64,000 nt of DNA from Hyphomonas atlantica corrig. (GTDB lineage Bacteria; Pseudomonadota; Alphaproteobacteria; Caulobacterales; Hyphomonadaceae), in NCBI RefSeq assembly GCF_000682715.1, contig NZ_AWFH01000001.1, forward strand, positions 496,001 to 560,000, given 5' to 3'. The notes under the pieces are model-generated. The model was not told the DNA's origin. It saw nothing but the letters and a program-made list of their open reading frames with translations, and searched no databases. Position numbers and translations under genes: made by a program. Of this stretch, positions 1 to 64,000 are shown piece by piece; within the stretch, counting starts at the first letter, position 1; each line of letters begins with the position of its first letter.

Positions 1-512
1 GACCAGTACGGCATGCCGAGCCGGCGGCGGATCGCGTTCAGCTTCGTGTTCGCCCAGAGCAGGAAATTGTAGGCGTGATCGCCCAGATGCATGATCCATT
101 TGCGGTCGGCCCGCATCATGCCGTCGAACATGTCGCCGTGTACAACGAGATAGCGCTTGCCATCCTCGCCCTCATGCACCGCGCGGTTCTTCACCTTGAT
201 CTCACCAAAGGCCAGGCGAAACTGCAGGAAAGCCCGCAGGAACTCGTCATGATTGCCGATGATATAGGTCACATCCGTGCCACGCTTGGCGGCCGTCAGG
301 ATACGGCGGATGACATTGGTATGCGATTGCGGCCAGTACCATTTCTTCCGCATACGCCAGCCATCAATGATGTCGCCCACCAGATAGAGCTGCTCTGACG
401 TATGCGTCTTCATGAAGGCGCACAGCGCATCGGCCTGACACCCGGCGCTGCCGAGGTGCACATCCGAAATGAAGATCGAGCGATAATCCGGGCGTTTGTC
501 TGGACGGGTCAT
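1..512 (-). CDS. Metallophosphoesterase, LpxH-like (partial, C-terminus off window)
   Basis: Calcineurin-like phosphoesterase of the UDP-2,3-diacylglucosamine diphosphatase-like type. About 170 residues are visible and the 3' end lies beyond the left edge. The metal-binding motifs appear in order: SDVHLGS near residue 19, GDIIDGW near 46, GNHDEF near 81 and HGDMFDG near 110. Members of this family hydrolyse phosphodiester or pyrophosphate bonds using two divalent metals; related alphaproteobacterial proteins often sit beside a glycosyltransferase gene, which cannot be checked here. The ATG at 512 is the first start after the upstream stop region. The substrate cannot be decided from sequence; the LpxH role in lipid A is only one possibility. 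Confidence 0.8.
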   Translation of the reverse strand, partial: MTRPDKRPDYRSIFISDVHLGSAGCQADALCAFMKTHTSEQLYLVGDIIDGWRMRKKWYWPQSHTNVIRRILTAAKRGTDVTYIIGNHDEFLRAFLQFRLAFGEIKVKNRAVHEGEDGKRYLVVHGDMFDGMMRADRKWIMHLGDHAYNFLLWANTKLNAIRRRLGMPYW

Positions 513-647
513 GGGAACGGCCCATAAGCCAGTTCGGTATGAGTTTTATGACAGCAATCCCCCTAATTTCGTCACAAAACCGCAATGAAAACAGCGATGA
601 GCGATTAGTATGTCCTCCCCCTCCGGGAACGGAGCTATACTGCGTGC

Positions 648-1049
648 ATGGATCACCTGTTCGCCCCGCCCCAGAATCTGCCGCCGGAAATGGAACCCCG
701 CCGGTTCTGGATCTGGCTGCAACTGATCCTCCTGCGCCTCCATGTGCGCATGGTGAAGGGCGCGGACGCGAATTTTCTCTATGGATTGACCCGCACCGGA
801 CAGGTCTTCCTCGTCGAGATCGGCGACACGAAGGCCGAGCATCAGGCGGCGCTTGCCCGCAAGAAACAGCAGGACATGCTGAACTGGACGCCGTCAAAGG
901 CTTTCACAGCAGCGCTGGACGGCGCGTCCCTCCTGTCCGCGCACCCCATCGAAGGCGGGGCCCCGGAAGCGAACGCCTTCCTTGCGCCTGTCGCGCCCGC
1001 GGCCTGCGCCCCTATTGCGGGCTGCACTCTGCCACCCCCAGACACCTGA
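648..1049 (+). CDS. Hypothetical protein, 133 aa
   Basis: Unrecognised soluble protein. It has a hydrophobic aromatic helix near residues 20-32 (FWIWLQLILLRLHV), followed by a segment that reads like a small beta-rich domain (LYGLTRTGQVFLVEIGDTK), a charged helix rich in Lys and Gln, and a Pro/Ala-rich low-complexity tail. It stands alone between the divergent phosphoesterase gene and the convergent transporter gene. The tail's composition makes the exact end of the structured part uncertain. Coding status is likely but rests mainly on an uninterrupted frame with a plausible amino-terminal half; no function is proposed. Confidence 0.5.
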   Translation: MDHLFAPPQNLPPEMEPRRFWIWLQLILLRLHVRMVKGADANFLYGLTRTGQVFLVEIGDTKAEHQAALARKKQQDMLNWTPSKAFTAALDGASLLSAHPIEGGAPEANAFLAPVAPAACAPIAGCTLPPPDT

Positions 1050-1121
1050 CCGGTCTCCTTACAGAAGAAAACTCGATTTCCAGAAACGAAGCGCCTTCAC
1101 GGGCGTCGCATGTGCAGCTGC

Positions 1122-2051
1122 CTACCCGGTTTTCACGCCGCCGCCACGCCGGGCGAGCCAGACCCCGCCAAGGATCAATGCGAAAGCGATCAGCGCATGC
1201 CAACTCTGGGTCTCCCGGAAAAAGATCCATCCGAGCACGGCGCTGACCACCGGAATGGCATAGCCGGTCAATGAGAGGAACGTCGCGCTGGTCCGCGCTA
1301 TCAGAAACATGTAGAGCGCCTGCGCAATCGCGGTCGGGATAACGCCAAGGCCCACAACGCCCGCCCAATGGGTCCAGTCCGCATTCACGTCGGACGGATC
1401 CACCGTGAAGACCAGAGGCCATGAAACGATCGCCGCCAGCGTGACAAAGCCGGTGGCAAAGGGAATGGCCTCGATCTTCGGCGCGCCCCGCGCCATCAAA
1501 CTGGCCGCCGCATAATTCATCGTTGCCAGGATCAACAGAAGCTGCGCCACCACGCTCGCATTGCCCAGCCCCTTCATCGCGTCCGGCCCGAACAACACCG
1601 CCACGCCCGCAAACCCGGCCAGTACGCCCACCGCCGTACCGCGCGTCATGCGCTCATCCGCAAACAGAAAGGTTGCGCCACTGACCACGAAGATCGGCAC
1701 CGCCGCCGTATAGAGCGCCGCGAGGCTGGAATTCACCGTCTCCTGCGCCGTGGTGATCAGGAAGAAGGGAAAGACAGACCCGGCCAGCCCCATGCCAATG
1801 ATGGCGATCCAGCGTGGCTTGTCCCGGAAGGATGGCAGTTTCTGCCCGCGCGCCAGCATGACGATCCACAGCAATGCCGCGCCGATGGTCAGGCGGCCCG
1901 GCAACACCCAGCCAACCGGCAGGCCTGCGTCCGGATTGCCCTTGTCAACCGCCACGCGCGTCAGGGCATAGGCCCCGGCCCAGAACAGGGTCAGCAGCGC
2001 AAACAGCGCCCAGTCGGATGCCGACCGGCCAGTGGGCAATTGCTGGCTCAT
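1122..2051 (-). CDS. EamA/DMT-family transporter
   Basis: Integral membrane protein of about 309 residues with roughly ten hydrophobic segments and two repeated EamA halves, typical of the drug/metabolite transporter superfamily that exports small metabolites or amino acids. Visible hallmarks include the first helix WALFALLTLFWAGAYAL and the later SLTGYAIPVVSAVLGWIFFRE, the usual helix-9 signature. The ATG at 2051 is chosen over an upstream in-frame start because it overlaps the stop of the aldo/keto reductase gene by four bases (ATGA), implying translational coupling. Substrate unknown. Confidence 0.85.
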   Translation of the reverse strand: MSQQLPTGRSASDWALFALLTLFWAGAYALTRVAVDKGNPDAGLPVGWVLPGRLTIGAALLWIVMLARGQKLPSFRDKPRWIAIIGMGLAGSVFPFFLITTAQETVNSSLAALYTAAVPIFVVSGATFLFADERMTRGTAVGVLAGFAGVAVLFGPDAMKGLGNASVVAQLLLILATMNYAAASLMARGAPKIEAIPFATGFVTLAAIVSWPLVFTVDPSDVNADWTHWAGVVGLGVIPTAIAQALYMFLIARTSATFLSLTGYAIPVVSAVLGWIFFRETQSWHALIAFALILGGVWLARRGGGVKTG

Positions 2052-2950
2052 GGCATGGGTTCGCCGCGAGAGGTTTCGAGGATGGAATACCATTGCTGGC
2101 GCGTCAGCGGGATGGCCAGCGCATTGCGCCCCGCCCCCAATCGCTCCGGGCGCTGCGTGCCCAGCAGGACAATCGGCCTGGCAGGATGCTTCAGCAGGAA
2201 GGCCAGCGCCACGTCGCTGCGCTGCGCATCATACAGGGCGGCCAGCCGGTCCAGCGTCTCGTGCAATTCGGCCAGGCGGCCGGGGTCATCCGCCTGCGGT
2301 GAGTATCCCTCTCCCAGCCTGCCCCCGGCCAGCGGCGACCAGACAATCGGCGTTGCCCCGGTTTCCTGGCACCAGTCCAGCGTACCATCTTCCAGCGGCT
2401 GCAGATGCAAGGCCGAGAATTCCGGCTGGGTGCTGACAATGCGCGCGCCCAGATGCGCCTGCAGCGCGCGGGTCTGCGCCACCGTGAAATTGGACACGCC
2501 GGCATAGCCGATCTTTCCGTCCGCAATCAGAGTGTCCAGCGCTCCGGCAACTTCCTCCCACGGGGTCAGCAGGTCCGGGCGGTGGATCTGGTACAGATCA
2601 ATCTGCTCAACGCCCAACCGCGTCAGCGAGGCTTCGCAGGCTTCGATCAGATTGGCCCGGCTGGAATTGTAGGGCACAGGCGGAATGATCCCGCCCTTGC
2701 TGGCCAGCACCATCCGGCCGCGCCGCGCAGGGTCTGCCGCCAGCACCTCGCCCAGCAGCGCCTCTGCCGCGCCGAACCCGGCATCGCCGAAACCGTAAAT
2801 GTCCGCCGTATCAATCAGCGTCATGCCCAGATCGAGTGCCGTCTCGATCAGCGTCTCGGCATGGGACAGGTCATGTCCCAGAAAACGCCAGCACCCAAAG
2901 CCCAGGCTGCCGGCCTCAAATCCGCTCGATCCGATCTGCGTTTGCCGCAT
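2048..2950 (-). CDS. Aldo/keto reductase
   Basis: NADPH-dependent oxidoreductase of the aldo/keto reductase superfamily, about 300 residues with a TIM-barrel fold. Recognisable elements: the active-site region LIDTADIYGFG (catalytic Asp and Tyr), the lysine in VLASKGG, the DLYQIHRPD segment carrying the catalytic His, GKIGYAGVSNF, and the STQPEFSALH cofactor-side segment. The start at 2950 has a good AGGGAG ribosome-binding site seven bases upstream; a longer in-frame start at 2977 lacks one. It is the first gene of a two-gene operon with the EamA transporter. The natural carbonyl substrate is unknown. Confidence 0.88.
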   Translation of the reverse strand: MRQTQIGSSGFEAGSLGFGCWRFLGHDLSHAETLIETALDLGMTLIDTADIYGFGDAGFGAAEALLGEVLAADPARRGRMVLASKGGIIPPVPYNSSRANLIEACEASLTRLGVEQIDLYQIHRPDLLTPWEEVAGALDTLIADGKIGYAGVSNFTVAQTRALQAHLGARIVSTQPEFSALHLQPLEDGTLDWCQETGATPIVWSPLAGGRLGEGYSPQADDPGRLAELHETLDRLAALYDAQRSDVALAFLLKHPARPIVLLGTQRPERLGAGRNALAIPLTRQQWYSILETSRGEPMP

Positions 2951-3131
2951 GCGCTCACTCCCTGAAGCCTTCCGCAATACGGGCCCGGCGAGGGCAAGTC
3001 CACGCCCGATAACTGTTAGCGCAATCAGGGGTGAGCGGCGCGAGGCCGCATGGCGAGCGGGTGGACGAAATTGCGTAGTCGTCGTAAAGGGCCAGCAGAT
3101 TTAAAGCCTGCCGCTCCAAAGGAGATTTTTC

Positions 3132-4139
3132 ATGGCCATTCGTGTTGCAATCAATGGTTTTGGCCGCATTGGCCGCCTCGTCCTGCGTTCGATCATCGAG
3201 CATGATCGCAAGGATATCGAAGTCGTCGCGATCAACGATCTCGGCCCAGTGGCCACCAATGCCCACCTGCTTCAGTACGATTCCATTCATGGCCGGTTGA
3301 ACCAGACGGTCGAGGTGGACGGTGACACGATCATCGTTGGCGACCGCAAATTCCTCTGCACCGCCGTGCGCGACCCCGCTGACCTGCCGCACGCCGAACT
3401 GGACATCGACATCGCGATGGAATGTACCGGCATCTTTGCAGACAAGGAAAAAGCCTCCGCCCACCTGAAGGCTGGCGCCAAGCGCGTGCTGGTTTCCGCC
3501 CCGGCCACCAATGCCGACAAGACCATCGTCTACGGCGTGAACCATTCCACGCTGACCAAGGATGATCTCGTTGTCTCCAACGCGTCCTGCACCACGAACT
3601 GCCTGTCACCGGTCGCCAAGGTCCTGAACGATACGGTCGGCATCAAGCGCGGCTACATGACCACGGTCCACTCCTACACAGGCGACCAGCCCACGCTGGA
3701 CCGCATGCACAAGGATCTCTACCGCGGCCGCGCGGCTGCCATGTCCATGATCCCGACCTCGACCGGCGCTGCCAAGGCTGTCGGCCTCGTCCTGCCGGAA
3801 CTGAAGGGCAAGCTCGACGGTTCCGCCGTTCGCGTTCCGACACCGAACGTTTCCATGATCGACCTCGTCTTTGACGCCGGCAAGCCAACCACGGTTGAAG
3901 AAATCAACACCGCAATCAAGGCCGCCGCCGATGGCGAGATGAAAGGCGTGCTCGGCTATACCGACAAGCCGCTGGTCTCTGCAGACTTCAACCACGACCC
4001 GCACTCCTCCACCTTCGCGCTCGACCAGACACAAGTCATCGAAGGCACGATGGTTCGCGTCCTGTCCTGGTATGACAATGAGTGGGGCTTTGCGACCCGG
4101 ATGAGCGATACGGCGCTCGCCATGTCAAAGCTGATCTAG
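3132..4139 (+). CDS. gap: Type I glyceraldehyde-3-phosphate dehydrogenase
   Basis: Converts glyceraldehyde 3-phosphate, phosphate and NAD+ to 1,3-bisphosphoglycerate in glycolysis, reversibly in gluconeogenesis. The protein is 335 residues, normal for the family. It begins with the NAD-binding GFGRIGR motif and contains the active-site SNASCTTNCLSP with the nucleophilic Cys near residue 156, followed by the catalytic His in HSYTGDQ. The C-terminal SWYDNEWG motif is intact. An AAAGGAG site precedes the ATG. It is followed by an intrinsic terminator and then pgk, so pgk may have its own promoter or rely on readthrough. Confidence 0.97.
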   Translation: MAIRVAINGFGRIGRLVLRSIIEHDRKDIEVVAINDLGPVATNAHLLQYDSIHGRLNQTVEVDGDTIIVGDRKFLCTAVRDPADLPHAELDIDIAMECTGIFADKEKASAHLKAGAKRVLVSAPATNADKTIVYGVNHSTLTKDDLVVSNASCTTNCLSPVAKVLNDTVGIKRGYMTTVHSYTGDQPTLDRMHKDLYRGRAAAMSMIPTSTGAAKAVGLVLPELKGKLDGSAVRVPTPNVSMIDLVFDAGKPTTVEEINTAIKAAADGEMKGVLGYTDKPLVSADFNHDPHSSTFALDQTQVIEGTMVRVLSWYDNEWGFATRMSDTALAMSKLI

Positions 4140-4152
4140 CCCCCCTCTTCCA

Positions 4153-4184
4153 AGAGCGCTTCCTGGCCGGGAGGCGCTCTTTTT
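4153..4184 (+). terminator. Rho-independent terminator after gap
   Basis: Inverted repeat AGAGCGC (4153-4159) and GCGCTCT (4174-4180), extendable inward through TTCC/GGGA pairing, followed directly by TTTT. It lies 14 bases after the gap stop codon and before pgk. It may work as a partial terminator that sets the gap to pgk expression ratio. Confidence 0.75.
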
Positions 4185-4235
4185 CCATCCCCACCGCATT
4201 GCGCCCGCATGGCCGGGCCTATTGGAGATATCCTC

Positions 4236-5432
4236 ATGTCCAGCTTCAAACGCCTTGCCGATGCCGGTGACCTGACCGGCAAGACTGCCCTCGTCCGGGT
4301 CGACTTCAACGTGCCGATGGAAAACGGCCTCGTAACGGATGACACCCGCCTGCGCGCAGCGGTGGATACAGTCCAGACCCTGCGGACCCAGGGCGCCAAA
4401 GTGGCCCTGCTGGCGCATTTCGGACGCCCGAAGGGTGAGCGCGTGGCAGAGATGAGCCTTGCCCCCGTGGCAGGCGCGTTCGGCAAGGTGCTCGGCTCCA
4501 ATGTCAGCTTCATCGCCGACTGCAAGGGCGATCATGTAAAGGCCGCCATCGAGAAGCTCGAACCGGCTGGCGTGATCCTGCTGGAAAACACCCGCTATTA
4601 TGCCGGTGAGGAAAAAGGCGATCCCGAACTGGCAAAAGAGATCGCTGAGCTGGGCGATATCTACGTCAACGACGCCTTTTCCGCCGCTCACCGCAAGCAC
4701 GTCTCGACGGCCGTTCTGGCCTCGCTCCTGCCGGCCTATGCCGGCGTGAACATGGAAGCGGAGCTGGACGCGCTGGACAAGGCCCTCGGCACGCCGGAGC
4801 GCCCGGTCCTCGCCGTGGTTGGCGGCGCAAAGGTCTCCTCCAAGATCGACTTGCTGAAGAACCTCGTCACCAAGGTGGACTCGCTCGCCATCGGCGGCGG
4901 CATGGCCAACACCTTCCTGGCCGCGCAAGGCATCAGCGTCGGCAAGTCCCTGTGCGAGCATGACCTCGCCGACACCGCACGAGAGATCATGCAGGTGGCC
5001 GAGCAAAACAAATGCGAGATCCTCTTGCCGGTCGATGTCGTCGTGGCGAAGGACTTCAAGGCCCATGCCGAGAACCGCACCTGCGCCGTCGATGACGTTG
5101 CCGAGGACGAGATGATCCTCGACGCGGGCGTGAAAACCGTCGCCAAGCTGGTCGCCGCAATGGGCGCCTCGAAGACTCTGGTCTGGAATGGCCCGCTCGG
5201 CGCGTTCGAACTGACCCCGTTCGACAAGGCCACGGTAGCCGCCGCCCAGGCTGCAGGCATTCGCGCCAAGGACGGCAAGCTGGTTGCCGTTGCCGGGGGC
5301 GGAGACACCGTCGCCGCGCTCAACCATGCAGACGCCGCATGCGACTTCACCTTCGTCTCCACAGCCGGCGGCGCCTTCCTCGAATGGATGGAAGGCAAGG
5401 CCCTGCCCGGCGTCGAAGCGCTCAAGGCCTGA
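4236..5432 (+). CDS. pgk: Phosphoglycerate kinase
   Basis: Transfers phosphate from 1,3-bisphosphoglycerate to ADP. The protein is 398 residues. The N-terminal signature VRVDFNVPM, the FGRPKG substrate loop, the [10 protein letters not shown] segment, [10 protein letters not shown] and the C-terminal nucleotide-binding [10 protein letters not shown] and [13 protein letters not shown] motifs are all present. The ATG at 4236 is chosen because GGAGAT lies six bases upstream; the in-frame ATG at 4209 would add nine residues not usual in the family and overlap this ribosome-binding site. Between gap and class I fba, matching the glycolytic clusters of many alphaproteobacteria. Confidence 0.97.
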
Positions 5433-5446
5433 TCCTTTTTGAGACA

Positions 5447-5474
5447 GCCCTGCGGCATATCGCGCGGGGCCTTT
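5447..5474 (+). terminator. Possible terminator after pgk
   Basis: GCCCTGCG (5447-5454) pairs with CGCGGGGC (5463-5470) with one G-T wobble, followed by CTTT. The T-tract is short, so termination may be partial. It lies 15 bases after the pgk stop codon. Confidence 0.45.
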
Positions 5475-5730
5475 CAAATGACAACGTTCCCAGAAAGTGC
5501 TGCAGGGCATCAGAAAAATTTTTATGCAGCCTGATTGCGCGGCCGAGCCCGTTAATCCTGCACGGATTTCGCCCTGATACTTCCCCAGATCGCCTGTAGT
5601 GATTACGATTCAGGCGATCTGCCGTGCGGGATTTTCCAGATAGGTAGCCCTGTTGACCCGTCTGACAGGCACGGTACTTGAATGCAAAGTTTGCAAACTT
5701 CACGCATGCAAGGGACGCCCCGTTATTCCT

Positions 5731-6624
5731 ATGACCAATCCACAAATGGCCCGGCAGATTGCCGAGAAAAATGGCTTCATCGCAGCACTCGACCAATCCG
5801 GCGGTTCCACGCCCAAGGCGCTGCGGCTGTATGGTGTCAACGAAGACGCCTATTCCAATGATGAAGAGATGTTCTCGCTGATCCATGACATGCGCGCCCG
5901 CATCATCAAGGCGCCTGCTTTCAATGGCGAGAAAGTCATCGGCGCGATCCTCTTCGAACGCACGATGGATGGTGAAGTCGACGGAACGCCGACCGCTGAA
6001 TATCTCTGGAACGAACATCAGGTCGTCCCCTTCCTGAAGGTCGACAAGGGCCTCGCCGACGAGGCGAATGGCGTTCAACTGATGAAGCCGATGCCAGACC
6101 TCGACAGCCTGCTGGAGCGCGCTGTCTCAAAGGGCATCTTCGGCACCAAGATGCGCTCCGTCATCCATGCGGCCAACCCGGAAGGCATCGCCGCCATCGT
6201 TGCGCAGCAATTCGACGTGGGTCGCCAGATCTTGGGCCATGGCCTGATGCCGATCATCGAGCCGGAAGTCACGATCACCATCTCTGACAAGGCTGAAGCC
6301 GAAGACATCCTTCTGGCAGAGATCACCAAACAGCTCGACGCGCTCGGTGAAGACAAGCAGGTGATGCTGAAACTGTCCCTGCCGACCAAGGCGAACCAGT
6401 ACAAATCACTGGTCGAGCATCCGCGCGTGATGCGCGTTGTTGCCCTGTCAGGTGGGTATTCCCGCACCGACGCATGTGACAAGCTTTCCCAGAACACCGG
6501 CATGATCGCCAGCTTCTCCCGCGCCCTGACCGAAGGCCTCTCGGCACAGCAGAGCGACGAGGATTTCAACACGACGCTGGCCGCCACAATCGACAATATC
6601 TGCGCAGCCTCCGCAGCGGGCTGA
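5731..6624 (+). CDS. Class I fructose-bisphosphate aldolase
   Basis: Cleaves fructose 1,6-bisphosphate to two triose phosphates through a Schiff-base lysine. About 297 residues, as expected for the bacterial class I enzyme. Visible: IAALDQSGGSTPKALRLYG near the N-terminus, VVPFLKVDKGL, TKMRSVI, MPIIEPEV and LKLSLPTKANQY. The start MTNPQMARQIA at 5731 is preferred over an in-frame start at 5653, which would add a 26-residue extension not typical of the family. It is in series with gap and pgk and completes a lower-glycolysis block; a good terminator follows. Confidence 0.95.
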   Translation: MTNPQMARQIAEKNGFIAALDQSGGSTPKALRLYGVNEDAYSNDEEMFSLIHDMRARIIKAPAFNGEKVIGAILFERTMDGEVDGTPTAEYLWNEHQVVPFLKVDKGLADEANGVQLMKPMPDLDSLLERAVSKGIFGTKMRSVIHAANPEGIAAIVAQQFDVGRQILGHGLMPIIEPEVTITISDKAEAEDILLAEITKQLDALGEDKQVMLKLSLPTKANQYKSLVEHPRVMRVVALSGGYSRTDACDKLSQNTGMIASFSRALTEGLSAQQSDEDFNTTLAATIDNICAASAAG

Positions 6625-6646
6625 TCGCTGCAGACAGCTTGATGAG

Positions 6647-6673
6647 AAGGCGGCTCTCTGGGGCCGCCTTTTT
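6647..6673 (+). terminator. Rho-independent terminator after fba
   Basis: GGCGGC (6649-6654) and GCCGCC (6663-6668) form a six-base GC stem with an eight-base loop, followed by a five-T run. It separates aldolase from thiE. Confidence 0.8.
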
Positions 6674-6741
6674 CATTTGGCCGCCACATCACCGAGTCTG
6701 AGGACTTTCAGCAGATTGTCCGCTGCGCTATAGCGCGCGCC

Positions 6742-7422
6742 ATGAGCACACCTGAAGACTATGTCCGCCCGCGTACGCGGCTTTACCTGATCACCCCTCC
6801 CCGCATTGAGGATGTGGATGGCTTTGCCGCCCTGCTGGAAACTGCCCTCTCGGCGGGCGATGTGGCCTGTCTTCAGCTTCGCCTGAAGACCGAGGCCGGA
6901 GAAATAGACGAAGCCGCGACCCGCGAGGTCAGCGCTGCCGTGACGGCTATGGCACAGGCCTATGGCGCTGCCGTACTGATCAATGACAGCCCTCAGCTCG
7001 CCGTGGAACTAGGCGCGGACGGCGTGCATGTCGGCCTGGACGATGTGCCGGTGCAAACGGCGCGGGAGATCGTCGGCAAGGATATGATCGTCGGCGCCAC
7101 CGCCAAGAATTCCCGCCACGCGGCCATGCAGGCCAGCGAAGCCGGCGCGGACTATGTCGCGTTTGGCGCGTTCTTCGCCACCGGCACGAAAGATGACACG
7201 GTGGAGGCGTCGCCAGACCTGCTGGAGATCTGGCAGGAAAGCATGGAAGTGCCCTGCGTCGCGATTGGCGGAATTACCGTCGAGAACGCCGAGCCGCTTG
7301 TCATGGCCGGCGCAGACTTCCTCGCCGTGTCCTCCGGCGTGTGGAACCACCCGGCCGGTGCTCCGGCCGCGGTGGCAGAGTTCAATGCATTGCTGGATCG
7401 ACTGGATCCATCCGCAAACTAG
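6742..7422 (+). CDS. thiE: Thiamine-phosphate synthase (ThiE family)
   Basis: TIM-barrel enzyme family joining HMP pyrophosphate and thiazole phosphate to thiamine monophosphate. The protein is 226 residues with ThiE landmarks: LYLITPP, the pyrophosphate-binding LQLRLK (usually QLREK), LINDSPQLA, ADGVHVGLDD, GATAKNSRH, the FFATGTK loop and VAIGGI. The QLRLK and GATAKNSRH variants differ from the textbook enzyme, so the substrate could be somewhat different. No TPP riboswitch is seen in the short upstream gap. It overlaps the convergent membrane-protein gene by four bases, sharing a CTAG in which each strand reads TAG. Confidence 0.85.
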   Translation: MSTPEDYVRPRTRLYLITPPRIEDVDGFAALLETALSAGDVACLQLRLKTEAGEIDEAATREVSAAVTAMAQAYGAAVLINDSPQLAVELGADGVHVGLDDVPVQTAREIVGKDMIVGATAKNSRHAAMQASEAGADYVAFGAFFATGTKDDTVEASPDLLEIWQESMEVPCVAIGGITVENAEPLVMAGADFLAVSSGVWNHPAGAPAAVAEFNALLDRLDPSAN

Positions 7423-7745
7423 AAGTCTGACGAAGCCGGGCTTGCCGCAGGCGGCGTCGGGCCGGACTTCATTTCCTTGAGTTCGCGGACATCGTCGCTG
7501 ATGCGGAAGAACAGCATGTAGAGCTCGCACATGAAGCGCCAGAACAGCAGGCTGATTGCGCCACCGATGATCGCCGCGATGACGATACCTATGCCGCCGA
7601 GGAAGCTCTGGCTGACCATGACACCGAGCCCCGTCAAAAGCATGATGATAGCGTAAAGCCCAATCCCCACGAGGCCGATATAGTAGAGTATCTTGATCAG
7701 CGTCGTGCCGATCAGCTTGTCAAAAGTAAGCAGGCGTTGAATCAT
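7419..7745 (-). CDS. DUF4282 small membrane protein
   Basis: Protein of 108 residues with two transmembrane helices (about residues 15-38 and 45-67) and a short cytoplasmic tail ending in a Pro/Ala/Ser-rich segment. The pattern of an N-terminal LLTFDKLIG, two helices and [24 protein letters not shown] matches the DUF4282 family. The start at 7745 is preferred because a GGGGGAC purine run lies upstream; a longer frame reaching 7868 would add an unlikely 41-residue leader. Function unknown for the family. Confidence 0.8.
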
Positions 7746-7936
7746 TTTGTGTCCCCCATATTCCAGTGGAAATGGCATTCTGCTCACGATTGCAGCCATC
7801 TGTGAATAGAGGTCGGGGCAAGGAGGGCCGGATTTGTTGCCCAGCCTGCTTGGCAGGCGCATTAACACACCCCGGCTTGACCGTTTCCAGCCTAGGGCTT
7901 ACGCCCCCGCCAAACCTTCAAAAGGACACGCCTCCC

Positions 7937-8503
7937 ATGGTCAAGATCAATGGCAACGAAATCAAGCCGGGCAACGTCATCGAGCATGACGGCAGCGTCT
8001 GGCGCGCCCTGAAGACGGCTTCAGTCAAGCCAGGCAAGGGCGGCGCATTCAATCAGGTCGAGCTGCGCAACCTGTTGAACGGGTCCAAATCCAATGTTCG
8101 CTTCCGCTCATCCGAGACCGTCGAGAAGGTCCGCCTGGAGCAGAAAGACCACCAATTCCTGTTCGCAGACGATGACTCCTTCACCTTCATGGATCAGGAG
8201 AATTTCGAGCAGATCATGATCCCGCGGGATTTCATCGGTGATCAGGGCGCTTTCCTGCAGGACGGCATGGTTGTCGAGATCGAGTTCTATGGCGAGAAGC
8301 CGATTGGCGTGTCCCTGCCCGAGCAGGTCATCCTCGAAGTCGAGGAAACCGAGCCGGTCGTGAAAGGCCAGACTGCTGCAAACAGCTTCAAGCCAGCCAG
8401 CTGCACCGGCGGTGTCCGCATCATGGTTCCGCCCTTTGTCGGCACCGGCGAGAAAATCGTCGTCCAGACCGCCGATTCCACTTATCTCCGCCGCGCAGAC
8501 TAA
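7937..8503 (+). CDS. efp: Translation elongation factor P
   Basis: Relieves ribosome stalling at polyproline stretches. The protein is 188 residues, with the KOW-like N-terminal domain and two OB domains. The loop KPGKGGAF carries Lys34, the residue beta-lysylated in EF-P proteins that use the EpmA/EpmB pathway; those enzymes are not in the window. The C-terminal signature [21 protein letters not shown] is intact. The ATG at 7937 follows AAAGGACACG; a longer frame from 7766 is rejected because the family starts at MVKI. It is nine bases upstream of the inositol monophosphatase-family gene, suggesting one operon. Confidence 0.97.
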
Positions 8504-8511
8504 GGTCAGAC

Positions 8512-9330
8512 ATGTCCAAGCCCTCCCCCGTCGGCACCGTAATGATCGCAGCCGCTCGCGCAGCGGGTCGCTCCCTCGCGCGTGATTTCGGCGAAGTCGA
8601 AAACCTGCAGGTCTCAAAGAAGGGCCCGGCTGATTTCGTCTCGAACGCAGATCATCGCGCCGAAGAGATCATCTACAATTCCCTCACCAAGGCGCGGCCA
8701 GGCTATGGCTTCGTCATGGAAGAACGGGGCATTGTCGAGGGCACGGACAAGTCCAACAAATTCATCGTTGACCCGCTCGACGGCACGCTGAACTTCCTGC
8801 ACGGGCAACCGCACTATGCCGTTTCCATCGCGCTGGAACGTGAGGGCAAGCTGCTGACAGGCGTCGTCTATGATGTCGCCAAGAATGAGATCTTCTGGGC
8901 CGAAACCGGTCGCGGTGCCTGGCTGGAGAACCGCAAGCTGCGCGTTGCCGCTCGGACCAAGCTGCATGAAGCGGTCGTTGCCACCGGCACGCCCTGGCAT
9001 GGCAAGGCCGAAGAGAAACACACGCATTTCGCCCGCGAGATGCTGGCCATGACCCCAGCCTGCGCCGGTATTCGTCGCTATGGGTCGGCGGCGCTGGACC
9101 TGGCCTATGTTGCCGCTGGCCGGTTCGATGGTTTCTGGGAACGCGGCCTGCAGCCCTGGGACATTGCAGCCGGAATCGTGCTGGTTCGGGAAGCTGGCGG
9201 CACGATCACAGAGATTGATGGCGGAGATGTGATGCAGACCGGATCCCTGCTCGCAGCGAATGAAGACCTGCACCCGCTGATCGAAAAGCAATTGCGCCAC
9301 GCCGCTGCATTTGCCCGCAAGGCAGACTAG
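8512..9330 (+). CDS. Inositol monophosphatase family protein (SuhB-like)
   Basis: Mg2+-dependent phosphatase family of 272 residues. Metal-binding motifs: the Glu in GFVMEERG, FIVDPLDGTLNFLHG (the DPLDGT signature) and the C-terminal LQPWDIAAGIVLVREAGG. Family members dephosphorylate inositol 1-phosphate or related sugar phosphates; E. coli SuhB also acts in ribosomal RNA antitermination. The gene starts nine bases after efp, so co-expression with translation functions is plausible. Substrate cannot be fixed from sequence. Confidence 0.93.
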   Translation: MSKPSPVGTVMIAAARAAGRSLARDFGEVENLQVSKKGPADFVSNADHRAEEIIYNSLTKARPGYGFVMEERGIVEGTDKSNKFIVDPLDGTLNFLHGQPHYAVSIALEREGKLLTGVVYDVAKNEIFWAETGRGAWLENRKLRVAARTKLHEAVVATGTPWHGKAEEKHTHFAREMLAMTPACAGIRRYGSAALDLAYVAAGRFDGFWERGLQPWDIAAGIVLVREAGGTITEIDGGDVMQTGSLLAANEDLHPLIEKQLRHAAAFARKAD

Positions 9331-9428
9331 GCCCCTTCCGTAGGGTCGCCCCCCGCAAGGGTCAGAAACTCCGTGACACCTGCGTCATTTTTTGGCCTTA
9401 TGGGCTGAAAAACGGGCAGGAAACAGTC

Positions 9429-10922
9429 ATGACACACTCCGATACGGACGTTTTGATCATCGGGGCCGGTCTCTCCGGCATTGGCGCAGCGGTTCATCTG
9501 GGAAAGAAATGCCCCGGTCTGGGCTATCAGATCTTCGAGCAGCGCAGCGCAATTGGCGGGACATGGGACCTGTTCCGCTATCCGGGCATCCGTTCGGACA
9601 GTGACATGCACACGCTGGGATACAATTTCAAACCCTGGACCGAAGCCAAGGCGATCGCAGACGGCCCGTCCATCCGGAAATATGTTGAAGACACGGCCGA
9701 TGAATACGGCATCACACCCCACATTCGTTTCAATACGAAGATCGTGGCCGCGAACTGGTCGAGCGAAGAGCAACTCTGGCATGTGACGCATGAGGATGAC
9801 CTTGGCGCGCGGGACGTCACGACCTGCCGGTTCCTGTTCATGTGCGGCGGCTATTATCGCTATGATGAGGGATATCGTCCGGACTTCCCGGGGGAAGCCA
9901 CCTATGAAGGCCAGTTCATCCATCCCCAGCACTGGCCGGAGGATCTGGACTATTCCGGCAAGAAAGTCGTGATCATCGGCTCCGGCGCAACGGCGATGAC
10001 GCTGGTGCCCGCGATGACCGACAAGGCAGCGCACGTCACCATGCTGCAGCGCTCGCCCACCTATGTCGTGTCGCGCCCGGCGGTAGACAAGTTCGCAAAC
10101 TTCCTGCGCAAGATTCTGCCCGATAGCTGGGCTTATTCCTTCATCCGCTGGCGGAATGTCCTGTTGCAACAATTCTTTTTCAGGCAGACCCGCGCAAATC
10201 CGGACAAGGCCCGGGACCGCCTGGTCGGCATGGTGAAGGAAGAACTTGGCCCCGATTATCCGGTCGAGACGCATTTCAATCCCGCCTACAATCCGTGGGA
10301 GCAGCGGCTTTGCCTTGTGCCGGATTCAGACCTGTTCAATGCGCTGAAATCCGGCAAGGCCAGCGTCGAAACTGACCATATCGAGACATTCACCAAGACG
10401 GGAATCAAACTGAAATCCGGCAAGGAACTGGACGCGGACATCGTGGTGACCGCGACGGGGCTTCAGCTGCAATTCCTGAACGGGGTCGAAGTCTCCATCG
10501 ATGGCGAAAAGCGCGATCCCGGTCGCATGCTGAACTATAAGGGCGTCATGCTGTCCAACATGCCGAATTTGGCGTGTACGTTCGGCTACACGAACGCCTC
10601 ATGGACGCTGAAAGCCGATCTGACGTCTGAATATGTCTGTCGCCTGCTGAATTACATGGACCAGCACGGGTATGGCTCGGCGATGCCGAAGCTGGATCAT
10701 TATCCAAACCAGACAGAGCCGTTCGTGGATTTCTCGTCAGGCTATTTCCAGCGCGTCATGGACCAGTTCCCTCGCCAGCATACGGAGAAGCCCTGGAAGT
10801 TGAATCAGAGCTACAGCGCGGACCTGATGAATCTGCGATTCGGGAAACTTGATGATGGCGTGCTGAGCTTTACCCCCGCAGAAGAAGCGGACGTTCCGCC
10901 AGCCTTGCAGGCCGCCGAATGA
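9429..10922 (+). CDS. Flavin-containing monooxygenase, type I Baeyer-Villiger-like (EthA-like)
   Basis: FAD- and NADPH-dependent monooxygenase of 497 residues. The N-terminal FAD Rossmann motif is GAGLSGIGAA, the second nucleotide-binding motif is GSGATAMTL near residue 183, and between them YEGQFIHPQHWP fits the type I Baeyer-Villiger fingerprint (F/Y-x-G-x3-H-x3-W-P). Such enzymes convert ketones to esters or oxygenate heteroatoms. The C-terminal half (FGYTNASWTLKADL) matches the EthA-like subgroup. It stands alone between suhB and a convergent membrane-protein gene. The substrate may be a xenobiotic or lipid ketone; not determinable. Confidence 0.92.
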   Translation: MTHSDTDVLIIGAGLSGIGAAVHLGKKCPGLGYQIFEQRSAIGGTWDLFRYPGIRSDSDMHTLGYNFKPWTEAKAIADGPSIRKYVEDTADEYGITPHIRFNTKIVAANWSSEEQLWHVTHEDDLGARDVTTCRFLFMCGGYYRYDEGYRPDFPGEATYEGQFIHPQHWPEDLDYSGKKVVIIGSGATAMTLVPAMTDKAAHVTMLQRSPTYVVSRPAVDKFANFLRKILPDSWAYSFIRWRNVLLQQFFFRQTRANPDKARDRLVGMVKEELGPDYPVETHFNPAYNPWEQRLCLVPDSDLFNALKSGKASVETDHIETFTKTGIKLKSGKELDADIVVTATGLQLQFLNGVEVSIDGEKRDPGRMLNYKGVMLSNMPNLACTFGYTNASWTLKADLTSEYVCRLLNYMDQHGYGSAMPKLDHYPNQTEPFVDFSSGYFQRVMDQFPRQHTEKPWKLNQSYSADLMNLRFGKLDDGVLSFTPAEEADVPPALQAAE

Positions 10923-10932
10923 GGCAGGCCAA

Positions 10933-11592
10933 TCAAACAGGCTTGAACAGGCTCAAGGCCACGATGATGGCGATGAATACCCATATCATGACGATCAGGA
11001 AGCTTGCCTGATTTTCCAGAGTGCTGACGCGCGCATTGCGCGCGTCAGTCACGCCATCCGTTTTCATTTCGCCCCAGACCCGGAAGAAACGGATAAGCTG
11101 TAGCCGCACCAGAACGCCAGTCGCGATCACGCCGGCGAACGCCGCGAACTTGAATCGAAGCCAAAGTGGAATTGGCCAATCCCCTCCGATCACACCGATC
11201 GACATCAGCAGCAGAACGCCCATCAGCACATAGCGCGATCCACGGTCGAGTGCAGCGAGCCGGGCCCCTACTGCCGAGTGCCGCACGCGGTGAATGTATT
11301 CGACGAAGCCAAGCCAGAACACGCCAAGCACAGCGGCGACGATCATCAATGTCTGGCCGCCGGGGACCCAGCCATACGCGGCCAGAAGAATGGTTCCGAG
11401 GGAGGCCTGAAGCACCAGCGCAAACCGGACATGCTGATCCGTATTCATCACATGCTGCAGCATCCGGTCTCGCGCCTCGAGCGGAGAAGCAACGTCTCGG
11501 GTGGCGAACCGGAAAGAGGAATTGATGACCAATTCTGAGCCCAGCCAATATCCCACCACGATAATGTGAGCCACGAGCAGCCAATGTATCAT
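10933..11592 (-). CDS. Hypothetical multi-pass membrane protein, 219 aa
   Basis: Predicted inner-membrane protein with about five or six hydrophobic helices: residues 3-22, 58-75, 80-96, 120-138, 145-163 and 197-217. His residues occur in or near helices (HWLLVAHII, VEYIHRVRH), a pattern also found in haem- or copper-related membrane proteins, but no signature is clear. It ends 10 bases from the convergent monooxygenase gene. Function not recognised. Confidence 0.75.
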   Translation of the reverse strand: MIHWLLVAHIIVVGYWLGSELVINSSFRFATRDVASPLEARDRMLQHVMNTDQHVRFALVLQASLGTILLAAYGWVPGGQTLMIVAAVLGVFWLGFVEYIHRVRHSAVGARLAALDRGSRYVLMGVLLLMSIGVIGGDWPIPLWLRFKFAAFAGVIATGVLVRLQLIRFFRVWGEMKTDGVTDARNARVSTLENQASFLIVMIWVFIAIIVALSLFKPV

Positions 11593-11755
11593 GCGGTTTC
11601 ACCCCAAATCCGGTCCAGAGAAGCAGCAGCCAATCAGAGGCGCCCTCATTGATATACCTTTCGAGGGTGGCGCAGATTGCTCCATCTTTCAATGGACACG
11701 TCATTGCCAGCCGATATCATCCGCCGCGTAGGGGCTTGATGAAGGAACTGGAACT

Positions 11756-11914
11756 ATGTGGCTTTGGCTATTGTGGTGGTGTGTAGACGATCATCTGGCA
11801 GAGGCATTGGAAACGCCGGGCCTCGGGGAGCTGCCGATCTGGGTGCCCCTTGTCCTGTCGCTTGCCTTTGCGTTCACGATTGACGGCAAGGTCAAGAAAC
11901 TCCGCAAGAAATAA
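11756..11914 (+). CDS. Small Trp-rich single-pass membrane protein, 52 aa
   Basis: Short frame with ATG at 11756 and TAA at 11912-11914. An AAGGAA ribosome-binding site lies about nine bases upstream. The product starts MWLWLLWWCVDD, continues with an acidic/Pro-Gly stretch, and ends with a 16-residue hydrophobic helix (WVPLVLSLAFAF) followed by a strongly basic tail (KVKKLRKK), the charge pattern expected of a small N-out or hairpin membrane protein. It ends six bases before the convergent ABC transporter gene stop. Coding status is inferred from the ribosome-binding site, composition and tight fit. Confidence 0.5.
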   Translation: MWLWLLWWCVDDHLAEALETPGLGELPIWVPLVLSLAFAFTIDGKVKKLRKK

Positions 11915-11919
11915 GCGGA

Positions 11920-13752
11920 TCAGCCTTCTGCAAATTGCAACTCGGCGAGGCGGGCATAGAGCCCCCCTTTGGCGACGAGTTGGTCATGATTGCCCTCTTC
12001 CACGATGCGGCCATGCTCCATCACGATGATCCGGTCCGCCCGGCGCACGGTCGACAGGCGGTGCGCAATGACGAGCGTCGTCCGGCCCTCAGCGGCATTG
12101 GAGATCGCGCGGCGCACCGCTGCTTCACTTTCGGAATCGAGCGCGGAGGTCGCCTCGTCCAGCAACAGGACCGGCGCGTCACGTACGAGCGCGCGCGCGA
12201 GGGCAACCCGCTGGCGCTGACCACCAGACAGGCTCCGCCCCTTCTGGCCGAGATCTGTCGCGAGGCCATCCTTCTCGGCGAGGAACTCGAACGCTTCCGC
12301 CATGCGCGCGGCATTTTCCAGCAGCGCCTCGTCGGGATTATCGGTCCCGAAGCCGATATTCTGCGCCGCCGTACCTGTGAACAAGGCAGACTCCTGCGGG
12401 GCATAGGCAAATTGCTGTCGCCAGTCGCGCGGATCCGCCTGCATCGCGGACACGCCGTCCAGAACAATTCGGCCTGACTGAACATCGAACAGGCGAAGCG
12501 CGAGACGGAAGACGGTTGTCTTGCCCGCACCACTGGGGCCGACCAGGGCAACAAACTCGCCGGGTTTCACAGACAGCGAGAAATGCTCCAGCGCCGATAC
12601 GGTCTCATCCCCATAGCGGAAGGTGACGTCATCAAACTCCAACGCGCCAGTCACCGTCGCAGGCAGGGCCACCGGATGCTCTGGCGCAGTGATCTCAGGC
12701 TCGGCGTTCAGAACCTCTGCCGCGCGGTCCGCCGCACCCGCAGCGCGCATCACCTCGCCATAGACTTCCGCCAGCATTCCGAAGCCTGAACCGGCATAAA
12801 GCGCGTACAACACCATGGAGGCGAGATCGCCAAAGCTCATCTCCCCCGTCGCAACGGCGCGCGCACCAAGCCACAACACACCCACAAAGCCGCCAAACAA
12901 CAGCACCGACACCAGCACGATCATGATGGAGCGCGCCCCGATCCGCCGCATCGCGGCCTCGAACGTTGCTTCGACCGCTTCGGTGAAAGCGCCAAGGCGG
13001 CTCTGTTCCCGGTTATAGGCCTGCACCAATTCGATGGCATCAAGCGCTTCGGCGGCCTCCGCACCCGCATCTGCCAGCCGCGATTGCGCCCGGTTCGACA
13101 TGGTTCGAATTACGCGGCCAATCGCCATCACGGGCAGCACCGCAATCGGCAGCATGGCCAGAAGGGTCAGCCCCAGTTTCCAGTTCACGACCAGCATCAT
13201 GGTCAGTGCGCCGATTGTCGTCAGCAGGGTGCGTGTCGCCAGAGAGGCCGATGACCCGAGAAATGTCTCTATCAGGGTAATGTCTGCCGTCAGGCGTGAG
13301 ACCGCCTCCCCCGACCGCATCTGGGAATGATAGCGCGGGGACAGCTTCAGAAGGTGGGCGTAGAGATCCTTGCGCAGGTCAGCGGCGATCCGCTCGCCGA
13401 AACGCGAGACGAAATAAAACCGGACAGCGCCAAGCACGCCAGACAGGATTGCCGCCAGCGCCACCCAGAGAAATGCGCGGTCGACCAGCGACAGCAATTC
13501 TTCGGCATTTCCTTGCGCCGCACTACCGGCATCAGCAGCGCTGCCCAGAAGCAAGGGAATGGCAAGGCTGACAGCCGCAGCCGCGACCAGGAAGATCAGC
13601 GCAACCGTGACCGTCACCCAGTGACGCGCCACATAGGGCAGCAGCAAGGCGAGCGGCTTCAGGGACTTCGCCTTGGGACGATGGATGGCCTCGCCACCCT
13701 CCGGCTGCGTTGCACGACGATCGTCTACAAGGGAGCTGTCAGTATCGGCCAT
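11920..13752 (-). CDS. ABC transporter, fused permease and ATPase (MsbA-like exporter)
   Basis: Half-transporter of about 610 residues: six transmembrane helices (residues ~40-320) then an ATPase domain. The ATPase has Walker A GPSGAGKTT, Q-loop YAPQES, ABC signature LSGGQRQR, Walker B VLLLDEAT and the H-loop AHRLST. It forms homodimers that export lipids, drugs or peptides. The start at 13752 (MADTDSSLVD) follows an AAGGAA purine run. The order of motifs is normal and no degenerate residue is visible. Substrate unknown; MsbA-type lipid A-core flipping is one option, but a housekeeping MsbA usually sits near lipid A genes, absent here. Confidence 0.93.
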   Translation of the reverse strand: MADTDSSLVDDRRATQPEGGEAIHRPKAKSLKPLALLLPYVARHWVTVTVALIFLVAAAAVSLAIPLLLGSAADAGSAAQGNAEELLSLVDRAFLWVALAAILSGVLGAVRFYFVSRFGERIAADLRKDLYAHLLKLSPRYHSQMRSGEAVSRLTADITLIETFLGSSASLATRTLLTTIGALTMMLVVNWKLGLTLLAMLPIAVLPVMAIGRVIRTMSNRAQSRLADAGAEAAEALDAIELVQAYNREQSRLGAFTEAVEATFEAAMRRIGARSIMIVLVSVLLFGGFVGVLWLGARAVATGEMSFGDLASMVLYALYAGSGFGMLAEVYGEVMRAAGAADRAAEVLNAEPEITAPEHPVALPATVTGALEFDDVTFRYGDETVSALEHFSLSVKPGEFVALVGPSGAGKTTVFRLALRLFDVQSGRIVLDGVSAMQADPRDWRQQFAYAPQESALFTGTAAQNIGFGTDNPDEALLENAARMAEAFEFLAEKDGLATDLGQKGRSLSGGQRQRVALARALVRDAPVLLLDEATSALDSESEAAVRRAISNAAEGRTTLVIAHRLSTVRRADRIIVMEHGRIVEEGNHDQLVAKGGLYARLAELQFAEG

Positions 13753-13911
13753 TGGGTGTCTATAGTTCCTTTCAGATTCCCTGCCAGCAACCACTTGCAG
13801 AGGCGTCCTGTTTCAGTTACACGCGCCACTTCGAAAACAGGCTGAGACAAGCCCGCGCACCCGAACACGGCAGAGCGCGGTTGTCATTAGAGTTCAAGAG
13901 AGGCGAAGGCC

Positions 13912-14130
13912 ATGAAAAAAGAAGGTCATCCCGACTATCACTTCATCACCGTGGTGATGACCGATGGCACCGAATACCAGACACGCTCCACCTATGGCAG
14001 CGAAGGCGACCGCCTTGTTCTGGATATCGACTCCAAATCGCACCCGGCATGGACCGGCGGCGACGGCAAGATGCTGGACCGCGGTGGCCGCGTGTCGCGC
14101 TTCAAAGACAAGTTCAAAGGCTTCATGTAA
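13912..14130 (+). CDS. rpmE: 50S ribosomal protein L31
   Basis: Ribosomal protein of 72 residues bridging the subunits. It begins [19 protein letters not shown] and ends [13 protein letters not shown]. It contains no cysteine, so it lacks the CxxC zinc site of the classical L31 and belongs to the zinc-independent form. GAAGG lies just upstream of the ATG, and a strong intrinsic terminator follows. It is monocistronic, divergent from the ABC transporter gene. Confidence 0.96.
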
Positions 14131-14166
14131 GCGTCCTTCGCTTCGCATGATGCGTACAGTGGAAAG

Positions 14167-14191
14167 CCCCGGCCTTTTGGCCGGGGTTTTT
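14167..14191 (+). terminator. Strong rho-independent terminator after rpmE
   Basis: CCCCGGCC (14167-14174), TTTT loop, GGCCGGGG (14179-14186), then TTTTT. This is an eight-base perfect GC stem with a tetraloop. Confidence 0.92.
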
Positions 14192-14295
14192 CTGTTGATC
14201 CCACCATATCTGAATGTCGCGGCAGGACCGACGGATTAACCACCACTTAACCCGTCCAAGCGAGCGTGCCCTCCAATTCCAAGGAGGCACAAAGC

Positions 14296-14784
14296 ATGCT
14301 GCGCGGCGGTCAGGTCAAATCCCTCTTGTATTCCGTGACGATTCTCGCCGGACTGGCCGGAGCGGTTGCCCTGGCAGCACAGGCCACGATTGACCAGGAC
14401 GGCCTGGTCTATTGGTCAGATGGTGATTCCGGGCGCCTTCCGGATGGCACCAAATTCCGCCTGCATGGCGTGGACGCACCAGAAACCCGAAGCCTGAAAC
14501 AGATTGGCGGCGCAGAGTGCGAGTCCGAGCGTGAGCTTGGCTATATCGCCAAGGAGAAAGTGCTCGAACTGACGCGCGACGCGGATATCAAGGTGACGCG
14601 TGACTACGGGCCGGACCGGTACAAGCGGCAGGTGGTCGATCTCAGCATCAATGGCGAAGACCTCGCTGCACGCTTGGTGGCCGAAGGCACGCACCAGGTT
14701 TGGGATTATGATGGCGGTGCCCCAAAGCCGGACTGGTGTGCGCCCCGGCGTCCCGCATCCAATACCGCCCCGTTGAGCCCGTAA
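14296..14784 (+). CDS. Thermonuclease-family protein, membrane-anchored or exported
   Basis: SNase-fold protein of 162 residues. An N-terminal hydrophobic helix (residues 7-25) serves as a signal or anchor. The nuclease core shows the catalytic segment RLHGVDAPETR (Arg, Asp and Glu retained) and DRYKRQVV, matching the second catalytic Arg. The fold resembles a minimal staphylococcal nuclease with a shortened C-terminus and two Cys residues (ECES and PDWCAP) that may form a disulfide in the periplasm. The start at 14296 is fixed by a strong AAGGAGG site eight bases upstream. A second SNase-fold gene lies at 27675-28490 and differs at the active site. Confidence 0.85.
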   Translation: MLRGGQVKSLLYSVTILAGLAGAVALAAQATIDQDGLVYWSDGDSGRLPDGTKFRLHGVDAPETRSLKQIGGAECESERELGYIAKEKVLELTRDADIKVTRDYGPDRYKRQVVDLSINGEDLAARLVAEGTHQVWDYDGGAPKPDWCAPRRPASNTAPLSP

Positions 14785-14850
14785 GCCTTCGCTCAGCTTG
14801 CCCCTCGAGTGAACACTGCCTAGGCTTGCCCAGGAAGCCATGAGGAATTG

Positions 14851-15603
14851 ATGCCGATGTTCAATTTGCGCCTGGCGATTGCGCCTCTGATCCTGTCCGG
14901 ACTTGCGGCGTGCGACGCGCTGGATCCCCCTCCCCCGCAGACCCAGAAAATGCCGAGCGCAGAGACGAAGGCGCCCGTCGTCACGGATCGCCCGCTTGGT
15001 CTGGATGAAATCAGGACGCCTGCCGGCATTCGTGTGTTGCCGGCGGAAAAGCGTGTTCTCGTCTTGTCAGGTCACGTTGCAGCCGGGGCCGCGCTATATC
15101 GTGCTGGCGACCGCGAAGCTGCCACATCGCATTTCGGCCGCCTGACGACTGATGGCTCGGCGACAGAACGCGCCGGTTTTGAAGCATTTGGGTTTGAACC
15201 CGCAGCGTTTGACGATTTTCCGACAGACCCCACAGGCGAAACTGAAACAAGCGCTGATCCGTCAGAAGCGGAAGCCCACATTCTGGACGTGATCGCTGAA
15301 ACCGGCACAAGGCCGCTGGATCAGATCCTGTTCCTGCTGGAACAGTGCTCTGACTCCTACGCCGCTGGCGTGTTGGACGCCGCCATTGAGCGCCCCCTCG
15401 CCTATCAGGCGTCATATGGCTACGCGGTCATCGCCCGTGACATCGCCCGCCAGATCGAAGACGGAGATGATCTCCTGCTGGAACTGGAGATATTGGTGCG
15501 GATGTGGCCTGATGAAGGTCCGGTAGACGCCGACGCCGTTGCGCCCGAGCCTGCCATCGGCACGCAGATCGCCCGCGCGCGCCTAGCGGCCTCAATCCTT
15601 TAG
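14851..15603 (+). CDS. Hypothetical lipoprotein, 250 aa
   Basis: Begins with a signal sequence ending in a lipobox, LSGLAAC near residue 20, so the mature protein should be lipidated. After a Pro-rich linker (LDPPPPQT) comes a mainly helical and acidic domain rich in Ala, Glu and Asp. It contains a QILFLLEQCSDSYAAG segment. The ATG at 14851 is chosen because GAGGA precedes it; an in-frame TTG at 14848 is directly upstream. The 3' end overlaps the convergent tlpA-like gene by 12 bases. Function not recognised. Confidence 0.72.
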   Translation: MPMFNLRLAIAPLILSGLAACDALDPPPPQTQKMPSAETKAPVVTDRPLGLDEIRTPAGIRVLPAEKRVLVLSGHVAAGAALYRAGDREAATSHFGRLTTDGSATERAGFEAFGFEPAAFDDFPTDPTGETETSADPSEAEAHILDVIAETGTRPLDQILFLLEQCSDSYAAGVLDAAIERPLAYQASYGYAVIARDIARQIEDGDDLLLELEILVRMWPDEGPVDADAVAPEPAIGTQIARARLAASIL

Positions 15604-16176
15604 AAGGGCATCAATAAACCCGACCGCCTCTATCGAACTCCAGTCGGCATCGCCAGCCAGCCGGGCAATCTCGAGACCAGCTTCATCGTACAGGATCGTC
15701 GTCGGGAATCCCTGAGCGCCGCTATCATAGACAATTTCATACTGTTCCGGCGTCGCAATGTGGAAAGTGATGTTGCTCGCGCCCAGTTCCCCGAGCCTCT
15801 GCGCGGCATAGTCCCGGTCCTCCTCGGAATCGACACTGATCGCCACGACTTCAAACCGGTCGCCGCCCCGCGCTGTCTGCAATGCGCCCAACGAGGGCAT
15901 CTCCTTTTCGCAGGGTGCGCACCAGGTGGCCCAGAAATTCACCAGCACGACCTTGCCCTGATAGGCCTGCAGGGTTACCGGAGTGCCGTCTTGCCGGTAG
16001 AAGGGCGACGAGGCGGCGGGCGTTCCGGCCTTTGAGAAGTCCAGCTTCTCGATTTCCCCTCGCGCGAAGGCTTCCAGCCGGTTATCTGAAGCTTTTCCGC
16101 TCCCTGCGCTCATCAGCGCATAGACAATTGCGATCAGGCCCACCAAGAAGAGGGCGATATAGGCCAGACGGGTCAT
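15592..16176 (-). CDS. TlpA-family thiol:disulfide oxidoreductase
   Basis: Membrane-anchored thioredoxin-fold protein of 194 residues. A single helix at residues 4-24 anchors it, followed by a periplasmic domain with the redox motif WCAPC near residue 87 in [16 protein letters not shown] and the cis-proline region GFPTTILYD. TlpA-like proteins reduce periplasmic cysteines, for example in cytochrome c or cytochrome oxidase assembly. Divergent from argH with a 33-base gap, and convergent with the lipoprotein gene. An argH-tlpA divergent pair is common in alphaproteobacteria (recollection, not checked). Confidence 0.93.
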
Positions 16177-16209
16177 GGGGCACGGGTCTCCAATTCAAGT
16201 TCGAAGGAT

Positions 16210-17613
16210 ATGGCAGTGACGACAGGCAAAGGCCAGACAATGTGGGGCGGACGCTTTGCCGCGACCCCATCCGACATCATGGAAGACATCAACGCCTCTC
16301 TGGATATTGATCGGCGGATGGCATCCGAAGATATTGCAGGCAGCCGGGCACACGCTGACATGCTGGCCGAAATGGGCATTATTTCGGCTGAGGACAATGA
16401 AGCCATTCAGGGCGGGCTCGATGCGATCACTGAAGAGCTGAAAGCCGGAACCTTCCCCTTCCGCCGAGAGCTCGAAGACATCCACATGAACGTGGAAGCG
16501 CGCCTCAAGGAACTGATCGGGGAGCCAGCCGGTCGACTTCACACAGCGCGCTCGCGCAATGATCAGGTCGTCACGGACTTTCGCCTGTGGACACGCGGCG
16601 CGCTGGACGAAGCGAGTCTGCTCGTGGCTGGCCTGCAGGCTGCACTGGTGAAGCGCGCGGGTGAGCACACTGAGACGATCATGCCGGGCTTCACCCACCT
16701 TCAGACCGCGCAGCCTGTCACGCTGGGCCATCATTTGCTGGCCTATGTCGAGATGCTGGAACGTGACCGCTCCCGCCTGCTGGATTGTGCGGAGCGCCTG
16801 AATGAGTGCCCGCTTGGATCCGCAGCGCTCGCGGGTACAGGCTTCCCGATTGATCGTGACATGACCGCCGATGCGCTCGGCTTTGCACGCCCGATGGCAA
16901 ATTCGCTGGACGCGGTTTCGGCCCGTGATTTCGCGCTGGAGGCGCTCGCGGCCCTTTCCATCGCAGCGACCCACCTTTCGCGCCTGGCAGAAGAGATCGT
17001 GCTCTGGACGAGCGCGCAATTCGGCTTTGCCCAGCTGACGGACGCGTGGTCGACCGGCTCCTCCATCATGCCGCAGAAGCGCAACCCGGATGCCGCCGAA
17101 CTGATCCGCGCGAAGGCCAGCCTGATCACCGGGCTCTACGCGGCGCTGCAAGGCGCAGTGAAAGCGCTGCCGCTGGCTTATGCAAAAGACCTTCAGGACG
17201 ACAAGCGTCTGACCTTTGAAGCCTTTGACACCTACAATCTCTGCATTCAGGCGATGACCGGCATGATCGACACGATCGGCTTCAAGCCCGAGAATATGCG
17301 CGCCGCTGCCGCCAAGGGATTCTCTACAGCCACCGATCTGGCAGACTGGCTGGTGCGAGAGCTTGGCCTGCCCTTCCGGGATGCCCATCACGTCACCGGA
17401 ACGCTCGTTGCGAAAGCAGAGGAAAAGGGCTGCGATCTGGCCGATTTGTCTCTGGCAGAGATGCAGGCCGTGCATGGTGGAATTACTGATGCCGTCTTCG
17501 GCGTGCTGACCGTTGAGGCGTCTGCCTCATCTCGGACATCTTATGGCGCTACAAGCCCTGTTCGCGTCGCCGAACAAGTGGCACAGTGGAAACAGAGACT
17601 TCGACTGGAGTAG
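16210..17613 (+). CDS. argH: Argininosuccinate lyase
   Basis: Last step of arginine synthesis: argininosuccinate to arginine and fumarate. The protein is 467 residues. The N-terminal [32 protein letters not shown] and the fumarase/aspartase-family signature [12 protein letters not shown] (catalytic Ser loop) are intact. ATG at 16210; an internal Met (16240) directly before WGGRF is also possible. It is followed after six bases by the LptM-like gene, the second lipoprotein gene and lysA, forming an amino-acid synthesis plus envelope operon. Confidence 0.97.
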
Positions 17614-17619
17614 TCATTG

Positions 17620-17850
17620 ATGAAACGCCCTCTTCTATTTGTCGCCGCCGTTCTGGCGTCTGCCAATCTGGCCGCCTGTGGGCTGACCGGAGACCTGAAG
17701 CGTCCCGATCCGCTCTGGGGCGAGCCGAGCGGGGACCTGGAGCCTGCGGAATTGCCAAACCAGAACCAGACCAATCTTCCTGACCTGCCAGACCGGGAAG
17801 ACGAAGACGCAGCCCCGGACGCTGACGATGAATTGCTCGGCGGCGCGTAA
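17620..17850 (+). CDS. LptM (YifL)-like small lipoprotein
   Basis: Small lipoprotein of 76 residues. The signal peptide ends in a lipobox (LAAC, Cys20), followed by GLTGDLKRPDPLW, which resembles the CGLKGPLYxP motif of LptM, the small lipoprotein that assists LptD maturation in the LPS translocon of E. coli. The rest is acidic and disordered-looking. The start at 17620 has GGAG upstream; the in-frame TTG at 17617 is less likely. The position directly upstream of lysA matches the yifL neighbourhood in other proteobacteria. The function assignment is by motif and context. Confidence 0.75.
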   Translation: MKRPLLFVAAVLASANLAACGLTGDLKRPDPLWGEPSGDLEPAELPNQNQTNLPDLPDREDEDAAPDADDELLGGA

Positions 17851-17860
17851 GGAGTTTTCC

Positions 17861-18124
17861 ATGACGTTTTCCAAACCTGTAAAGACCGCGCGCTGGGGCG
17901 CCGGTCTGGTCGCCATGTGCCTCGCCGCTGCCTGCCAGAGCCAACCGGAAACCCTGGTCGTGGAAGCTGTTGCCCCGGCTGAGCCTGTTGAACCAGTAAC
18001 GGTGGCAACGGCCCTCGACACAGCAGAACCGGAAGGACCGGTCGTCAACCAATGGGGCGGTATCGTCCCGGATGCCAAACCCACAACGCCTATCGACAAT
18101 GGCGCGCTCGGTGAGATCGAATAA
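17861..18124 (+). CDS. Hypothetical lipoprotein, 87 aa
   Basis: Signal peptide with lipobox LAAAC near residue 23, followed by a Val/Ala/Pro/Glu-rich spacer and a short C-terminal segment (VVNQWGGIVPDAKPTTP). The start MTFSKPV at 17861 is set by AAGGAG six bases upstream, within the argH-lptM-lysA run. A longer frame from 17828 is rejected. No family recognised; a periplasmic tether or small envelope protein is possible. Confidence 0.7.
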   Translation: MTFSKPVKTARWGAGLVAMCLAAACQSQPETLVVEAVAPAEPVEPVTVATALDTAEPEGPVVNQWGGIVPDAKPTTPIDNGALGEIE

Positions 18125-18127
18125 TTT

Positions 18128-19402
18128 ATGCATCACTTTACCTATCAGGATGGCTGCCTTCACTGCGAAGGTGTGAACCTTGAGCAGATCGCCGACGAAG
18201 TCGGTACGCCCTGTTATGTCTATTCATCTGCAACCCTGGTCCGCCACGCACGCGTGATTGCTTCCGCCTTTGAAGGACAGGACTGCCTGATCGCCTATTC
18301 GGTAAAGTCGAACGGCAATCTGGGCGTCCTCTCGACTCTGGCGCAGGAAGGGTGCGGCGCGGATGTCGTCAGCGGCGGCGAGCTGCAGCGCGCGATGCGT
18401 GCTGGCATTCCGGCGGATCGGATCGTGTTTTCAGGTGTTGGCAAGACCGCCGAAGAGATGCGTCTGGCGCTACAAGCCGGGATTCACCAGTTCAATGTCG
18501 AAAGCGCCGCAGAACTGCGCCGCCTGTCCGAAGTTGCCACGATGCTGGGCACAGACGCGCCTGTTGCCATCCGGGTCAATCCAGACGTTGCCGCGGGAGG
18601 CCACCCTAATATTTCGACCGGCAAGAAGGGCGACAAGTTTGGTGTGCCGTGGAGCGACGCCGAAGACCTCTACGCCGAGGCGGCAACCTTGCCCGGTATC
18701 AAGGTAGTCGGTGTGGACGTGCATATCGGCAGCCAGATTGGTGATCTCGTCCCGATGCGCGCCGCATTCGAGAAAGTTGTCGGCCTGACCAAGCGTCTGC
18801 GAGACGCGGGGCACGAAATCAGCCGTATCGATCTGGGGGGTGGCCTTGGGATTCCTTACAAGGAAGACGACGCCCCGGCGCCCCCATCCGACTATGCCGC
18901 TATGATCGCGGACGTGACGCAGGACCTTGGCGTTCAGGTCATTCTGGAGCCGGGCCGTGTGATCACGGGCAATGCCGGGGTGATGCTGAGCACGGTTCTC
19001 TATGAGAAAGCCGCACCTGAGACGGATTTCCTGATCATCGATGCCGGCATGAACGATCTGATGCGCCCGGCGCTGTACGATGCGCATCACGACATCCTGC
19101 CCATCAAGCAAGCTGGCGCGGGTGCAGAGCGCAAGACCTATGATGTGGTCGGGCCGATTTGCGAGTCGACGGACAAGTTTGCCAAGGCGCGTGAACTGAC
19201 AGCGCTCCGCCCCGGCCAGCGGATCGCGTTCATGTCTGCAGGTGCCTATGGCGCTGTGCTGTCTTCGACCTACAATGCAAGGCCGCTGGTTCCGGAAGTT
19301 CTGGTGAACGGGTCATCCTTTGATGTGGTTCGCCGCCGTCCGGAATTTGAAGAAATGATCGCCCTTGAAAAGGTTCCCGATTGGCTGACGCAAAAGGCAT
19401 GA
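18128..19402 (+). CDS. lysA: Diaminopimelate decarboxylase
   Basis: PLP-dependent alanine-racemase-fold decarboxylase, 424 residues, converting meso-diaminopimelate to lysine. The PLP lysine is in YSVKSNGN, the phosphate-binding GGG is in DLGGGLGI, and the substrate motifs GRVITGNAG, GPICESTD and the C-terminal AGAYGAVLSSTYN are present. Its ATG is four bases after the upstream stop. Its own stop overlaps the start of the next gene (ATGA), so the TIGR02302 gene should be translationally coupled. Confidence 0.97.
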   Translation: MHHFTYQDGCLHCEGVNLEQIADEVGTPCYVYSSATLVRHARVIASAFEGQDCLIAYSVKSNGNLGVLSTLAQEGCGADVVSGGELQRAMRAGIPADRIVFSGVGKTAEEMRLALQAGIHQFNVESAAELRRLSEVATMLGTDAPVAIRVNPDVAAGGHPNISTGKKGDKFGVPWSDAEDLYAEAATLPGIKVVGVDVHIGSQIGDLVPMRAAFEKVVGLTKRLRDAGHEISRIDLGGGLGIPYKEDDAPAPPSDYAAMIADVTQDLGVQVILEPGRVITGNAGVMLSTVLYEKAAPETDFLIIDAGMNDLMRPALYDAHHDILPIKQAGAGAERKTYDVVGPICESTDKFAKARELTALRPGQRIAFMSAGAYGAVLSSTYNARPLVPEVLVNGSSFDVVRRRPEFEEMIALEKVPDWLTQKA

Positions 19403-22131
19403 AGGCACTCAATGCCAAGGTTTCCGCGACACGGCGGAAGCTGACGGTCTATGCCTTTTTCAAGGCCTTCTGGCCTTTCCTGACTTTTGCCGCGATTTTT
19501 CTGGCGATCGCACTGGCAGGCCTCATCGACCGGATGACGGCCTCGCTTGCGGCGATCGCTACACTTATCTTCCTCGTCGGATCGGTATTCTTCATCCTGC
19601 AGGGCGGGCGCCGTTTCACACCGGTCAGCCGGGAAGATGCCGCGCGTGTTCTGGACCGGCAATCCGACCTGCGACCTGTCTCTTCGCTGACGGATCGACC
19701 CGCAGCGACGCATCGTGACTCCCAGGGGCTTTGGCAGAAACATCGCGCGAGACTGCTGGAAGAAGTATCCCGCCTGCGCTTGCCGTCACTGGCGCGTGAG
19801 TGGGGACGGCTCGATCCTTACTGGATGCGCGCCGCCCTGCCCGCAGCTCTGATCCTTCTGACAGTTCTGGCAGGCAATGATGCGGCATCCCGCCTGCAAA
19901 GGGCTCTCTTTCCGGACTATGGCGCCCTTGTTGGCGCGGACAATATGGTGGTCGAAGCGTGGATTACTCCGCCCGACCATACCGGGCGCGCGCCGATCTT
20001 CCTGACACCCGGCCTGCAGAATGTGCGTGTACCGGAGGGGTCTGAAGTCACCCTCCGCACGGATGCACACAGCGCGCCGAAACTCATCCTGAAGGGCGAG
20101 AAGACGCTCAAGCAGACATTCGCGCCCACACCGGATGGGGCATTCGAAGCGCGTGCACGGATCATGGAAGATACCCGCCTGTCGGTCCGTTGGTGGGGGG
20201 AACGCGCGGCCTGGCGCCTGCTGACGTCACCAGATGACGCCCCGATTGCAACCTTTGTGAAGGCGCCCGAACGGGGACGGCTGGATCGAACGGAGATCGC
20301 CTGGTCGGTCACGGATGACTATGGCGTGGATTCCCTCGAACTCAAGATCAGCTTGCAAACACCGAATCCCGCTGCGCCAGACGAAGCAGATTACATGCCC
20401 GTTCCGCTGCCCGGAGTGGCACCGACTTCGGCAGAAGACATCACCCAACTGGACCTGACGCGGCATCGCTGGGCGGGGCTGCCTGTGGAGATGCAATTGG
20501 TCGCGACAGACGGCGCGGGCCAGACCGGGCTCAGCGAGCCGCTGGATTTCACGTTGCCTGAAAAACTGTTCCTCGATCCGATCGCCCGCGTGGCTCAGGA
20601 AGTCCGTGTCACGGTTCTGAGAGAACCGAGAGACTATGAAGAATTGTCACGAAACGAGACCGCGCTGCAGCAGGATGCGCTCAATGTGACCGCTGCAAAC
20701 CGTCTGGACACGGCCCCGCCAGATATCCAGAAGGCTGCGCTGATGCTGGATGCGATGACCTACAAAGGCGAACGCTACATTCCAGACCAGGGTGTCTACC
20801 TCACATTCCGCACTGCGAAGAGTATTCTGCAGGCTGCGGGCACGAAGGAAGAAGCCGAGCAAGTTGACCCCCTGCTCTGGGCGCTAGCCCTCAAGTCAGA
20901 GTATGGCAGCGCCGCCGATGCCCTGCGCCGACTGGAAGCAGCGCGGCGCGCACTTGAGCAAGCCTTGCGAGACGGGGCGTCTGAGGATGAAATCAAGCAG
21001 CGCATGGAAGCCTTCCGGGATGCGGCGAACGAATACCTCGCTGCGAAGATGGCGGAAGCCATCGCCAATGGAGAAGAGCAGCCGCAGATGCAATCCGATC
21101 AGGAAGCCATGGCCAGCGGGCCGAACCTTGGCGGTCAGGATTTCGAAGACATGCTGAATGCGCTTCAGGATTTGACAGAGACAGGCGCAACGGATCAGGC
21201 GCGCCAGCTTCTGTCTGATATCACAAACATGCTGCAGAATCTGGAATTCCAACGCGGTCAATCCGGCTCCGGAGGAATGCCCGGCATGCCGGGACAACAG
21301 GCAGATGGCGAAGAAGACGACCTACCCCAGGAAGAACAGGAACTGACGGATGCCATGCGTCGCCTGTCCGAAATCCTGCGGGAACAGCGCCAACTAAGCG
21401 ACGATACACTCGCCCAGGAGCGCGGCGAACGACCCGGGCAATCCGGCCAGGAACAGGGCGGGCAACAGCCAGGCCAGCAGTCTGGATCCCAACAAGGTCA
21501 GGACACAGGACAAGCTGGTGGTGGCGAAGGTCAGAGCGGCCAGACGGAAGCCCCACAAGGCGGCGGGAACGAGAATGGCGAACGCCCGGGATCGGATGGC
21601 GGCGAATTTGCCGAAGGCAATGAAAGCGAAGGGTCAGGCCCCGGACAATCCGAAACTCTTGCTGAGCGGCAAGCCCGCCTTGGTCGTATGGTTGAAGAAT
21701 TCGCCCGCGAGCACGGCCTCGGGGAAACCGGCAGCGGCGAAGATGCCCTTGCCGGCCTCGTGGATCCCGAAGCGCTGGAAGACATTCGACGCGCCCAGAG
21801 ATTGGCGGAAAACGCGCTTGAACGCGGCGATGAGCGCAGTGCCGCGCGCAATCAGGAAAGGGCCACGAACACGCTGTCGGAGATCGCGCGGGACATGGCT
21901 GCAAGTCTCGATGCGCTGGAACGGGAACGCCGCGGACAGGACTCTCAGCAAAGCGACCCGTTCGGCCGTGCGACCGGCGGACCCGGCAATAATGGCGAAG
22001 AAGTCAATGTTCCGGATGCGACCGAACGCCAACGCGCCAAGGACATTCTAGAAGAGCTGCGTGAGCGCTACAATCAGTCCGACGATCCCGAAGAGCGCGA
22101 ATATCTGCGACGCTTGCTGGATCGGTTCTAG
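19399..22131 (+). CDS. TIGR02302 (DUF4175) family large membrane protein
   Basis: About 910 residues. Two N-terminal hydrophobic segments (residues ~15-55 hairpin and ~150-168) anchor it; the next part is a periplasmic beta-rich region. The C-terminal half is helical, then a Gln/Gly/Glu low-complexity tract at roughly residues 610-760, and a final coiled-coil region. This layout matches the alphaproteobacterial TIGR02302 family of unknown function. ATG at 19399 overlaps the lysA stop; an in-frame TTG at 19381 is less likely. lysA adjacency suggests an envelope role, but this is an inference only. Confidence 0.88.
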   Translation: MKALNAKVSATRRKLTVYAFFKAFWPFLTFAAIFLAIALAGLIDRMTASLAAIATLIFLVGSVFFILQGGRRFTPVSREDAARVLDRQSDLRPVSSLTDRPAATHRDSQGLWQKHRARLLEEVSRLRLPSLAREWGRLDPYWMRAALPAALILLTVLAGNDAASRLQRALFPDYGALVGADNMVVEAWITPPDHTGRAPIFLTPGLQNVRVPEGSEVTLRTDAHSAPKLILKGEKTLKQTFAPTPDGAFEARARIMEDTRLSVRWWGERAAWRLLTSPDDAPIATFVKAPERGRLDRTEIAWSVTDDYGVDSLELKISLQTPNPAAPDEADYMPVPLPGVAPTSAEDITQLDLTRHRWAGLPVEMQLVATDGAGQTGLSEPLDFTLPEKLFLDPIARVAQEVRVTVLREPRDYEELSRNETALQQDALNVTAANRLDTAPPDIQKAALMLDAMTYKGERYIPDQGVYLTFRTAKSILQAAGTKEEAEQVDPLLWALALKSEYGSAADALRRLEAARRALEQALRDGASEDEIKQRMEAFRDAANEYLAAKMAEAIANGEEQPQMQSDQEAMASGPNLGGQDFEDMLNALQDLTETGATDQARQLLSDITNMLQNLEFQRGQSGSGGMPGMPGQQADGEEDDLPQEEQELTDAMRRLSEILREQRQLSDDTLAQERGERPGQSGQEQGGQQPGQQSGSQQGQDTGQAGGGEGQSGQTEAPQGGGNENGERPGSDGGEFAEGNESEGSGPGQSETLAERQARLGRMVEEFAREHGLGETGSGEDALAGLVDPEALEDIRRAQRLAENALERGDERSAARNQERATNTLSEIARDMAASLDALERERRGQDSQQSDPFGRATGGPGNNGEEVNVPDATERQRAKDILEELRERYNQSDDPEEREYLRRLLDRF

Positions 22132-22143
22132 AGCGCCCGCGAG

Positions 22144-22716
22144 CTAGCGGTTCGCGCCCGGCACCCATTTTACATCGTTCGCACCATTATTGTTGGCGAC
22201 GCGCCCCGCAACAAAAATCCAGTCAGACAGCCGATTGATGTAAGCCAGAGCTTCAGCGCTGACGATCTCGTCTTCCATCGCGTGGAGTTCAGCAACCTCC
22301 CGCTCTGCGCGGCGGCAAAGGGTGCGGGCCACATGGAGGTAGGCGGCCAGTTCACTGCCCCCCGGCAGAATGAAACTGTCGAGCGGCGCGAGCGCTTCAT
22401 TCATCGCGTCGATTTCTGTCTCCAGGCGCTGAACCTGGCTTTCGATGATGCGCAAAGGGGTCCATTCCAGAGGCTTGCCCCTGTCCGGTGTGGCAAGGTC
22501 TGCTCCGAGGTCAAACAGATCGTTCTGGATACGGCGGATGGCCGTCAGCATGTCGCCATCTGCTTTCAACGCCGCGACACCGAGCGCCGCATTGGTTTCG
22601 TCCACCGTTCCGTAGGCGACAACGCGGGGATGCCATTTGTCGACCGGCTCACCTGTCGACAAACGGGTCTTACCCTTGTCGCCTGAGCGCGTGTAGATCT
22701 TGTCGAGCTTGACCAT
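22144..22716 (-). CDS. Cob(I)alamin adenosyltransferase (PduO type)
   Basis: Forms adenosylcobalamin from ATP and cob(I)alamin. The protein is 190 residues. The ATP-binding N-terminus TRSGDKGKTRLSTG, the DETNAALG motif and the substrate-loop region TLCRRAEREV are intact. It converges with the TIGR02302 gene and is followed upstream, eight bases away, by the twin-transmembrane protein gene. No cobalamin riboswitch is visible. Confidence 0.95.
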   Translation of the reverse strand: MVKLDKIYTRSGDKGKTRLSTGEPVDKWHPRVVAYGTVDETNAALGVAALKADGDMLTAIRRIQNDLFDLGADLATPDRGKPLEWTPLRIIESQVQRLETEIDAMNEALAPLDSFILPGGSELAAYLHVARTLCRRAEREVAELHAMEDEIVSAEALAYINRLSDWIFVAGRVANNNGANDVKWVPGANR

Positions 22717-22724
22717 TGGCGCCT

Positions 22725-22937
22725 CTAGAAACCGATCTTGATCGCGCCGACAGTAACGCCCAGCGCCACGAGAATGACGATCACCACAGCCTGCACCAGA
22801 ATACGCAAGCGCATCAATTTGTTGGATCGGCTCGCCTGCTTGTCGTCAGAACGGGCAATGTTCGCAATGCCAAGGCCCAGCACAACAAGGAGCGCCACCA
22901 GCGCAATATAAAATCCAGTCATCAAAACGGTTTGCAT
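22725..22937 (-). CDS. Twin-transmembrane protein, 70 aa
   Basis: Two helices (residues 5-26 and 45-66) connected by a basic, Arg/Lys/Ser-rich loop. This layout matches small twin-transmembrane proteins often found directly upstream of PduO-type adenosyltransferase genes in alphaproteobacteria (recollection). The gene ends eight bases before the adenosyltransferase start, so the two are probably co-transcribed. Function unknown. Confidence 0.78.
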   Translation of the reverse strand: MQTVLMTGFYIALVALLVVLGLGIANIARSDDKQASRSNKLMRLRILVQAVVIVILVALGVTVGAIKIGF

Positions 22938-23015
22938 GGGCAGCCTTTCAAGCAGCGTAGAGACCAGAGCATAGGGCGCAGCAACTGGAAGGCCATGCGC
23001 AAAGCGTCGCGGCGA

Positions 23016-23324
23016 TCATTTGCCAGTTTCCATCCGCTCGGCGAGGGATGTGATGCGGCTGGCCGCCTTCACGAGCGCTTCGGCCGCCCGTGCCTCGCTG
23101 AATGCCGTGCCCGGCCCGGTTCGTTTCGCGGTGTCCAGTTCGTCCAGCAATGCCAGCGCCGTGATCAGCAGCAAGCGTTCTTCGCCGATATCGCCAACTG
23201 CACCTTCAATCTGCTTGACCCGTGTGTCGAGCTGTTTCGAGAGCGCTTCAATACGGCTCTCCTGTCCGGGCGCGCAGGCGATTGAATACGACCGGCCGCG
23301 CAATTGAATGTCAGCTTTAGCCAT
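23016..23324 (-). CDS. zapA: Cell division protein ZapA
   Basis: Protein of 102 residues that binds and bundles FtsZ at the division site. The N-terminal IQLRGRSYSIACAPGQE is the ZapA globular domain, followed by a C-terminal helix for dimerisation. The start at 23324 overlaps the end of the DUF4164 gene by eight bases; the longer frame from 23474 is rejected because it would run through that gene. The zapA/DUF4164 pair divergent from tkt matches the rhizobial arrangement. Confidence 0.9.
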   Translation of the reverse strand: MAKADIQLRGRSYSIACAPGQESRIEALSKQLDTRVKQIEGAVGDIGEERLLLITALALLDELDTAKRTGPGTAFSEARAAEALVKAASRITSLAERMETGK

Positions 23325-23598
23325 CGCCCTGCCCCTGTTGCCCGATGGCAGATTTGACCTCTTCGATTGCAGCACCGAGCGCTGCGCTCGCCTCATCGGC
23401 GAGGGCCTGCAATTCCCGCTCTCTGGCCAAAGACGCATCCAGCTGTTCAGCAAGGTCGGACCGGTCGCGCGCAAGGGCCGCGAGTTCAGCCTTGATCACA
23501 TCCGGATCACCCGCGCGCGCCAGCAAACTGTCGAGCGCCGACTCGAATCGTGTGAGCGCCTCATCCAATTGGCGAATAGCAGGGTCGATTTCACTCAT
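23317..23598 (-). CDS. DUF4164 coiled-coil protein
   Basis: Ninety-three residues, almost entirely helical, with a heptad-like pattern and Ala/Glu/Arg/Leu-rich composition. Its position upstream of zapA and its length match the DUF4164 family, found next to zapA across Rhizobiales and Caulobacterales. The overlap with zapA by eight bases suggests the two are made together and may act together on the divisome; that role is inferred. Confidence 0.8.
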   Translation of the reverse strand: MSEIDPAIRQLDEALTRFESALDSLLARAGDPDVIKAELAALARDRSDLAEQLDASLARERELQALADEASAALGAAIEEVKSAIGQQGQGDG

Positions 23599-23699
23599 AT
23601 ACACAATGAAGTAACGGTATTATCTCAATCAGCCAAGCGACTTGACGCAACGGGCTTAGTCTGGCCTAGGACTCCCGCAAACCAAAGGAGATCAGCAGA

Positions 23700-25676
23700 A
23701 TGGCTGTCACGAACCGCGACATGGCCAATGCCATCCGCGCACTTTCCATGGATGCCGTTGAGGCGGCCAAATCCGGACATGTCGGCCTGCCGCTCGGCAT
23801 GGCAGATGCCGCAACGGTCCTGTTCCGGAAATTCCTGAAATTCGACGCCTCCCAGCCAGACTGGCCGGACCGTGACCGGTTCATCCTGTCCGCCGGACAC
23901 GGCTCAATGTTGGTCTACTCGCTACTGCACCTCAGCGGCTACAAATCCGTCAGCCGCGACGACATTCGCAATTTCCGCCAGCTGGGCGCGAATACGCCGG
24001 GCCACCCGGAAAACTTCGTCACCAAAGGCGTTGAAACAACAACCGGTCCGCTTGGCCAGGGCATTGCGACAGCTGTTGGCATGGCGATGGCTGAGCGTCA
24101 CCTGAATGCGCGCTTCGGCGACGAGTTGGTTGACCACAAAACCTATGTGATCGCCGGTGATGGCTGCTTGATGGAAGGCGTCAGCCAGGAAGCCATCACG
24201 CTTGCTGGCCACATGAAATTGAACCGCCTGATCGTTCTTTGGGACGACAACTCCGTCACCATCGACGGCAACATCGATGTGGCCGATTCAACAGATCAGT
24301 GCGCCCGCTTTGAAGCGTCCGGCTGGGTCACCCGCAAGGTTGACGGCCATGATGAGAAAGACATCGAAGCCGCATTGAAATGGGCTCAGAAACAGAAGCA
24401 GCCTGTCTTCCTCGCCGTGAAAACCATTATCGGCTATGGTGCCCCCAAGATTGCCGGCACCGGCAAGGCACATGGCGGCCCTTACGGCGCCGAAGAAATC
24501 GCTGGCATTCGCGAGAATATCGGCTGGCCGCATGAGCCGTTTGAAGTCCCCGCAGATATCGAGAAGGCCTGGAAAAAGGTCGGTGAACGCGGCGTCGACG
24601 CCCGCAAGGCATGGAAAGAGCGCCAGATGGCCTCGCCGCACAAGGGCGAGTTCAATGCGGCAATGGCCGGTCGCCTGCCGAAGAATCTCTCCAAAGCGAT
24701 CAACAAGCACAAGAAGGCTGTTGTTGAAGGGGGCGAGAAGAAAGCTACCCGCCAATGGAGCGGCGCCGCGCTGGAAGTCATCACGCATCTGGTGCCCGAA
24801 ACGGTTGGTGGGTCCGCGGACCTGACCGGCTCCAACAACACCAAGACGGCCGAAACCAAGCCGATGACCCCATCCGACTGGTCAGGCCGCTACGTGCATT
24901 ATGGGGTGCGCGAGCATGGTATGGCCGCCGCAATGAACGGGATGTCGCTGCACGGCGGCATCATCCCCTATTCTGGCACGTTCCTGGTCTTCGCAGACTA
25001 TAGCCGCGCAGCCATCCGCCTCGGCGCCTTGATGGGCACTCGCGTTATCCATGTGATGACGCACGATTCCATTGGCCTTGGCGAAGACGGTCCGACGCAC
25101 CAGCCGGTGGAACAAGTCGCCTCGCTTCGCGCAATGCCAAACATGCTGGTCTTCCGCCCGGCAGACGGTGTCGAAACGGCTGAATGCTGGGAAGTGGCTG
25201 TCGGCCACGCAGACGGCCCATCCACGATGGCGCTGACGCGTCAGGGCCTCAGCCCGGCACGCACGGAGCACACAGACGAAAACCTCAGCGCATTGGGCGG
25301 CTACGTCCTCTCGCCATCGAAGGTGAAGTCTCGCGAAGCAGCCGTCCTGATCGCGACAGGGTCTGAAGTCGAAATCGCGCTTCAGGCTCAAGCCGAGCTG
25401 GCGAAGGAAAAAATCCATGTGCGCGTCGTCTCCATGCCATGCATGGAACTGTTCGCGCAGCAGGACGAAAAGTACCAGCAAGAGACACTTGGCGGCGACC
25501 TGCCAAAAGTCGCCGTTGAAGCGGGCGTCCGCTTTGGCTGGGATCGCTGGATTGGCCCGAAGGGCGGCTTTGTCGGCATGGACAGTTTCGGTGCAAGCGC
25601 GCCTTACCAGAAACTGTACGAGCATTTCGGCATCACGGCCGAGAACGTTGCCGAGACGGTAAAGGGCCTGATCTAG
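23700..25676 (+). CDS. tkt: Transketolase
   Basis: TPP-dependent two-carbon transfer enzyme of the pentose phosphate and Calvin pathways; 658 residues. The TPP-binding region GDGCLMEGVSQEA (GDG...N type) lies near residues 155-190 with DDNSVTIDG; the pyrimidine-domain motif GVREHGMAAAMNG with the catalytic Glu is present, as are the GEDGPTHQPVE and C-terminal TGSEVEIALQAQ segments. Divergent from DUF4164/zapA. In many alphaproteobacteria gap, pgk and fba follow tkt directly, but here they lie some 18 kb away at the left end of the window. Confidence 0.96.
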   Translation: MAVTNRDMANAIRALSMDAVEAAKSGHVGLPLGMADAATVLFRKFLKFDASQPDWPDRDRFILSAGHGSMLVYSLLHLSGYKSVSRDDIRNFRQLGANTPGHPENFVTKGVETTTGPLGQGIATAVGMAMAERHLNARFGDELVDHKTYVIAGDGCLMEGVSQEAITLAGHMKLNRLIVLWDDNSVTIDGNIDVADSTDQCARFEASGWVTRKVDGHDEKDIEAALKWAQKQKQPVFLAVKTIIGYGAPKIAGTGKAHGGPYGAEEIAGIRENIGWPHEPFEVPADIEKAWKKVGERGVDARKAWKERQMASPHKGEFNAAMAGRLPKNLSKAINKHKKAVVEGGEKKATRQWSGAALEVITHLVPETVGGSADLTGSNNTKTAETKPMTPSDWSGRYVHYGVREHGMAAAMNGMSLHGGIIPYSGTFLVFADYSRAAIRLGALMGTRVIHVMTHDSIGLGEDGPTHQPVEQVASLRAMPNMLVFRPADGVETAECWEVAVGHADGPSTMALTRQGLSPARTEHTDENLSALGGYVLSPSKVKSREAAVLIATGSEVEIALQAQAELAKEKIHVRVVSMPCMELFAQQDEKYQQETLGGDLPKVAVEAGVRFGWDRWIGPKGGFVGMDSFGASAPYQKLYEHFGITAENVAETVKGLI

Positions 25677-26110
25677 ACGTTCTTGAACAGGTCCAGCTGT
25701 CGGGGGTCAATGTAGCGCTTCCGGCGCGTCTTGGTCCGACCAGACCGAAAATAGAGATCATCTGTATGATCTTCGACCGGCGGCTTCTCAGTCGCCGGTT
25801 TTTTCTTGCGTGTTTTCGGAAGCGGCATGATGTCTGCCTGATCAACCAGCTTCCACCAGGTCACAGCCAGAACCAGATTGCCCTCATTGTCTTCGTACTT
25901 CTGAAGATGACCATGTGGTCCAGACTCATCAGACTGCACTGCCAGATAGGCTGCGGCTTCTTCCTCGGTCACATTCAGCCATTCGGTCTCGAGCGACTCG
26001 ATCGTCTGGTCTGGGACCAGGGCTTCAGCAGCCGCGCGCGTACGCGCCGCTTTCACGCCGGGCTTCAGGGCGTCTTCCAGTCGTACCGCAATGGGAAAAG
26101 CGTTGCTCAT
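25673..26110 (-). CDS. Hypothetical protein, 145 aa
   Basis: Mixed alpha/beta protein. An N-terminal Ala-rich helix is followed by a segment TWWKLVDQADIMPLPKTRKKK, then a basic, Lys/Arg-rich C-terminus ending DPRQLDLFKNV, which looks like a nucleic-acid-interacting or disordered tail. It lies six bases after... the mmcB gene start side: mmcB (26116-26589) is upstream in the same direction and ends six bases before this start region, so the two may form one operon with SOS regulation. It converges with tkt through a shared CTAG. Family not recognised. Confidence 0.65.
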   Translation of the reverse strand: MSNAFPIAVRLEDALKPGVKAARTRAAAEALVPDQTIESLETEWLNVTEEEAAAYLAVQSDESGPHGHLQKYEDNEGNLVLAVTWWKLVDQADIMPLPKTRKKKPATEKPPVEDHTDDLYFRSGRTKTRRKRYIDPRQLDLFKNV

Positions 26111-26115
26111 GCGCC

Positions 26116-26589
26116 TCAGGTAAGCAAGCCGGATGCCGCCGTCCAGCCAGTATCTGTCGTCTGCGTCAAACGCATCGCCGCGAGTCGCGCTAGGCGAAGG
26201 GTCATTGCCTTTCGCTGTGCCGCCGGCAGCTTGTCTTCCGGAGACTCGCGAATGATCGCCCCTCCGAAGGCATCTGCCACAATCAAGCCAGTCTCATCCG
26301 GGATCAATTCCTGCGGGAAATCATCCGCCACCGCGAAATAGAGCTGATCGCAATACGGCATGTATTCAGGCCACTTGGAATCTGATCGGAAGTCAGCAAT
26401 CGAGGATTTCACCTCCACCATCCAGACCTCTCCGGACGGCCCCAGCGCGGCGATATCCGCGCGACGGTTGTTTGCCAGGCTCAGCTCCGTCACGCCGAAA
26501 AAGCCGAGCCCGGCCAACAGGCGCTGTGTCCCGCGAACGATTTCAGCCGCGCGCGTCATGGCCTCATCAACACTGTTCATATCCGTCAT
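26116..26589 (-). CDS. mmcB: MmcB-family DNA repair protein
   Basis: Protein of 157 residues with a predicted restriction-endonuclease-like fold: LSLANNRRADIAALG followed by VWMVEVKSSIADFRSDSKW, whose D...E-x-K pattern (Asp, then Glu and Lys of VEVKSS) is typical of PD-(D/E)xK nucleases. MmcB in Caulobacter is SOS-induced and contributes to mitomycin C resistance. The ATG at 26589 follows GAGG nine bases upstream, and an exact LexA-box lies 13 bases upstream of that start (26602-26616). A downstream in-frame ATG at 26580 is an alternative. The earlier frame start at 26679 is rejected as it would run through the operator. Confidence 0.87.
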   Translation of the reverse strand: MTDMNSVDEAMTRAAEIVRGTQRLLAGLGFFGVTELSLANNRRADIAALGPSGEVWMVEVKSSIADFRSDSKWPEYMPYCDQLYFAVADDFPQELIPDETGLIVADAFGGAIIRESPEDKLPAAQRKAMTLRLARLAAMRLTQTTDTGWTAASGLLT

Positions 26590-26601
26590 GAGCGACACCT
26601 C

Positions 26602-26616
26602 GTTCCCGTTTCGTTC
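26602..26616 (+). promoter_or_regulatory. LexA operator (GTTC-N7-GTTC) upstream of mmcB
   Basis: GTTC at 26602-26605 and GTTC at 26613-26616 are separated by exactly seven bases. This is the alphaproteobacterial LexA direct-repeat site GTTCN7GTTC. It lies 13-27 bases upstream of the mmcB start, overlapping the likely promoter or transcription start, as expected for repression. Confidence 0.85.
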
Positions 26617-26790
26617 GAACGTTACAAAAGCGCGGCGCACGCGGTCAAGCCTGACCAGCCCCCTGCTTTGCACCTCCACTCGCTAGAATGTGATCAATTT
26701 TGGGAACGAAGTTGATCCGGTCCGCGCTCTTGTCCGTAGAGACTGTGATAGTTTGGCAGCATGCCTTGTCGCAGAAGGAGATGACCCGTC

Positions 26791-27678
26791 ATGGCGAACG
26801 CCTACAGCTCCAACGGACCTGCAGACCGGTCTTACGTCAAGAAAGCCATGAAAGCCCCCATGCTGGAAGCTGAGCATGAGCTGGAACTTGCAAGACGCTG
26901 GCGCGAGCAGGAAGATGAAAAGGCCTTGCACGAACTGACTCGCGCCTATCTTCGCCTTGTCATCGCGATGGCATCAAAATTCCGCCACTATGGCCTGCCC
27001 ATGCCAGATCTCGTCTCGGAAGGGAATGTTGGCCTGATGATGGCGGCCGCCCGGTTTGAGCCTGACCGTAAAGTTCGCTTCTCGACCTATGCCAGTTGGT
27101 GGATTCGGTCTTCCATACAGGACTTCGTTCTTCGCAACTGGTCGATCGTCCGGACGGGGACTACCTCTTCCCAAAAATCGCTTTTCTTCAATTTGCGTCG
27201 TCTGCGTGCCCGGATTGATGACACGGGTGATGGCGTGATGACCAAGGAAAATCGCGCATGGATTGCGGAGCATCTGGGCGTGCCTGAACGAGATGTTGAG
27301 AATATGGCGTCTCGCCTCTCCGCATCAGACCGCTCACTGAACGCCCCGATGGCCGAAGATGGAGATGGAGAATGGCAGGACCTGCTGCCGGACGAGTCGG
27401 CAATTCCAGAACAGCAAGTGATGGAGTCACACGACTCCTCACGGCGCAAGGAATGGATCGCCAACGCCCTGAAAGCGCTCAATCCTCGCGAAACTCACAT
27501 CATCATGCAACGACGACTATGTGAGGATTCCGTCACGCTTGAGACACTCGGCCACGAACTGGGCATCTCGAAAGAGCGTGTACGGCAAATTGAGCATCAG
27601 GCATTGGGCAAGCTCCGCCGCGCGCTAGAGCGTATTGTCGGCGACCCGGACGAAGCGGGTCTGTTGCCTGGCACCTAG
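26791..27678 (+). CDS. rpoH: RNA polymerase sigma-32 factor (RpoH)
   Basis: Heat-shock sigma factor of 295 residues. Region 2 carries LVSEGNVGLMMAAARFEP and RFSTYASWWIRSSIQDF; the RpoH-specific box QKSLFFNLRRLR follows (near residue 129); region 4 has the helix-turn-helix SVTLETLGHELGISKERVRQIEHQAL. A divergent promoter region separates it from mmcB. Alphaproteobacteria often have more than one rpoH and I cannot tell which paralogue this is. It overlaps the convergent nuclease-like gene by a shared CTAG. Confidence 0.95.
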   Translation: MANAYSSNGPADRSYVKKAMKAPMLEAEHELELARRWREQEDEKALHELTRAYLRLVIAMASKFRHYGLPMPDLVSEGNVGLMMAAARFEPDRKVRFSTYASWWIRSSIQDFVLRNWSIVRTGTTSSQKSLFFNLRRLRARIDDTGDGVMTKENRAWIAEHLGVPERDVENMASRLSASDRSLNAPMAEDGDGEWQDLLPDESAIPEQQVMESHDSSRRKEWIANALKALNPRETHIIMQRRLCEDSVTLETLGHELGISKERVRQIEHQALGKLRRALERIVGDPDEAGLLPGT

Positions 27679-28490
27679 TCAGGTGGCGCCGACATAATTT
27701 GCAAGTTCAGTTTGTCCGATATCTCCATCACACGATCGCGCACATAACCGCGGGCAAGTACATTTGCGCCCAGCGCGCTTTGACAATGCCCCGCGGCCGG
27801 CACCTGTATTTGCAAACGAAGATGCGAGCCCTCCAGAGACAGATCGCATACGGCGCCGAAACCGTCTGAACCCTGCATGTCAGCAACATTTCCATATATG
27901 AGCTGAAACCCGTCAAACGTGTCCGGCAAATCTGTGGCGTGGGGTATGCGATACTCGCGTGTGCTCCACATGCCGACAGAATTTTCGCGCGCGTCCCGCT
28001 CTAGATCAAATAGAGGAGCATTGGCAGCTGACGTGTCCGGATAGACCCGAACCCGGGCACCGCCGCGCTTAACGATTTCAGCGTTAAGCCAGAATCTGGG
28101 CCCCAAGGCATCAACCGTTTCTGCGTGCGCCAAGGCACGATCATACCTGTCCCGCGTCAGACCGCCATAATGAAGCTGGACCTGACGGCCAAGTACCATG
28201 TCTTCCATCATGCGTTTGGCTTCTGTGTGGAAGGGCTGCGGGTCGCGGTCTCCAAATCCACCGGATGGCGCCTCGATACCGACGAGTCGTACACTTTGGC
28301 CGGTATCCAGCACAATTGTGTCCCCATCCACCACGCGTACAACCCGGCCACGTTCCCCAGGCTCCAAATCTTCCAATGGACCGCGCGCGCCACATGCCGC
28401 AACAAGTAAAATCAACCAAATCGCCCCGATCGCGCGCACGCCACCCCTCACCTGATCTCGTGCGGGCTCCCCGCGATCGCCAATTTCCAT
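27675..28490 (-). CDS. SNase-fold lipoprotein, likely catalytically altered
   Basis: Protein of 271 residues. An N-terminal helix ends in a lipobox-like LVAAC near residue 33, so it may be a lipoprotein. The thermonuclease core is visible: VRVVDGDTIVLDTGQSVRLVGIEAP, then DRYDRALAHA which keeps the second catalytic Arg. At the position of the catalytic Glu (usual GVDAPE), this protein has GIEAPS (Ser76), so the general-base Glu is missing. A C-terminal region after residue 180 (NVADMQGSDGFGAV...) is extra to the family core. It converges with rpoH via CTAG. It may be a binding protein rather than a nuclease, or have an altered mechanism. Confidence 0.8.
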   Translation of the reverse strand: MEIGDRGEPARDQVRGGVRAIGAIWLILLVAACGARGPLEDLEPGERGRVVRVVDGDTIVLDTGQSVRLVGIEAPSGGFGDRDPQPFHTEAKRMMEDMVLGRQVQLHYGGLTRDRYDRALAHAETVDALGPRFWLNAEIVKRGGARVRVYPDTSAANAPLFDLERDARENSVGMWSTREYRIPHATDLPDTFDGFQLIYGNVADMQGSDGFGAVCDLSLEGSHLRLQIQVPAAGHCQSALGANVLARGYVRDRVMEISDKLNLQIMSAPPD

Positions 28491-28560
28491 TGCAGATTAA
28501 GACCAGAGATTGCTAACTTCAATCCAGGCAGCAATTGCCGTATAGCCACCTCAACCCTGC

Positions 28561-28637
28561 GGTCCCGTAGCTCAGCAGGATAGAGCAACAGATTCCTAAT
28601 CTGTAGGTCGCGCGTTCGAATCGCGCCGGGATCGCCA
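28561..28637 (+). tRNA. tRNA-Arg (anticodon CCT)
   Basis: Acceptor stem GGTCCCG pairs with CGGGATC (one G-T wobble at pair 2-71). The D-arm GCTC...GAGC, anticodon stem ACAGA/TCTGT with loop TTCCTAA (anticodon CCT, reading AGG), and TTCGAAT T-loop with GCGCG/CGCGC stem are all intact. The 3' CCA is encoded. It sits between the nuclease-like gene and the diguanylate cyclase gene. Confidence 0.96.
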
Positions 28638-28736
28638 GTATTTGTAAGGGTTCGCAAGTCAATTTAACTATATTTGAACATCACGCATGTAAGTTTCCAT
28701 TCGATTGGCAGTAACCGATGGGGACGGTTCCAGAAA

Positions 28737-29810
28737 ATGAGCGATAGTAAAACGCCTGTATTTCAATGCCCGGAACATCAGCAGGCATTTGCGAAGTCAT
28801 ATGCTCATGCAAATTCGGCCTGCGAGCTGATAACTGAATATGGCACACCGCCCCTGCCGAATACTTTTGCCCTGATGTACGCCTATGCTGCGCAATCTGA
28901 CGAAAGCGTCGTTATCGCCGTCAATGAAATGCTGGAACGCGGTTCCTTCAGCCAATACGAAATCGACCAAGTCTATAATATGCACCTCGGTGGCAGCGAT
29001 GATGCCGAAAAACGCGAAGGCATCGGCCGTGAAGTCGAACAGCAATTATCCAGCGTCCTGGACCTGGTCGGGACCGGCGTAGAAAATAGCGACCAATTTG
29101 AACTCGCCCTGAAACAAATCCAGCAAGCGGTTTCGAACTCGGACTCTACTGCGCCTGTGTCCGCCGCAATCACGCGCCTGCTGTCCGAGAACCAGCGCAT
29201 GAGTGAACAGAGCCATCATCTTATTGAGGGGTTGCAGGAATCAAAACGACAGATCGAACGTCTTCAGAAAGAACTGGAAACCGTTCGGAATGAGAGCCTG
29301 CGCGACCCTCTGACAAAGATCTACAATCGCCGCGCCTTTGACATGCGCCTGTCCGCAGAGATCGACTCCGCGTCAAAACAACAATCCGAACTGTGCCTAG
29401 CGATTGCAGACCTCGATCACTTTAAACGTGTAAACGACACATTTGGCCATCGGGTCGGAGATGAGATCCTGAAGATCTTTGCCTCTGTCATTACGAGCAA
29501 TATCAAGGGGCAGGATCTGGTGGCCCGCTATGGCGGTGAAGAGTTCGCCATTATCCTGCCGGCGACGAACCTTACCGCGGCGACACAGCTGATTGATCGA
29601 ATCCGGGTTCAGATGAGCGAACGCCGATTGGTTCTGAAAGGGACGAAGACACCAATTGGAGACATCACGGCCTCATTTGGCCTCGCCCGTTTCAGCCCGG
29701 GCACGTCGAGTGCGGACCTGATAGAACAGGCCGACAAGAAGCTCTACCTTGCCAAGAGCAATGGGCGGAATCGGGTGGAGTCCGGCTTGCTTGACTCGCA
29801 TGCCGCGTAG
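28737..29810 (+). CDS. Diguanylate cyclase, GGDEF domain (GGEEF)
   Basis: Makes cyclic di-GMP from two GTP. Protein of 357 residues: an N-terminal helical domain (1-140), a coiled coil (150-188: ENQRMSEQSHHLIEGLQESKR), and a GGDEF domain (190-350) with RDPLTKIYNRRAF, DLDHFKRVNDTFGH and the active site RYGGEEF at 264-270. The primary inhibitory-site motif RxxD, expected at residues 257-260, reads KGQD, so product inhibition may be weak. The ATG at 28737 is preferred to the frame start at 28674. Located at the edge of the flagellar region; similar soluble coiled-coil cyclases (for example DgcB of Caulobacter) link motility to attachment. Confidence 0.92.
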   Translation: MSDSKTPVFQCPEHQQAFAKSYAHANSACELITEYGTPPLPNTFALMYAYAAQSDESVVIAVNEMLERGSFSQYEIDQVYNMHLGGSDDAEKREGIGREVEQQLSSVLDLVGTGVENSDQFELALKQIQQAVSNSDSTAPVSAAITRLLSENQRMSEQSHHLIEGLQESKRQIERLQKELETVRNESLRDPLTKIYNRRAFDMRLSAEIDSASKQQSELCLAIADLDHFKRVNDTFGHRVGDEILKIFASVITSNIKGQDLVARYGGEEFAIILPATNLTAATQLIDRIRVQMSERRLVLKGTKTPIGDITASFGLARFSPGTSSADLIEQADKKLYLAKSNGRNRVESGLLDSHAA

Positions 29811-29817
29811 AAGAGCT

Positions 29818-30162
29818 TTACGCTGAACGTCTCGCCACGTTTATTCGTGATAACTCGTCTTCCGACATCAAAATCTGCTTTAGCGCCTCTCTGGCGTCTT
29901 CCAGTCGGCCTTCAATGATAGCAATTTCGCCGCGCACTCGCTCCATGTCGTGAAGCATTCGGCGGATGTGACCGTTCTGGTTCGCGAGCTTCAACATTTC
30001 AAAGTCCAGCCCAATATCGTTCGCGCGGGCGAGCTCGGTTTCCAACTCCACCAGTTTCTCTCGTGATTGCCGAAGCGATGCCTGCATTAGAGCGAGGGAT
30101 TGCTCCGCCTTCTGGCGTTTCAGGGCGACTATCCTGGAGAGTGTTTGATCGGCCTTCAACAT
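29818..30162 (-). CDS. FliJ-like flagellar coiled-coil protein
   Basis: Protein of 114 residues, entirely helical: two long amphipathic helices with a central ANQNGHIRRMLHDM linker, consistent with FliJ, the coiled coil that stirs the export ATPase ring. The ATG at 30162 overlaps the flhB stop by one base (TGATG), so translation is coupled. Sequence similarity to FliJ cannot be verified; the assignment rests on length, helicity and position at the end of the export operon. Confidence 0.6.
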   Translation of the reverse strand: MLKADQTLSRIVALKRQKAEQSLALMQASLRQSREKLVELETELARANDIGLDFEMLKLANQNGHIRRMLHDMERVRGEIAIIEGRLEDAREALKQILMSEDELSRINVARRSA

Positions 30163-31244
30163 CAAGATCCCCGCCCCTCTTTCCGGACCCGGTCAACAAA
30201 ACTGATCGCAGCAGCCACGGCTGCAAAATGATCCGGGTGGATTTCTTCATCAATGTCCACAAGTCGATAGATTGAGCGGGTCGAAGGCGGATCCCGGTAG
30301 ATTGGAACGTCATTGGCAATTGCCGTTTCTCGAATCTTGGCGGCGAGGTGATCAACACCCTTGGCCACGCAGACGGGAGCGCGGTCGCCTTCCGGATCCC
30401 ATTTGAGTGCGACGGCATAGTGCTCTGGGTTCACCATGACGACGGTCGCAGTCTTCACATTCTGCATCATCTGGTTTCGACTCATGCTGGATGCTTTTTC
30501 ACGACGCTTCTGCTTGAGCTGAGGGTCGCCTTCACTTTGCTTCTGCTCTTTCTTGATTTCTTCACGGCTCATTTTCAGCTTGTTCGCATGCAGCTGACGC
30601 TGCAGCGGAAGGTCAATCGCGGCCAAGGCGAACTGAAAGGCGCCGAAGATCAGGAACAGGGTAAGCACCTGGCTGAATGTGAAATTGAAGAACTGCCCAA
30701 GTTCTACCGCACTGCTGGCGTAGTAATGCTGAGCAAATCCATACAGGAATACCGCGGCCAAACCGCCCGCGAACAGCATCTTCGCCATGTCTTTGAGGAA
30801 ATCGAGAATTCCTTTCGCACCATACTTCTTCTTCAAGTTCTCGGCGGGCGAAATCTTGTTGAACTCGGGTTTGATTTTCTTGAAGGAAAAAGCGACCGCT
30901 TGCTGAATAATCAATGTCCCGAGCACGAGCGCAACGAGAATGGCAAAGATGGGCGTCAGCGAGACTAGGATCCGCACAAGCCAGCTGCGCGTAGCGCTGC
31001 CGTCTGACGTGAAGACATCCGATGCGTAACTATCGGCATGGTACATGAGAGACGAGAACTCGTTGAACATTGCACCGGCAACAATCGCGCTGAAGACGAT
31101 TGCGGAAATTACGATTCCTGCAAAGAGGGCGAACGTATTCGCTTCCTTGGACTGAGGAATATTGCCCTCACGGCGCGCTTCCCTGCGCCGCTGTTCAGTG
31201 GCTTCAAACTCCTTTTCTCCACCACCAGACTGATCTTCAGCCAT
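30162..31244 (-). CDS. flhB: Flagellar export apparatus switch protein FlhB
   Basis: Inner-membrane export gate component with a cytoplasmic switch domain; 360 residues. Four transmembrane helices lie at about residues 37-60, 92-118, 152-170 and 190-210. The cytoplasmic autocleavage site usually reads NPTH; here it is NPEH at 272-275, followed by YAVALKWDPE. Cleavage between Asn and Pro switches export from rod/hook to filament substrates, so Glu at this point is notable. Located after fliR in the operon, with an 8-base gap. Confidence 0.95.
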   Translation of the reverse strand: MAEDQSGGGEKEFEATEQRRREARREGNIPQSKEANTFALFAGIVISAIVFSAIVAGAMFNEFSSLMYHADSYASDVFTSDGSATRSWLVRILVSLTPIFAILVALVLGTLIIQQAVAFSFKKIKPEFNKISPAENLKKKYGAKGILDFLKDMAKMLFAGGLAAVFLYGFAQHYYASSAVELGQFFNFTFSQVLTLFLIFGAFQFALAAIDLPLQRQLHANKLKMSREEIKKEQKQSEGDPQLKQKRREKASSMSRNQMMQNVKTATVVMVNPEHYAVALKWDPEGDRAPVCVAKGVDHLAAKIRETAIANDVPIYRDPPSTRSIYRLVDIDEEIHPDHFAAVAAAISFVDRVRKEGRGS

Positions 31245-31252
31245 GCCTCACC

Positions 31253-32008
31253 TCACCACCACCCTATAGAACCGGACACGCGATCCATCCAGACCATCAG
31301 TATTGTTGATATTGATATGGCCAACAAGACAAACCCCGCACCGATCATGAAGGGGGCGCCCACAAACGCCACCATGAGGGACGGCAAGGCCTTGTTGATG
31401 AAGCCCAGTGAGATGTTGTAGAGCAAGTTGATCGCCACGAAAGGCCAAGCGATCAATACAGCGAACTTTACAGCATTCAGCATGCCGTCAATGACGAAAC
31501 CTTGATCGAACTGAGCCAGTGCGCCAACGGGAATTTCGGAATACACTTCAGCCATGCGAACGAACACGCTGACATGGTAGTCAGCCGACAAGAGCAGGAC
31601 AGCACCTGCCAAAGCGAGAAGGTTCGATGTGACTGTTTGCGCCTCTGTATCCAGAGCGATACCCAGCATCTGGGACAGGCCGATGGACTGCGCAATCAAC
31701 GCACCCGCCATGTTGAGAATCCAGATTGTCGTTCTCAACAGGACGCCAAGGCCCAGGCCAATGATAATCTCCGCGCCCAACAACCCAACAAAATTTCCGA
31801 TGGATAAATCGGTTGGTGGACTGACAAGTCCTGACATTGCAAACAGCATCGCCGCCCCCAAAAGAAGGGACAAGCGAACGCGCGCTGGAACAGTTTGATC
31901 GCCGATACCGGGCATGAGAAAGACGACGAAGGTCAACCTGCCTACGATCAACATGAACATGATGATCCAAGCGGAAAGCTGCGGCCCAAATGGCAGCTGC
32001 TCCAGCAT
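31253..32008 (-). CDS. fliR: Flagellar export protein FliR
   Basis: Polytopic export-gate protein of 251 residues with about six helices. The segment MLGIALDTEAQTVTSN and the C-terminal SLGFINKALPSLMVAFVGAPFMIG pattern matches FliR. The ATG at 32008 shares its first base with the flhA stop (TGATG), giving tight coupling. Together with FliP and FliQ it forms the export channel. Confidence 0.94.
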   Translation of the reverse strand: MLEQLPFGPQLSAWIIMFMLIVGRLTFVVFLMPGIGDQTVPARVRLSLLLGAAMLFAMSGLVSPPTDLSIGNFVGLLGAEIIIGLGLGVLLRTTIWILNMAGALIAQSIGLSQMLGIALDTEAQTVTSNLLALAGAVLLLSADYHVSVFVRMAEVYSEIPVGALAQFDQGFVIDGMLNAVKFAVLIAWPFVAINLLYNISLGFINKALPSLMVAFVGAPFMIGAGFVLLAISISTILMVWMDRVSGSIGWW

Positions 32009-34086
32009 CACACCACGCCGACGATATACGGCTTGCTTTTGGACCCGATCTCTTCATAGGCCAGCACAGCGTTACGCACGCCCTTGCTGGCGAGCACGGT
32101 CTGCAAGAACCGCCGACGACGGGAAGAGGTCGCTACCGATGCAACAACCCCCTTCTGCGCCATCTCATTCAGCTTGGCCTGCACGGCTGCCGTCAGCTCG
32201 CCAAACATTTCCGGCGGCAATGCTATGTCAGACCCACCGTCTTCGCGAGATATCTCGTGCTCATTGAATTTCTGCTCCCAGTTTGTAGAGAGCTGCAGCA
32301 GGGGCAGGCGCCCTTGGCCATCCTGCAAACGATCAACGATCTGGAATCCAAGTCGTTGGCGCACAAGCTCCACAATGCGAGAAGGCGCACTGGATTGCGA
32401 CTTCACTTCCGCGATGGTCTCCACGATCAGGAACAGATTCCGGATTGAAACGCGCTCTTCGAGTAGAAGGCGCAAGACCGAAAGGAGCAATTCCGGCGTA
32501 ACCTTCCCTGGTATGTACTCGTCGAGGAACCGGCGGTTGGAGGCCGCGCGCTCCGTGTCGCTGATGTGTGTCAGCGCATCCAGCGTGTCGAGCATGACCA
32601 TACGCGTAAAGACGAGGGTAAAGTTGGCCTGAATAACTTCGAGCATATGGGTCGCCAACACTTCCGTAGGCTCGATCGCCGGAATACCTGAAGCAGCAAG
32701 CTCCTGCTTCTTTGTGCTCGGCAGCCAGCGCGCGGCGGCCTTGTAAACCGGTTCCTTGACCTTTTCGCCTTGCAAATGCGGCAGCTGGGAATCTTCCATC
32801 AAAGCCAGCAGTGAGCCGGGGCGCACAAGTCCGCTATCAACACGCACACCTTGAATTCGAATTCGGTACTCGTTCTTGCTCAAGGTCGGATTGTCCGTCA
32901 TGCGGATCGACGGAAGGACGAAGCCGTATTCCTCCGCAATGTAACGGCGAATCTTGTCGATGCGGCTTTCGAAGCCCCCTGCCCCTTGAAGCACCATGCC
33001 GACAAGGTCCGGAGCGACTTCCAGATGAATTTCATCAGAGTGGATGGAGTCTCCTATCACGAGGCTGGTTTGTGGGGCCTCAACTTCTTCCGCTTCAGCT
33101 TGCGCGGCCTTTTCGCGTTCGCGACTGCGAATGTAGAAGGAGGCCGTGGCGAAGGCAGCGGCAGCCAGCATGAACGGGATGAATGGAAGGCCGGGGAAGA
33201 GCGCAAACGCGCCGAGAATGCCGGCAACAATCATCAGGGACGTGGCGTTGCCGCCCAATTGCGCGCCAAGCGCAAGATCAATGGCGCCGTCTTCACGCCC
33301 CTTGGCGAGAAGCAACGCAGCGGAAACCGAAACGATCACGGCCGGAATCTGGGAGACAAGACCGTCACCAACGGTGAGAATGGAATAGTTGCTGAGCGCC
33401 TGGGTGAAGCTGAGTCCATGGGCGACAATTCCGAAGCCAATACCGGCCACCAGATTCAGCGCCGTAATCAACAGCCCTGCTATTGCGTCGCCCTTCACGA
33501 ATTTGGAGGCACCATCGAGAGATCCGAGGAAGGACGCTTCTTCCTGTTCCTTTTGGCGGCGATTGCGCGCTTCTTCGTGGCTGATGGCGCCCACGGCAAG
33601 ATCGGAATCGATCGCCATTTGCTTGCCTGGCATAGCATCCAAGGCAAAGCGCGCCCCGACTTCCGCCATGCGACCAGCACCTTTTGTGATGACCATGAAG
33701 TTCACAATTACCAAAACCGCGAACACAACCAATCCGACGAACAGATTCCCGCCCATGATGAACATGGCGAACCCTTCGATGACCCCTCCCGCCGCATTCG
33801 TGCCGGTATGCCCTTCACTGATGATCAGTTTGGTGGAAGAGACATTGAGCGCCAGACGAAGTACGAGACTGGCCAGCAAGACACTGGGGAATGATGAAAA
33901 GTCCAGCGGCTTCTCGATGAAGATACTCGTCGTGAAGATCAAGATCGCAAAGGCGAATGATGCGGTCAGGCCAATGTCCATTACCCAGGCCGGAACCGGT
34001 AACACCATCACCAAAATCACCATCATCAGGCCGATGGCGATGACGGCGGTCGGTTTCGAAAGGTCGAAAAAGCGTGAAGTCGGCAT
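32008..34086 (-). CDS. flhA: Flagellar export protein FlhA
   Basis: Large export gate protein of 692 residues: about eight N-terminal helices, then a cytoplasmic domain that docks chaperone-substrate complexes. The conserved cytoplasmic loop GAGRMAEVGARFALDAMPGKQMAIDSDLAVGAIS (the FHIPEP region) is visible near residues 130-170, and the C-terminal domain (residues ~350-692) is full length. Follows fliQ by eight bases. Confidence 0.97.
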   Translation of the reverse strand: MPTSRFFDLSKPTAVIAIGLMMVILVMVLPVPAWVMDIGLTASFAFAILIFTTSIFIEKPLDFSSFPSVLLASLVLRLALNVSSTKLIISEGHTGTNAAGGVIEGFAMFIMGGNLFVGLVVFAVLVIVNFMVITKGAGRMAEVGARFALDAMPGKQMAIDSDLAVGAISHEEARNRRQKEQEEASFLGSLDGASKFVKGDAIAGLLITALNLVAGIGFGIVAHGLSFTQALSNYSILTVGDGLVSQIPAVIVSVSAALLLAKGREDGAIDLALGAQLGGNATSLMIVAGILGAFALFPGLPFIPFMLAAAAFATASFYIRSREREKAAQAEAEEVEAPQTSLVIGDSIHSDEIHLEVAPDLVGMVLQGAGGFESRIDKIRRYIAEEYGFVLPSIRMTDNPTLSKNEYRIRIQGVRVDSGLVRPGSLLALMEDSQLPHLQGEKVKEPVYKAAARWLPSTKKQELAASGIPAIEPTEVLATHMLEVIQANFTLVFTRMVMLDTLDALTHISDTERAASNRRFLDEYIPGKVTPELLLSVLRLLLEERVSIRNLFLIVETIAEVKSQSSAPSRIVELVRQRLGFQIVDRLQDGQGRLPLLQLSTNWEQKFNEHEISREDGGSDIALPPEMFGELTAAVQAKLNEMAQKGVVASVATSSRRRRFLQTVLASKGVRNAVLAYEEIGSKSKPYIVGVV

Positions 34087-34093
34087 GGTGCCC

Positions 34094-34357
34094 CTATCGG
34101 GAGATCATCGGAAGGACAGTATTATTGAAAAAATCGAGGCAAATACGGGTCATGTAGCCGAGCGTCAGGAAGAACACGACGACCACAGCCAGAATCTTGG
34201 GAACGAAGGTTAGTGTCATTTCCTGAATGGAGGTAAGCGCCTGAAGCAAGCCAATCACGAAACCCAATACCAATGTAACAGCGAGGATTGGCAGAGCCAT
34301 CATCGCCGCCGCCCACAGCGCTCCGCGCAAGACTTCAAAGATGGCAAGTTCGGTCAT
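34094..34357 (-). CDS. fliQ: Flagellar export protein FliQ
   Basis: Small export-gate subunit of 87 residues with two helices (15-38 and 52-70) and the conserved ALTSIQEMTLTFVPKI loop between them. Between fliE (16-base gap) and flhA. Confidence 0.96.
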   Translation of the reverse strand: MTELAIFEVLRGALWAAAMMALPILAVTLVLGFVIGLLQALTSIQEMTLTFVPKILAVVVVFFLTLGYMTRICLDFFNNTVLPMISR

Positions 34358-34372
34358 CTGTGCCTGTCCTGG

Positions 34373-34672
34373 TTAGACCGGCATCCGGAGCAATTCCTGA
34401 TAGGCTTCAACGACCTTGTCGCGCACCGTCACGGCTGCATCCAGAACAAGTTCCGCCTGCGCCAGCGCTTCCACCATCGCATGGGGATCAGCGCCAGACA
34501 CGGCCGTCTGCATCGCGGCCTGCTCGGCATCCTGTAGCGCGGCCTTGAACGTAGAGAACCCCTCGGCGAGCCCCGACGACTTTCCCTCTTCAGCTTGCGC
34601 CGGCTTTTCCGGTGTCTTCGTAGGTTGAACCGAGCCAAGCGCTGCATATGCGCTGAAACTTACATTGGACAT
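34373..34672 (-). CDS. fliE: Flagellar hook-basal body protein FliE
   Basis: Links the MS ring to the rod; 99 residues. The conserved C-terminal half is helical (DPHAMVEALAQAELVLDAAVTVRDKVVEAYQELLRMPV), the classic FliE ending. The N-terminal third is Gly/Ser/Lys-rich and likely disordered. Between flgC and fliQ. Confidence 0.96.
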   Translation of the reverse strand: MSNVSFSAYAALGSVQPTKTPEKPAQAEEGKSSGLAEGFSTFKAALQDAEQAAMQTAVSGADPHAMVEALAQAELVLDAAVTVRDKVVEAYQELLRMPV

Positions 34673-34684
34673 TCTGCCCTCCCC

Positions 34685-35068
34685 TTAGCGCCTGAGAACA
34701 TCAAGAAGTGATTGGTACATGCTTCGCGCCTGACGGAACGAATTGAGGTTCGCCTCATAGCTGCGATTTGCTTCACGCATGTCAGCCATTTCGGTCACAA
34801 GCGATACGTTCGACGACGTGACATAACCCTCGGCATCAGACATCGGACTGGCTGGATCGTATCGGCGCTCGCCTTCGCTCTCATCCAGATCGATGCGTGT
34901 CTGCATGAACGCGCTACCGGATGATGGGGCCTGCTCAATGGTCAGCACCTTCCGGCGATACCCGGGCGTATCAGCGTTCGAGACGTTCTGCGACGTGATG
35001 TCGATGCGTTTTGACTGCAGCTGCATACCAGACACAGCCTGCAACATCGTGGCTTTCAACGAGTCCAT
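34685..35068 (-). CDS. flgC: Flagellar rod protein FlgC
   Basis: Proximal rod protein of 127 residues. The rod-family N-terminus GMQLQSKRIDITSQNVSNADTPGYRRK and C-terminal MADMREANRSYEANLNSF are intact. Four bases separate it from flgB upstream. Confidence 0.97.
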   Translation of the reverse strand: MDSLKATMLQAVSGMQLQSKRIDITSQNVSNADTPGYRRKVLTIEQAPSSGSAFMQTRIDLDESEGERRYDPASPMSDAEGYVTSSNVSLVTEMADMREANRSYEANLNSFRQARSMYQSLLDVLRR

Positions 35069-35071
35069 GAT

Positions 35072-35431
35072 TTACCCCTTCCTGCCAATTGCGGTCCGCA
35101 ACAGGTCCAGCGACTTTGTGTAGACGGACAAAGCCATCTCGTGCTGCCCCTGCGCTTCGGCGGCCTTGAACATTTCAACTTCGAGATTGACCGAATTTCC
35201 GTTCGGTGAGTTCGCGATCTCTTTCTGGAATGTCCGAAATACGGGATCCGTTTCGTCTGCTGTTCCTGCAGCAGCACGCGCCAAAAAGTCCTGAAAGGAT
35301 TCTACCTGAGTGGCCTTGAAGCCCGGGTCATTGGCGTGCGCAATATTGGTTGCAGACACCTTTTGGCTTTCCGCCGCGTGGCGGGCCATAGCGCTGTAGA
35401 CACTCAGAACGTCCAGATTAAGAATCGACAC
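35072..35431 (-). CDS. flgB: Flagellar rod protein FlgB
   Basis: Proximal rod protein of 119 residues; the ATNIAHANDPGFKATQV segment is the rod-family signature. Starts with GTG, preceded by an AAGGGTG ribosome-binding sequence. First gene of the export operon (flgB to the fliJ-like gene). The 82-base gap to the divergent fliI includes TTAA-rich sequence resembling CtrA sites. Confidence 0.95.
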   Translation of the reverse strand: MSILNLDVLSVYSAMARHAAESQKVSATNIAHANDPGFKATQVESFQDFLARAAAGTADETDPVFRTFQKEIANSPNGNSVNLEVEMFKAAEAQGQHEMALSVYTKSLDLLRTAIGRKG

Positions 35432-35483
35432 GGAATCACCCTTAATTAACTGTTTAGAAAATTAGCCGTTCTAACTTGAAGAA

Positions 35484-35491
35484 ATGGTTAA
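35484..35491 (-). promoter_or_regulatory. Possible CtrA-related motif (TTAACCAT) between flgB and fliI
   Basis: On the minus strand, 35491-35484 reads TTAACCAT, the alternative CtrA-linked motif reported for Caulobacter, about 55 bases upstream of the flgB start. A second TTAATTAA run lies at 35444-35451. A weak, eight-base match that needs experiments. Confidence 0.25.
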
Positions 35492-35513
35492 CGAATGAGC
35501 GGGATCTGTTTAC

Positions 35514-36842
35514 TTGTTGCGAGAAATACCCAATTTTCCGGATCGATTGTACCGAATCTGGGGCACGGTAACGGAGGTGACTCCGGGTCTCGTCCAACTT
35601 GCGGGCATCAGTGAATTCGCCAGGCTCGGCAATGAGATCCGCGTTCAAACCCGCCAGGGGGAAGTTTTTGGCGAAGTCCTCTCGGTAACGGGAGAGCACG
35701 TCAAAGCCATGCTCTACGGTGAGTCCGACGCCATCCGCATCGGAGACCGGACATTTCTGGAGCAGGAAGCCTATGTCGACCCCGGCGATCATTGGCTTGG
35801 CAAGATCATCGACTATCGGGGCGTATCACCCGGACTGGAGAGTGTGCCTCCTGCCCCCAACACGGCACGCCGGACGCTGCGCGCGCCGCCTCCGCCCAAC
35901 ACCAATCGGAAAAGCCTCGGCAACCGATTATCCACCGGATGGATGATCACTGATACCCTCCTGCCAATCTGCCAAGGCCAACGCCTCGGCCTGTTCGCAG
36001 GATCTGGCGTAGGAAAATCAACCTTCCTCGGCTCGCTGGCTGCGGGCGTGAAAGCTGACCGCGTGGTGATCGCACTCATTGGCGAGCGCAGCCGCGAAGT
36101 GAACGAATTCGTGCAGAAAACCCTGCCTGCATCCATCCTGTCCCGAACGGTCATTGTGGCTGCGACAGCGAATGATCCGCCCGGCGCCAAGAAACGGGCT
36201 GCCTTGTGCGCAATCGCCACAGCTGAGCATTTCCGTGACGAGGGGCATCAGGTCCTGTTCCTTTTCGACTCGATTACGCGCTTCGCCGAAGCACACCGGG
36301 AAGTCTCTCTGGCGGCAGGTGAAACACCGGCGCTCAACGCCTTCCCACCGTCAACAGTGCGCGCGATTGCCGAAATCGCGGAGCGCACCGGACCCGGCCC
36401 GCACGGGTGTGGTGACATCACGGCAATTTTCTCAGTGCTCGTAGCGGGGTCCGACATGGAAGAACCGGTTGCAGATATGGTTCGCGGCGTGTTGGACGGG
36501 CATATCATTCTATCGCGAGAAATATCAGAACGTGGTCGCTATCCCGCGATAGACGTCTTGCGCAGCGTCTCTCGGTGCCTGCCAGACGCCGCCACGCCCG
36601 AGGAAAACCTGACCTTGAAAGACTACCGGCGTACCGTCGCACTATTTGAGGAGATTGCTCCGATGCTGCGCGCCAATCTTTATGAAAAGGGTCATGACGC
36701 TGCAGGCGATCGAGCGATCCGGCTCTATCCGGATCTGGACGCTTTCGTTTCAGAGAAGAATCCGGCGGATATTCCGGACGCATTCTTGAGGCTCAGCTCT
36801 CTTCTGGGCGAGTCCCCTCAGCCTGAAAGCAAGTCAGACTAA
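35514..36842 (+). CDS. fliI: Flagellar export ATPase FliI
   Basis: Hexameric F1-like ATPase that energises protein export; 442 residues. Walker A GLFAGSGVGKSTFLG is at residues ~160-174, followed by the F1/FliI signature ALIGERSREVNEF and LFLFDSITRFAEAHREVS; GETPALNAFPPSTV is also intact. No ATG precedes the conserved start: an upstream in-frame TGA (35496) forces initiation at TTG 35514 or TTG 35517. Monocistronic; the stop overlaps the convergent DUF1217 gene. Confidence 0.95.
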   Translation: MLREIPNFPDRLYRIWGTVTEVTPGLVQLAGISEFARLGNEIRVQTRQGEVFGEVLSVTGEHVKAMLYGESDAIRIGDRTFLEQEAYVDPGDHWLGKIIDYRGVSPGLESVPPAPNTARRTLRAPPPPNTNRKSLGNRLSTGWMITDTLLPICQGQRLGLFAGSGVGKSTFLGSLAAGVKADRVVIALIGERSREVNEFVQKTLPASILSRTVIVAATANDPPGAKKRAALCAIATAEHFRDEGHQVLFLFDSITRFAEAHREVSLAAGETPALNAFPPSTVRAIAEIAERTGPGPHGCGDITAIFSVLVAGSDMEEPVADMVRGVLDGHIILSREISERGRYPAIDVLRSVSRCLPDAATPEENLTLKDYRRTVALFEEIAPMLRANLYEKGHDAAGDRAIRLYPDLDAFVSEKNPADIPDAFLRLSSLLGESPQPESKSD

Positions 36843-37684
36843 CCGCTCGATACGATGCTGAGAAACAAGTTCTGACTGGCAGACGAACCAAAGCCGGCAG
36901 CATTGTTCAACAGCGTTAGCGCCACAGAGCCGGAAGACAGAGATTCCTGACCATTCAGAATAGAGTCCATCGTGTGGAAGCGCTGTATCGCCTTTTCCAC
37001 AACGTCCTCATTTGTAATGTCCGTAACCCGGCTTATCGAGAAAACACTCAGCATCCGTTCTTTGAGGATCTCGGCTTGGCGATCGACGTCTAGCTCTTGC
37101 CAGGACGTGGGCAAGTTTAGCGCAGTTTCCAACATGGTGCGAACGGGAACATCGCCGAGAATCCGGTAGAGATTGGCCGAGTCGCTGGACCCTTCACGAA
37201 CCAATTCACCAATCTTTGCCTGATAGTTCAGGCTGAGCTTCATGTTGTTGTCGACCTCGCCTACGGCTGAGCGAAAGCCCGCAAGCTCAAAATCGTCCGC
37301 CAATGTCGAAATCGTATCGGCCGACAAGGAGATCATCCCATCGTTCAATCCGAACGTTGTCGCAAAGTTTGTATAGGACTGATTGTTCAATCGCTTGAGG
37401 AAGGTGCTCTCGGGATCAGCATTCTCTTCCATGACGTGGCGAATGAAACCAACTTTCCACTCTTCTCCACCAAGATCGAACGCGGTGAGCGCAATTCTCA
37501 ATAGCCGCTTATCCGAAAGAAAATCTTCCATCGAAATCGGCGAAGACATCTTATCTTCGAAGTAGGCGCGGTCGTTTTTTACACCGGCTGAATCCGAATA
37601 CCCCTCAAACTGCTTGTCGAAGGTGGATTCCAAGAATTTCCACCCGCCATAGCCTGCCAGGGGAATGACCGGCTGATACACCAT
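36839..37684 (-). CDS. DUF1217 flagellar-associated protein
   Basis: Protein of 281 residues, largely helical, with a repeated F-D/S pattern (FNRLNNQSYTNFATTFGLND is typical of the DUF1217 family found in rhizobial flagellar loci). It may be a flagellar structural or assembly protein. The start MVYQPVIPL at 37684 lies one base after the flbT stop (37686), so it is the last gene of the flagellin-flaF-flbT unit. Function is undefined. Confidence 0.8.
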   Translation of the reverse strand: MVYQPVIPLAGYGGWKFLESTFDKQFEGYSDSAGVKNDRAYFEDKMSSPISMEDFLSDKRLLRIALTAFDLGGEEWKVGFIRHVMEENADPESTFLKRLNNQSYTNFATTFGLNDGMISLSADTISTLADDFELAGFRSAVGEVDNNMKLSLNYQAKIGELVREGSSDSANLYRILGDVPVRTMLETALNLPTSWQELDVDRQAEILKERMLSVFSISRVTDITNEDVVEKAIQRFHTMDSILNGQESLSSGSVALTLLNNAAGFGSSASQNLFLSIVSSG

Positions 37685-37685
37685 G

Positions 37686-38120
37686 TCAGGCGACCCGGGC
37701 GTGGGGTTCAGCCGACTGGCGGCTGTTCGCATGTTTCAACAGCTCCGCCTCAATGGCAATGACATTTCGCAAATGGCAAAGAGCCGAATAGAAATTACCT
37801 CGGCCAAGCATCGAGCGCAGAACAGCAATCAGTTTTTTGTCGATTGTTTCGAACACGTCTTCCAATCGACCGCACTCTTCAATGATCGCAGGCAGAACTT
37901 CCTCTTCCTGAAGATCACCGGTAATGATCAGCTGGATGGCGTAGTATATGCGCTTGGTTGGCGTATCAACATCCGCAGGTCGCAACGCATCGCGACAACG
38001 GAGAATACGAGCATCATCGTCGACCACCCGCACCGTCGAGGGCTTATCGCCATTTTCGAGCGTAGCTCCGTTTACGACGAAACGTTCACCTGCTGCAAGT
38101 TTCAATACGAGTCCAGACAT
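37686..38120 (-). CDS. flbT: Flagellin post-transcriptional regulator FlbT
   Basis: Protein of 144 residues. In Caulobacter FlbT binds the 5' leader of flagellin mRNA and promotes its decay before hook completion. The family start SGLVLKLAAGERFVVNGATLEN is intact. The ATG overlaps the flaF stop by one base (TAATG). Its gene is immediately downstream of flagellin and flaF, the standard alphaproteobacterial order. Confidence 0.95.
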   Translation of the reverse strand: MSGLVLKLAAGERFVVNGATLENGDKPSTVRVVDDDARILRCRDALRPADVDTPTKRIYYAIQLIITGDLQEEEVLPAIIEECGRLEDVFETIDKKLIAVLRSMLGRGNFYSALCHLRNVIAIEAELLKHANSRQSAEPHARVA

Positions 38121-38509
38121 TATTCTGCCGCCACGCTTGCTGTTGCTGATCCCTGACCAGACAGCCCCTGCATGATGATTTCGTTAATCTCGATGAGTTC
38201 GGACAATTCTGCTTTACGAGAAAGAACGTGATAGCTGATGCGGCGAACAGATTCCGCCAGGGCAATCAGATTGCGCTTGAGCATCGGGTCCAGCTGATTC
38301 TCGTCACTCACGAGATCCGTGGAAAGAATTTGCCAGAGCTTCATATTGCGATCAATGGCGTCTGCCCAGATGGTCGGTTGGGGATGCTCTTCGGCATCAA
38401 CCGCTTTGAGGGCCTGAGTGATCTCCTCAAACAAGGTGTATTCAATCTGTCCGGTGTTGGCAGTACGGCTCGTTACTTCGCCGTATGCCTTGTAAGCCAG
38501 TTGTTGCAT
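38120..38509 (-). CDS. flaF: Flagellin regulator FlaF
   Basis: Protein of 129 residues; FlaF is a secretion chaperone for flagellin and the positive partner of FlbT. The core AYKAYGEVTSRTANTG and NRQLWxxLxxDL-like NMKLWQILSTDLVSDEN are recognisable. The C-terminal ELIEINEIIMQGL is also conserved. Between flagellin (66-base gap with a strong hairpin) and flbT. Confidence 0.95.
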   Translation of the reverse strand: MQQLAYKAYGEVTSRTANTGQIEYTLFEEITQALKAVDAEEHPQPTIWADAIDRNMKLWQILSTDLVSDENQLDPMLKRNLIALAESVRRISYHVLSRKAELSELIEINEIIMQGLSGQGSATASVAAE

Positions 38510-38538
38510 ACACCCTCTCTATGCTTGGTACTGGGTGA

Positions 38539-38564
38539 ACCCGGGCACTGGTGTGCGCCCGGGT
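38539..38564 (-). other. Stem-loop between flagellin and flaF
   Basis: ACCCGGGC (38539-38546) and GCCCGGGT (38557-38564) form an eight-base perfect GC stem with a ten-base loop, 11 bases past the flagellin stop. No T-run follows in the direction of transcription, so it does not look like an intrinsic terminator. It may stabilise the flagellin message or limit flaF/flbT expression. Confidence 0.6.
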
Positions 38565-38574
38565 CCGGTTAGGA

Positions 38575-40152
38575 TTATCTGAACAGCGACAGGAGTGTCT
38601 GCGGGTTCGAGTTCGCAATCGACAGCGCCTGGACGCCGAGCTGCTGCTGAACCTGCAGGGCCTGAAGCTTGGCGGAAGCCGCCTCGATGTCTGCGTCAAC
38701 CATGGCGCCGATGCCGGATGTCATGGAGTCGATCAGTGTCTGAACAAATTCGCCCTGACCTTCGATCTGCGTCTGCGCAGAACCGAATGATGTCGCAGCG
38801 TTGATCGCCGTATCAAGCAGGTCTTCGATCGTATTCAGAGCCGTCGTGGCATCTTCAGCCGTTGCAACGCTGAGGTCAGCAATCGCGCCAAGACCGCCTG
38901 CCGCAACAGCTGCGTTCTGAGACCCAAGACCAGCTAGGCTGACGTTTACGTCGCCACCGTCGGCCTCAAGCGAGATCGTCGCAGCATCGGAAGTTGGGTC
39001 CCCTGCATCAGTCACAGTAACGACAAGATCAGAGATGCTGCCAGCATCAATCAGGGTTTTAAGACCAGCGGCAACGTCATTGTTGGTGTCACCGTCGACG
39101 GCAGTGTAGGTATACTCTGCATCACCCACATTGATCGTGAACGTATCACCAGCGGTGATTGTGCCACCAGCGAGTGTAACATCGATCGTATCACCATCGG
39201 AGATGACGCCTTGAGTCGTCTCAGATGCCAGACCAGTTTCGTCAAAGGTCACGTTTCCGCCAGCAGCGGCCAGATTAATGGTCGCATCATCAGAGGCAGG
39301 ATCTGCGCCTGGGGTGACCGTGACGGTGAGGTTGGCAATGCTACCTGCGTCGATCAGCGTTTTGAGGCCTGCAGCAACATCATTGGCTGTGTCACCTTCC
39401 AGCGCGGTGTAGGTGTAATCAGAGCCACCAACATTGATGGTGAACTCATCACCCGTCGTAACTGTACCGGCGTCGAGCGTAATGTCTGCATCGTTACCAT
39501 CGGTGATATTGCCAGACTGAGCCGTGGACATGAAACCTGCATCCCCGCTAGACAGATCTACAGTGGAGTCTGTAGCTGAGTCTGCAGTCGAAACATAACC
39601 TGCATCAGTTGCTTCCTTCGCAGCCGCATCGACTGCTGCCGTTGTCTGCAGATCCTGGCGAGCAACAGTGATAGAGGTTGCAGAGACAGAGCCATCAGAT
39701 CCACGGTCAAGCGATGCGAGGATAGAGATGCTCTCGGTGCCTTGCAGGAGGTTTTGACCGTTGAATTGAGCGGCGTTCACGATGTTGCTGATTGCGGTCC
39801 GCTTCGCATCAATATCCGTCTGGATCTTTGCGCGGTCGTCAGCATTCAGATCTTCCTGAGCGGACACGATCAGGTTCTTCATGTCCTGGAGAAGCTCGGT
39901 GACCTGTTCGGAAGCAGCACGGGCCACGCCTACGGTGGAAGAACCCTTGTTCAGAGAGTCCGTGATCTGGTTGAAGCTCTCAACGTCGGTCGACATGACC
40001 GTCGAGATAGCCCAGATGGCGGCGTTGTCTTTGGCGGTAGCAACTTTCTTACCGGTCGAAATCTCGGACTGAACGGTTTCAAGGTTGCTGTTGATGTTGC
40101 GCAGAGTCTGCAGCGCAACCATCGCACTATTGTTAGTCAGAATACTGGACAT
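38575..40152 (-). CDS. Flagellin with internal tandem duplication
   Basis: Filament protein of 525 residues, about twice the usual alphaproteobacterial flagellin (roughly 270-300). Conserved D0/D1 ends: N-terminal NNSAMVALQTLRNINSNLE...STGKKVATAKDNAA and FNGQNLL, and C-terminal LQALQVQQQLGVQALSIANSN. The middle holds two about-101-residue copies (218-318 and 319-410) sharing LKTLIDAGSI. The start at 40152 (MSSILTNN) is the family start; a five-residue upstream frame extension to 40167 is ignored. It is first in the flagellin-flaF-flbT-DUF1217 run. Confidence 0.94.
   Translation of the reverse strand: MSSILTNNSAMVALQTLRNINSNLETVQSEISTGKKVATAKDNAAIWAISTVMSTDVESFNQITDSLNKGSSTVGVARAASEQVTELLQDMKNLIVSAQEDLNADDRAKIQTDIDAKRTAISNIVNAAQFNGQNLLQGTESISILASLDRGSDGSVSATSITVARQDLQTTAAVDAAAKEATDAGYVSTADSATDSTVDLSSGDAGFMSTAQSGNITDGNDADITLDAGTVTTGDEFTINVGGSDYTYTALEGDTANDVAAGLKTLIDAGSIANLTVTVTPGADPASDDATINLAAAGGNVTFDETGLASETTQGVISDGDTIDVTLAGGTITAGDTFTINVGDAEYTYTAVDGDTNNDVAAGLKTLIDAGSISDLVVTVTDAGDPTSDAATISLEADGGDVNVSLAGLGSQNAAVAAGGLGAIADLSVATAEDATTALNTIEDLLDTAINAATSFGSAQTQIEGQGEFVQTLIDSMTSGIGAMVDADIEAASAKLQALQVQQQLGVQALSIANSNPQTLLSLFR
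38923..39501 (-). repeat. Tandem duplicated segment within flagellin
   Basis: Copy A (39501-39199, residues 218-318) and copy B (39198-38923, residues 319-410) encode related sequence: DITLDAGTVTTGDEFTIN versus DVTLAGGTITAGDTFTIN, then GLKTLIDAGSI identical in both. The periodic GDxFTINVGxxxYTYTA pattern is like bacterial Ig-like surface-exposed domains. The duplication accounts for the long middle domain. Confidence 0.85.
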
Positions 40153-40253
40153 TTGAATGTACCCCATTTGCGTCAGGCGAGCGGCTTAGCGCTGCCTAGG
40201 TTCGATCTTACGTCGTCCTGACGTCGGGATTCCCCGCAACCCATCTTGGTTCG

Positions 40254-40271
40254 CTGTACTTGAGTATACAG
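40254..40271. promoter_or_regulatory. Imperfect palindrome upstream of flagellin
   Basis: CTGTA (40254-40258) and TACAG (40267-40271) are an inverted repeat with an eight-base spacer, about 110 bases upstream of the flagellin ATG. It could be an operator or part of the mRNA leader recognised by FlbT. The spacing differs from a lux-box. A weak signal. Confidence 0.25.
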
Positions 40272-40295
40272 GAGCCGTGTACAATCAGTTAATCA

Positions 40296-40679
40296 TCATG
40301 CCTTCTTTAGATAATTTCCTGTCGCCTTGGTAAACGGCGTCTGCAAACCATTGGAGGAGTAGGCTCCAACGTAAGAATCCTGCGCCATATTTCCGATGCG
40401 CGCGGCAAGGCTGCGGAGTCCATTCTGCGCCGCTTTGAAATGCTGAGCGTTCTCAATTGCAGCCGCGCTGATACCTTTCAAGCGGGTCCTGATGCGCTCC
40501 CGACCGAGCGCAGGATGCTCACTAGAAATCAGTGCGTCGACTGCCTGAGTTGCCTCCATCTTTTCAGACATCAGTTCGGCTATTTGGTGAACTTGACCAG
40601 ACATCAAAGCTACGCGCTCTGTGGCCAAGACCGTCTCCAGACGAGACAAAGCGGCTTCGGCGGCTACTATTTCACTCAT
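40296..40679 (-). CDS. FlgN-like flagellar chaperone
   Basis: Protein of 127 residues, mainly helical, with the FlgN-like layout: ALSRLETVLATERVALMSG near the start, followed by paired helices and a Gly/Asn/Ser-rich C-terminus. FlgN is the export chaperone for hook-filament junction proteins FlgK and FlgL. The start at 40679 is preferred over 40685 since GGGGA then lies six bases upstream. The frame overlaps the rod-binding protein gene by eight bases. Confidence 0.65.
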   Translation of the reverse strand: MSEIVAAEAALSRLETVLATERVALMSGQVHQIAELMSEKMEATQAVDALISSEHPALGRERIRTRLKGISAAAIENAQHFKAAQNGLRSLAARIGNMAQDSYVGAYSSNGLQTPFTKATGNYLKKA

Positions 40680-40980
40680 CCCCATTCCCCATATTGGACG
40701 AAAGTTGCGCTACTCCGGTCGCGTTCAACCCCAGTGGATGAGACTCAGCCAGATCTTCAGCGATGGATTCGACGATCATGCGAGAAAATGCCGACGCCGC
40801 CTCCCCACCTGATTGCGTGAAGGCTTTCTCCAAGCCAGTGTGGCTCAGCATTTCTGCCCACAGCAGCTGTTCGAACCGCTTTCCTACATCGATCAGCTCG
40901 TCCGCGCTGGATGTTGGCGCGCCGGATTGACTGGCTGCAACAGGCAAAGGAATGCCACCCTGCCCCTGAATCGTCGTCAT
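40672..40980 (-). CDS. Rod-binding protein (FlgJ N-terminal/CheL type)
   Basis: Protein of 102 residues with only the rod-capping half of FlgJ; the peptidoglycan hydrolase domain is absent, as common in alphaproteobacteria (often called CheL). Visible: FEQLLWAEMLSHTGLEKAF and FSRMIVESIAEDLAESHPLGL. The start MTTIQG at 40980 is chosen for AAGGGGAG seven bases upstream. Confidence 0.85.
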   Translation of the reverse strand: MTTIQGQGGIPLPVAASQSGAPTSSADELIDVGKRFEQLLWAEMLSHTGLEKAFTQSGGEAASAFSRMIVESIAEDLAESHPLGLNATGVAQLSSNMGNGDE

Positions 40981-41029
40981 GAACCGGCTCCCCTTCTGGC
41001 TGGAACAATCGCGCGGAATCCCCCGCAAC

Positions 41030-41045
41030 TTAAATCTTAATTTAC
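41030..41045 (+). promoter_or_regulatory. Possible CtrA-type site upstream of fliK
   Basis: TTAAA-N6-TTTAC at 41030-41045 matches TTAAC-N6-TTAAC in eight of ten positions. About 49 bases upstream of fliK; a second looser TTAAA-N6-CTAAT lies at 41076-41091 region. Support is motif only. Confidence 0.3.
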
Positions 41046-41093
41046 CACTGGTGAGGCAATTAGGGTTAAAAGATAGCTAATCTGGATTAACGA

Positions 41094-42470
41094 ATGACGC
41101 CTTTCCTTAGCTTGGAACGTTTGTCTGCGGCCGAAAAAAGTGGCCATGACGAGACGAGGCCCGCTCCGGTCGGAGGCGGATTTGCGAAGGAATTCCTGGA
41201 GGCGCTCTCAACACTCTCATACGAAGATGTTGATGAAGAAACTTCAGACAAACTCCAGGTTGTGGCTCAACCTTTTGGGCCCCTGAGTGATCAGACATCA
41301 CACCAGTTTCTTGATTTAGACGCGACGGAACCAACGACCGACGAGACTGGCGATGCAGAGATAGACCTGCCAGCTTCTGCGGATTCTGAAGCCGTTGAAC
41401 TGGCTGAGCTAAGCGCCTTGAACAATGCGCCCGGAGTAGAGAAGACGGCGGCACGTCCAACCGAGCCAGAGCATCCCACCTCCACGATATCCAGCCGTGA
41501 AACTACAGTCGTGGAAATTGACGCTGAGTCGAATCAGCCCTTGTTGATTTCACCCAACTCCTCGTCCGGCGAAGTAACAACTGCAGACCAAGTTGGTGAG
41601 GCAGCTCAATCCGAAGCATCGGAAGCCGCTGTCACTTCTCGTAGCGGACATATGCTCGAAGTCGATCAAGACAACGCAACGCTCGTTCGTTCCACCATTT
41701 CAAGTTTGGAACAGCAAACCAAACCTGAAATCGCCAGCGTGGAGATAGAGAACGTCGCTAGCACGTCAGAGGCTGGATCAACGGAAAAGCAGGCCGCACC
41801 GCCAGTCGAAGATCCCGCTTCTGTGGACCAACCAGAACGCACATCGAAGTCTGAAACGTCCGGAGCAGCCACACAAATCACGGCGGCGAAGGCTCAACCA
41901 GATGCGCTTATTGAAACCCAGCCAAGACCAAGCGACGTGTCCGCTATGTCGTCCCTAGGGGCGACTGCCGGCGCGACTTCAAGCCCAACTTTGGTGGCTA
42001 CCCCGCCAATACAGACCGCCGTTCAGACGCCACCTGCTATGACGAACTACGTCGCGGTTCCTGACGATATTGCGAGCATCATCTCTCAGGAACTCTCATC
42101 AGACACACAAAATTCTCGAATCCGAATTCAGCTGGATCCGCCCGAACTCGGTAGGGTATCGCTGGAGTTCAAGTTTGACTCTCAAGGTCTGCAGCATGTG
42201 GTAATTACGGCCGATTCCGCTGAAGCCATTCGCCGGATACGGGCATTCCATCCAGACCTGGTCGCGACATTGGAACAACATGGCTTGTCTGGAAGCGATA
42301 TGACGTTCCAAGAGAAAACGCCGCAACAACAGAACGCCCGAAACTGGGAGTCGTCAAATCTGACTACGCCAGAGGAAGAGATGGAACGCTCGGACGCACC
42401 TCTTCTAAACCGCGAACCAGCAACGCGGGCAGACACGTCAGCCACAACTAGCCTGGACATACGGGTTTAA
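41094..42470 (+). CDS. fliK: Flagellar hook-length control protein FliK
   Basis: Molecular ruler that triggers the export switch; 458 residues. The N-terminal three-quarters is acidic, Ser/Thr/Glu-rich and probably disordered, as usual for FliK. The C-terminal FliK domain (residues ~330-410) shows RIRIQLDPPELGRVSLEFKF and HPDLVATLEQHGL. No clear ribosome-binding site precedes the ATG. Followed after 12 bases by flgD. Confidence 0.9.
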   Translation: MTPFLSLERLSAAEKSGHDETRPAPVGGGFAKEFLEALSTLSYEDVDEETSDKLQVVAQPFGPLSDQTSHQFLDLDATEPTTDETGDAEIDLPASADSEAVELAELSALNNAPGVEKTAARPTEPEHPTSTISSRETTVVEIDAESNQPLLISPNSSSGEVTTADQVGEAAQSEASEAAVTSRSGHMLEVDQDNATLVRSTISSLEQQTKPEIASVEIENVASTSEAGSTEKQAAPPVEDPASVDQPERTSKSETSGAATQITAAKAQPDALIETQPRPSDVSAMSSLGATAGATSSPTLVATPPIQTAVQTPPAMTNYVAVPDDIASIISQELSSDTQNSRIRIQLDPPELGRVSLEFKFDSQGLQHVVITADSAEAIRRIRAFHPDLVATLEQHGLSGSDMTFQEKTPQQQNARNWESSNLTTPEEEMERSDAPLLNREPATRADTSATTSLDIRV

Positions 42471-42482
42471 GAGACAACGATC

Positions 42483-43154
42483 ATGAGCACCGTCACCAAC
42501 ACGACTTCTACCCAATCTGCCCAGCAGACAACGAACAGCTCAGCCGCCACTCAGCAATTTGGCGAAGAGTTCACAAACTTCATCAAACTGCTCACGGCAC
42601 AGGTGCAGAATCAGGACCCGCTGTCTCCCATGGATTCGACCCAGTTCGTCGATCAGTTGGCCACCTTCTCGTCTCTGGAACAGCAAGTTCAAACGAACTC
42701 TAGCCTGGGCAGCATCTCATCATTGATCGGCGACTTACACACGATGTTTGCAAGTGAATGGCTGGGAGAAACAGTCACGATCGAGTCATCTTGGGTGCCT
42801 TACTCAGGCACTGAAATTAGGTATCTGACAAATGCGCCTGAAAGTGCCGACAGTGCATATCTGACTGTCCGAAATTCCGATGGTGAACTGATATGGTCCG
42901 AACAACTCGACACTGAAGACAGCGTGCATACTTGGAATGGACAAACAAATACTGGCGAATCGATCACTGAAGATGAGCTGTTCGAGTTCTCCATAGACTA
43001 CTACAGCGGCAGCGAGTACATCAGCCTTGGTGCGCCTCAGCTGATCACGACAATCACTGAAGTTGGAAGCGAGAATGGGACGCTCCGGTTCGGAACCTCT
43101 TCCCACCTATCGGCCGATCTATACAGTGTGACGAAGTACCGGGACGAAGGCTAA
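42483..43154 (+). CDS. flgD: Flagellar hook assembly protein FlgD
   Basis: Hook cap scaffold of 223 residues. The conserved FIKLLTAQVQNQDPLSPMDSTQFVDQLATFSSLEQQVQTN is the FlgD N-terminal core, followed by FlgD Ig-like/TUDOR-like domains. It is paired with fliK and converges with fliL. Confidence 0.96.
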   Translation: MSTVTNTTSTQSAQQTTNSSAATQQFGEEFTNFIKLLTAQVQNQDPLSPMDSTQFVDQLATFSSLEQQVQTNSSLGSISSLIGDLHTMFASEWLGETVTIESSWVPYSGTEIRYLTNAPESADSAYLTVRNSDGELIWSEQLDTEDSVHTWNGQTNTGESITEDELFEFSIDYYSGSEYISLGAPQLITTITEVGSENGTLRFGTSSHLSADLYSVTKYRDEG

Positions 43155-43169
43155 CGACCTCTCGAACCT

Positions 43170-43685
43170 TTAAAGATCCTGCCGAGCCATATCCAGTATC
43201 AGTACGTTTCGTATTCCCTCCGGAACCTCATTCTGTAGGTTCGTGAGAATCATGGCTCGAAGCGTTTCATAATTGTCGACGTCAGTAATCGAATTGAGCG
43301 TGCGACCACCACTGCTCAACTTGACCAGTGTCGTCATGATGTTGTCTCGCAAGACCGGCTCTTTCGAGAACAGTTCCTGAGAGATCGACGTATCGACTTC
43401 GAGATTGAGGTTCAGGATTACGAGACTCTGCACACGATCATTTTCGATCATTGGCACGACAAACTCACGCGAAAACTTGTAGTAAGTGACTTCCGAACCG
43501 TCGGATTTCCCGTGCTTGTCTGCTTTGCCGTGAGCCTTCTTTTCCTTCTTCGGCTCCGCATGCTTATCGTCTTTATGGGCAGCCGCAGCCGGCTTTGCAT
43601 CTGAACCTGATGTCAGGAAATGCGCCGTTCCCCCACCCGCAACAATGGCCAGCAACGCAACGATGGACGGAACTATCTGTTTCAT
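43170..43685 (-). CDS. fliL: FliL-family flagellar basal body protein
   Basis: Single-pass protein of 171 residues: helix at residues 5-25, then a His/Lys-rich linker (residues 35-65) and a C-terminal FliL-like domain with REFVVPMIENDRVQSLVILNLNLEVD. FliL surrounds the stator and supports torque. This copy follows flgH; a second FliL-like gene is at 60321-60821, with different sequence. The two may act at different places, or one may have another role. Confidence 0.85.
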   Translation of the reverse strand: MKQIVPSIVALLAIVAGGGTAHFLTSGSDAKPAAAAHKDDKHAEPKKEKKAHGKADKHGKSDGSEVTYYKFSREFVVPMIENDRVQSLVILNLNLEVDTSISQELFSKEPVLRDNIMTTLVKLSSGGRTLNSITDVDNYETLRAMILTNLQNEVPEGIRNVLILDMARQDL

Positions 43686-43694
43686 GGCGTCTTC

Positions 43695-44399
43695 CTAGAA
43701 CGGGATAACCCGGTCGAGCACTTTCTGCCCTACCCTTTGTTGCGGAACGGATGTTGCGTCACCTGTATTCAGATAAGAAATCTGGGCTTCCGCGATTTTC
43801 TCGTAGGACACCGTATTTGTCCGTGTAATGTCCTGTGCGCGAATTACACCGCTGACGGTCAGCATTCTCAACTCATTGCTGACCCGGGTTTGCTGGTAGC
43901 CCTGAATGACCAGGTTTCCATTCGGTTCCATTGCAACGACACGTGCCGCCAATGTGAAAGCAATACTCTCGGCCCGGTTCATCGCCCCGCTGCCATCGAG
44001 AGATGAACCACGGCTATAGTCTACACCAGGAGACAGGGAAGCCCCGCCGGGCAGCACACCATTTGCCCACTCTGGCAGGCCGAACAGGGCATCGACATTC
44101 ATATCCGCACTGCTATTCCGATTTCTCGATAGCGAACTTTGGAGACTTGCCCGGTCATCCATTTCTACAACAACTGTCAAAAGATCGCCGACAGCCTTTG
44201 CCCGACGCATGCTCAGCAAGGCATTTGGAGACGTCGTCCAGAGGGACGCATCATCCGCACCTACCGGTTCAGCGACGGGCTGATGCACCATCGGCACAAC
44301 CGTGGGTGTCGTCATGTCGAACTCCGCGTCTGCGGAAGGGATCGAAGCACAGGCGGTAACGCTGAGGGCCGCCGCAGTCAGAGTGAATGTAATCTTCAT
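43695..44399 (-). CDS. flgH: Flagellar L-ring protein FlgH
   Basis: Outer-membrane L-ring lipoprotein of 234 residues. Lipobox VTACAS near residue 17; GDLLTVVVEMDDRASLQSS and the C-terminal LTVSGVIRAQDITRTNTVSYEKIAEAQISYLNTG are the FlgH signatures. The ATG at 44399 overlaps the flgA stop (ATGA), so the frame start at 44414 is not used. Confidence 0.96.
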   Translation of the reverse strand: MKITFTLTAAALSVTACASIPSADAEFDMTTPTVVPMVHQPVAEPVGADDASLWTTSPNALLSMRRAKAVGDLLTVVVEMDDRASLQSSLSRNRNSSADMNVDALFGLPEWANGVLPGGASLSPGVDYSRGSSLDGSGAMNRAESIAFTLAARVVAMEPNGNLVIQGYQQTRVSNELRMLTVSGVIRAQDITRTNTVSYEKIAEAQISYLNTGDATSVPQQRVGQKVLDRVIPF

Positions 44400-44803
44400 T
44401 GAACAAGTACCCATCCGTCTGATTGCACGATTCCGCTTACGATCTTCTTCGAGTTGAGGTTCAGAATGGAAACGCTGTCTCCTTCTGTCGCCTCGCTCAT
44501 GGCTCGTCCCGTGGTAGTGATCTCCAGCGCACCGCTGACGAACTTTACCGTCACGACCTGATTACGCCGCACCAATCGCGCGGGCTGGGTATCGTCCAGG
44601 CTGAGCTCTTGTCCGACATAGACAGTACGCCGAACTTCGCGGCCAATAAGTGGATTATCCGATGACACCATACTGCCGGTTTCAGTAGAGATGTTCGCAG
44701 CAGTGACGGTGTCCCCTGCCCGTATCACTTCAGTCGCGACAGAAGCTGACGCCCCCATCATGTGCGCAGCAAGCCCGAGGCCCAATGCTATTGCTGGTAT
44801 CAT
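44396..44803 (-). CDS. flgA: Flagellar basal body P-ring chaperone FlgA
   Basis: Periplasmic P-ring assembly chaperone of 135 residues, short form typical of alphaproteobacteria. The signal peptide spans residues 1-20; GREVRRTVYVGQELSLDD and RRNQVVTVKFVSGALEITTTGRAMSEATEGDSVSILN are FlgA SAF-domain features. Four bases separate it from flgG. Confidence 0.94.
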   Translation of the reverse strand: MIPAIALGLGLAAHMMGASASVATEVIRAGDTVTAANISTETGSMVSSDNPLIGREVRRTVYVGQELSLDDTQPARLVRRNQVVTVKFVSGALEITTTGRAMSEATEGDSVSILNLNSKKIVSGIVQSDGWVLVQ

Positions 44804-44807
44804 TCTG

Positions 44808-45593
44808 TTACCTCAACCTTGTTGTCGCCGCGAGCATTTCGTCGGCGGCTGTGATCACTTTGGAGTTCAGCTCATATCCGCGCTGAGCCTCGATGAGCTC
44901 AGAAATTTCCTGAACCACATCTACACCAGATTCCTCCAGGTAGCCTTGTCGAATCAGGCCCATACCCTCCGTACCCGCGACCAATTGGTTTGGTGGACCC
45001 GATGCCTCTGTCTGTCGAAACATGTTGTCACCCATCGCCTCAAGACCTTTTTCGTTGATGAAACGAACCAACGAAATATTGCCTATAGGCTGACCATCAG
45101 ACTCACCATCAAAGTATGCGACCACTTCCCCATCGCGACTGATGGATATGCTGCGCGCCTCTTCCGGAATGACAATTCCATCTGCGAGCGGGAATCCATC
45201 CATCGTTACGATCTCCCCGTCCGGACTGCGGTTCAGCTTACCATCGCGTGTATAGGCGGACTCGCCAGACGGCAGCGTAACCTCAAAGAATCCTGTACCG
45301 TCGATCGCAAGGTCCAGCTCTGAGCTGGTTTCCCGAAGGCCGCCTTGAGTAATCTCCATTGACACTGAGGATGGCTTCACGCCTGTGCCGAGCTGAATAC
45401 CTGCGGGCACGACCGTTCCCACTTGGGATGTGATTGTCCCCGGGGTCAAATGCTGTTGATACATGAGATCCGAAAATTCAGCCGTACGCGGTCGATAAGC
45501 AGCCGTGCTCATATTGGCAATGTTGTTGGAGATCACCTCCACTCGCAATTGCTGAGCGGCCATCCCTGTCGCGGCGATTTGCAATGATTTCAT
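44808..45593 (-). CDS. flgG: Flagellar distal rod protein FlgG
   Basis: Distal rod protein of 261 residues. The N-terminal ATGMAAQQLRVEVISNNIANMSTAAYR and C-terminal ISELIEAQRGYELNSKVITAADEML are the rod/hook family ends; EEVTLPSGE...AYTRDGKLNR in the middle fits FlgG. 26-base gap from flgF. Confidence 0.97.
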   Translation of the reverse strand: MKSLQIAATGMAAQQLRVEVISNNIANMSTAAYRPRTAEFSDLMYQQHLTPGTITSQVGTVVPAGIQLGTGVKPSSVSMEITQGGLRETSSELDLAIDGTGFFEVTLPSGESAYTRDGKLNRSPDGEIVTMDGFPLADGIVIPEEARSISISRDGEVVAYFDGESDGQPIGNISLVRFINEKGLEAMGDNMFRQTEASGPPNQLVAGTEGMGLIRQGYLEESGVDVVQEISELIEAQRGYELNSKVITAADEMLAATTRLR

Positions 45594-45619
45594 CTCATTC
45601 CCCTCAATTTGCGAAAGCT

Positions 45620-46333
45620 CTAGAGCTGCCGCATTGTCTTGATCAGTTGATTGATCCGCTCGTCTTCTTTTTCGATCAGGCTTTGCCCCGCCTCGTAAGC
45701 GCGCTGGACTTCAATCAGTCTCGAAATCTCGAGAATCGAAGACACATTGGATTGTTCCAATGCACCTTGAATTACATTTGGCTCTTCGACCTGCTCATAG
45801 CCCTCAGCGGCCACAAACATGGTACCGCCCTCTTGAGCGATCTGTCCGTTCGCAGTTACCACACCGATCTGACCCAAAATTTCCTGGCCTGACGAAATAG
45901 TTCCGTCGGGCGCAACGGAGATGCGTGTAACCTCTTCGGGAATAGCAATGGCTCCGCCGCCAGCGCCCATGACCTGATTACCAAAAGCATCGGCGAGAAT
46001 TCCGTCCGCGGAAAGTTGGAACGCCCCTGCACGCGTAAGCCGCTCACCTGCTGGAGTCTCCAGGACAAAGAACCCCTCGCCATGAATCGCTAGATCGAAC
46101 TGTCCGCCGGTATGCTTCATCGCTCCTTGTGACAGATCGTGCGAATGGCCCGACAAGCTACCCATGGAGACGCTGTCGCCTTCTCCATTTACCGCAGCAA
46201 TATGCTCGGCAAAGATGGCGTGATTCGATTTGTAACCAGTTGTGCTGGAGTTTGCGACATTGTTCGCGATAACCTGCATTTCTCGAAGCAGACCGTCTTG
46301 GCGCGTCAAGGTGGCATAAATTGCATTGGACAC
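45620..46333 (-). CDS. flgF: Flagellar proximal rod protein FlgF
   Basis: Rod protein of 237 residues. MQVIANNVANSSTTGYKSNHAIF and SRLIEVQRAYEAGQSLIEKEDERINQLI are intact. Initiates with GTG, preceded by a strong GGAGGT ribosome-binding site, and overlaps the stop of the upstream 573-residue protein by one base (TAGTG). Confidence 0.96.
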   Translation of the reverse strand: MSNAIYATLTRQDGLLREMQVIANNVANSSTTGYKSNHAIFAEHIAAVNGEGDSVSMGSLSGHSHDLSQGAMKHTGGQFDLAIHGEGFFVLETPAGERLTRAGAFQLSADGILADAFGNQVMGAGGGAIAIPEEVTRISVAPDGTISSGQEILGQIGVVTANGQIAQEGGTMFVAAEGYEQVEEPNVIQGALEQSNVSSILEISRLIEVQRAYEAGQSLIEKEDERINQLIKTMRQL

Positions 46334-48054
46334 TAGAGAGCACCTCCAATTGTCGAATCAAGGAGCTGACTGATCAGCTGAAGATTCTCCGGAATTTCGT
46401 TCAGATGGATCTTTCGTGAACCCGTGGCTGAACCTCGCGCCCGCAGAGCAAGCACAGCTTGAGCGCGTGCTATGTACTGTTCGTCCGCGATCTGTTCAGC
46501 AGCGACATAGAAGTTCTCTGGCAGAACCCAGTCGCCATACACCGCATCGCATTCGATGAGATCCACGAGAGTCGCTGCGTCGAGAGAGACTTTGGAAACC
46601 AGAGTCTGAAGCCACATCGTGTCCCGCGCCATGATTGCGCTCATCGCGGCTAGTCGGGTCACGTCAGTATTATTCGGGTCTGTTCCGGACAGATTCCGAA
46701 GTGCTGTCACGTCAAACATCCGGAACGCCATTTCCGCGCGTTTCGAGGCCAGATCATCATCCTGTTTGATATCGTTGGCGAACTCATTCACCACATTCAC
46801 CAGACCGAGATCCGCAGCGACGATAGTGGCAGACTTTAGCACTTCTGCTGCCTCGTCGCTCTCTCCCAACAGATCGCGATTCAGGAATGTCGCACTCATT
46901 GCGGCAACCTTGAAAAAATGGTCGTCCTTTGAAAAGTCCGCCTCCAGCCTTCTCACCAATTGCGCGCTGAGAAGTTGTCTCGTCTCCGGTTCCTGAAGCG
47001 TCGGCAGGGACGCCAGTCGTGAGATCGTTTCGTAATCCGTGATTTCAGCAGGACGATCCAGCATAGCCCGCAAGTTCGTACGGATGTTCTGGCCGTCCGG
47101 CATGCGCTGCACATTCTCGACAATGTTGCCGACCACTTCATTCTGGACTTCGGTTTCGACGGGAAATCCATGCTTCAACAAAGCAGCCGCCGCAACCGAC
47201 CTCAGATCAGAGTTTCTCAGGAATGGTCGTAAGCCCTCATCCGCAACCAGTCCGCCCTTGTACATGTCAAGAATGGCCTGGTTCAGCGACAAGCGCGGCG
47301 AGCGCGCAATCTGTTCCGCAGTGAAATCCGCCATCATTTTCTCGGCCAGCAAGGGCTCCCCCATCTGGTCCAGAGCGGGCACAGCCATCGCAGCGAAGCG
47401 TATCTTAAGATACCAAGGTAGTTTTCTGTAGAGAGTCAGACTGGCATTCAGCTGTGAGACCCCGTCCGGATCGAGCATCGTGACCTTCGCCAAAGATTGC
47501 CAGATTGCCGCCGAAGGGTTGCACTCCGCGGCCTGATTGAGTGCGTCGATCCGAGTGACCCGCCCCTCTTCCAGAAAATGAGAGAAGTCTCGGAGCAGTT
47601 CAGCATTCTGTCCTTCAAGATCAGCGAGTTGAAGCCGGGCTTCAGCAAACAACCCAATCGTGATGTAGGCCATCGCCATCTCGATTGGGTGTATAGACTC
47701 CTGATCCGAAAGCTTCTGCGCTCGCCAATGCAAGAAGTCCTCATAGCTGCTCAGGCTTATGTACGGCGCGAAATCCAGTTCAGTTTCAGCAGTACATCCT
47801 GTCGACATGGGAACGGGGCGGCTGGGCTCTGCGCTATCCAGGCGCCCCCGGAACACCGGCGTCGCCTGCGGGTTGGAGCCGGCCGGCGCGAGCAATCCTT
47901 CATCAATCGCGTCGTCAACGAACTGGCGAAAATGCTCTGACAGTTGATCTGCTTCCGCCACAGGCACGCCAGTTTCACCTGAAATCTCCCCAAGTGCGGG
48001 CATGCTCATCACGACGGATAAGCCGACAACAAGAGGGAGACGAGAACGGGTCAC
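46333..48054 (-). CDS. Exported 573-aa helical protein, candidate MotC counterpart
   Basis: Signal peptide at residues 1-22 (VVGLSVVMSMPALG), then a long soluble protein rich in helix-forming Ala/Leu/Glu segments that look like irregular helical repeats. Three Cys residues (near residues 87, 178 and 508) could form disulfides in the periplasm. The start GTG overlaps the motA stop by four bases (GTGA), and its stop overlaps flgF by one base, so it is translated in a coupled way with stator and rod genes. No family recognised from sequence; the location, periplasmic destination and a separate MotE gene suggest a MotC-like motor protein. Inference only. Confidence 0.85.
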   Translation of the reverse strand: MTRSRLPLVVGLSVVMSMPALGEISGETGVPVAEADQLSEHFRQFVDDAIDEGLLAPAGSNPQATPVFRGRLDSAEPSRPVPMSTGCTAETELDFAPYISLSSYEDFLHWRAQKLSDQESIHPIEMAMAYITIGLFAEARLQLADLEGQNAELLRDFSHFLEEGRVTRIDALNQAAECNPSAAIWQSLAKVTMLDPDGVSQLNASLTLYRKLPWYLKIRFAAMAVPALDQMGEPLLAEKMMADFTAEQIARSPRLSLNQAILDMYKGGLVADEGLRPFLRNSDLRSVAAAALLKHGFPVETEVQNEVVGNIVENVQRMPDGQNIRTNLRAMLDRPAEITDYETISRLASLPTLQEPETRQLLSAQLVRRLEADFSKDDHFFKVAAMSATFLNRDLLGESDEAAEVLKSATIVAADLGLVNVVNEFANDIKQDDDLASKRAEMAFRMFDVTALRNLSGTDPNNTDVTRLAAMSAIMARDTMWLQTLVSKVSLDAATLVDLIECDAVYGDWVLPENFYVAAEQIADEQYIARAQAVLALRARGSATGSRKIHLNEIPENLQLISQLLDSTIGGAL

Positions 48055-48917
48055 GCGGCTTGTTTCAACCCCCGGATCGCTTCTTCGACTTCATTGAAAG
48101 AAGGGCGCACACGGGTGGGTGCATGGCGTCGCGCCACCTCAACACAAATGTTCACCGGATTTTTGTGAAGGTTTGACACCAGAACTTCGCCGATCATCGA
48201 ATAGAAATTGTGCTCCTCAAGCCGGATATGTTTCACCCGGGTCGCGAAAGGGCCAACAATTCCATAGGCGAGAAACACGCCAAGGAACGTACCAACAAGC
48301 GCGCCGCCGATCATGCCGCCAAGAACTTCAGGGGGTTTGTCAATCGATGCCATTGTCTTGATCACACCCAGAACAGCCGCAACAATGCCGAGTGCAGGCA
48401 GTGCATCCGCCATGTTCTGCAATGCGTGGGATCCGTGAAGTTTTTCCTCAATCAGGCTTTCAAGCTGCTTTTCGAGAAGCTCCTCAACCTGATGAACGTT
48501 GTCGAAATTCATGATCATTGAGCGAATGGTATCGCAGATCATTTCAATCGCCCGCTTGTCCTTCAGGATTTTCGGGTAACGCGCAAAGATATCTGAATCT
48601 TGAGGAGCTTCGATATGAGCTTCGATGTCGACCGGGTTCTTTTTGAGAACATTCAATAGCTCGTGCATCAGGCAGAGGAGATCCTGATAGTCGGATTTTT
48701 TCCATTTTGGGCCTGAGAACGCAGCGACAATATCGCCCCCTGCGTGTTTGATCGTAGTCAAATCATTGCCGGCGAGGAATGCGCCCGTAGCGGCGCCACC
48801 AATCATCATCATCTCGAAGGGGAGAGAATGCATGATAATATCGAGGTGCCCCCCAGCCAGCATGTAGCCGCCGAAGACCATCACGACTGTGACGACAAGT
48901 CCTGCTATTGCGTTCAC
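48051..48917 (-). CDS. motA: Flagellar motor stator protein MotA
   Basis: Ion-channel subunit of the stator; 288 residues with four transmembrane helices (residues 2-22, 32-50, 175-195, 205-225). The cytoplasmic loop and the GGMIGGALVGTFLGVFLAYGIVGPFA segment match proton-type MotA. Initiates with GTG after a strong AAGGAG site. motB is not next to it but in the divergent operon at 50049. Confidence 0.96.
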   Translation of the reverse strand: MNAIAGLVVTVVMVFGGYMLAGGHLDIIMHSLPFEMMMIGGAATGAFLAGNDLTTIKHAGGDIVAAFSGPKWKKSDYQDLLCLMHELLNVLKKNPVDIEAHIEAPQDSDIFARYPKILKDKRAIEMICDTIRSMIMNFDNVHQVEELLEKQLESLIEEKLHGSHALQNMADALPALGIVAAVLGVIKTMASIDKPPEVLGGMIGGALVGTFLGVFLAYGIVGPFATRVKHIRLEEHNFYSMIGEVLVSNLHKNPVNICVEVARRHAPTRVRPSFNEVEEAIRGLKQAA

Positions 48918-48959
48918 TTACAAACTCCTTGCATTCCTCCGCCATCAGCGGGGACAAAC

Positions 48960-49889
48960 TCAAATCTCGGCAATTTCTCGAATGACATCCTCGGGCACGG
49001 GTGCCTTCAGCTTCAAGGCTCTCTGCCCTTTCCAGGCGCCAAGTTCCCCTTGGCTGATCGGCAGTGATCCGCTCACCGTACCGGCGCTCAGATCAAGTTT
49101 GTCCATCTTCGCGCCCGGCAGTGAGATGACTTGCCCGATTTTCATCTCGGCGCACTCACCAATAGTCATGCGCATGGAATCCAGCACTGCATCCAGCACG
49201 ACTGACGTATGCCGAACGCGCTCCCGCAGAACACCTCGTCCCGTATCATCCTGTGACTTGGGTCTGGCCGCATTCTCTTGAAAGGCCTTGGCAAGTGACT
49301 TGATTGCGGACAACCGAACTATCACTCCAATTTCCGGAGCGGCAGTTTCGCCTTCAATAAGCCAACTGTCCTCGCCGTCTCCATCTCCCAATTTGTAGGT
49401 CAGGTTGATGTAAGTTGTATCGGCGTCGAATGGCTCTGCTGCACGGGCAATATCGATCAATTGCGCCGGAGCATTGGCATCACTATCGCTGGAGATAGAA
49501 CAGGCCATTCTTTTCCAAAGGGCGCGCGCAGCGCTCTCCGCCATCAGACGAAGAAACAATTCAGGGGCATTGTTCAGGCTAGACGCGCCCTGTCGCAAAC
49601 GCTGAGCAGAATATCTCTGGGCACCCGCGAAGTTGATTGTCACCGCAGCAACAGGTCCAACATTATGCTCAGGGCTTACATAAGTGAACACGTCATGGGC
49701 CGCGCTCGGCAGATCGGCCCCTGCGAAAACCTTGCGAGAAATAAGGTCCGGCGTGGAAACCTGACCGTAAACTTCTTGTGTCCATTGACCAATGGAAGAC
49801 GCCAAGGCGAGCCAAAGGGGTTCGCATTGGCGAATCGTTGGAGGGAGTCCTCCCCCTGCCCCGATCTTCTTTCGCAGCACAGACGACAC
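48960..49889 (-). CDS. fliM: Flagellar motor switch protein FliM (divergent)
   Basis: C-ring protein of 309 residues with a C-terminal SpoA/FliN-like domain (residues ~225-305: VVLDAVLDSMRMTIGECAEMKIGQVISLPG). The middle region matches the FliM fold loosely. The N-terminal CheY-binding helix (LSQxEIDALL in classical FliM) is not seen; the protein begins MSSVLRKKIGAGGG. Starts with GTG and lacks a strong ribosome-binding site. First gene of the motA-flgFGAH operon. Confidence 0.8.
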   Translation of the reverse strand: MSSVLRKKIGAGGGLPPTIRQCEPLWLALASSIGQWTQEVYGQVSTPDLISRKVFAGADLPSAAHDVFTYVSPEHNVGPVAAVTINFAGAQRYSAQRLRQGASSLNNAPELFLRLMAESAARALWKRMACSISSDSDANAPAQLIDIARAAEPFDADTTYINLTYKLGDGDGEDSWLIEGETAAPEIGVIVRLSAIKSLAKAFQENAARPKSQDDTGRGVLRERVRHTSVVLDAVLDSMRMTIGECAEMKIGQVISLPGAKMDKLDLSAGTVSGSLPISQGELGAWKGQRALKLKAPVPEDVIREIAEI

Positions 49890-50048
49890 AACAAGCCTAC
49901 ATATTTACCCAGTTCCGTCTGGTAGGAATTAAGTAATTTGGTTGCTGAATGGTTACTACGACCGTCTGAAACCCTGCGCCCAGATTAGCCATGAATTGAT
50001 TCAAGCCTGTTAGGAGTAGTGTTCCAAAGCACCGGGGCAGGACTGATT

Positions 50049-50903
50049 ATGGTCGATAAAGCATCGACAGACGCGCAACCAATCATCATCAAGCGCAAGA
50101 AAGTGGTTCAGGGCGACGGCCATCATGGCGGCGCCTGGAAAGTTGCTTATGCTGACTTCGTGACTGCGATGATGGCGTTCTTCCTGCTCATGTGGTTGCT
50201 CAATGCAACCACGGAGGAACAACGCAAGGGCATCGCCGACTATTTCAACCCGACCATTCCGGTGAGCCGGATTTCTGGCGGTGGGTCTGATGGCCTGAAT
50301 GGCTCTTCAATGTTTACCGAGGACACCTACGCCAAAATGGGAACGGGCGGCACGCGCGATGTAACGATTGACACGCCAAAGAAGGAAGCCAGCGCCGCTG
50401 CGGCAGATGCTAGTGCCGAGGAAGTCGCCGAAAACCTTCAAAATCTGCGGGCCGAATTGAATGAGGATGCCAAACAGCTTTCTGAGCACCTCATGATAAA
50501 AATGTCTCCCGAAGGGATGGTTCTCGAAATCATCGATTCCGACAGTTCACCCCTGTTTATGGTTGGCAGTAGCAATCCGACCCCTCTTCTCCAGGATTTG
50601 CTGACATCGATATCAGGATCTCTCGATGCATTTCGAAACGACATCAAGATTGTCGGGCATACTGATAGCCTCCAATATCGACTGGATGCCAATTACGACA
50701 ACTGGAACTTGTCGACTGATCGCGCCAACATGATCCGTAAGCTCCTGCTGGAAAAGGGCATGAGGCCTTCTCGCCTCAAGGAAGTTTCCGGTCGCGCTGA
50801 CACAGACCCACTGGCTCCAGACGATCCGTCTGCATCCCAGAACCGTCGAATCTCAATCGTGATCCTGACAAATCAGCCGAACAAAGATGAACTCAGATTG
50901 TAG
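50049..50903 (+). CDS. motB: Flagellar motor stator protein MotB
   Basis: Peptidoglycan-anchored stator subunit; 284 residues. A single N-terminal helix holds the proton-carrying Asp in WKVAYADFVTAMMAFFLLMWLL. The C-terminal OmpA-like domain has IVGHTDSLQYR and LSTDRANMIRKLLLEKG, then GRADTDPLAPDDPSASQNRRISIVI. The ATG at 50049 follows a GGGGCAGGA ribosome-binding region. First gene of the motB-flgE-flgK-flgL-flgI run. Confidence 0.96.
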   Translation: MVDKASTDAQPIIIKRKKVVQGDGHHGGAWKVAYADFVTAMMAFFLLMWLLNATTEEQRKGIADYFNPTIPVSRISGGGSDGLNGSSMFTEDTYAKMGTGGTRDVTIDTPKKEASAAAADASAEEVAENLQNLRAELNEDAKQLSEHLMIKMSPEGMVLEIIDSDSSPLFMVGSSNPTPLLQDLLTSISGSLDAFRNDIKIVGHTDSLQYRLDANYDNWNLSTDRANMIRKLLLEKGMRPSRLKEVSGRADTDPLAPDDPSASQNRRISIVILTNQPNKDELRL

Positions 50904-50982
50904 GGTTGTTAAGAACTAAGGTTATCGGCTTATTAAGGAATGCGCTCCACTGATAGAAATACATCTGTCGTAGGAGTCGACC

Positions 50983-52296
50983 ATGAGCATTTCTTCATCC
51001 CTGAATGCGGGCGTGATGGGGCTGAACTCGAATTCGAGTCGTCTTTCCGCCATTTCCGATAACATCGCCAACTCATCCACCTACGGCTACAAGCGTAGCC
51101 AGGTCGATTTTTCGAGCATGGTGCTGCAACAACAATCATCGGCATACGCTGCTGGCGGTGTTCGCGTAACTGCCTTCAAGGATATCGCAGCGACGGGGTC
51201 CCTGATTTCAACCGGAAACGCGACTGACCTTGCGGTTTCCGGCCGAGGCCTCGTTCCGGTAACTGATAATACAGGCGTGAACTCTCTGTCGTCCGAACGC
51301 AGCCTGATGCTGCTCCCTACCGGATCTTTCTATGCTGACGAAAGCGGAAATCTTCGCACTCAAAGCGGCCTGTTCCTGCTTGGATGGCCAGCCAACTCCG
51401 ATGGCGAGATCGGTAATGTAAGCCGGAACAGCGGTACTGACCTGGAGCCGGTCAACATCGCCGCGTCCCAATACACCGCCTCACCGACGTCCCGTATCGA
51501 ACTGGGCATTAATTTGCCCGCTGACGCCACCACAGCTGGCGGCACGGGAGAAGCCTACACACTACCTATCGAGTACTTCGATAATCTGGGCCGTGCACAG
51601 ACGCTTTCCATTGAATTCACCCCGTCGGTTCCTGCTACCGGATCCAGCAATGACTGGACTGTCCAAATTTTTGACAGCGCCAATGGTAATCCGCTGACGT
51701 CCATCGGCGACTTGGCAATCAGCTTTGCTGATAGTGCTGCCAATGGCGGTCGTATCGACACAGGCGGTGTAACTGCTTCCAATGGCGCGACATATGACGA
51801 CGCGACCGGCACAGTGACCTTGAGCCTGCCACACGGAAACGTCGAAGTTTTCATCGGGCGTCCAAATGACAGCGCCGGCATCACCCAGCTTTCTGCCAAC
51901 TTCTCTCCGACTTCGGTTAGCAAGGATGGCGCGCCCATCGGTGACCTTCAATCCGTCGAGATAGACGAGAATGGTTATCTGCAGGCCATTTACAACACCG
52001 GCTTCCGCCGCACTCTCTATCAGATCCCAGTCGGTGACGTTCCGAACATGAACGGTCTCAAGGCGCTGGATGGCCAGGCGTTCCGCGTATCCGCAGAAAG
52101 TGGAAACCTCTACTTGTGGGATGCAGGTACGGGACCGGTTGGCAGCATCGAAGGCTATGCACTGATGGAGTCCACTACGGACATTGCAGCGGAATTGACT
52201 GACCTGATCGAAACTCAACGCGCCTACTCTTCAAGCGCCAAGATCGTTCAAACCGTCGACGAGATGCTTCAGGAAACGACCAATCTGAAGCGCTAA
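50983..52296 (+). CDS. flgE: Flagellar hook protein FlgE
   Basis: Hook subunit of 437 residues. N-terminal LNAGVMGLNSNSSRLSAISDNIANSSTYGYKRSQVDF and C-terminal DLIETQRAYSSSAKIVQTVDEMLQETTNLKR mark both ends; the domains between form the D1/D2 hook regions. TAGGAG precedes the ATG. No clear sigma-54 promoter was found upstream. Confidence 0.97.
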   Translation: MSISSSLNAGVMGLNSNSSRLSAISDNIANSSTYGYKRSQVDFSSMVLQQQSSAYAAGGVRVTAFKDIAATGSLISTGNATDLAVSGRGLVPVTDNTGVNSLSSERSLMLLPTGSFYADESGNLRTQSGLFLLGWPANSDGEIGNVSRNSGTDLEPVNIAASQYTASPTSRIELGINLPADATTAGGTGEAYTLPIEYFDNLGRAQTLSIEFTPSVPATGSSNDWTVQIFDSANGNPLTSIGDLAISFADSAANGGRIDTGGVTASNGATYDDATGTVTLSLPHGNVEVFIGRPNDSAGITQLSANFSPTSVSKDGAPIGDLQSVEIDENGYLQAIYNTGFRRTLYQIPVGDVPNMNGLKALDGQAFRVSAESGNLYLWDAGTGPVGSIEGYALMESTTDIAAELTDLIETQRAYSSSAKIVQTVDEMLQETTNLKR

Positions 52297-52326
52297 GCCC
52301 GCCTTAGCTGAAATGCGAGCCCTGCC

Positions 52327-53775
52327 GTGAGTATATCCCACGCCATCAATGCGGCCCAAACCGGCCTGAAGGTCTCAGGCCTGCGGGCCGACGTTGTCGC
52401 TACCAATGTCGCAAACGCATCAACGCCGGGCTATGTCCGGCGTTCGATCATATTAAGCGAAACATTGGTCGGTGGACGCACAAGCGGGGTCAGCTCTACC
52501 GGTGTCGTCCGCGCGACAGATTCAGGCCTCACGTCTGAGCGTATGACATTGTCGAGCAACGTCGCACAATCCAGTCTGATGGCCAGCACTTGGCAAGTAC
52601 TTTCATCGCGAATTGGAGACGATGCGGAAGGCACTGGCTTGTTCAGCAAGCTATCAAATTTTGAGTCCGCCTTATCTGCTGCGGTCGCGTCACCAGAATC
52701 TGGAACGCAGCTGTCAGCGTTGCTCGACGCTGCAAACTCGGCCGTGAACGAGCTGAATAGCCTTTCTCAACTTGTTACCCAGCAACGCACAGAAGCGGAT
52801 CGTGAAATTGCCGATGGTGTGAACGTCGTGAATGCCGCCCTGAAGCAAGTTGAAGAACTCAATGGCTTATTGGCCGGTATGGATCGCACGACGGCTCAAG
52901 CTGCAGCATTGATGGACGACCGCCAGCGCGCACTCGACACGATTTCGGAATACCTTCCTATTGAAGCAGTGCCTCGCGACGGCGGCACAATAGATGTCGT
53001 CACGAGTGAAGGTGTCTACCTGGTCGCCGGCACCGCAAAGCAGCTTGAATTCACTCCTGGCAACGCGTTCGGACCAAACATGACTGTCGACAACGGTGCT
53101 TTGTCCAAACTGATGGTCGGCGATTTGGAACTTACCCCTGGGGCTTCAAGCTACGCGGCCGTATCAAGTGGTATGTTTGGCGCTCTATTCACTCTTCGTG
53201 ATGCCGACCTTCCTGCATTCGGTGCCCAGCTTGATACGATTGCGAACGATTTGGTTAGTCGCCTGTCCAACGACGCGATCGATCCGACGAAAGTTGCTGG
53301 TGAATTTGGACTGTTTGTAGACACTGGCACTCCCGGCGATCCGGGATTGGCAGGGCGTATCGACATCAACGCTCAGATCGACCCCACTCAGGGTGGTAGC
53401 ATCTGGCGGCTTCGCGATGGGATCGGGGCAGCGAGCGAAGGTCCTCCTGGCAACAATTCCATCCTGTCCGCGATGTCGGACGCCTTCACAGCAATCCAGT
53501 CGATGAACGCCAATGGCATTGAGGGCAGCTTCTCAGCCACTGACCTCGTTGCACATGTCGCCTCCATGACAGGGCAGACGCGCATTTCACATGAAACCGC
53601 CCTCTCTGCTGCATCGACCCAGCACGATTTGATGATGGAGGCGGAACTATCCGAGACAGGTGTCGATATCGACAGCCAGATGCAAGATCTTCTGGCGATT
53701 GAACAGGCTTACGCAGCCAATGCCCGCGTAATCGAGATCGCCAACCAGATGCTGCAAAGATTGATGGAGATCTAG
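52327..53775 (+). CDS. flgK: Flagellar hook-associated protein FlgK
   Basis: First hook-filament junction protein; 482 residues. N-terminal ISHAINAAQTGLKVSGLRADVVATNVANASTPGYVRRS and C-terminal DLLAIEQAYAANARVIEIANQMLQRLMEI are the family ends. Starts with GTG, 30 bases after flgE, without a clear ribosome-binding site. Followed by one base and then flgL. Confidence 0.96.
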   Translation: MSISHAINAAQTGLKVSGLRADVVATNVANASTPGYVRRSIILSETLVGGRTSGVSSTGVVRATDSGLTSERMTLSSNVAQSSLMASTWQVLSSRIGDDAEGTGLFSKLSNFESALSAAVASPESGTQLSALLDAANSAVNELNSLSQLVTQQRTEADREIADGVNVVNAALKQVEELNGLLAGMDRTTAQAAALMDDRQRALDTISEYLPIEAVPRDGGTIDVVTSEGVYLVAGTAKQLEFTPGNAFGPNMTVDNGALSKLMVGDLELTPGASSYAAVSSGMFGALFTLRDADLPAFGAQLDTIANDLVSRLSNDAIDPTKVAGEFGLFVDTGTPGDPGLAGRIDINAQIDPTQGGSIWRLRDGIGAASEGPPGNNSILSAMSDAFTAIQSMNANGIEGSFSATDLVAHVASMTGQTRISHETALSAASTQHDLMMEAELSETGVDIDSQMQDLLAIEQAYAANARVIEIANQMLQRLMEI

Positions 53776-53776
53776 C

Positions 53777-54757
53777 ATGGATCGTTTTGCCATATCTTCG
53801 GGTCTCATGACCTCCACGCTGAGCCAGCACATCTCAGAACTCAGATCACAGATCGGAAAGACGTCTACCGAGGCAACGACAGGACGATATGAAGATTTGA
53901 CGCTGCATCTCTCCGGTCGAATCGGCAAAGCTATGCTGAGCCAGAAAGCACTAACCGACCTCACATCCGAGAAGGAGGTTCTGGACCTGCGAAGCGCCAG
54001 GCTCTCACTCGTCCAGTCCAGCCTCACAACCGTACAAGAAAGTTCCACGGGTATTGCGGCCAGCATGCTCAGTGCAGTTGTTGGCAACCATGAAACGGAA
54101 ATCGCAACTGCCTCCCGAGACGCCAAAGCTGCTCTTTCAACGACAATGTCGGCGCTGAACGCGCGTTATGGCGAGAGATTCCTGTTTGCTGGGGATGCAA
54201 CATCTTCCATCCCGTTTGCTGGCTCAGATCAACTGCTAGCTGACATCGAAGCGATCGCTCAAATGGCGACTGATGCCAACGACTTTGAAATCCAGCTCGA
54301 TGACTATTTCAGTTCTCCGACCGGCGGCTGGCAGCAGAACATCTATCAAGGCAATACCACGACTTCTGATCCCGACGGGGTCAATGCGGACCATGAAGCT
54401 ATTCGCTCGCAGATCCGCAATTTGGCTATTCTGTCTCTCTCAGGTCCGGATGGAAGCATCGCAAACCTCGATGGGTACTCCGGCCTAATCGAATCGACGT
54501 CGCTCAAACTCTCCGCGAGTGAAACAGCGATCACGAATCTTCGTGCGGATCTTGGTGTATTCGAACAGAGAATTGCAGATGACCTTGAAAGCCTTGCTGC
54601 AGAAGAAACGATCCTGACGGCCTCCTTCAACAATCTGACTGCCCGCGATCAGTATGAAGCGGCAAGTGAACTTCAGTCTCTCGAGACCACGCTCGAAGCC
54701 TCATACATGATAACGGCACGGCTGTCGCAACTCTCACTCCTGAACTATCTAGGCTAA
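53777..54757 (+). CDS. flgL: Flagellar hook-associated protein FlgL
   Basis: Second hook-filament junction protein; 326 residues with a flagellin-like N-terminus (STLSQHISELRSQIGKTSTEATTGRYEDL) and C-terminal SLETTLEASYMITARLSQLSLLNYL. The ATG follows the flgK stop by one base, implying coupling. 5 bases separate it from flgI. Confidence 0.95.
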   Translation: MDRFAISSGLMTSTLSQHISELRSQIGKTSTEATTGRYEDLTLHLSGRIGKAMLSQKALTDLTSEKEVLDLRSARLSLVQSSLTTVQESSTGIAASMLSAVVGNHETEIATASRDAKAALSTTMSALNARYGERFLFAGDATSSIPFAGSDQLLADIEAIAQMATDANDFEIQLDDYFSSPTGGWQQNIYQGNTTTSDPDGVNADHEAIRSQIRNLAILSLSGPDGSIANLDGYSGLIESTSLKLSASETAITNLRADLGVFEQRIADDLESLAAEETILTASFNNLTARDQYEAASELQSLETTLEASYMITARLSQLSLLNYLG

Positions 54758-54762
54758 TCACG

Positions 54763-55866
54763 ATGTTTTGGAAAACGCTCGCTCTCTCCTGTCTCGTTGC
54801 ATTGACCGCAGCAACAAATGTCACAGCACAAACGCGCATACGCGACGTCGTGGATGTCGAAGGCGTTCGCCAAAACGATCTCATCGGATACGGTATCGTC
54901 GTTGGTCTGAATGGCACTGGGGACTCGGTCCGAAATTCTCCATTTACCGAGGATTCCCTCACCTACATGCTTGAGCGCCTTGGCGTGAATGTGCAGGGCG
55001 AGGACATCAAGCCGAATAATGCCGCAGCTGTTCTTGTCACAGCCACCCTTCCCTCGTTCGCACGGAGTGGATCGACGATCGACATTTCCGTGTCATCAAT
55101 TGGAGACGCAAAAAGCCTGGAAGGCGGCACCTTGATCCTCACCCCGCTCAAAGGCGCGGACAACGAAGTCTACGCTGTCGCCCAAGGGAGCATCATCGTT
55201 TCTGGTATTGATGTTCAAGCTCAGGCGGCGCGGGAAACGCGTGGCACGCCGACGGCTGGTGCGATCCCGAATGGTGCCCGTGTTGAACGCGAGATCGGCT
55301 ATGATTTCAATCAACGAGACAGCCTGACCCTGGCCCTCCGCGATCCCGACTTCACAACGGCTGCGCGCGTGGAAGATGTGATCAACACCGCATACGGCAC
55401 TCAAGTTGCTTACACTCGCGATCCCGGCACTGTTGATCTTGACCTTCGCGGTCTTCAGGGCTCACCCTCCCGCATTCTGGCAGACATCGAAAACCTTCCA
55501 GTCAGCGTTTCCGTTCCCGCCCGTATCGTGATCGACGAAAAGTCTGGAACGATTGTGCTCGGAGAAGACGTCACGATCTCAAAAGTCGCGATTGCTCAGG
55601 GCAACATCTCGATCAAGGTCGTCGAAAGTCCTGTCGTGTCGCAGCCAAACCCATTTGCAAGAGGGGAGTCGATTGCGCTGCCGCGGTCACAAATCACGAT
55701 CGGTCAGACTGGCAGCAAAAACATCGCCATGTTGGAGCCAAATGTCTCGCTTTCCGAGCTGATCGCCGGCCTCAATGCACTCGGCGTGACACCCCAGGAA
55801 ATTGCAGACATCATCCGGACGATGAAGACAGCCGGCGCACTACACGCCGACCTGATCATTCGCTGA
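54763..55866 (+). CDS. flgI: Flagellar P-ring protein FlgI
   Basis: Periplasmic P-ring protein of 367 residues with a signal peptide (residues 1-23). RIRDVVDVEGVRQNDLIGYGIVVGLNGTGDS is the FlgI start signature, and GALHADLIIR the characteristic end. Last gene of the motB-flgE operon. It is not with flgA and flgH, which sit in the opposite operon. Confidence 0.97.
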   Translation: MFWKTLALSCLVALTAATNVTAQTRIRDVVDVEGVRQNDLIGYGIVVGLNGTGDSVRNSPFTEDSLTYMLERLGVNVQGEDIKPNNAAAVLVTATLPSFARSGSTIDISVSSIGDAKSLEGGTLILTPLKGADNEVYAVAQGSIIVSGIDVQAQAARETRGTPTAGAIPNGARVEREIGYDFNQRDSLTLALRDPDFTTAARVEDVINTAYGTQVAYTRDPGTVDLDLRGLQGSPSRILADIENLPVSVSVPARIVIDEKSGTIVLGEDVTISKVAIAQGNISIKVVESPVVSQPNPFARGESIALPRSQITIGQTGSKNIAMLEPNVSLSELIAGLNALGVTPQEIADIIRTMKTAGALHADLIIR

Positions 55867-55918
55867 ATCCGAACAATTCGCTCTCGCTTGAGCGTAAGCC
55901 GAGACAGCGATACGCGGC

Positions 55919-57019
55919 CTAGTCCTCTTCAGGCTTGCCGATCTTGATCGTGCCATCCCGCTTGAGCGACATCAGCGAGAGAAGAAACTCTCGCTGGACC
56001 TTTTCGACCTTTTCAGGCGACATTTCCGGGACATCTTCAAGCTGCAGGCGGTATTGGTCTGCCAATCGCGATGAAATGTTGCTCAGAAGATAGTCTGTGA
56101 CTTCTCCACCGCTCGTCCGAAGACTCGCGAGCAACCGCGTCATCGACTCGTCACCCAGTTCACGGAAGACAACAGAGACAACCTCTCTTGGGAGAATCTC
56201 CGGCAAGCTGTCGATCGTGAACATGACCCGTTCAATACTCTTGAGTTTGCTCTCATGCGTGCTGCTCAGGAATGCCAAAATCCGGTCGCGGCGATCACTT
56301 GGCACGAGGCTGAGCATTTCACCGATCACGTCCAGATGACTGTCGTCTCCCTCGCTCGCGCCCTCGGCTTTGTTGAGCAGTTCTATTTCCAGCATGTGCG
56401 CGAGCACGGTATAAATTTCGGCGTCCGGCGCCTCATCTTCCACGAGATGACCAACAACCGGGTCGAGCTGGTTCTCCTCGAGAAACCCGACGATTTCGGA
56501 CGCGGCGGCTACGTCGATCCGGCGCAGGATGAGCGCAATGATATTCGGCGTGAGGCTGCTGAAATAATCGGCCACTTTCTGTGGATCGTGGCGCTCCAGC
56601 TTTTGCCAGGTATCTGTGGCAACTTCCTCTGCACCAGATTCGACAGATTCCTCTGATCCGTAGATCTGCTGATAGCGGTTCTGGTCCAGCAAGTTCGCAA
56701 TGATCTCACGCGCCTTGTCCTGCCCGCCCGAGAAGGAGCCACTTGCTGCGCGCAGCTCTCTCAGAAAGTCGACAGCAATCTCGATCAGGTCTTCGCGTGC
56801 GAGTGTGGAGATTGTTTCCAGCGCCGTTGCGACTTGCGCCATGGTGCGGTCATCCAACCGTTCGACAATCGGCCGCGCCTCAGCCTCACCAAGCATTGCG
56901 ATCACGACCGCAGCCTTCTGAGCGCGAGTAAGCTTTAGCGCCGAGGCCGGCACCGGCGGGGTCGCGCGTGCAACCGCTTGTGGCGTGGCAGCCTGTTTCA
57001 TTTCAACAACCGAACTCAT
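55919..57019 (-). CDS. fliG: Flagellar motor switch protein FliG
   Basis: C-ring rotor protein of 366 residues. The N-terminal domain begins LTRAQKAAVVIAMLGEAEARPIVERLDD; the middle domain shows the HDPQKVADYFSSLTPNIIALIL region (EHPQ-like); the torque domain contains VVSVVFRELGDESMTRLLASL. The ATG overlaps the fliP stop (ATGA). Last gene in the fliF operon. Confidence 0.96.
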   Translation of the reverse strand: MSSVVEMKQAATPQAVARATPPVPASALKLTRAQKAAVVIAMLGEAEARPIVERLDDRTMAQVATALETISTLAREDLIEIAVDFLRELRAASGSFSGGQDKAREIIANLLDQNRYQQIYGSEESVESGAEEVATDTWQKLERHDPQKVADYFSSLTPNIIALILRRIDVAAASEIVGFLEENQLDPVVGHLVEDEAPDAEIYTVLAHMLEIELLNKAEGASEGDDSHLDVIGEMLSLVPSDRRDRILAFLSSTHESKLKSIERVMFTIDSLPEILPREVVSVVFRELGDESMTRLLASLRTSGGEVTDYLLSNISSRLADQYRLQLEDVPEMSPEKVEKVQREFLLSLMSLKRDGTIKIGKPEED

Positions 57020-57798
57020 CCGGCATACCCTCGCAGAAGTGCTTCTGTAATCTTCAACCAGCCATCCGCCAGAACAATGAACCCAACCTTAAAGGGAAGC
57101 GAAACAACGGTCGGAGGCACCATCATCATACCAACCGCCATCAGAACAGACGACACGACCAGATCGATGATCAGGAAGGGCAAGAAGATAACGAACCCGA
57201 TCTGAAACGCATGTTTGATCTCTGACAACATGAAGCTCGTCGACAAGAGCGCAAAGGAAGGTTCTTCGCCCTCTTCCAGCGGACGATTCACAGCATCGGC
57301 CAGCACCGGAATGGTCTCAGGGTCTACGCGGGCCGTCATGAATGCGCGAAACGGCTCTGTTGCGGCGGCCCAGGCCTGCCCTTCGTCAATGGCACCATCC
57401 ATGTAAGGTGAGATGCCGTTGTTCCACGCCTCCATGAAGGTCGGCTCCATAACGAAGAATGTGAGAAACATTGCGAGCGCCATGATCAACATGTTGGGCG
57501 GCGCCTGTTGAACGCCAATCGCCTGCCTCAGGAATGAGAAGACGATGATCATGAATGGCAGACAGGTCGCCATCATGGCGATACCGGGCGCCAGACTCAG
57601 AACTGTAACCAGGACAAGGAGCAGGATGACTGACCCGCTCAGCCCCCCTTCCCCACCATTGGTTAGAAGCCCCTCAGGCACCTGTATCTGCGATGGGTCT
57701 ATTTCTTGCGCAAAAGCGGCCCCTGAGACCGCGTAAAGAAACAAGAATACAATGACCCCGCCAAGAAAGCGCGGAACGAAATCAGGTCCCTTTATCAT
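57016..57798 (-). CDS. fliP: Flagellar export protein FliP
   Basis: Export-gate core subunit of 260 residues with a cleavable signal peptide (residues 10-30) and about four helices. Conserved LAPGIAMMATCLPFMIIVFSFLRQAIGVQQAPPNM and IKHAFQIGFVIFLPFLIIDLVVSSVLMAVGMMMVPP. The start overlaps the end of fliN by 17 bases, a large overlap. No fliO gene is seen in the operon. Confidence 0.96.
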   Translation of the reverse strand: MIKGPDFVPRFLGGVIVFLFLYAVSGAAFAQEIDPSQIQVPEGLLTNGGEGGLSGSVILLLVLVTVLSLAPGIAMMATCLPFMIIVFSFLRQAIGVQQAPPNMLIMALAMFLTFFVMEPTFMEAWNNGISPYMDGAIDEGQAWAAATEPFRAFMTARVDPETIPVLADAVNRPLEEGEEPSFALLSTSFMLSEIKHAFQIGFVIFLPFLIIDLVVSSVLMAVGMMMVPPTVVSLPFKVGFIVLADGWLKITEALLRGYAG

Positions 57799-58108
57799 CG
57801 GGATCCTCCGCGATCTCCGTGATCTTCACTCCGATCCCGCCTTCTTCAGTCTCGATGAGTTCTCCACGTGCGATCAGTTTGTTGTCAACCGAAAGCGACA
57901 CCGGGTCTTCTATCTTCGCGGAAAGCGCGATGACGGAATCGGGTTTGAGGTCTAGAATTTCTGCCACCGTCAGGCGCTTCTGACCGATGGACACGATCAC
58001 GTTCACTGGGACGTTGTAGATTGATCGATAGGCCTTGCCACCAGGAAGGACGTCTTCCTGCTGTTCAATCGCAATTTCATCCGAAGGCGTCATTTCGGGA
58101 ATAGCCAT
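57782..58108 (-). CDS. fliN: Flagellar motor switch protein FliN
   Basis: C-ring subunit of 108 residues. The SpoA domain holds VNVIVSIGQKRLTVAEILDLKPDSVIALSAKIEDPVSL and NKLIARGELIETEEGGIGVKITEIAE, the classic FliN ending. Between fliH and fliP. Confidence 0.96.
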   Translation of the reverse strand: MAIPEMTPSDEIAIEQQEDVLPGGKAYRSIYNVPVNVIVSIGQKRLTVAEILDLKPDSVIALSAKIEDPVSLSVDNKLIARGELIETEEGGIGVKITEIAEDPDDKGT

Positions 58109-58110
58109 CT

Positions 58111-58677
58111 CTAAAAGTCCTTTTGAGGCGTTTTGTAGGATTGCAGGCGTTCGAGGCAGGCGGCCAGAAGCTCATCAAACTCCAATGACAGTCCTCCAGT
58201 CTCCCAAGAGACCTGAATGTCATGGAGCTCCGCATCCTCTGAGACCTGGACAATGCATGAGTTGGACAATCGGGGGTTGCTCTCGATGATCTCAGTGAGC
58301 TGCTCCGCGAGTGGCGCTGGCGCAGATAGCACCGCATGATTTGGCGTGTCAGGAAGCAGGTTTGGAATCTGGCGCACGATCTCTTCGGCGAGGAATGCTT
58401 TGGATAGTTCCGGAAACAATCGCTCAATGATCGCCGACACCCAATCTGCTGTTTGAGCCACGACCCGCTTGTTCGCCTGTTCAATTTCCTGCGCCAGACG
58501 GTTCAGCAACACTTCTACGTTTGGATCGATCTGAGCCGCTGGCTCCGGCGTATCTTCAGGTTCGTCCACCTGAACAAGTTCTGGCTCCGCGACAACTGGA
58601 TCAGGCGCTTCCGCAAGCACAGCTGGAAGGTCTCCACTGTCGAACCGCGGAAGATTCGCGAAAAGGGACTCACTCAT
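58111..58677 (-). CDS. fliH: FliH-like flagellar assembly protein
   Basis: Protein of 188 residues in the position of fliH (flbE in Caulobacter) between fliF and fliN. An acidic N-terminal region, a helical segment NVEVLLNRLAQEIEQANKRVVAQTADWVSAIIERLFPELSK, and a C-terminal domain with IQVSWETGGLSLEFDELLAACLERL resemble FliH, the regulator of FliI ATPase. The assignment is by place and pattern. Start overlaps the fliF end by eight bases. Confidence 0.8.
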   Translation of the reverse strand: MSESLFANLPRFDSGDLPAVLAEAPDPVVAEPELVQVDEPEDTPEPAAQIDPNVEVLLNRLAQEIEQANKRVVAQTADWVSAIIERLFPELSKAFLAEEIVRQIPNLLPDTPNHAVLSAPAPLAEQLTEIIESNPRLSNSCIVQVSEDAELHDIQVSWETGGLSLEFDELLAACLERLQSYKTPQKDF

Positions 58678-60190
58678 TGACGAGCGCCTTTCGATCTTCG
58701 TTCAGCCATTCTTCCAGCAGACTGGCTGTCTCATCCTGACGCTCTCGTGTATAGCTCTTGAGATACTCCAGCGCGTCGACGGATTCAGTCGTCAGCACAC
58801 CAGATCCATCGACCGCCGGGTCCGCCGTCGTATCGAGGACTGAAGCCGGCCTTTGGGACAGGAGAGGACGCACCACACCGAATCCAAGCACGATAACCAC
58901 AATTCCGAGCAGTATGGCCTGAAGTCCAGACCAGAAATAGCGCTCGGTCAAAGTCTCGACGAGACTCGGCGCGGGTGTGAGTTCCTCAACTTCGATTTCC
59001 TGAAACGGCATCAACTCTACCGTCAAAGAATCTCCGCGATCTGCGCTTAGGCCAGCTCCCGACAAGATCAGTTGTTCGAAATCAGACACCAGACTGCGCA
59101 TGAGCGGCGCAGAGTCCTCCGCATTCGCATCAAAGCCGAGGACCTGTTCGTTCAAAAGAACAGCCACAGAGATGCGCTCGATCTCGCCGGGCAGTGTTTC
59201 AGTTTCCCGGCGGGTCTCATTCACATCGTATACGACACTCTCGGTCGAGTTCTTGAGAGTGCTTGAGCCTCCAGCCTGCCCACCTGCGCCCTGCGGCAGA
59301 TTACTGGCAACGGTAACCCCAGCCGATCCGCCTCCGCTCGCTTCACTGACATCATTCGTAGTCCGATTCCGGATCACTCGTGAGCTTGGATCATAGACAA
59401 TTTCGGACACGCGCTGGCGCTGGCGATTGACATCGACAGATACCGAGACTCGCGCATTACCAGGCCCGACGCGCGCCTCAAGAAGGCGAAGAATCTTTTG
59501 TTCGAGACGGGTAGACTGGGATTCTGCAACGATCGCCGGTTCTTCCATCCGGTCTACATTGGGGCCCGCAAGAAGGCCACGCTTGGGATCAATGATGGCA
59601 ACATCTGCGGGGTCCAGACCAGACACAGCCAGCGCCACAAGGTATTGGATGGCTTCGGCCTGGCTGGCGCTGACCTTGCTGTTGGAGACAAGCGTTACAG
59701 ATGCTGTTTGCGGCGGCCCAGAACGTGAGAATCCTGAGCGCAAGCTGGCACCGATGTGTACCCGCGCGGATGAAACGCCGGGGATGGCAAGAATGGTTCG
59801 TGTAAGCTCACCTTCCTTGGCCCGCCAATAGGCGGCGTTATACATTTCCGATGTGATGGAAAACCCATTCACATCATCTAGCAATTCATAGCCCTGCACC
59901 GATTGTTGTGGCAGGCCATCCTTTGCAAGCGAGAAGCGCACCGAGTCGCGTTCCGACTGCGGAATAAAGATCGCCTCACCCCGAAGCTCATAATCCACGC
60001 CGCGCTTTTCGAGCTCTGCAATCACTTCGCCCGTGTGCATCGGATCAAGGCCGGAATACAATAGTGCCTTCGGCTGCTGGACAGCTCCCTGCACCATCAT
60101 TGTCATGGCGATGACAACGCCAGCCACCGAACCGGCAAGCGCCAGTTTCTGCGCGACCGATAGCGCCTTGAGTGTTTCCAGCAATTTCAT
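58670..60190 (-). CDS. fliF: Flagellar MS-ring protein FliF
   Basis: MS-ring protein of 506 residues with two transmembrane segments (about residues 20-39 and 415-435) and two periplasmic ring-building domains (ALLYSGLDPMHTGEVIAELEKRGVDYEL; SARVHIGASLRSGF). The Gly/Ser-rich RBM3 region is near residues 270-310. The C-terminal DALEYLKSYTRERQDETASLLEEWLNED is the FliG-binding helix. The start at 60190 (MKLLETLKAL) is chosen over a long in-frame extension to 60436 because it is the conserved N-terminus; the extension would overlap the divergent fliL gene. Confidence 0.95.
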   Translation of the reverse strand: MKLLETLKALSVAQKLALAGSVAGVVIAMTMMVQGAVQQPKALLYSGLDPMHTGEVIAELEKRGVDYELRGEAIFIPQSERDSVRFSLAKDGLPQQSVQGYELLDDVNGFSITSEMYNAAYWRAKEGELTRTILAIPGVSSARVHIGASLRSGFSRSGPPQTASVTLVSNSKVSASQAEAIQYLVALAVSGLDPADVAIIDPKRGLLAGPNVDRMEEPAIVAESQSTRLEQKILRLLEARVGPGNARVSVSVDVNRQRQRVSEIVYDPSSRVIRNRTTNDVSEASGGGSAGVTVASNLPQGAGGQAGGSSTLKNSTESVVYDVNETRRETETLPGEIERISVAVLLNEQVLGFDANAEDSAPLMRSLVSDFEQLILSGAGLSADRGDSLTVELMPFQEIEVEELTPAPSLVETLTERYFWSGLQAILLGIVVIVLGFGVVRPLLSQRPASVLDTTADPAVDGSGVLTTESVDALEYLKSYTRERQDETASLLEEWLNEDRKALVNE

Positions 60191-60252
60191 GGATGCGTAC
60201 TTCCCGTTTACGACATCGACTCTCGATTTGGTTAATATTTTCCGTGAAATTG

Positions 60253-60268
60253 TTAACGCTTCCTTTAC
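60253..60268 (+). promoter_or_regulatory. Possible CtrA binding site between fliF and fliL
   Basis: TTAAC-GCTTCC-TTTAC at 60253-60268 matches the CtrA consensus TTAAC-N6-TTAAC in nine of ten positions. It lies in the divergent promoter region, 63 bases from the fliF start. In Caulobacter, CtrA controls early flagellar genes, including fliF. Further TTAA runs occur at 60231-60236 and 60276-60280. Confidence 0.45.
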
Positions 60269-60320
60269 CCGACCCTTAATATGCGTGAACCAGCGGCAAA
60301 TAGTTTGATCGGGGGCGTTG

Positions 60321-60821
60321 GTGGCTTCGAATCCGGAAAAGGAACCTGGCGACGCCCCGAAGAGCGGCGGCGGACTCGTACCTCTTATTGTGCTCGCAGT
60401 CGTCTGCGCGCTTGGCGCATTTGGCACGGTCTTCATTTTGTCGGGCGGCGACGAGCCTACTGTGCTCGCCTGCGCTGATCACGAGGAAGGCAGCCCCGCA
60501 CACGCGCCGTTGGCGATGGACGATTATGTATATGTCGACCTGCAGGAAATTCTCGTGACAATCGGCAACGAACCAGCGACCCGCTATGTCAAAATCAACA
60601 TGTCTGTGATTTCCGATAGTGAACACATGGGCGCCGTCAAAAAGGCCGAACCGATGCTGGTCGACGCCTTTGTTGGTTATTTGCGCGCCCTGACGCTGTC
60701 GGACTTTGAATCCGCTGACTTTTATCCCCGAATGCGCGAACAGCTCGCGGTGAGATCTGAAGTTGTCCTTGGCCCGGAGGCGTCGCACGGCGTCCTCATC
60801 ACTGAATTCCTGCTGAGGTAA
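60321..60821 (+). CDS. FliL-family flagellar basal body protein, second copy
   Basis: Single-pass protein of 166 residues: helix near residues 18-40, linker, and a C-terminal FliL domain (MDDYVYVDLQEILVTIGNEPATRYVKINMSVISDS). GTG start at 60321 with GGGGG upstream; a TTG at 60318 is the alternative. Forms an operon with DUF6468 and motE. It differs from the copy at 43170-43685, having a different linker. Confidence 0.88.
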   Translation: MASNPEKEPGDAPKSGGGLVPLIVLAVVCALGAFGTVFILSGGDEPTVLACADHEEGSPAHAPLAMDDYVYVDLQEILVTIGNEPATRYVKINMSVISDSEHMGAVKKAEPMLVDAFVGYLRALTLSDFESADFYPRMREQLAVRSEVVLGPEASHGVLITEFLLR

Positions 60822-60825
60822 GCCG

Positions 60826-61326
60826 ATGCCCTTCGAGATCTCCGACATCGCCCTGTTTCTGGTTTCCTTTGCAGCATGCCTTTACTGCGCGCTGCTCAGC
60901 CGTCGGCTGAAAGCGCTTCAGAACACTAAGAACGGCCTTGGCGCCACGATCCGGGCAATGTCGGATTCTGTCGCCGCTGTCTCATCTGCGCGGCACGAAA
61001 CGCAAGCTCAGGCCGGTGACCTGGCCAACCGGCTCGCCGCGACGATGAAAGAGGCTCAGGAAACTGCGGAAAAGCTGAAAGAGCTAAAGACGGCGATGGA
61101 AGTGAAAGATCGCGAACTGTCACGTCGCATCCAAGCGGCCGATGCCGACATTCGCAGCACATTGCGAGAAACACTTGAAGCGTCATCTGGCAAGATCACT
61201 GAAATCACACGGCTGACGAAACGGCTCGAAGCTATCGCTGATCGCACGTCGGCACGCTTCGACAGCGCAGACTACCTTTTCGATGAAGAACAAATGAGCA
61301 AGTCCAAACGGGTTTACGAGGGTTGA
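60826..61326 (+). CDS. DUF6468 coiled-coil membrane protein
   Basis: Protein of 166 residues with one N-terminal helix (residues 5-24) and a long coiled coil (residues 50-150) ending in a conserved RFDSADYLFDEEQMSKS tail. The DUF6468 family is found in flagellar clusters of alphaproteobacteria. GAGGTAA sits before the ATG. Between fliL and motE; it may help stator or export assembly. Function not established. Confidence 0.8.
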   Translation: MPFEISDIALFLVSFAACLYCALLSRRLKALQNTKNGLGATIRAMSDSVAAVSSARHETQAQAGDLANRLAATMKEAQETAEKLKELKTAMEVKDRELSRRIQAADADIRSTLRETLEASSGKITEITRLTKRLEAIADRTSARFDSADYLFDEEQMSKSKRVYEG

Positions 61327-61330
61327 AGGA

Positions 61331-61933
61331 ATGAACAGCAAAGGCCGCACTCACGTCCTTCTCACCATTGGCGTCCTGTTCACGATTGCAGGTGGCACAC
61401 GCTGGCTGCCGCAGGCTTTCGCGACGACGGACCGCGCCTCGACCGTGAACGACCCGCTCAAGGCGCTCCCGCAGGCCATGACTGTTGATGAATCTGATCG
61501 CGTCCAGAATGTCTGCCTGACGGGCGACCTTGCCGCCGCGATGGAGCAGGATCAGAAGGACATAGAGCAACGCATCTCCGATTTGAGACAAGACGAGATT
61601 GAACTGCGTAATCGCAAGCTCGAACTTGCCCAGCAGGCCGAGGATCTCAAGCAGATTCAGGAGCAGCTGGACACCCGTTGGCAGAAAATGTCTGATACCG
61701 CCAATCAGGACTTGCACCATCTGGCCCAAATGTATGCAGCCATGAAACCTGATCAGGCTGCCGGTATCTTCGATCAGATGGACGCTGGCTTTGCGGCTGG
61801 CTTTCTGCGCCTCATACCAAGCGATCAGGCGGGTCTGATCCTGGCCAATATGGATAATGAAAAGGCCTATATCGTCAGCGTGAAAATCGCTGCGAAGAAT
61901 AGCGATCTACGATCGGATTCGATCGCCCCCTAG
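61331..61933 (+). CDS. motE: MotE-family flagellar motor chaperone-like protein
   Basis: Protein of 200 residues: an N-terminal signal or anchor (residues 8-28), a coiled coil (70-125), and a C-terminal domain LAQMYAAMKPDQAAGIFDQMDAGFAAGFLRLI that matches the MgtE/FliG-like MotE module. In Sinorhizobium MotE is a periplasmic chaperone for MotC, which interacts with MotB. This gene lies in the same flagellar region as the 573-residue exported protein. GAAGGA precedes the ATG. Last gene in the fliL-DUF6468-motE run. Confidence 0.85.
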   Translation: MNSKGRTHVLLTIGVLFTIAGGTRWLPQAFATTDRASTVNDPLKALPQAMTVDESDRVQNVCLTGDLAAAMEQDQKDIEQRISDLRQDEIELRNRKLELAQQAEDLKQIQEQLDTRWQKMSDTANQDLHHLAQMYAAMKPDQAAGIFDQMDAGFAAGFLRLIPSDQAGLILANMDNEKAYIVSVKIAAKNSDLRSDSIAP

Positions 61934-61970
61934 CACCTTGGTTTGGGAGGCGAACCAGAGCGGGAACTCA

Positions 61971-62747
61971 CTAACCGGCCTGCTGGTGGGCCGTCGCACG
62001 GCCCAAAGCCCCGTCAATCGCTTCGCGAACACGCCAGATATCGAACGGCTTCGAGATCAGACCATCCGCCTGCGCAGCCTCTTCTGGTGAGACACGCTCT
62101 GGATGCGCAGTGATGTAAACCGTCGGAATGCGCCAGCCCACCAAACAGCAGATCTTCTGGACGGCGTCTTTGCCGCTTTCGCTATGATGAAGCTGAATAT
62201 CTGAGAGGATCAATTCAAACTGTTTCGAGCGCGCAAGCTCTACAGCTTCGTCCAGCGTGTGAGCGATGCCAGCCACGTGGTGTCCGGACTGCTCAACCAA
62301 TACCCCCAACAACTCTGCCATATGCGGCTCATCTTCGATGATTAGCACGCCTGTGCACCGCGCGGCGGAAACTATGGGCCGAACGCGGTTGAGAACATAC
62401 TCGACGGTTCCGAGGCTTATCCCGGTAATTCGCGCGACCTGGCACGGTTCAAACCGGCCAATCGCCGTAAGCAACAGGCATCTTCGCTCATAAAGGGTCA
62501 GCCCCCGCAACGTTTCCAATGCCGCTCCGCCATCGCTCATCGCCTGCAGGTGGTTCAGCAATCTCGCATCGACCGATTGGAACAAATCCTCTCGGCTTAC
62601 TTCCTGGCACTCGGACGTCTCGTCATCGTAAACAAGGTCCTTCAACACATGACCGACGATTTCGTCCCCAGCGACTGTGTCCTCAATGAGCAAGTGCGCA
62701 TACGAGCGTAGCGATGGGAGCGCCTCGGATACAGCTTTGAAAATCAA
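61971..62747 (-). CDS. phyR: PhyR-type general stress response regulator
   Basis: Protein of about 258 residues combining an N-terminal sigma-factor-like domain (residues 1-125: ALPSLRSYAHLLIEDTVAGDEIVGHVLKDL and QVARITGISLGTVEYVL) and a C-terminal receiver domain (from VLIIEDEPHMAELL) with the phosphorylatable Asp in LILSDIQL, the Thr/Ala of ITAHPE and the Lys of ISKPFD. PhyR releases the sigma factor EcfG from its anti-sigma factor NepR. The start at TTG 62747 has a strong AGGGGA site; a GTG at 62795 would add 16 residues. nepR and ecfG are not adjacent. EcfG-type promoters were not found upstream. Confidence 0.88.
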   Translation of the reverse strand: MIFKAVSEALPSLRSYAHLLIEDTVAGDEIVGHVLKDLVYDDETSECQEVSREDLFQSVDARLLNHLQAMSDGGAALETLRGLTLYERRCLLLTAIGRFEPCQVARITGISLGTVEYVLNRVRPIVSAARCTGVLIIEDEPHMAELLGVLVEQSGHHVAGIAHTLDEAVELARSKQFELILSDIQLHHSESGKDAVQKICCLVGWRIPTVYITAHPERVSPEEAAQADGLISKPFDIWRVREAIDGALGRATAHQQAG

Positions 62748-63182
62748 GAACGGTCCCCTCTTCTTGATATCGGGCCAAGGTTTGCTCGCGAGCACTCAGT
62801 GCTTGCTTGGCAATTATTTCCGGTAGGAAGATACGCCTCTAGGCAGCTTGCTTCTACTTGAAAGCGCAGCAAAACTGTCAATTATCCCTCTTTTTGGCGC
62901 ATTATATTGCCGAATCTGCCACGCTATCTGGATGTTAACTCTATCAAACAACAATCGATTTCATTCATATTGGTCGCAACGGACGGTTGGCGAGTCGCGA
63001 AGGTATTTCAGACCGGAAATGGTTTGAGCACTTGCTTCGAAAGCACGCGAATCTGAAACTATCCAACAAGATCATACACACTACCTGACTTGGGACACTT
63101 TGCTTATGTTTCGTCTATGCCAGTCTGGCCGCTCATTTCGTGAGGGGACATTCGGTCAGGCGCAGTCGCCGAGACCACTGAA
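62748..63182. other. Intergenic region between phyR and the MASE1 gene
   Basis: About 435 bases (387 if phyR starts at 62795) with no supported gene. AT-rich relative to the neighbours. No EcfG-type promoter, inverted repeat or RNA gene is recognised. A 31-codon frame (62932-63027) is too short and lacks support. It must contain the divergent promoters for phyR and the MASE1 gene. Confidence 0.6.
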
Positions 63183-64000
63183 ATGACGGAACAGCCTCAT
63201 TCCAGAAACCTGGTCCTGAAGAACGTGACAGGTACCGGCGCGATTCGATCGCTGACCGTTAGAGCGCTCGCTGTTAGTATCCTCGCATATGTGATCGCAG
63301 TCGCTGCAATCGAATTCACAAGAGGCGCAGGTCAGATCGCCACAATCTGGCCGATCAATGCCATCTTGATCGCCCTTCTACTGAAAAGCCATCGCTCCAA
63401 CTGGCTGTCGCTCCTTGTCGCCACCGGCATGGGCCTGTTCGCCGCGAACTTGACTTCAGGCAATGACATTCCGCGATCCGCCATTCTCACTCTCGCGAAT
63501 CTCGCTGAGATCTGCTGCGTCCTTTACGTTTTTGAGCGCGTGCCTTCCGTTCGCTTCTTCAGTCTGCCGGGAATTTCAGTTCTTGTGGCAGGGTCGACCA
63601 TCGGATGCGCGATTTCTGCTGGATTGGCCGCCATTGGTTTACTGGTAACAGGCGAGGCATTCGTCCTGCGCGAAGCATTGAACTGGTTTTCTGCGGACTT
63701 CCTTGGCATTTTGCTATTCGCGCCAATCACCTGGTCTCTTCTGGAGCGCTCTTCGAAGTACGGCACCAGTGCCCCAGACTTTCAGTATGTTGCAAAGCTC
63801 GGTTTACTTTGCGCAACGACTTTCTTCGTCTTCGCGCAAAGCGCTTATCCATTCCTGTTCCTGGTGCCGCCTGCGCTGGTATTCTTGGCCTTCAGCCGAG
63901 GAGTGAAAGCCGCGGCAGTTGGCCTTCTTATGATCACGGCCATCGCACTCCCCTTTACGCTTGCCGGGTCCGGCCCGCTCGCGCTGATGACAGGGGATAT
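63183..64000 (+). CDS. MASE1-domain sensor protein (partial)
   Basis: The first 272 residues of a longer protein; it runs off the right edge. The polytopic N-terminal region has about eight helices with the MASE1-like GAGQIATIWPINAILIALLL and NWFSADFLGILLFAP segments. MASE1 domains are sensory inputs of histidine kinases, diguanylate cyclases or phosphodiesterases; the output domain is not visible. Divergent from phyR, so it could be a kinase for PhyR, but this is only inferred from position. Confidence 0.8.
   Translation, partial: MTEQPHSRNLVLKNVTGTGAIRSLTVRALAVSILAYVIAVAAIEFTRGAGQIATIWPINAILIALLLKSHRSNWLSLLVATGMGLFAANLTSGNDIPRSAILTLANLAEICCVLYVFERVPSVRFFSLPGISVLVAGSTIGCAISAGLAAIGLLVTGEAFVLREALNWFSADFLGILLFAPITWSLLERSSKYGTSAPDFQYVAKLGLLCATTFFVFAQSAYPFLFLVPPALVFLAFSRGVKAAAVGLLMITAIALPFTLAGSGPLALMTGD

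Follow-up and report, generated by a model that had tools for sequence, protein, structure and literature searches.

MotK of Cereibacter sphaeroides, reported in 2024, is a periplasmic protein of 652 amino acids that is needed for flagellar rotation and not for assembly of the filament (PMC10954123). Its gene follows motA in the Fla2 operon, fliL-pflI-motE-motA-motK, and mutants of motK and of motE are flagellated and non-swimming. The protein binds MotE and, more weakly, MotB2, and its localization requires MotA2/MotB2. An AMIN-like domain was the feature by which the authors of that work recognized distant homologs, and in their model MotK possibly anchors MotE and MotB to the peptidoglycan by way of this domain (PMC10954123).

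The window analyzed here is the whole stretch of 64,000 nucleotides from Hyphomonas atlantica. The gene under study, referred to as X, lies in it between motA and flgF, and was identified together with the following flagellar genes:

43170..43685, minus strand: fliL (PF03748, 2.5e-6)
43695..44414, minus strand: flgH (ORF list, locus comparison)
44396..44803, minus strand: flgA (ORF list, locus comparison)
44808..45593, minus strand: flgG (ORF list, locus comparison)
45620..46333, minus strand: flgF, overlapping X by 1 base
46333..48054, minus strand: X, a predicted exported protein of 573 amino acids, read here as an AMIN-less variant of MotK (ORF; homologs in family genomes; profile match to MotK)
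48051..48917, minus strand: motA, overlapping X by 4 bases
48960..49889, minus strand: fliM-like gene upstream of motA and co-directional with it (FliMN_C; Pfam PF01052, 2.2e-8)
50019..50903, plus strand: motB, with plug and OmpA (peptidoglycan-binding) domains (PF13677, 5.5e-20; PF00691, 3.3e-12)
60826..61326, plus strand: pflI-like gene (DUF6468, 5.9e-5, under the family cut-off)
61331..61933, plus strand: motE, MgtE_N-like, predicted partner of X (PF03448, 9.2e-5, just under the Pfam cut-off; co-occurrence)

Gene X and Its Homologs in the Same Family

An earlier note on this DNA had described an exported product of 573 amino acids between motA and flgF, with a 4-base overlap (GTGA) at the motA junction and a 1-base overlap (TAGTG) at the flgF junction. 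The open reading frame and both junctions were found to be exactly so, with GTG as the start codon of X. Hydropathy analysis also agreed with the signal peptide proposed in that note: the hydrophobic windows of the N-terminus fall within residues 4–26, resembling a Sec signal peptide, and no convincing transmembrane segment was seen by hydropathy after it, the Kyte-Doolittle value otherwise exceeding 1.2 only at residues 403–426 (maximum 1.37). The motE gene, placed about 13 kb away by the note, was indeed found 13.3 kb from X (61331–61933, plus strand), adjoining the pflI-like gene on its 3′ side.

When 105 genomes of the same family were searched, 66 proved to have a homolog of X, with identities of 21–48% and no internal stop in any of the 66, and as each has an open frame X can be taken as a real gene. 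The named loci carrying such homologs are mostly of Henriciella and Hyphomonas. The gene order fliM-motA-X-flgF-flgG-flgA and the 4-base overlap of motA and X were both present in all 19 loci examined, while the junction of X and flgF, with starts chosen mechanically, shares 1 base in 17 of these loci and 4 bases in one, the two genes abutting in the other.

A window-wide search for TTAA-N7-TTAA, which we take to be a CtrA-type motif, gave one exact site only, at 14236–14250 upstream of an ORF at 14266 (0.05 expected by chance), and no full motif was found near the X operon.

The Gene Position After motA

According to the earlier note, X stands in a position that is not that of any standard flagellar protein. 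This was mistaken, MotK being a known flagellar protein whose gene follows motA. On a plasmid of Paroceanicella profunda the order is fliL-pflI-motE-motA-[hypothetical protein of 883 amino acids]-flgF-flgG-flgA-flgH-fliL, the gene after motA overlapping it by 4 bases. The window has the same order from motA through fliL. On plasmids of Roseomonas and Rhodovastum, too, the gene between motA and flgF encodes a large protein that looks exported. In five plasmids of Roseobacteraceae (Marinovum, Salipiger, Sulfitobacter, Roseivivax, and Loktanella) motA is not directly followed by a large gene. The large genes after motA on three plasmids of acetic acid bacteria (Komagataeibacter, Acetobacter, and Aristophania) were considered as MotK-like and rejected, as by eye their products are Ser/Thr-rich and FliK-like instead.

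Two annotations of motK-like genes deserve comment. In NZ_CP115855.1 (positions 5899–9152 of the locus retrieved) the gene appears to shift reading frame, its annotation being divided between a short hypothetical protein and an over-long flgF, which appears to reflect a sequencing error or a pseudogene. In NZ_OW485602.1 (positions 5842–8271 of the locus) the annotated start (6499) appears to lie too far downstream, an open-frame start resembling that of a signal peptide being present next to motA.

To assemble a MotK set, a search was started from the Paroceanicella protein, and 136 of 199 genomes of another alphaproteobacterial family matched. The resulting alignment comprised 32 rows, Paroceanicella and 31 others, the C. 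sphaeroides MotK sequence not being among them, and the open frames collected range from 719 to 977 amino acids. All 31 non-Paroceanicella genes directly follow motA on the same strand, and motE was found further upstream in nine of them, where the fetched DNA extended that far. The downstream gene in these 31 loci (L130–L158, L125, and L126) is flhA, and not flgF, in 27 and was not recognized in four. Since flhA takes this place in 27 of the rows, only the motA side of the MotK position is general.

Homology of X to MotK

Searches with X alone were uninformative. No family of Pfam or NCBIfam was matched at E-values up to 10, with MotX/MotY and FlgT, named for comparison in the earlier note, among the families sought; there was likewise no match to solved structures by sequence, none in a first single-protein scan of genome contigs, and none in the plasmid collection by tblastn. 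With the 30-row alignment of X homologs the best E-value against the PDB was 0.14, so that neither X nor its profile convincingly matched a solved chain by sequence. TPR_19 was weakly matched in 8 of the 30 homologs (best 5.5e-4) and not by X itself, which fits the helix-rich stretches described in the note. The thiL family was hit in two of the 30 (best 4.7e-5), and this and other single hits appear chance-like. Using hmmsearch, the X profile did not significantly match one MotK (E 0.13), one MotC, or 16 CC_2058-like proteins.

In profile–profile comparison the X profile (30 rows) matched the MotK profile (32 rows) with P=9e-14 and a score of 122.6, against 21.8 for reversed MotK, at most 18.7 for five column shuffles and at most 24.7 for 100 further shuffles. 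None of 11 further families encoded in the same operons exceeded 21.5 against MotK, and a TPR-annotated protein scored 24.1 (P=0.046) against the X profile. The following features of X were defined from these alignments and from hydropathy:

47989..48054, minus strand: predicted Sec signal peptide, about residues 1–22 (hydropathy; cleavage point predicted)
47884..47943, minus strand: conserved predicted helix, residues 38–57, LSEHFRQFVDDAIDEGLLAP (alignments)
46459..47805, minus strand: region aligned to MotK, residues 84–532 (hhalign, 421 columns, 18% identity)
47794..47796, minus strand: Cys87 (joint alignment)
47521..47523, minus strand: Cys178 (joint alignment)

Residues 84–532 align with residues 333–777 of the MotK homolog of locus L130, and direct identity between X and MotK within residues 84–300 averages 18.6%, with a maximum of 22%. 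When 81 sequences were aligned jointly, Glu138 and Pro213 had a counterpart in every one, whereas Cys87 and Cys178 each had one in 80, the Azospirillum row appearing to be the exception. Each cysteine is found in 30 of 30 X homologs, 14 of 14 intermediates (described below), 2 of 2 long forms, 32 of 32 MotK rows, and 2 of 3 Acetobacteraceae/Azospirillum rows, and the two may form a disulfide.

Intermediate and Long Forms in the Same Order

Extension of the X profile search to the whole order gave matches in 69 of 298 genomes, of which 16 belong to two other families. At 14 of these 16 loci a protein of 595–673 amino acids without an AMIN-like domain, here termed an intermediate, is encoded between motA and flgF. 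The intermediates match the X family over the full length (P=3.3e-37, 575 columns) and MotK up to its C-terminal end (P=2.3e-32, 546 columns), compared with P=0.11 for reversed MotK, and one of them (L186) has motE in the same gene run, pflI-motE-motA-X-flgF. Two long forms with open frames of 764 and 777 amino acids (L184 and L187) occupy the same place in pflI-motE-motA-[protein]-flgF. These match MotK with the N-terminal region included (P=3.1e-44 over 663 columns), X with P=4.4e-10, and the CC_2058-like set barely (P=0.01). Forms with and without the N-terminal domain therefore coexist in one order.

Absence of the AMIN-like Domain

The conserved predicted helix of X, LSEHFRQFVDDAIDEGLLAP, is the counterpart of the MotK helix that comes after the AMIN-like domain and linker. 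The first shared helix is preceded by 41–46 residues in all 30 X rows and by 175–415 in the 32 MotK rows, and the signal peptide of X now stands almost directly before it. The region absent from X is the part of MotK that its authors modeled as an AMIN domain (PMC10954123). The missing domain is not encoded directly upstream of X in the window, because motA overlaps the X start codon. Pfam did not recognize an AMIN domain even in the 883-amino-acid Paroceanicella protein, and the absence from X is for this reason based on length and alignment. Judged in this way, what X retains of MotK is the portion that follows the AMIN-like domain and linker, and the alternative raised in the earlier note, an undescribed motor component, no longer applies, MotK having been published in 2024 (PMC10954123). 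As long forms survive in the same order, loss of the domain in the X lineage is the likeliest history, and X is classed here as an AMIN-less variant by descent and not as a standard MotK, because the N-terminal domain is absent.

Co-occurrence with MotE and Two Kinds of Flagellar Cluster

Among the 105 family genomes surveyed, X was found in 66 and fliF in 90 (89 above its cut-off). The MotE matches are separated by a wide gap, with 64 genomes having E-values no higher than 2e-40 and 19 having values no lower than 7e-7, the split being drawn by us. X is present in all 64 genomes with a strong MotE match and in none of the 26 other fliF-positive genomes. The two X-positive genomes without MotE are also without fliF and have a completeness of 84 and 87%, and 13 of the 105 genomes have neither X nor fliF.

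Loci were obtained for 16 of the 19 weak-MotE genomes (L083–L098), and all encode a protein of 1025–1220 amino acids near the MotE match, directly after motE in the 12 loci where a motE frame was labeled. These proteins are called CC_2058-like from their position and the MotK paper, the CC_2058 sequence itself not being in the set. Two kinds of flagellar cluster thus occur within the family: the X type (the window and L031–L049), with X after motA and a weaker-scoring fliF, and the type in which a CC_2058-like protein is encoded near motE.

The X-type cluster groups in a FlgG tree with Paroceanicella (100/99) and not with its family mates, a placement that carries a long-branch warning; a FlgH tree neither confirmed this grouping nor settled the origin of the cluster. 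Three contigs labeled as Acidobacteria MAGs (L042, L046, and L047) were seen in the FlgG tree to bear flagellar loci nearly identical to those of Hyphomonas MAGs and are probably misbinned.

The CC_2058-like proteins match MotK (P=8.3e-18), the Acetobacteraceae/Azospirillum proteins (P=2.1e-27), and the intermediates (P=8.6e-12) by profile, and X directly with P=0.025 only. In the MotK paper no BLAST similarity was reported between motK and the Caulobacteraceae genes, the fold being relied on instead (PMC10954123), and the profile link found here (P=8e-18; L083–L098, L100, and L130–L158) extends beyond that result.

Proposed Role of X and Alternative Explanations

The reading favored here, with a probability of about 0.88, is that X is an AMIN-less variant of MotK that probably serves as a periplasmic scaffold, linked to MotE, for the recruitment or activation of MotA/MotB stators. 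Its homology to MotK, its place after motA, its co-occurrence with MotE, and its missing N-terminal domain are shown by the comparisons above, and X is best read as a periplasmic protein that works with MotE in the motor, a role supported by the homology to MotK. Counting against this reading are the low direct identity to MotK, the nonsignificant hmmsearch result, the missing AMIN-like domain, the presence of flhA and not flgF downstream in the MotK set, and the 13 kb that separate X from motE in the window. By analogy with C. sphaeroides MotK, X would be exported by the Sec route and would then associate with MotE at the base of the motor, where MotE probably forms an E-ring around the MS-ring. 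X would touch the periplasmic part of MotB and in this way recruit or open MotA/MotB stator units. Given the loss of its own wall-binding domain, X may be held in place by the MotE ring and by the OmpA-bearing MotB.

It is conceivable that X is a MotK homolog with another task, for example in rod or P-ring assembly with flgF, flgG, flgA, and flgH and not in stator work, and its overlap with flgF as well as motA and the loss of the AMIN-like domain would suit such a change. We consider this improbable, as X keeps the post-motA place of a protein needed for rotation and not for filament assembly, co-occurs strictly with MotE, and has core residues in common with MotK.

Somewhat less probable again is that X is a true MotC, the rhizobial lineage having moved into the position between motA and flgF. 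The general outline is the same, with a signal peptide, no AMIN domain, and a MotE encoded in the genome. Homology of MotC and MotK despite their divergence has been proposed from structural considerations in a 2026 review (PMC13023049), and a combined MotK/CC_2058-like profile matched MotC faintly (P=0.006, against 0.23 when reversed). However, a profile of seven MotC rows (S. meliloti, locus L107, and six relatives) matched neither X (P=0.12), the intermediates (P=0.13), nor MotK (P=0.14), compared with P=9e-14 for X and MotK, and the MotC gene follows motB and precedes fliK/motD whereas X follows motA. The earlier note had proposed a periplasmic motor protein in the MotC role, and of this the role is supported, by the homology to MotK, while the profile comparison with MotC that it suggested and the gene order both speak against identity with MotC itself.

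An unrelated helical-repeat protein, present in this position by chance and resembling MotK only as repeats resemble one another, is the least probable explanation and largely refuted, for although some X homologs have weak TPR matches and helical repeats can give chance profile matches, the TPR-annotated protein (24.1, P=0.046) and reversed MotK (21.8) score far below X with MotK (122.6), the intermediates provide a full-length bridge, and the Cys, Glu, and Pro residues are position-specific.

With X read as an AMIN-less MotK, the existence of such a clade makes the published anchoring model testable, anchoring being either dispensable or supplied by MotB and MotE, and it suggests that a grip on the wall is not essential to the job of MotK. 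X thus has a MotC-like outline within the MotK family. More tentatively, and at somewhat less than even odds, MotK, the CC_2058-like proteins, X, and rhizobial MotC may all descend from one ancestral MotE partner, the wall-binding domain having been lost at least two times, in which case the essential part would be the arm linking the MotE ring to the stator and not the grip on the wall. Hyphomonas neptunium is listed as a species whose motor has been imaged by cryo-tomography (PMC11870540), and X might for this reason be placed in an existing map. The main text of the MotK paper does not contain Hyphomon-, Henriciella, or Maricaul- (PMC10954123), and X may be listed in a supplementary table.

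Comparison with Known Systems

The partners of the E-ring protein in Campylobacter/Helicobacter (PflA) and Borrelia (FlcB) have been described as rich in TPRs (PMC13023049), and from that description they may be likened to X. MotC of Sinorhizobium meliloti is, like X, exported, without a known AMIN domain, and linked to MotE in that species, but it has 434 amino acids, its gene stands after motB, and its sequence has no detectable similarity to X (P=0.12). The CC_2058-like proteins of Caulobacter-type clusters are homologous to MotK and to the intermediates; unlike X, they are linked to motE and do not follow motA, are twice as long at 1025–1220 amino acids, and have the conserved cysteine pair in none of 16 sequences. 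Closest to X is MotK, which shares with it a gene position directly behind motA in motE-bearing flagellar clusters, the signal peptide, the homologous C-terminal region, and both cysteines, and which differs in being longer, X at 573 amino acids being without the N-terminal AMIN-like domain and linker.
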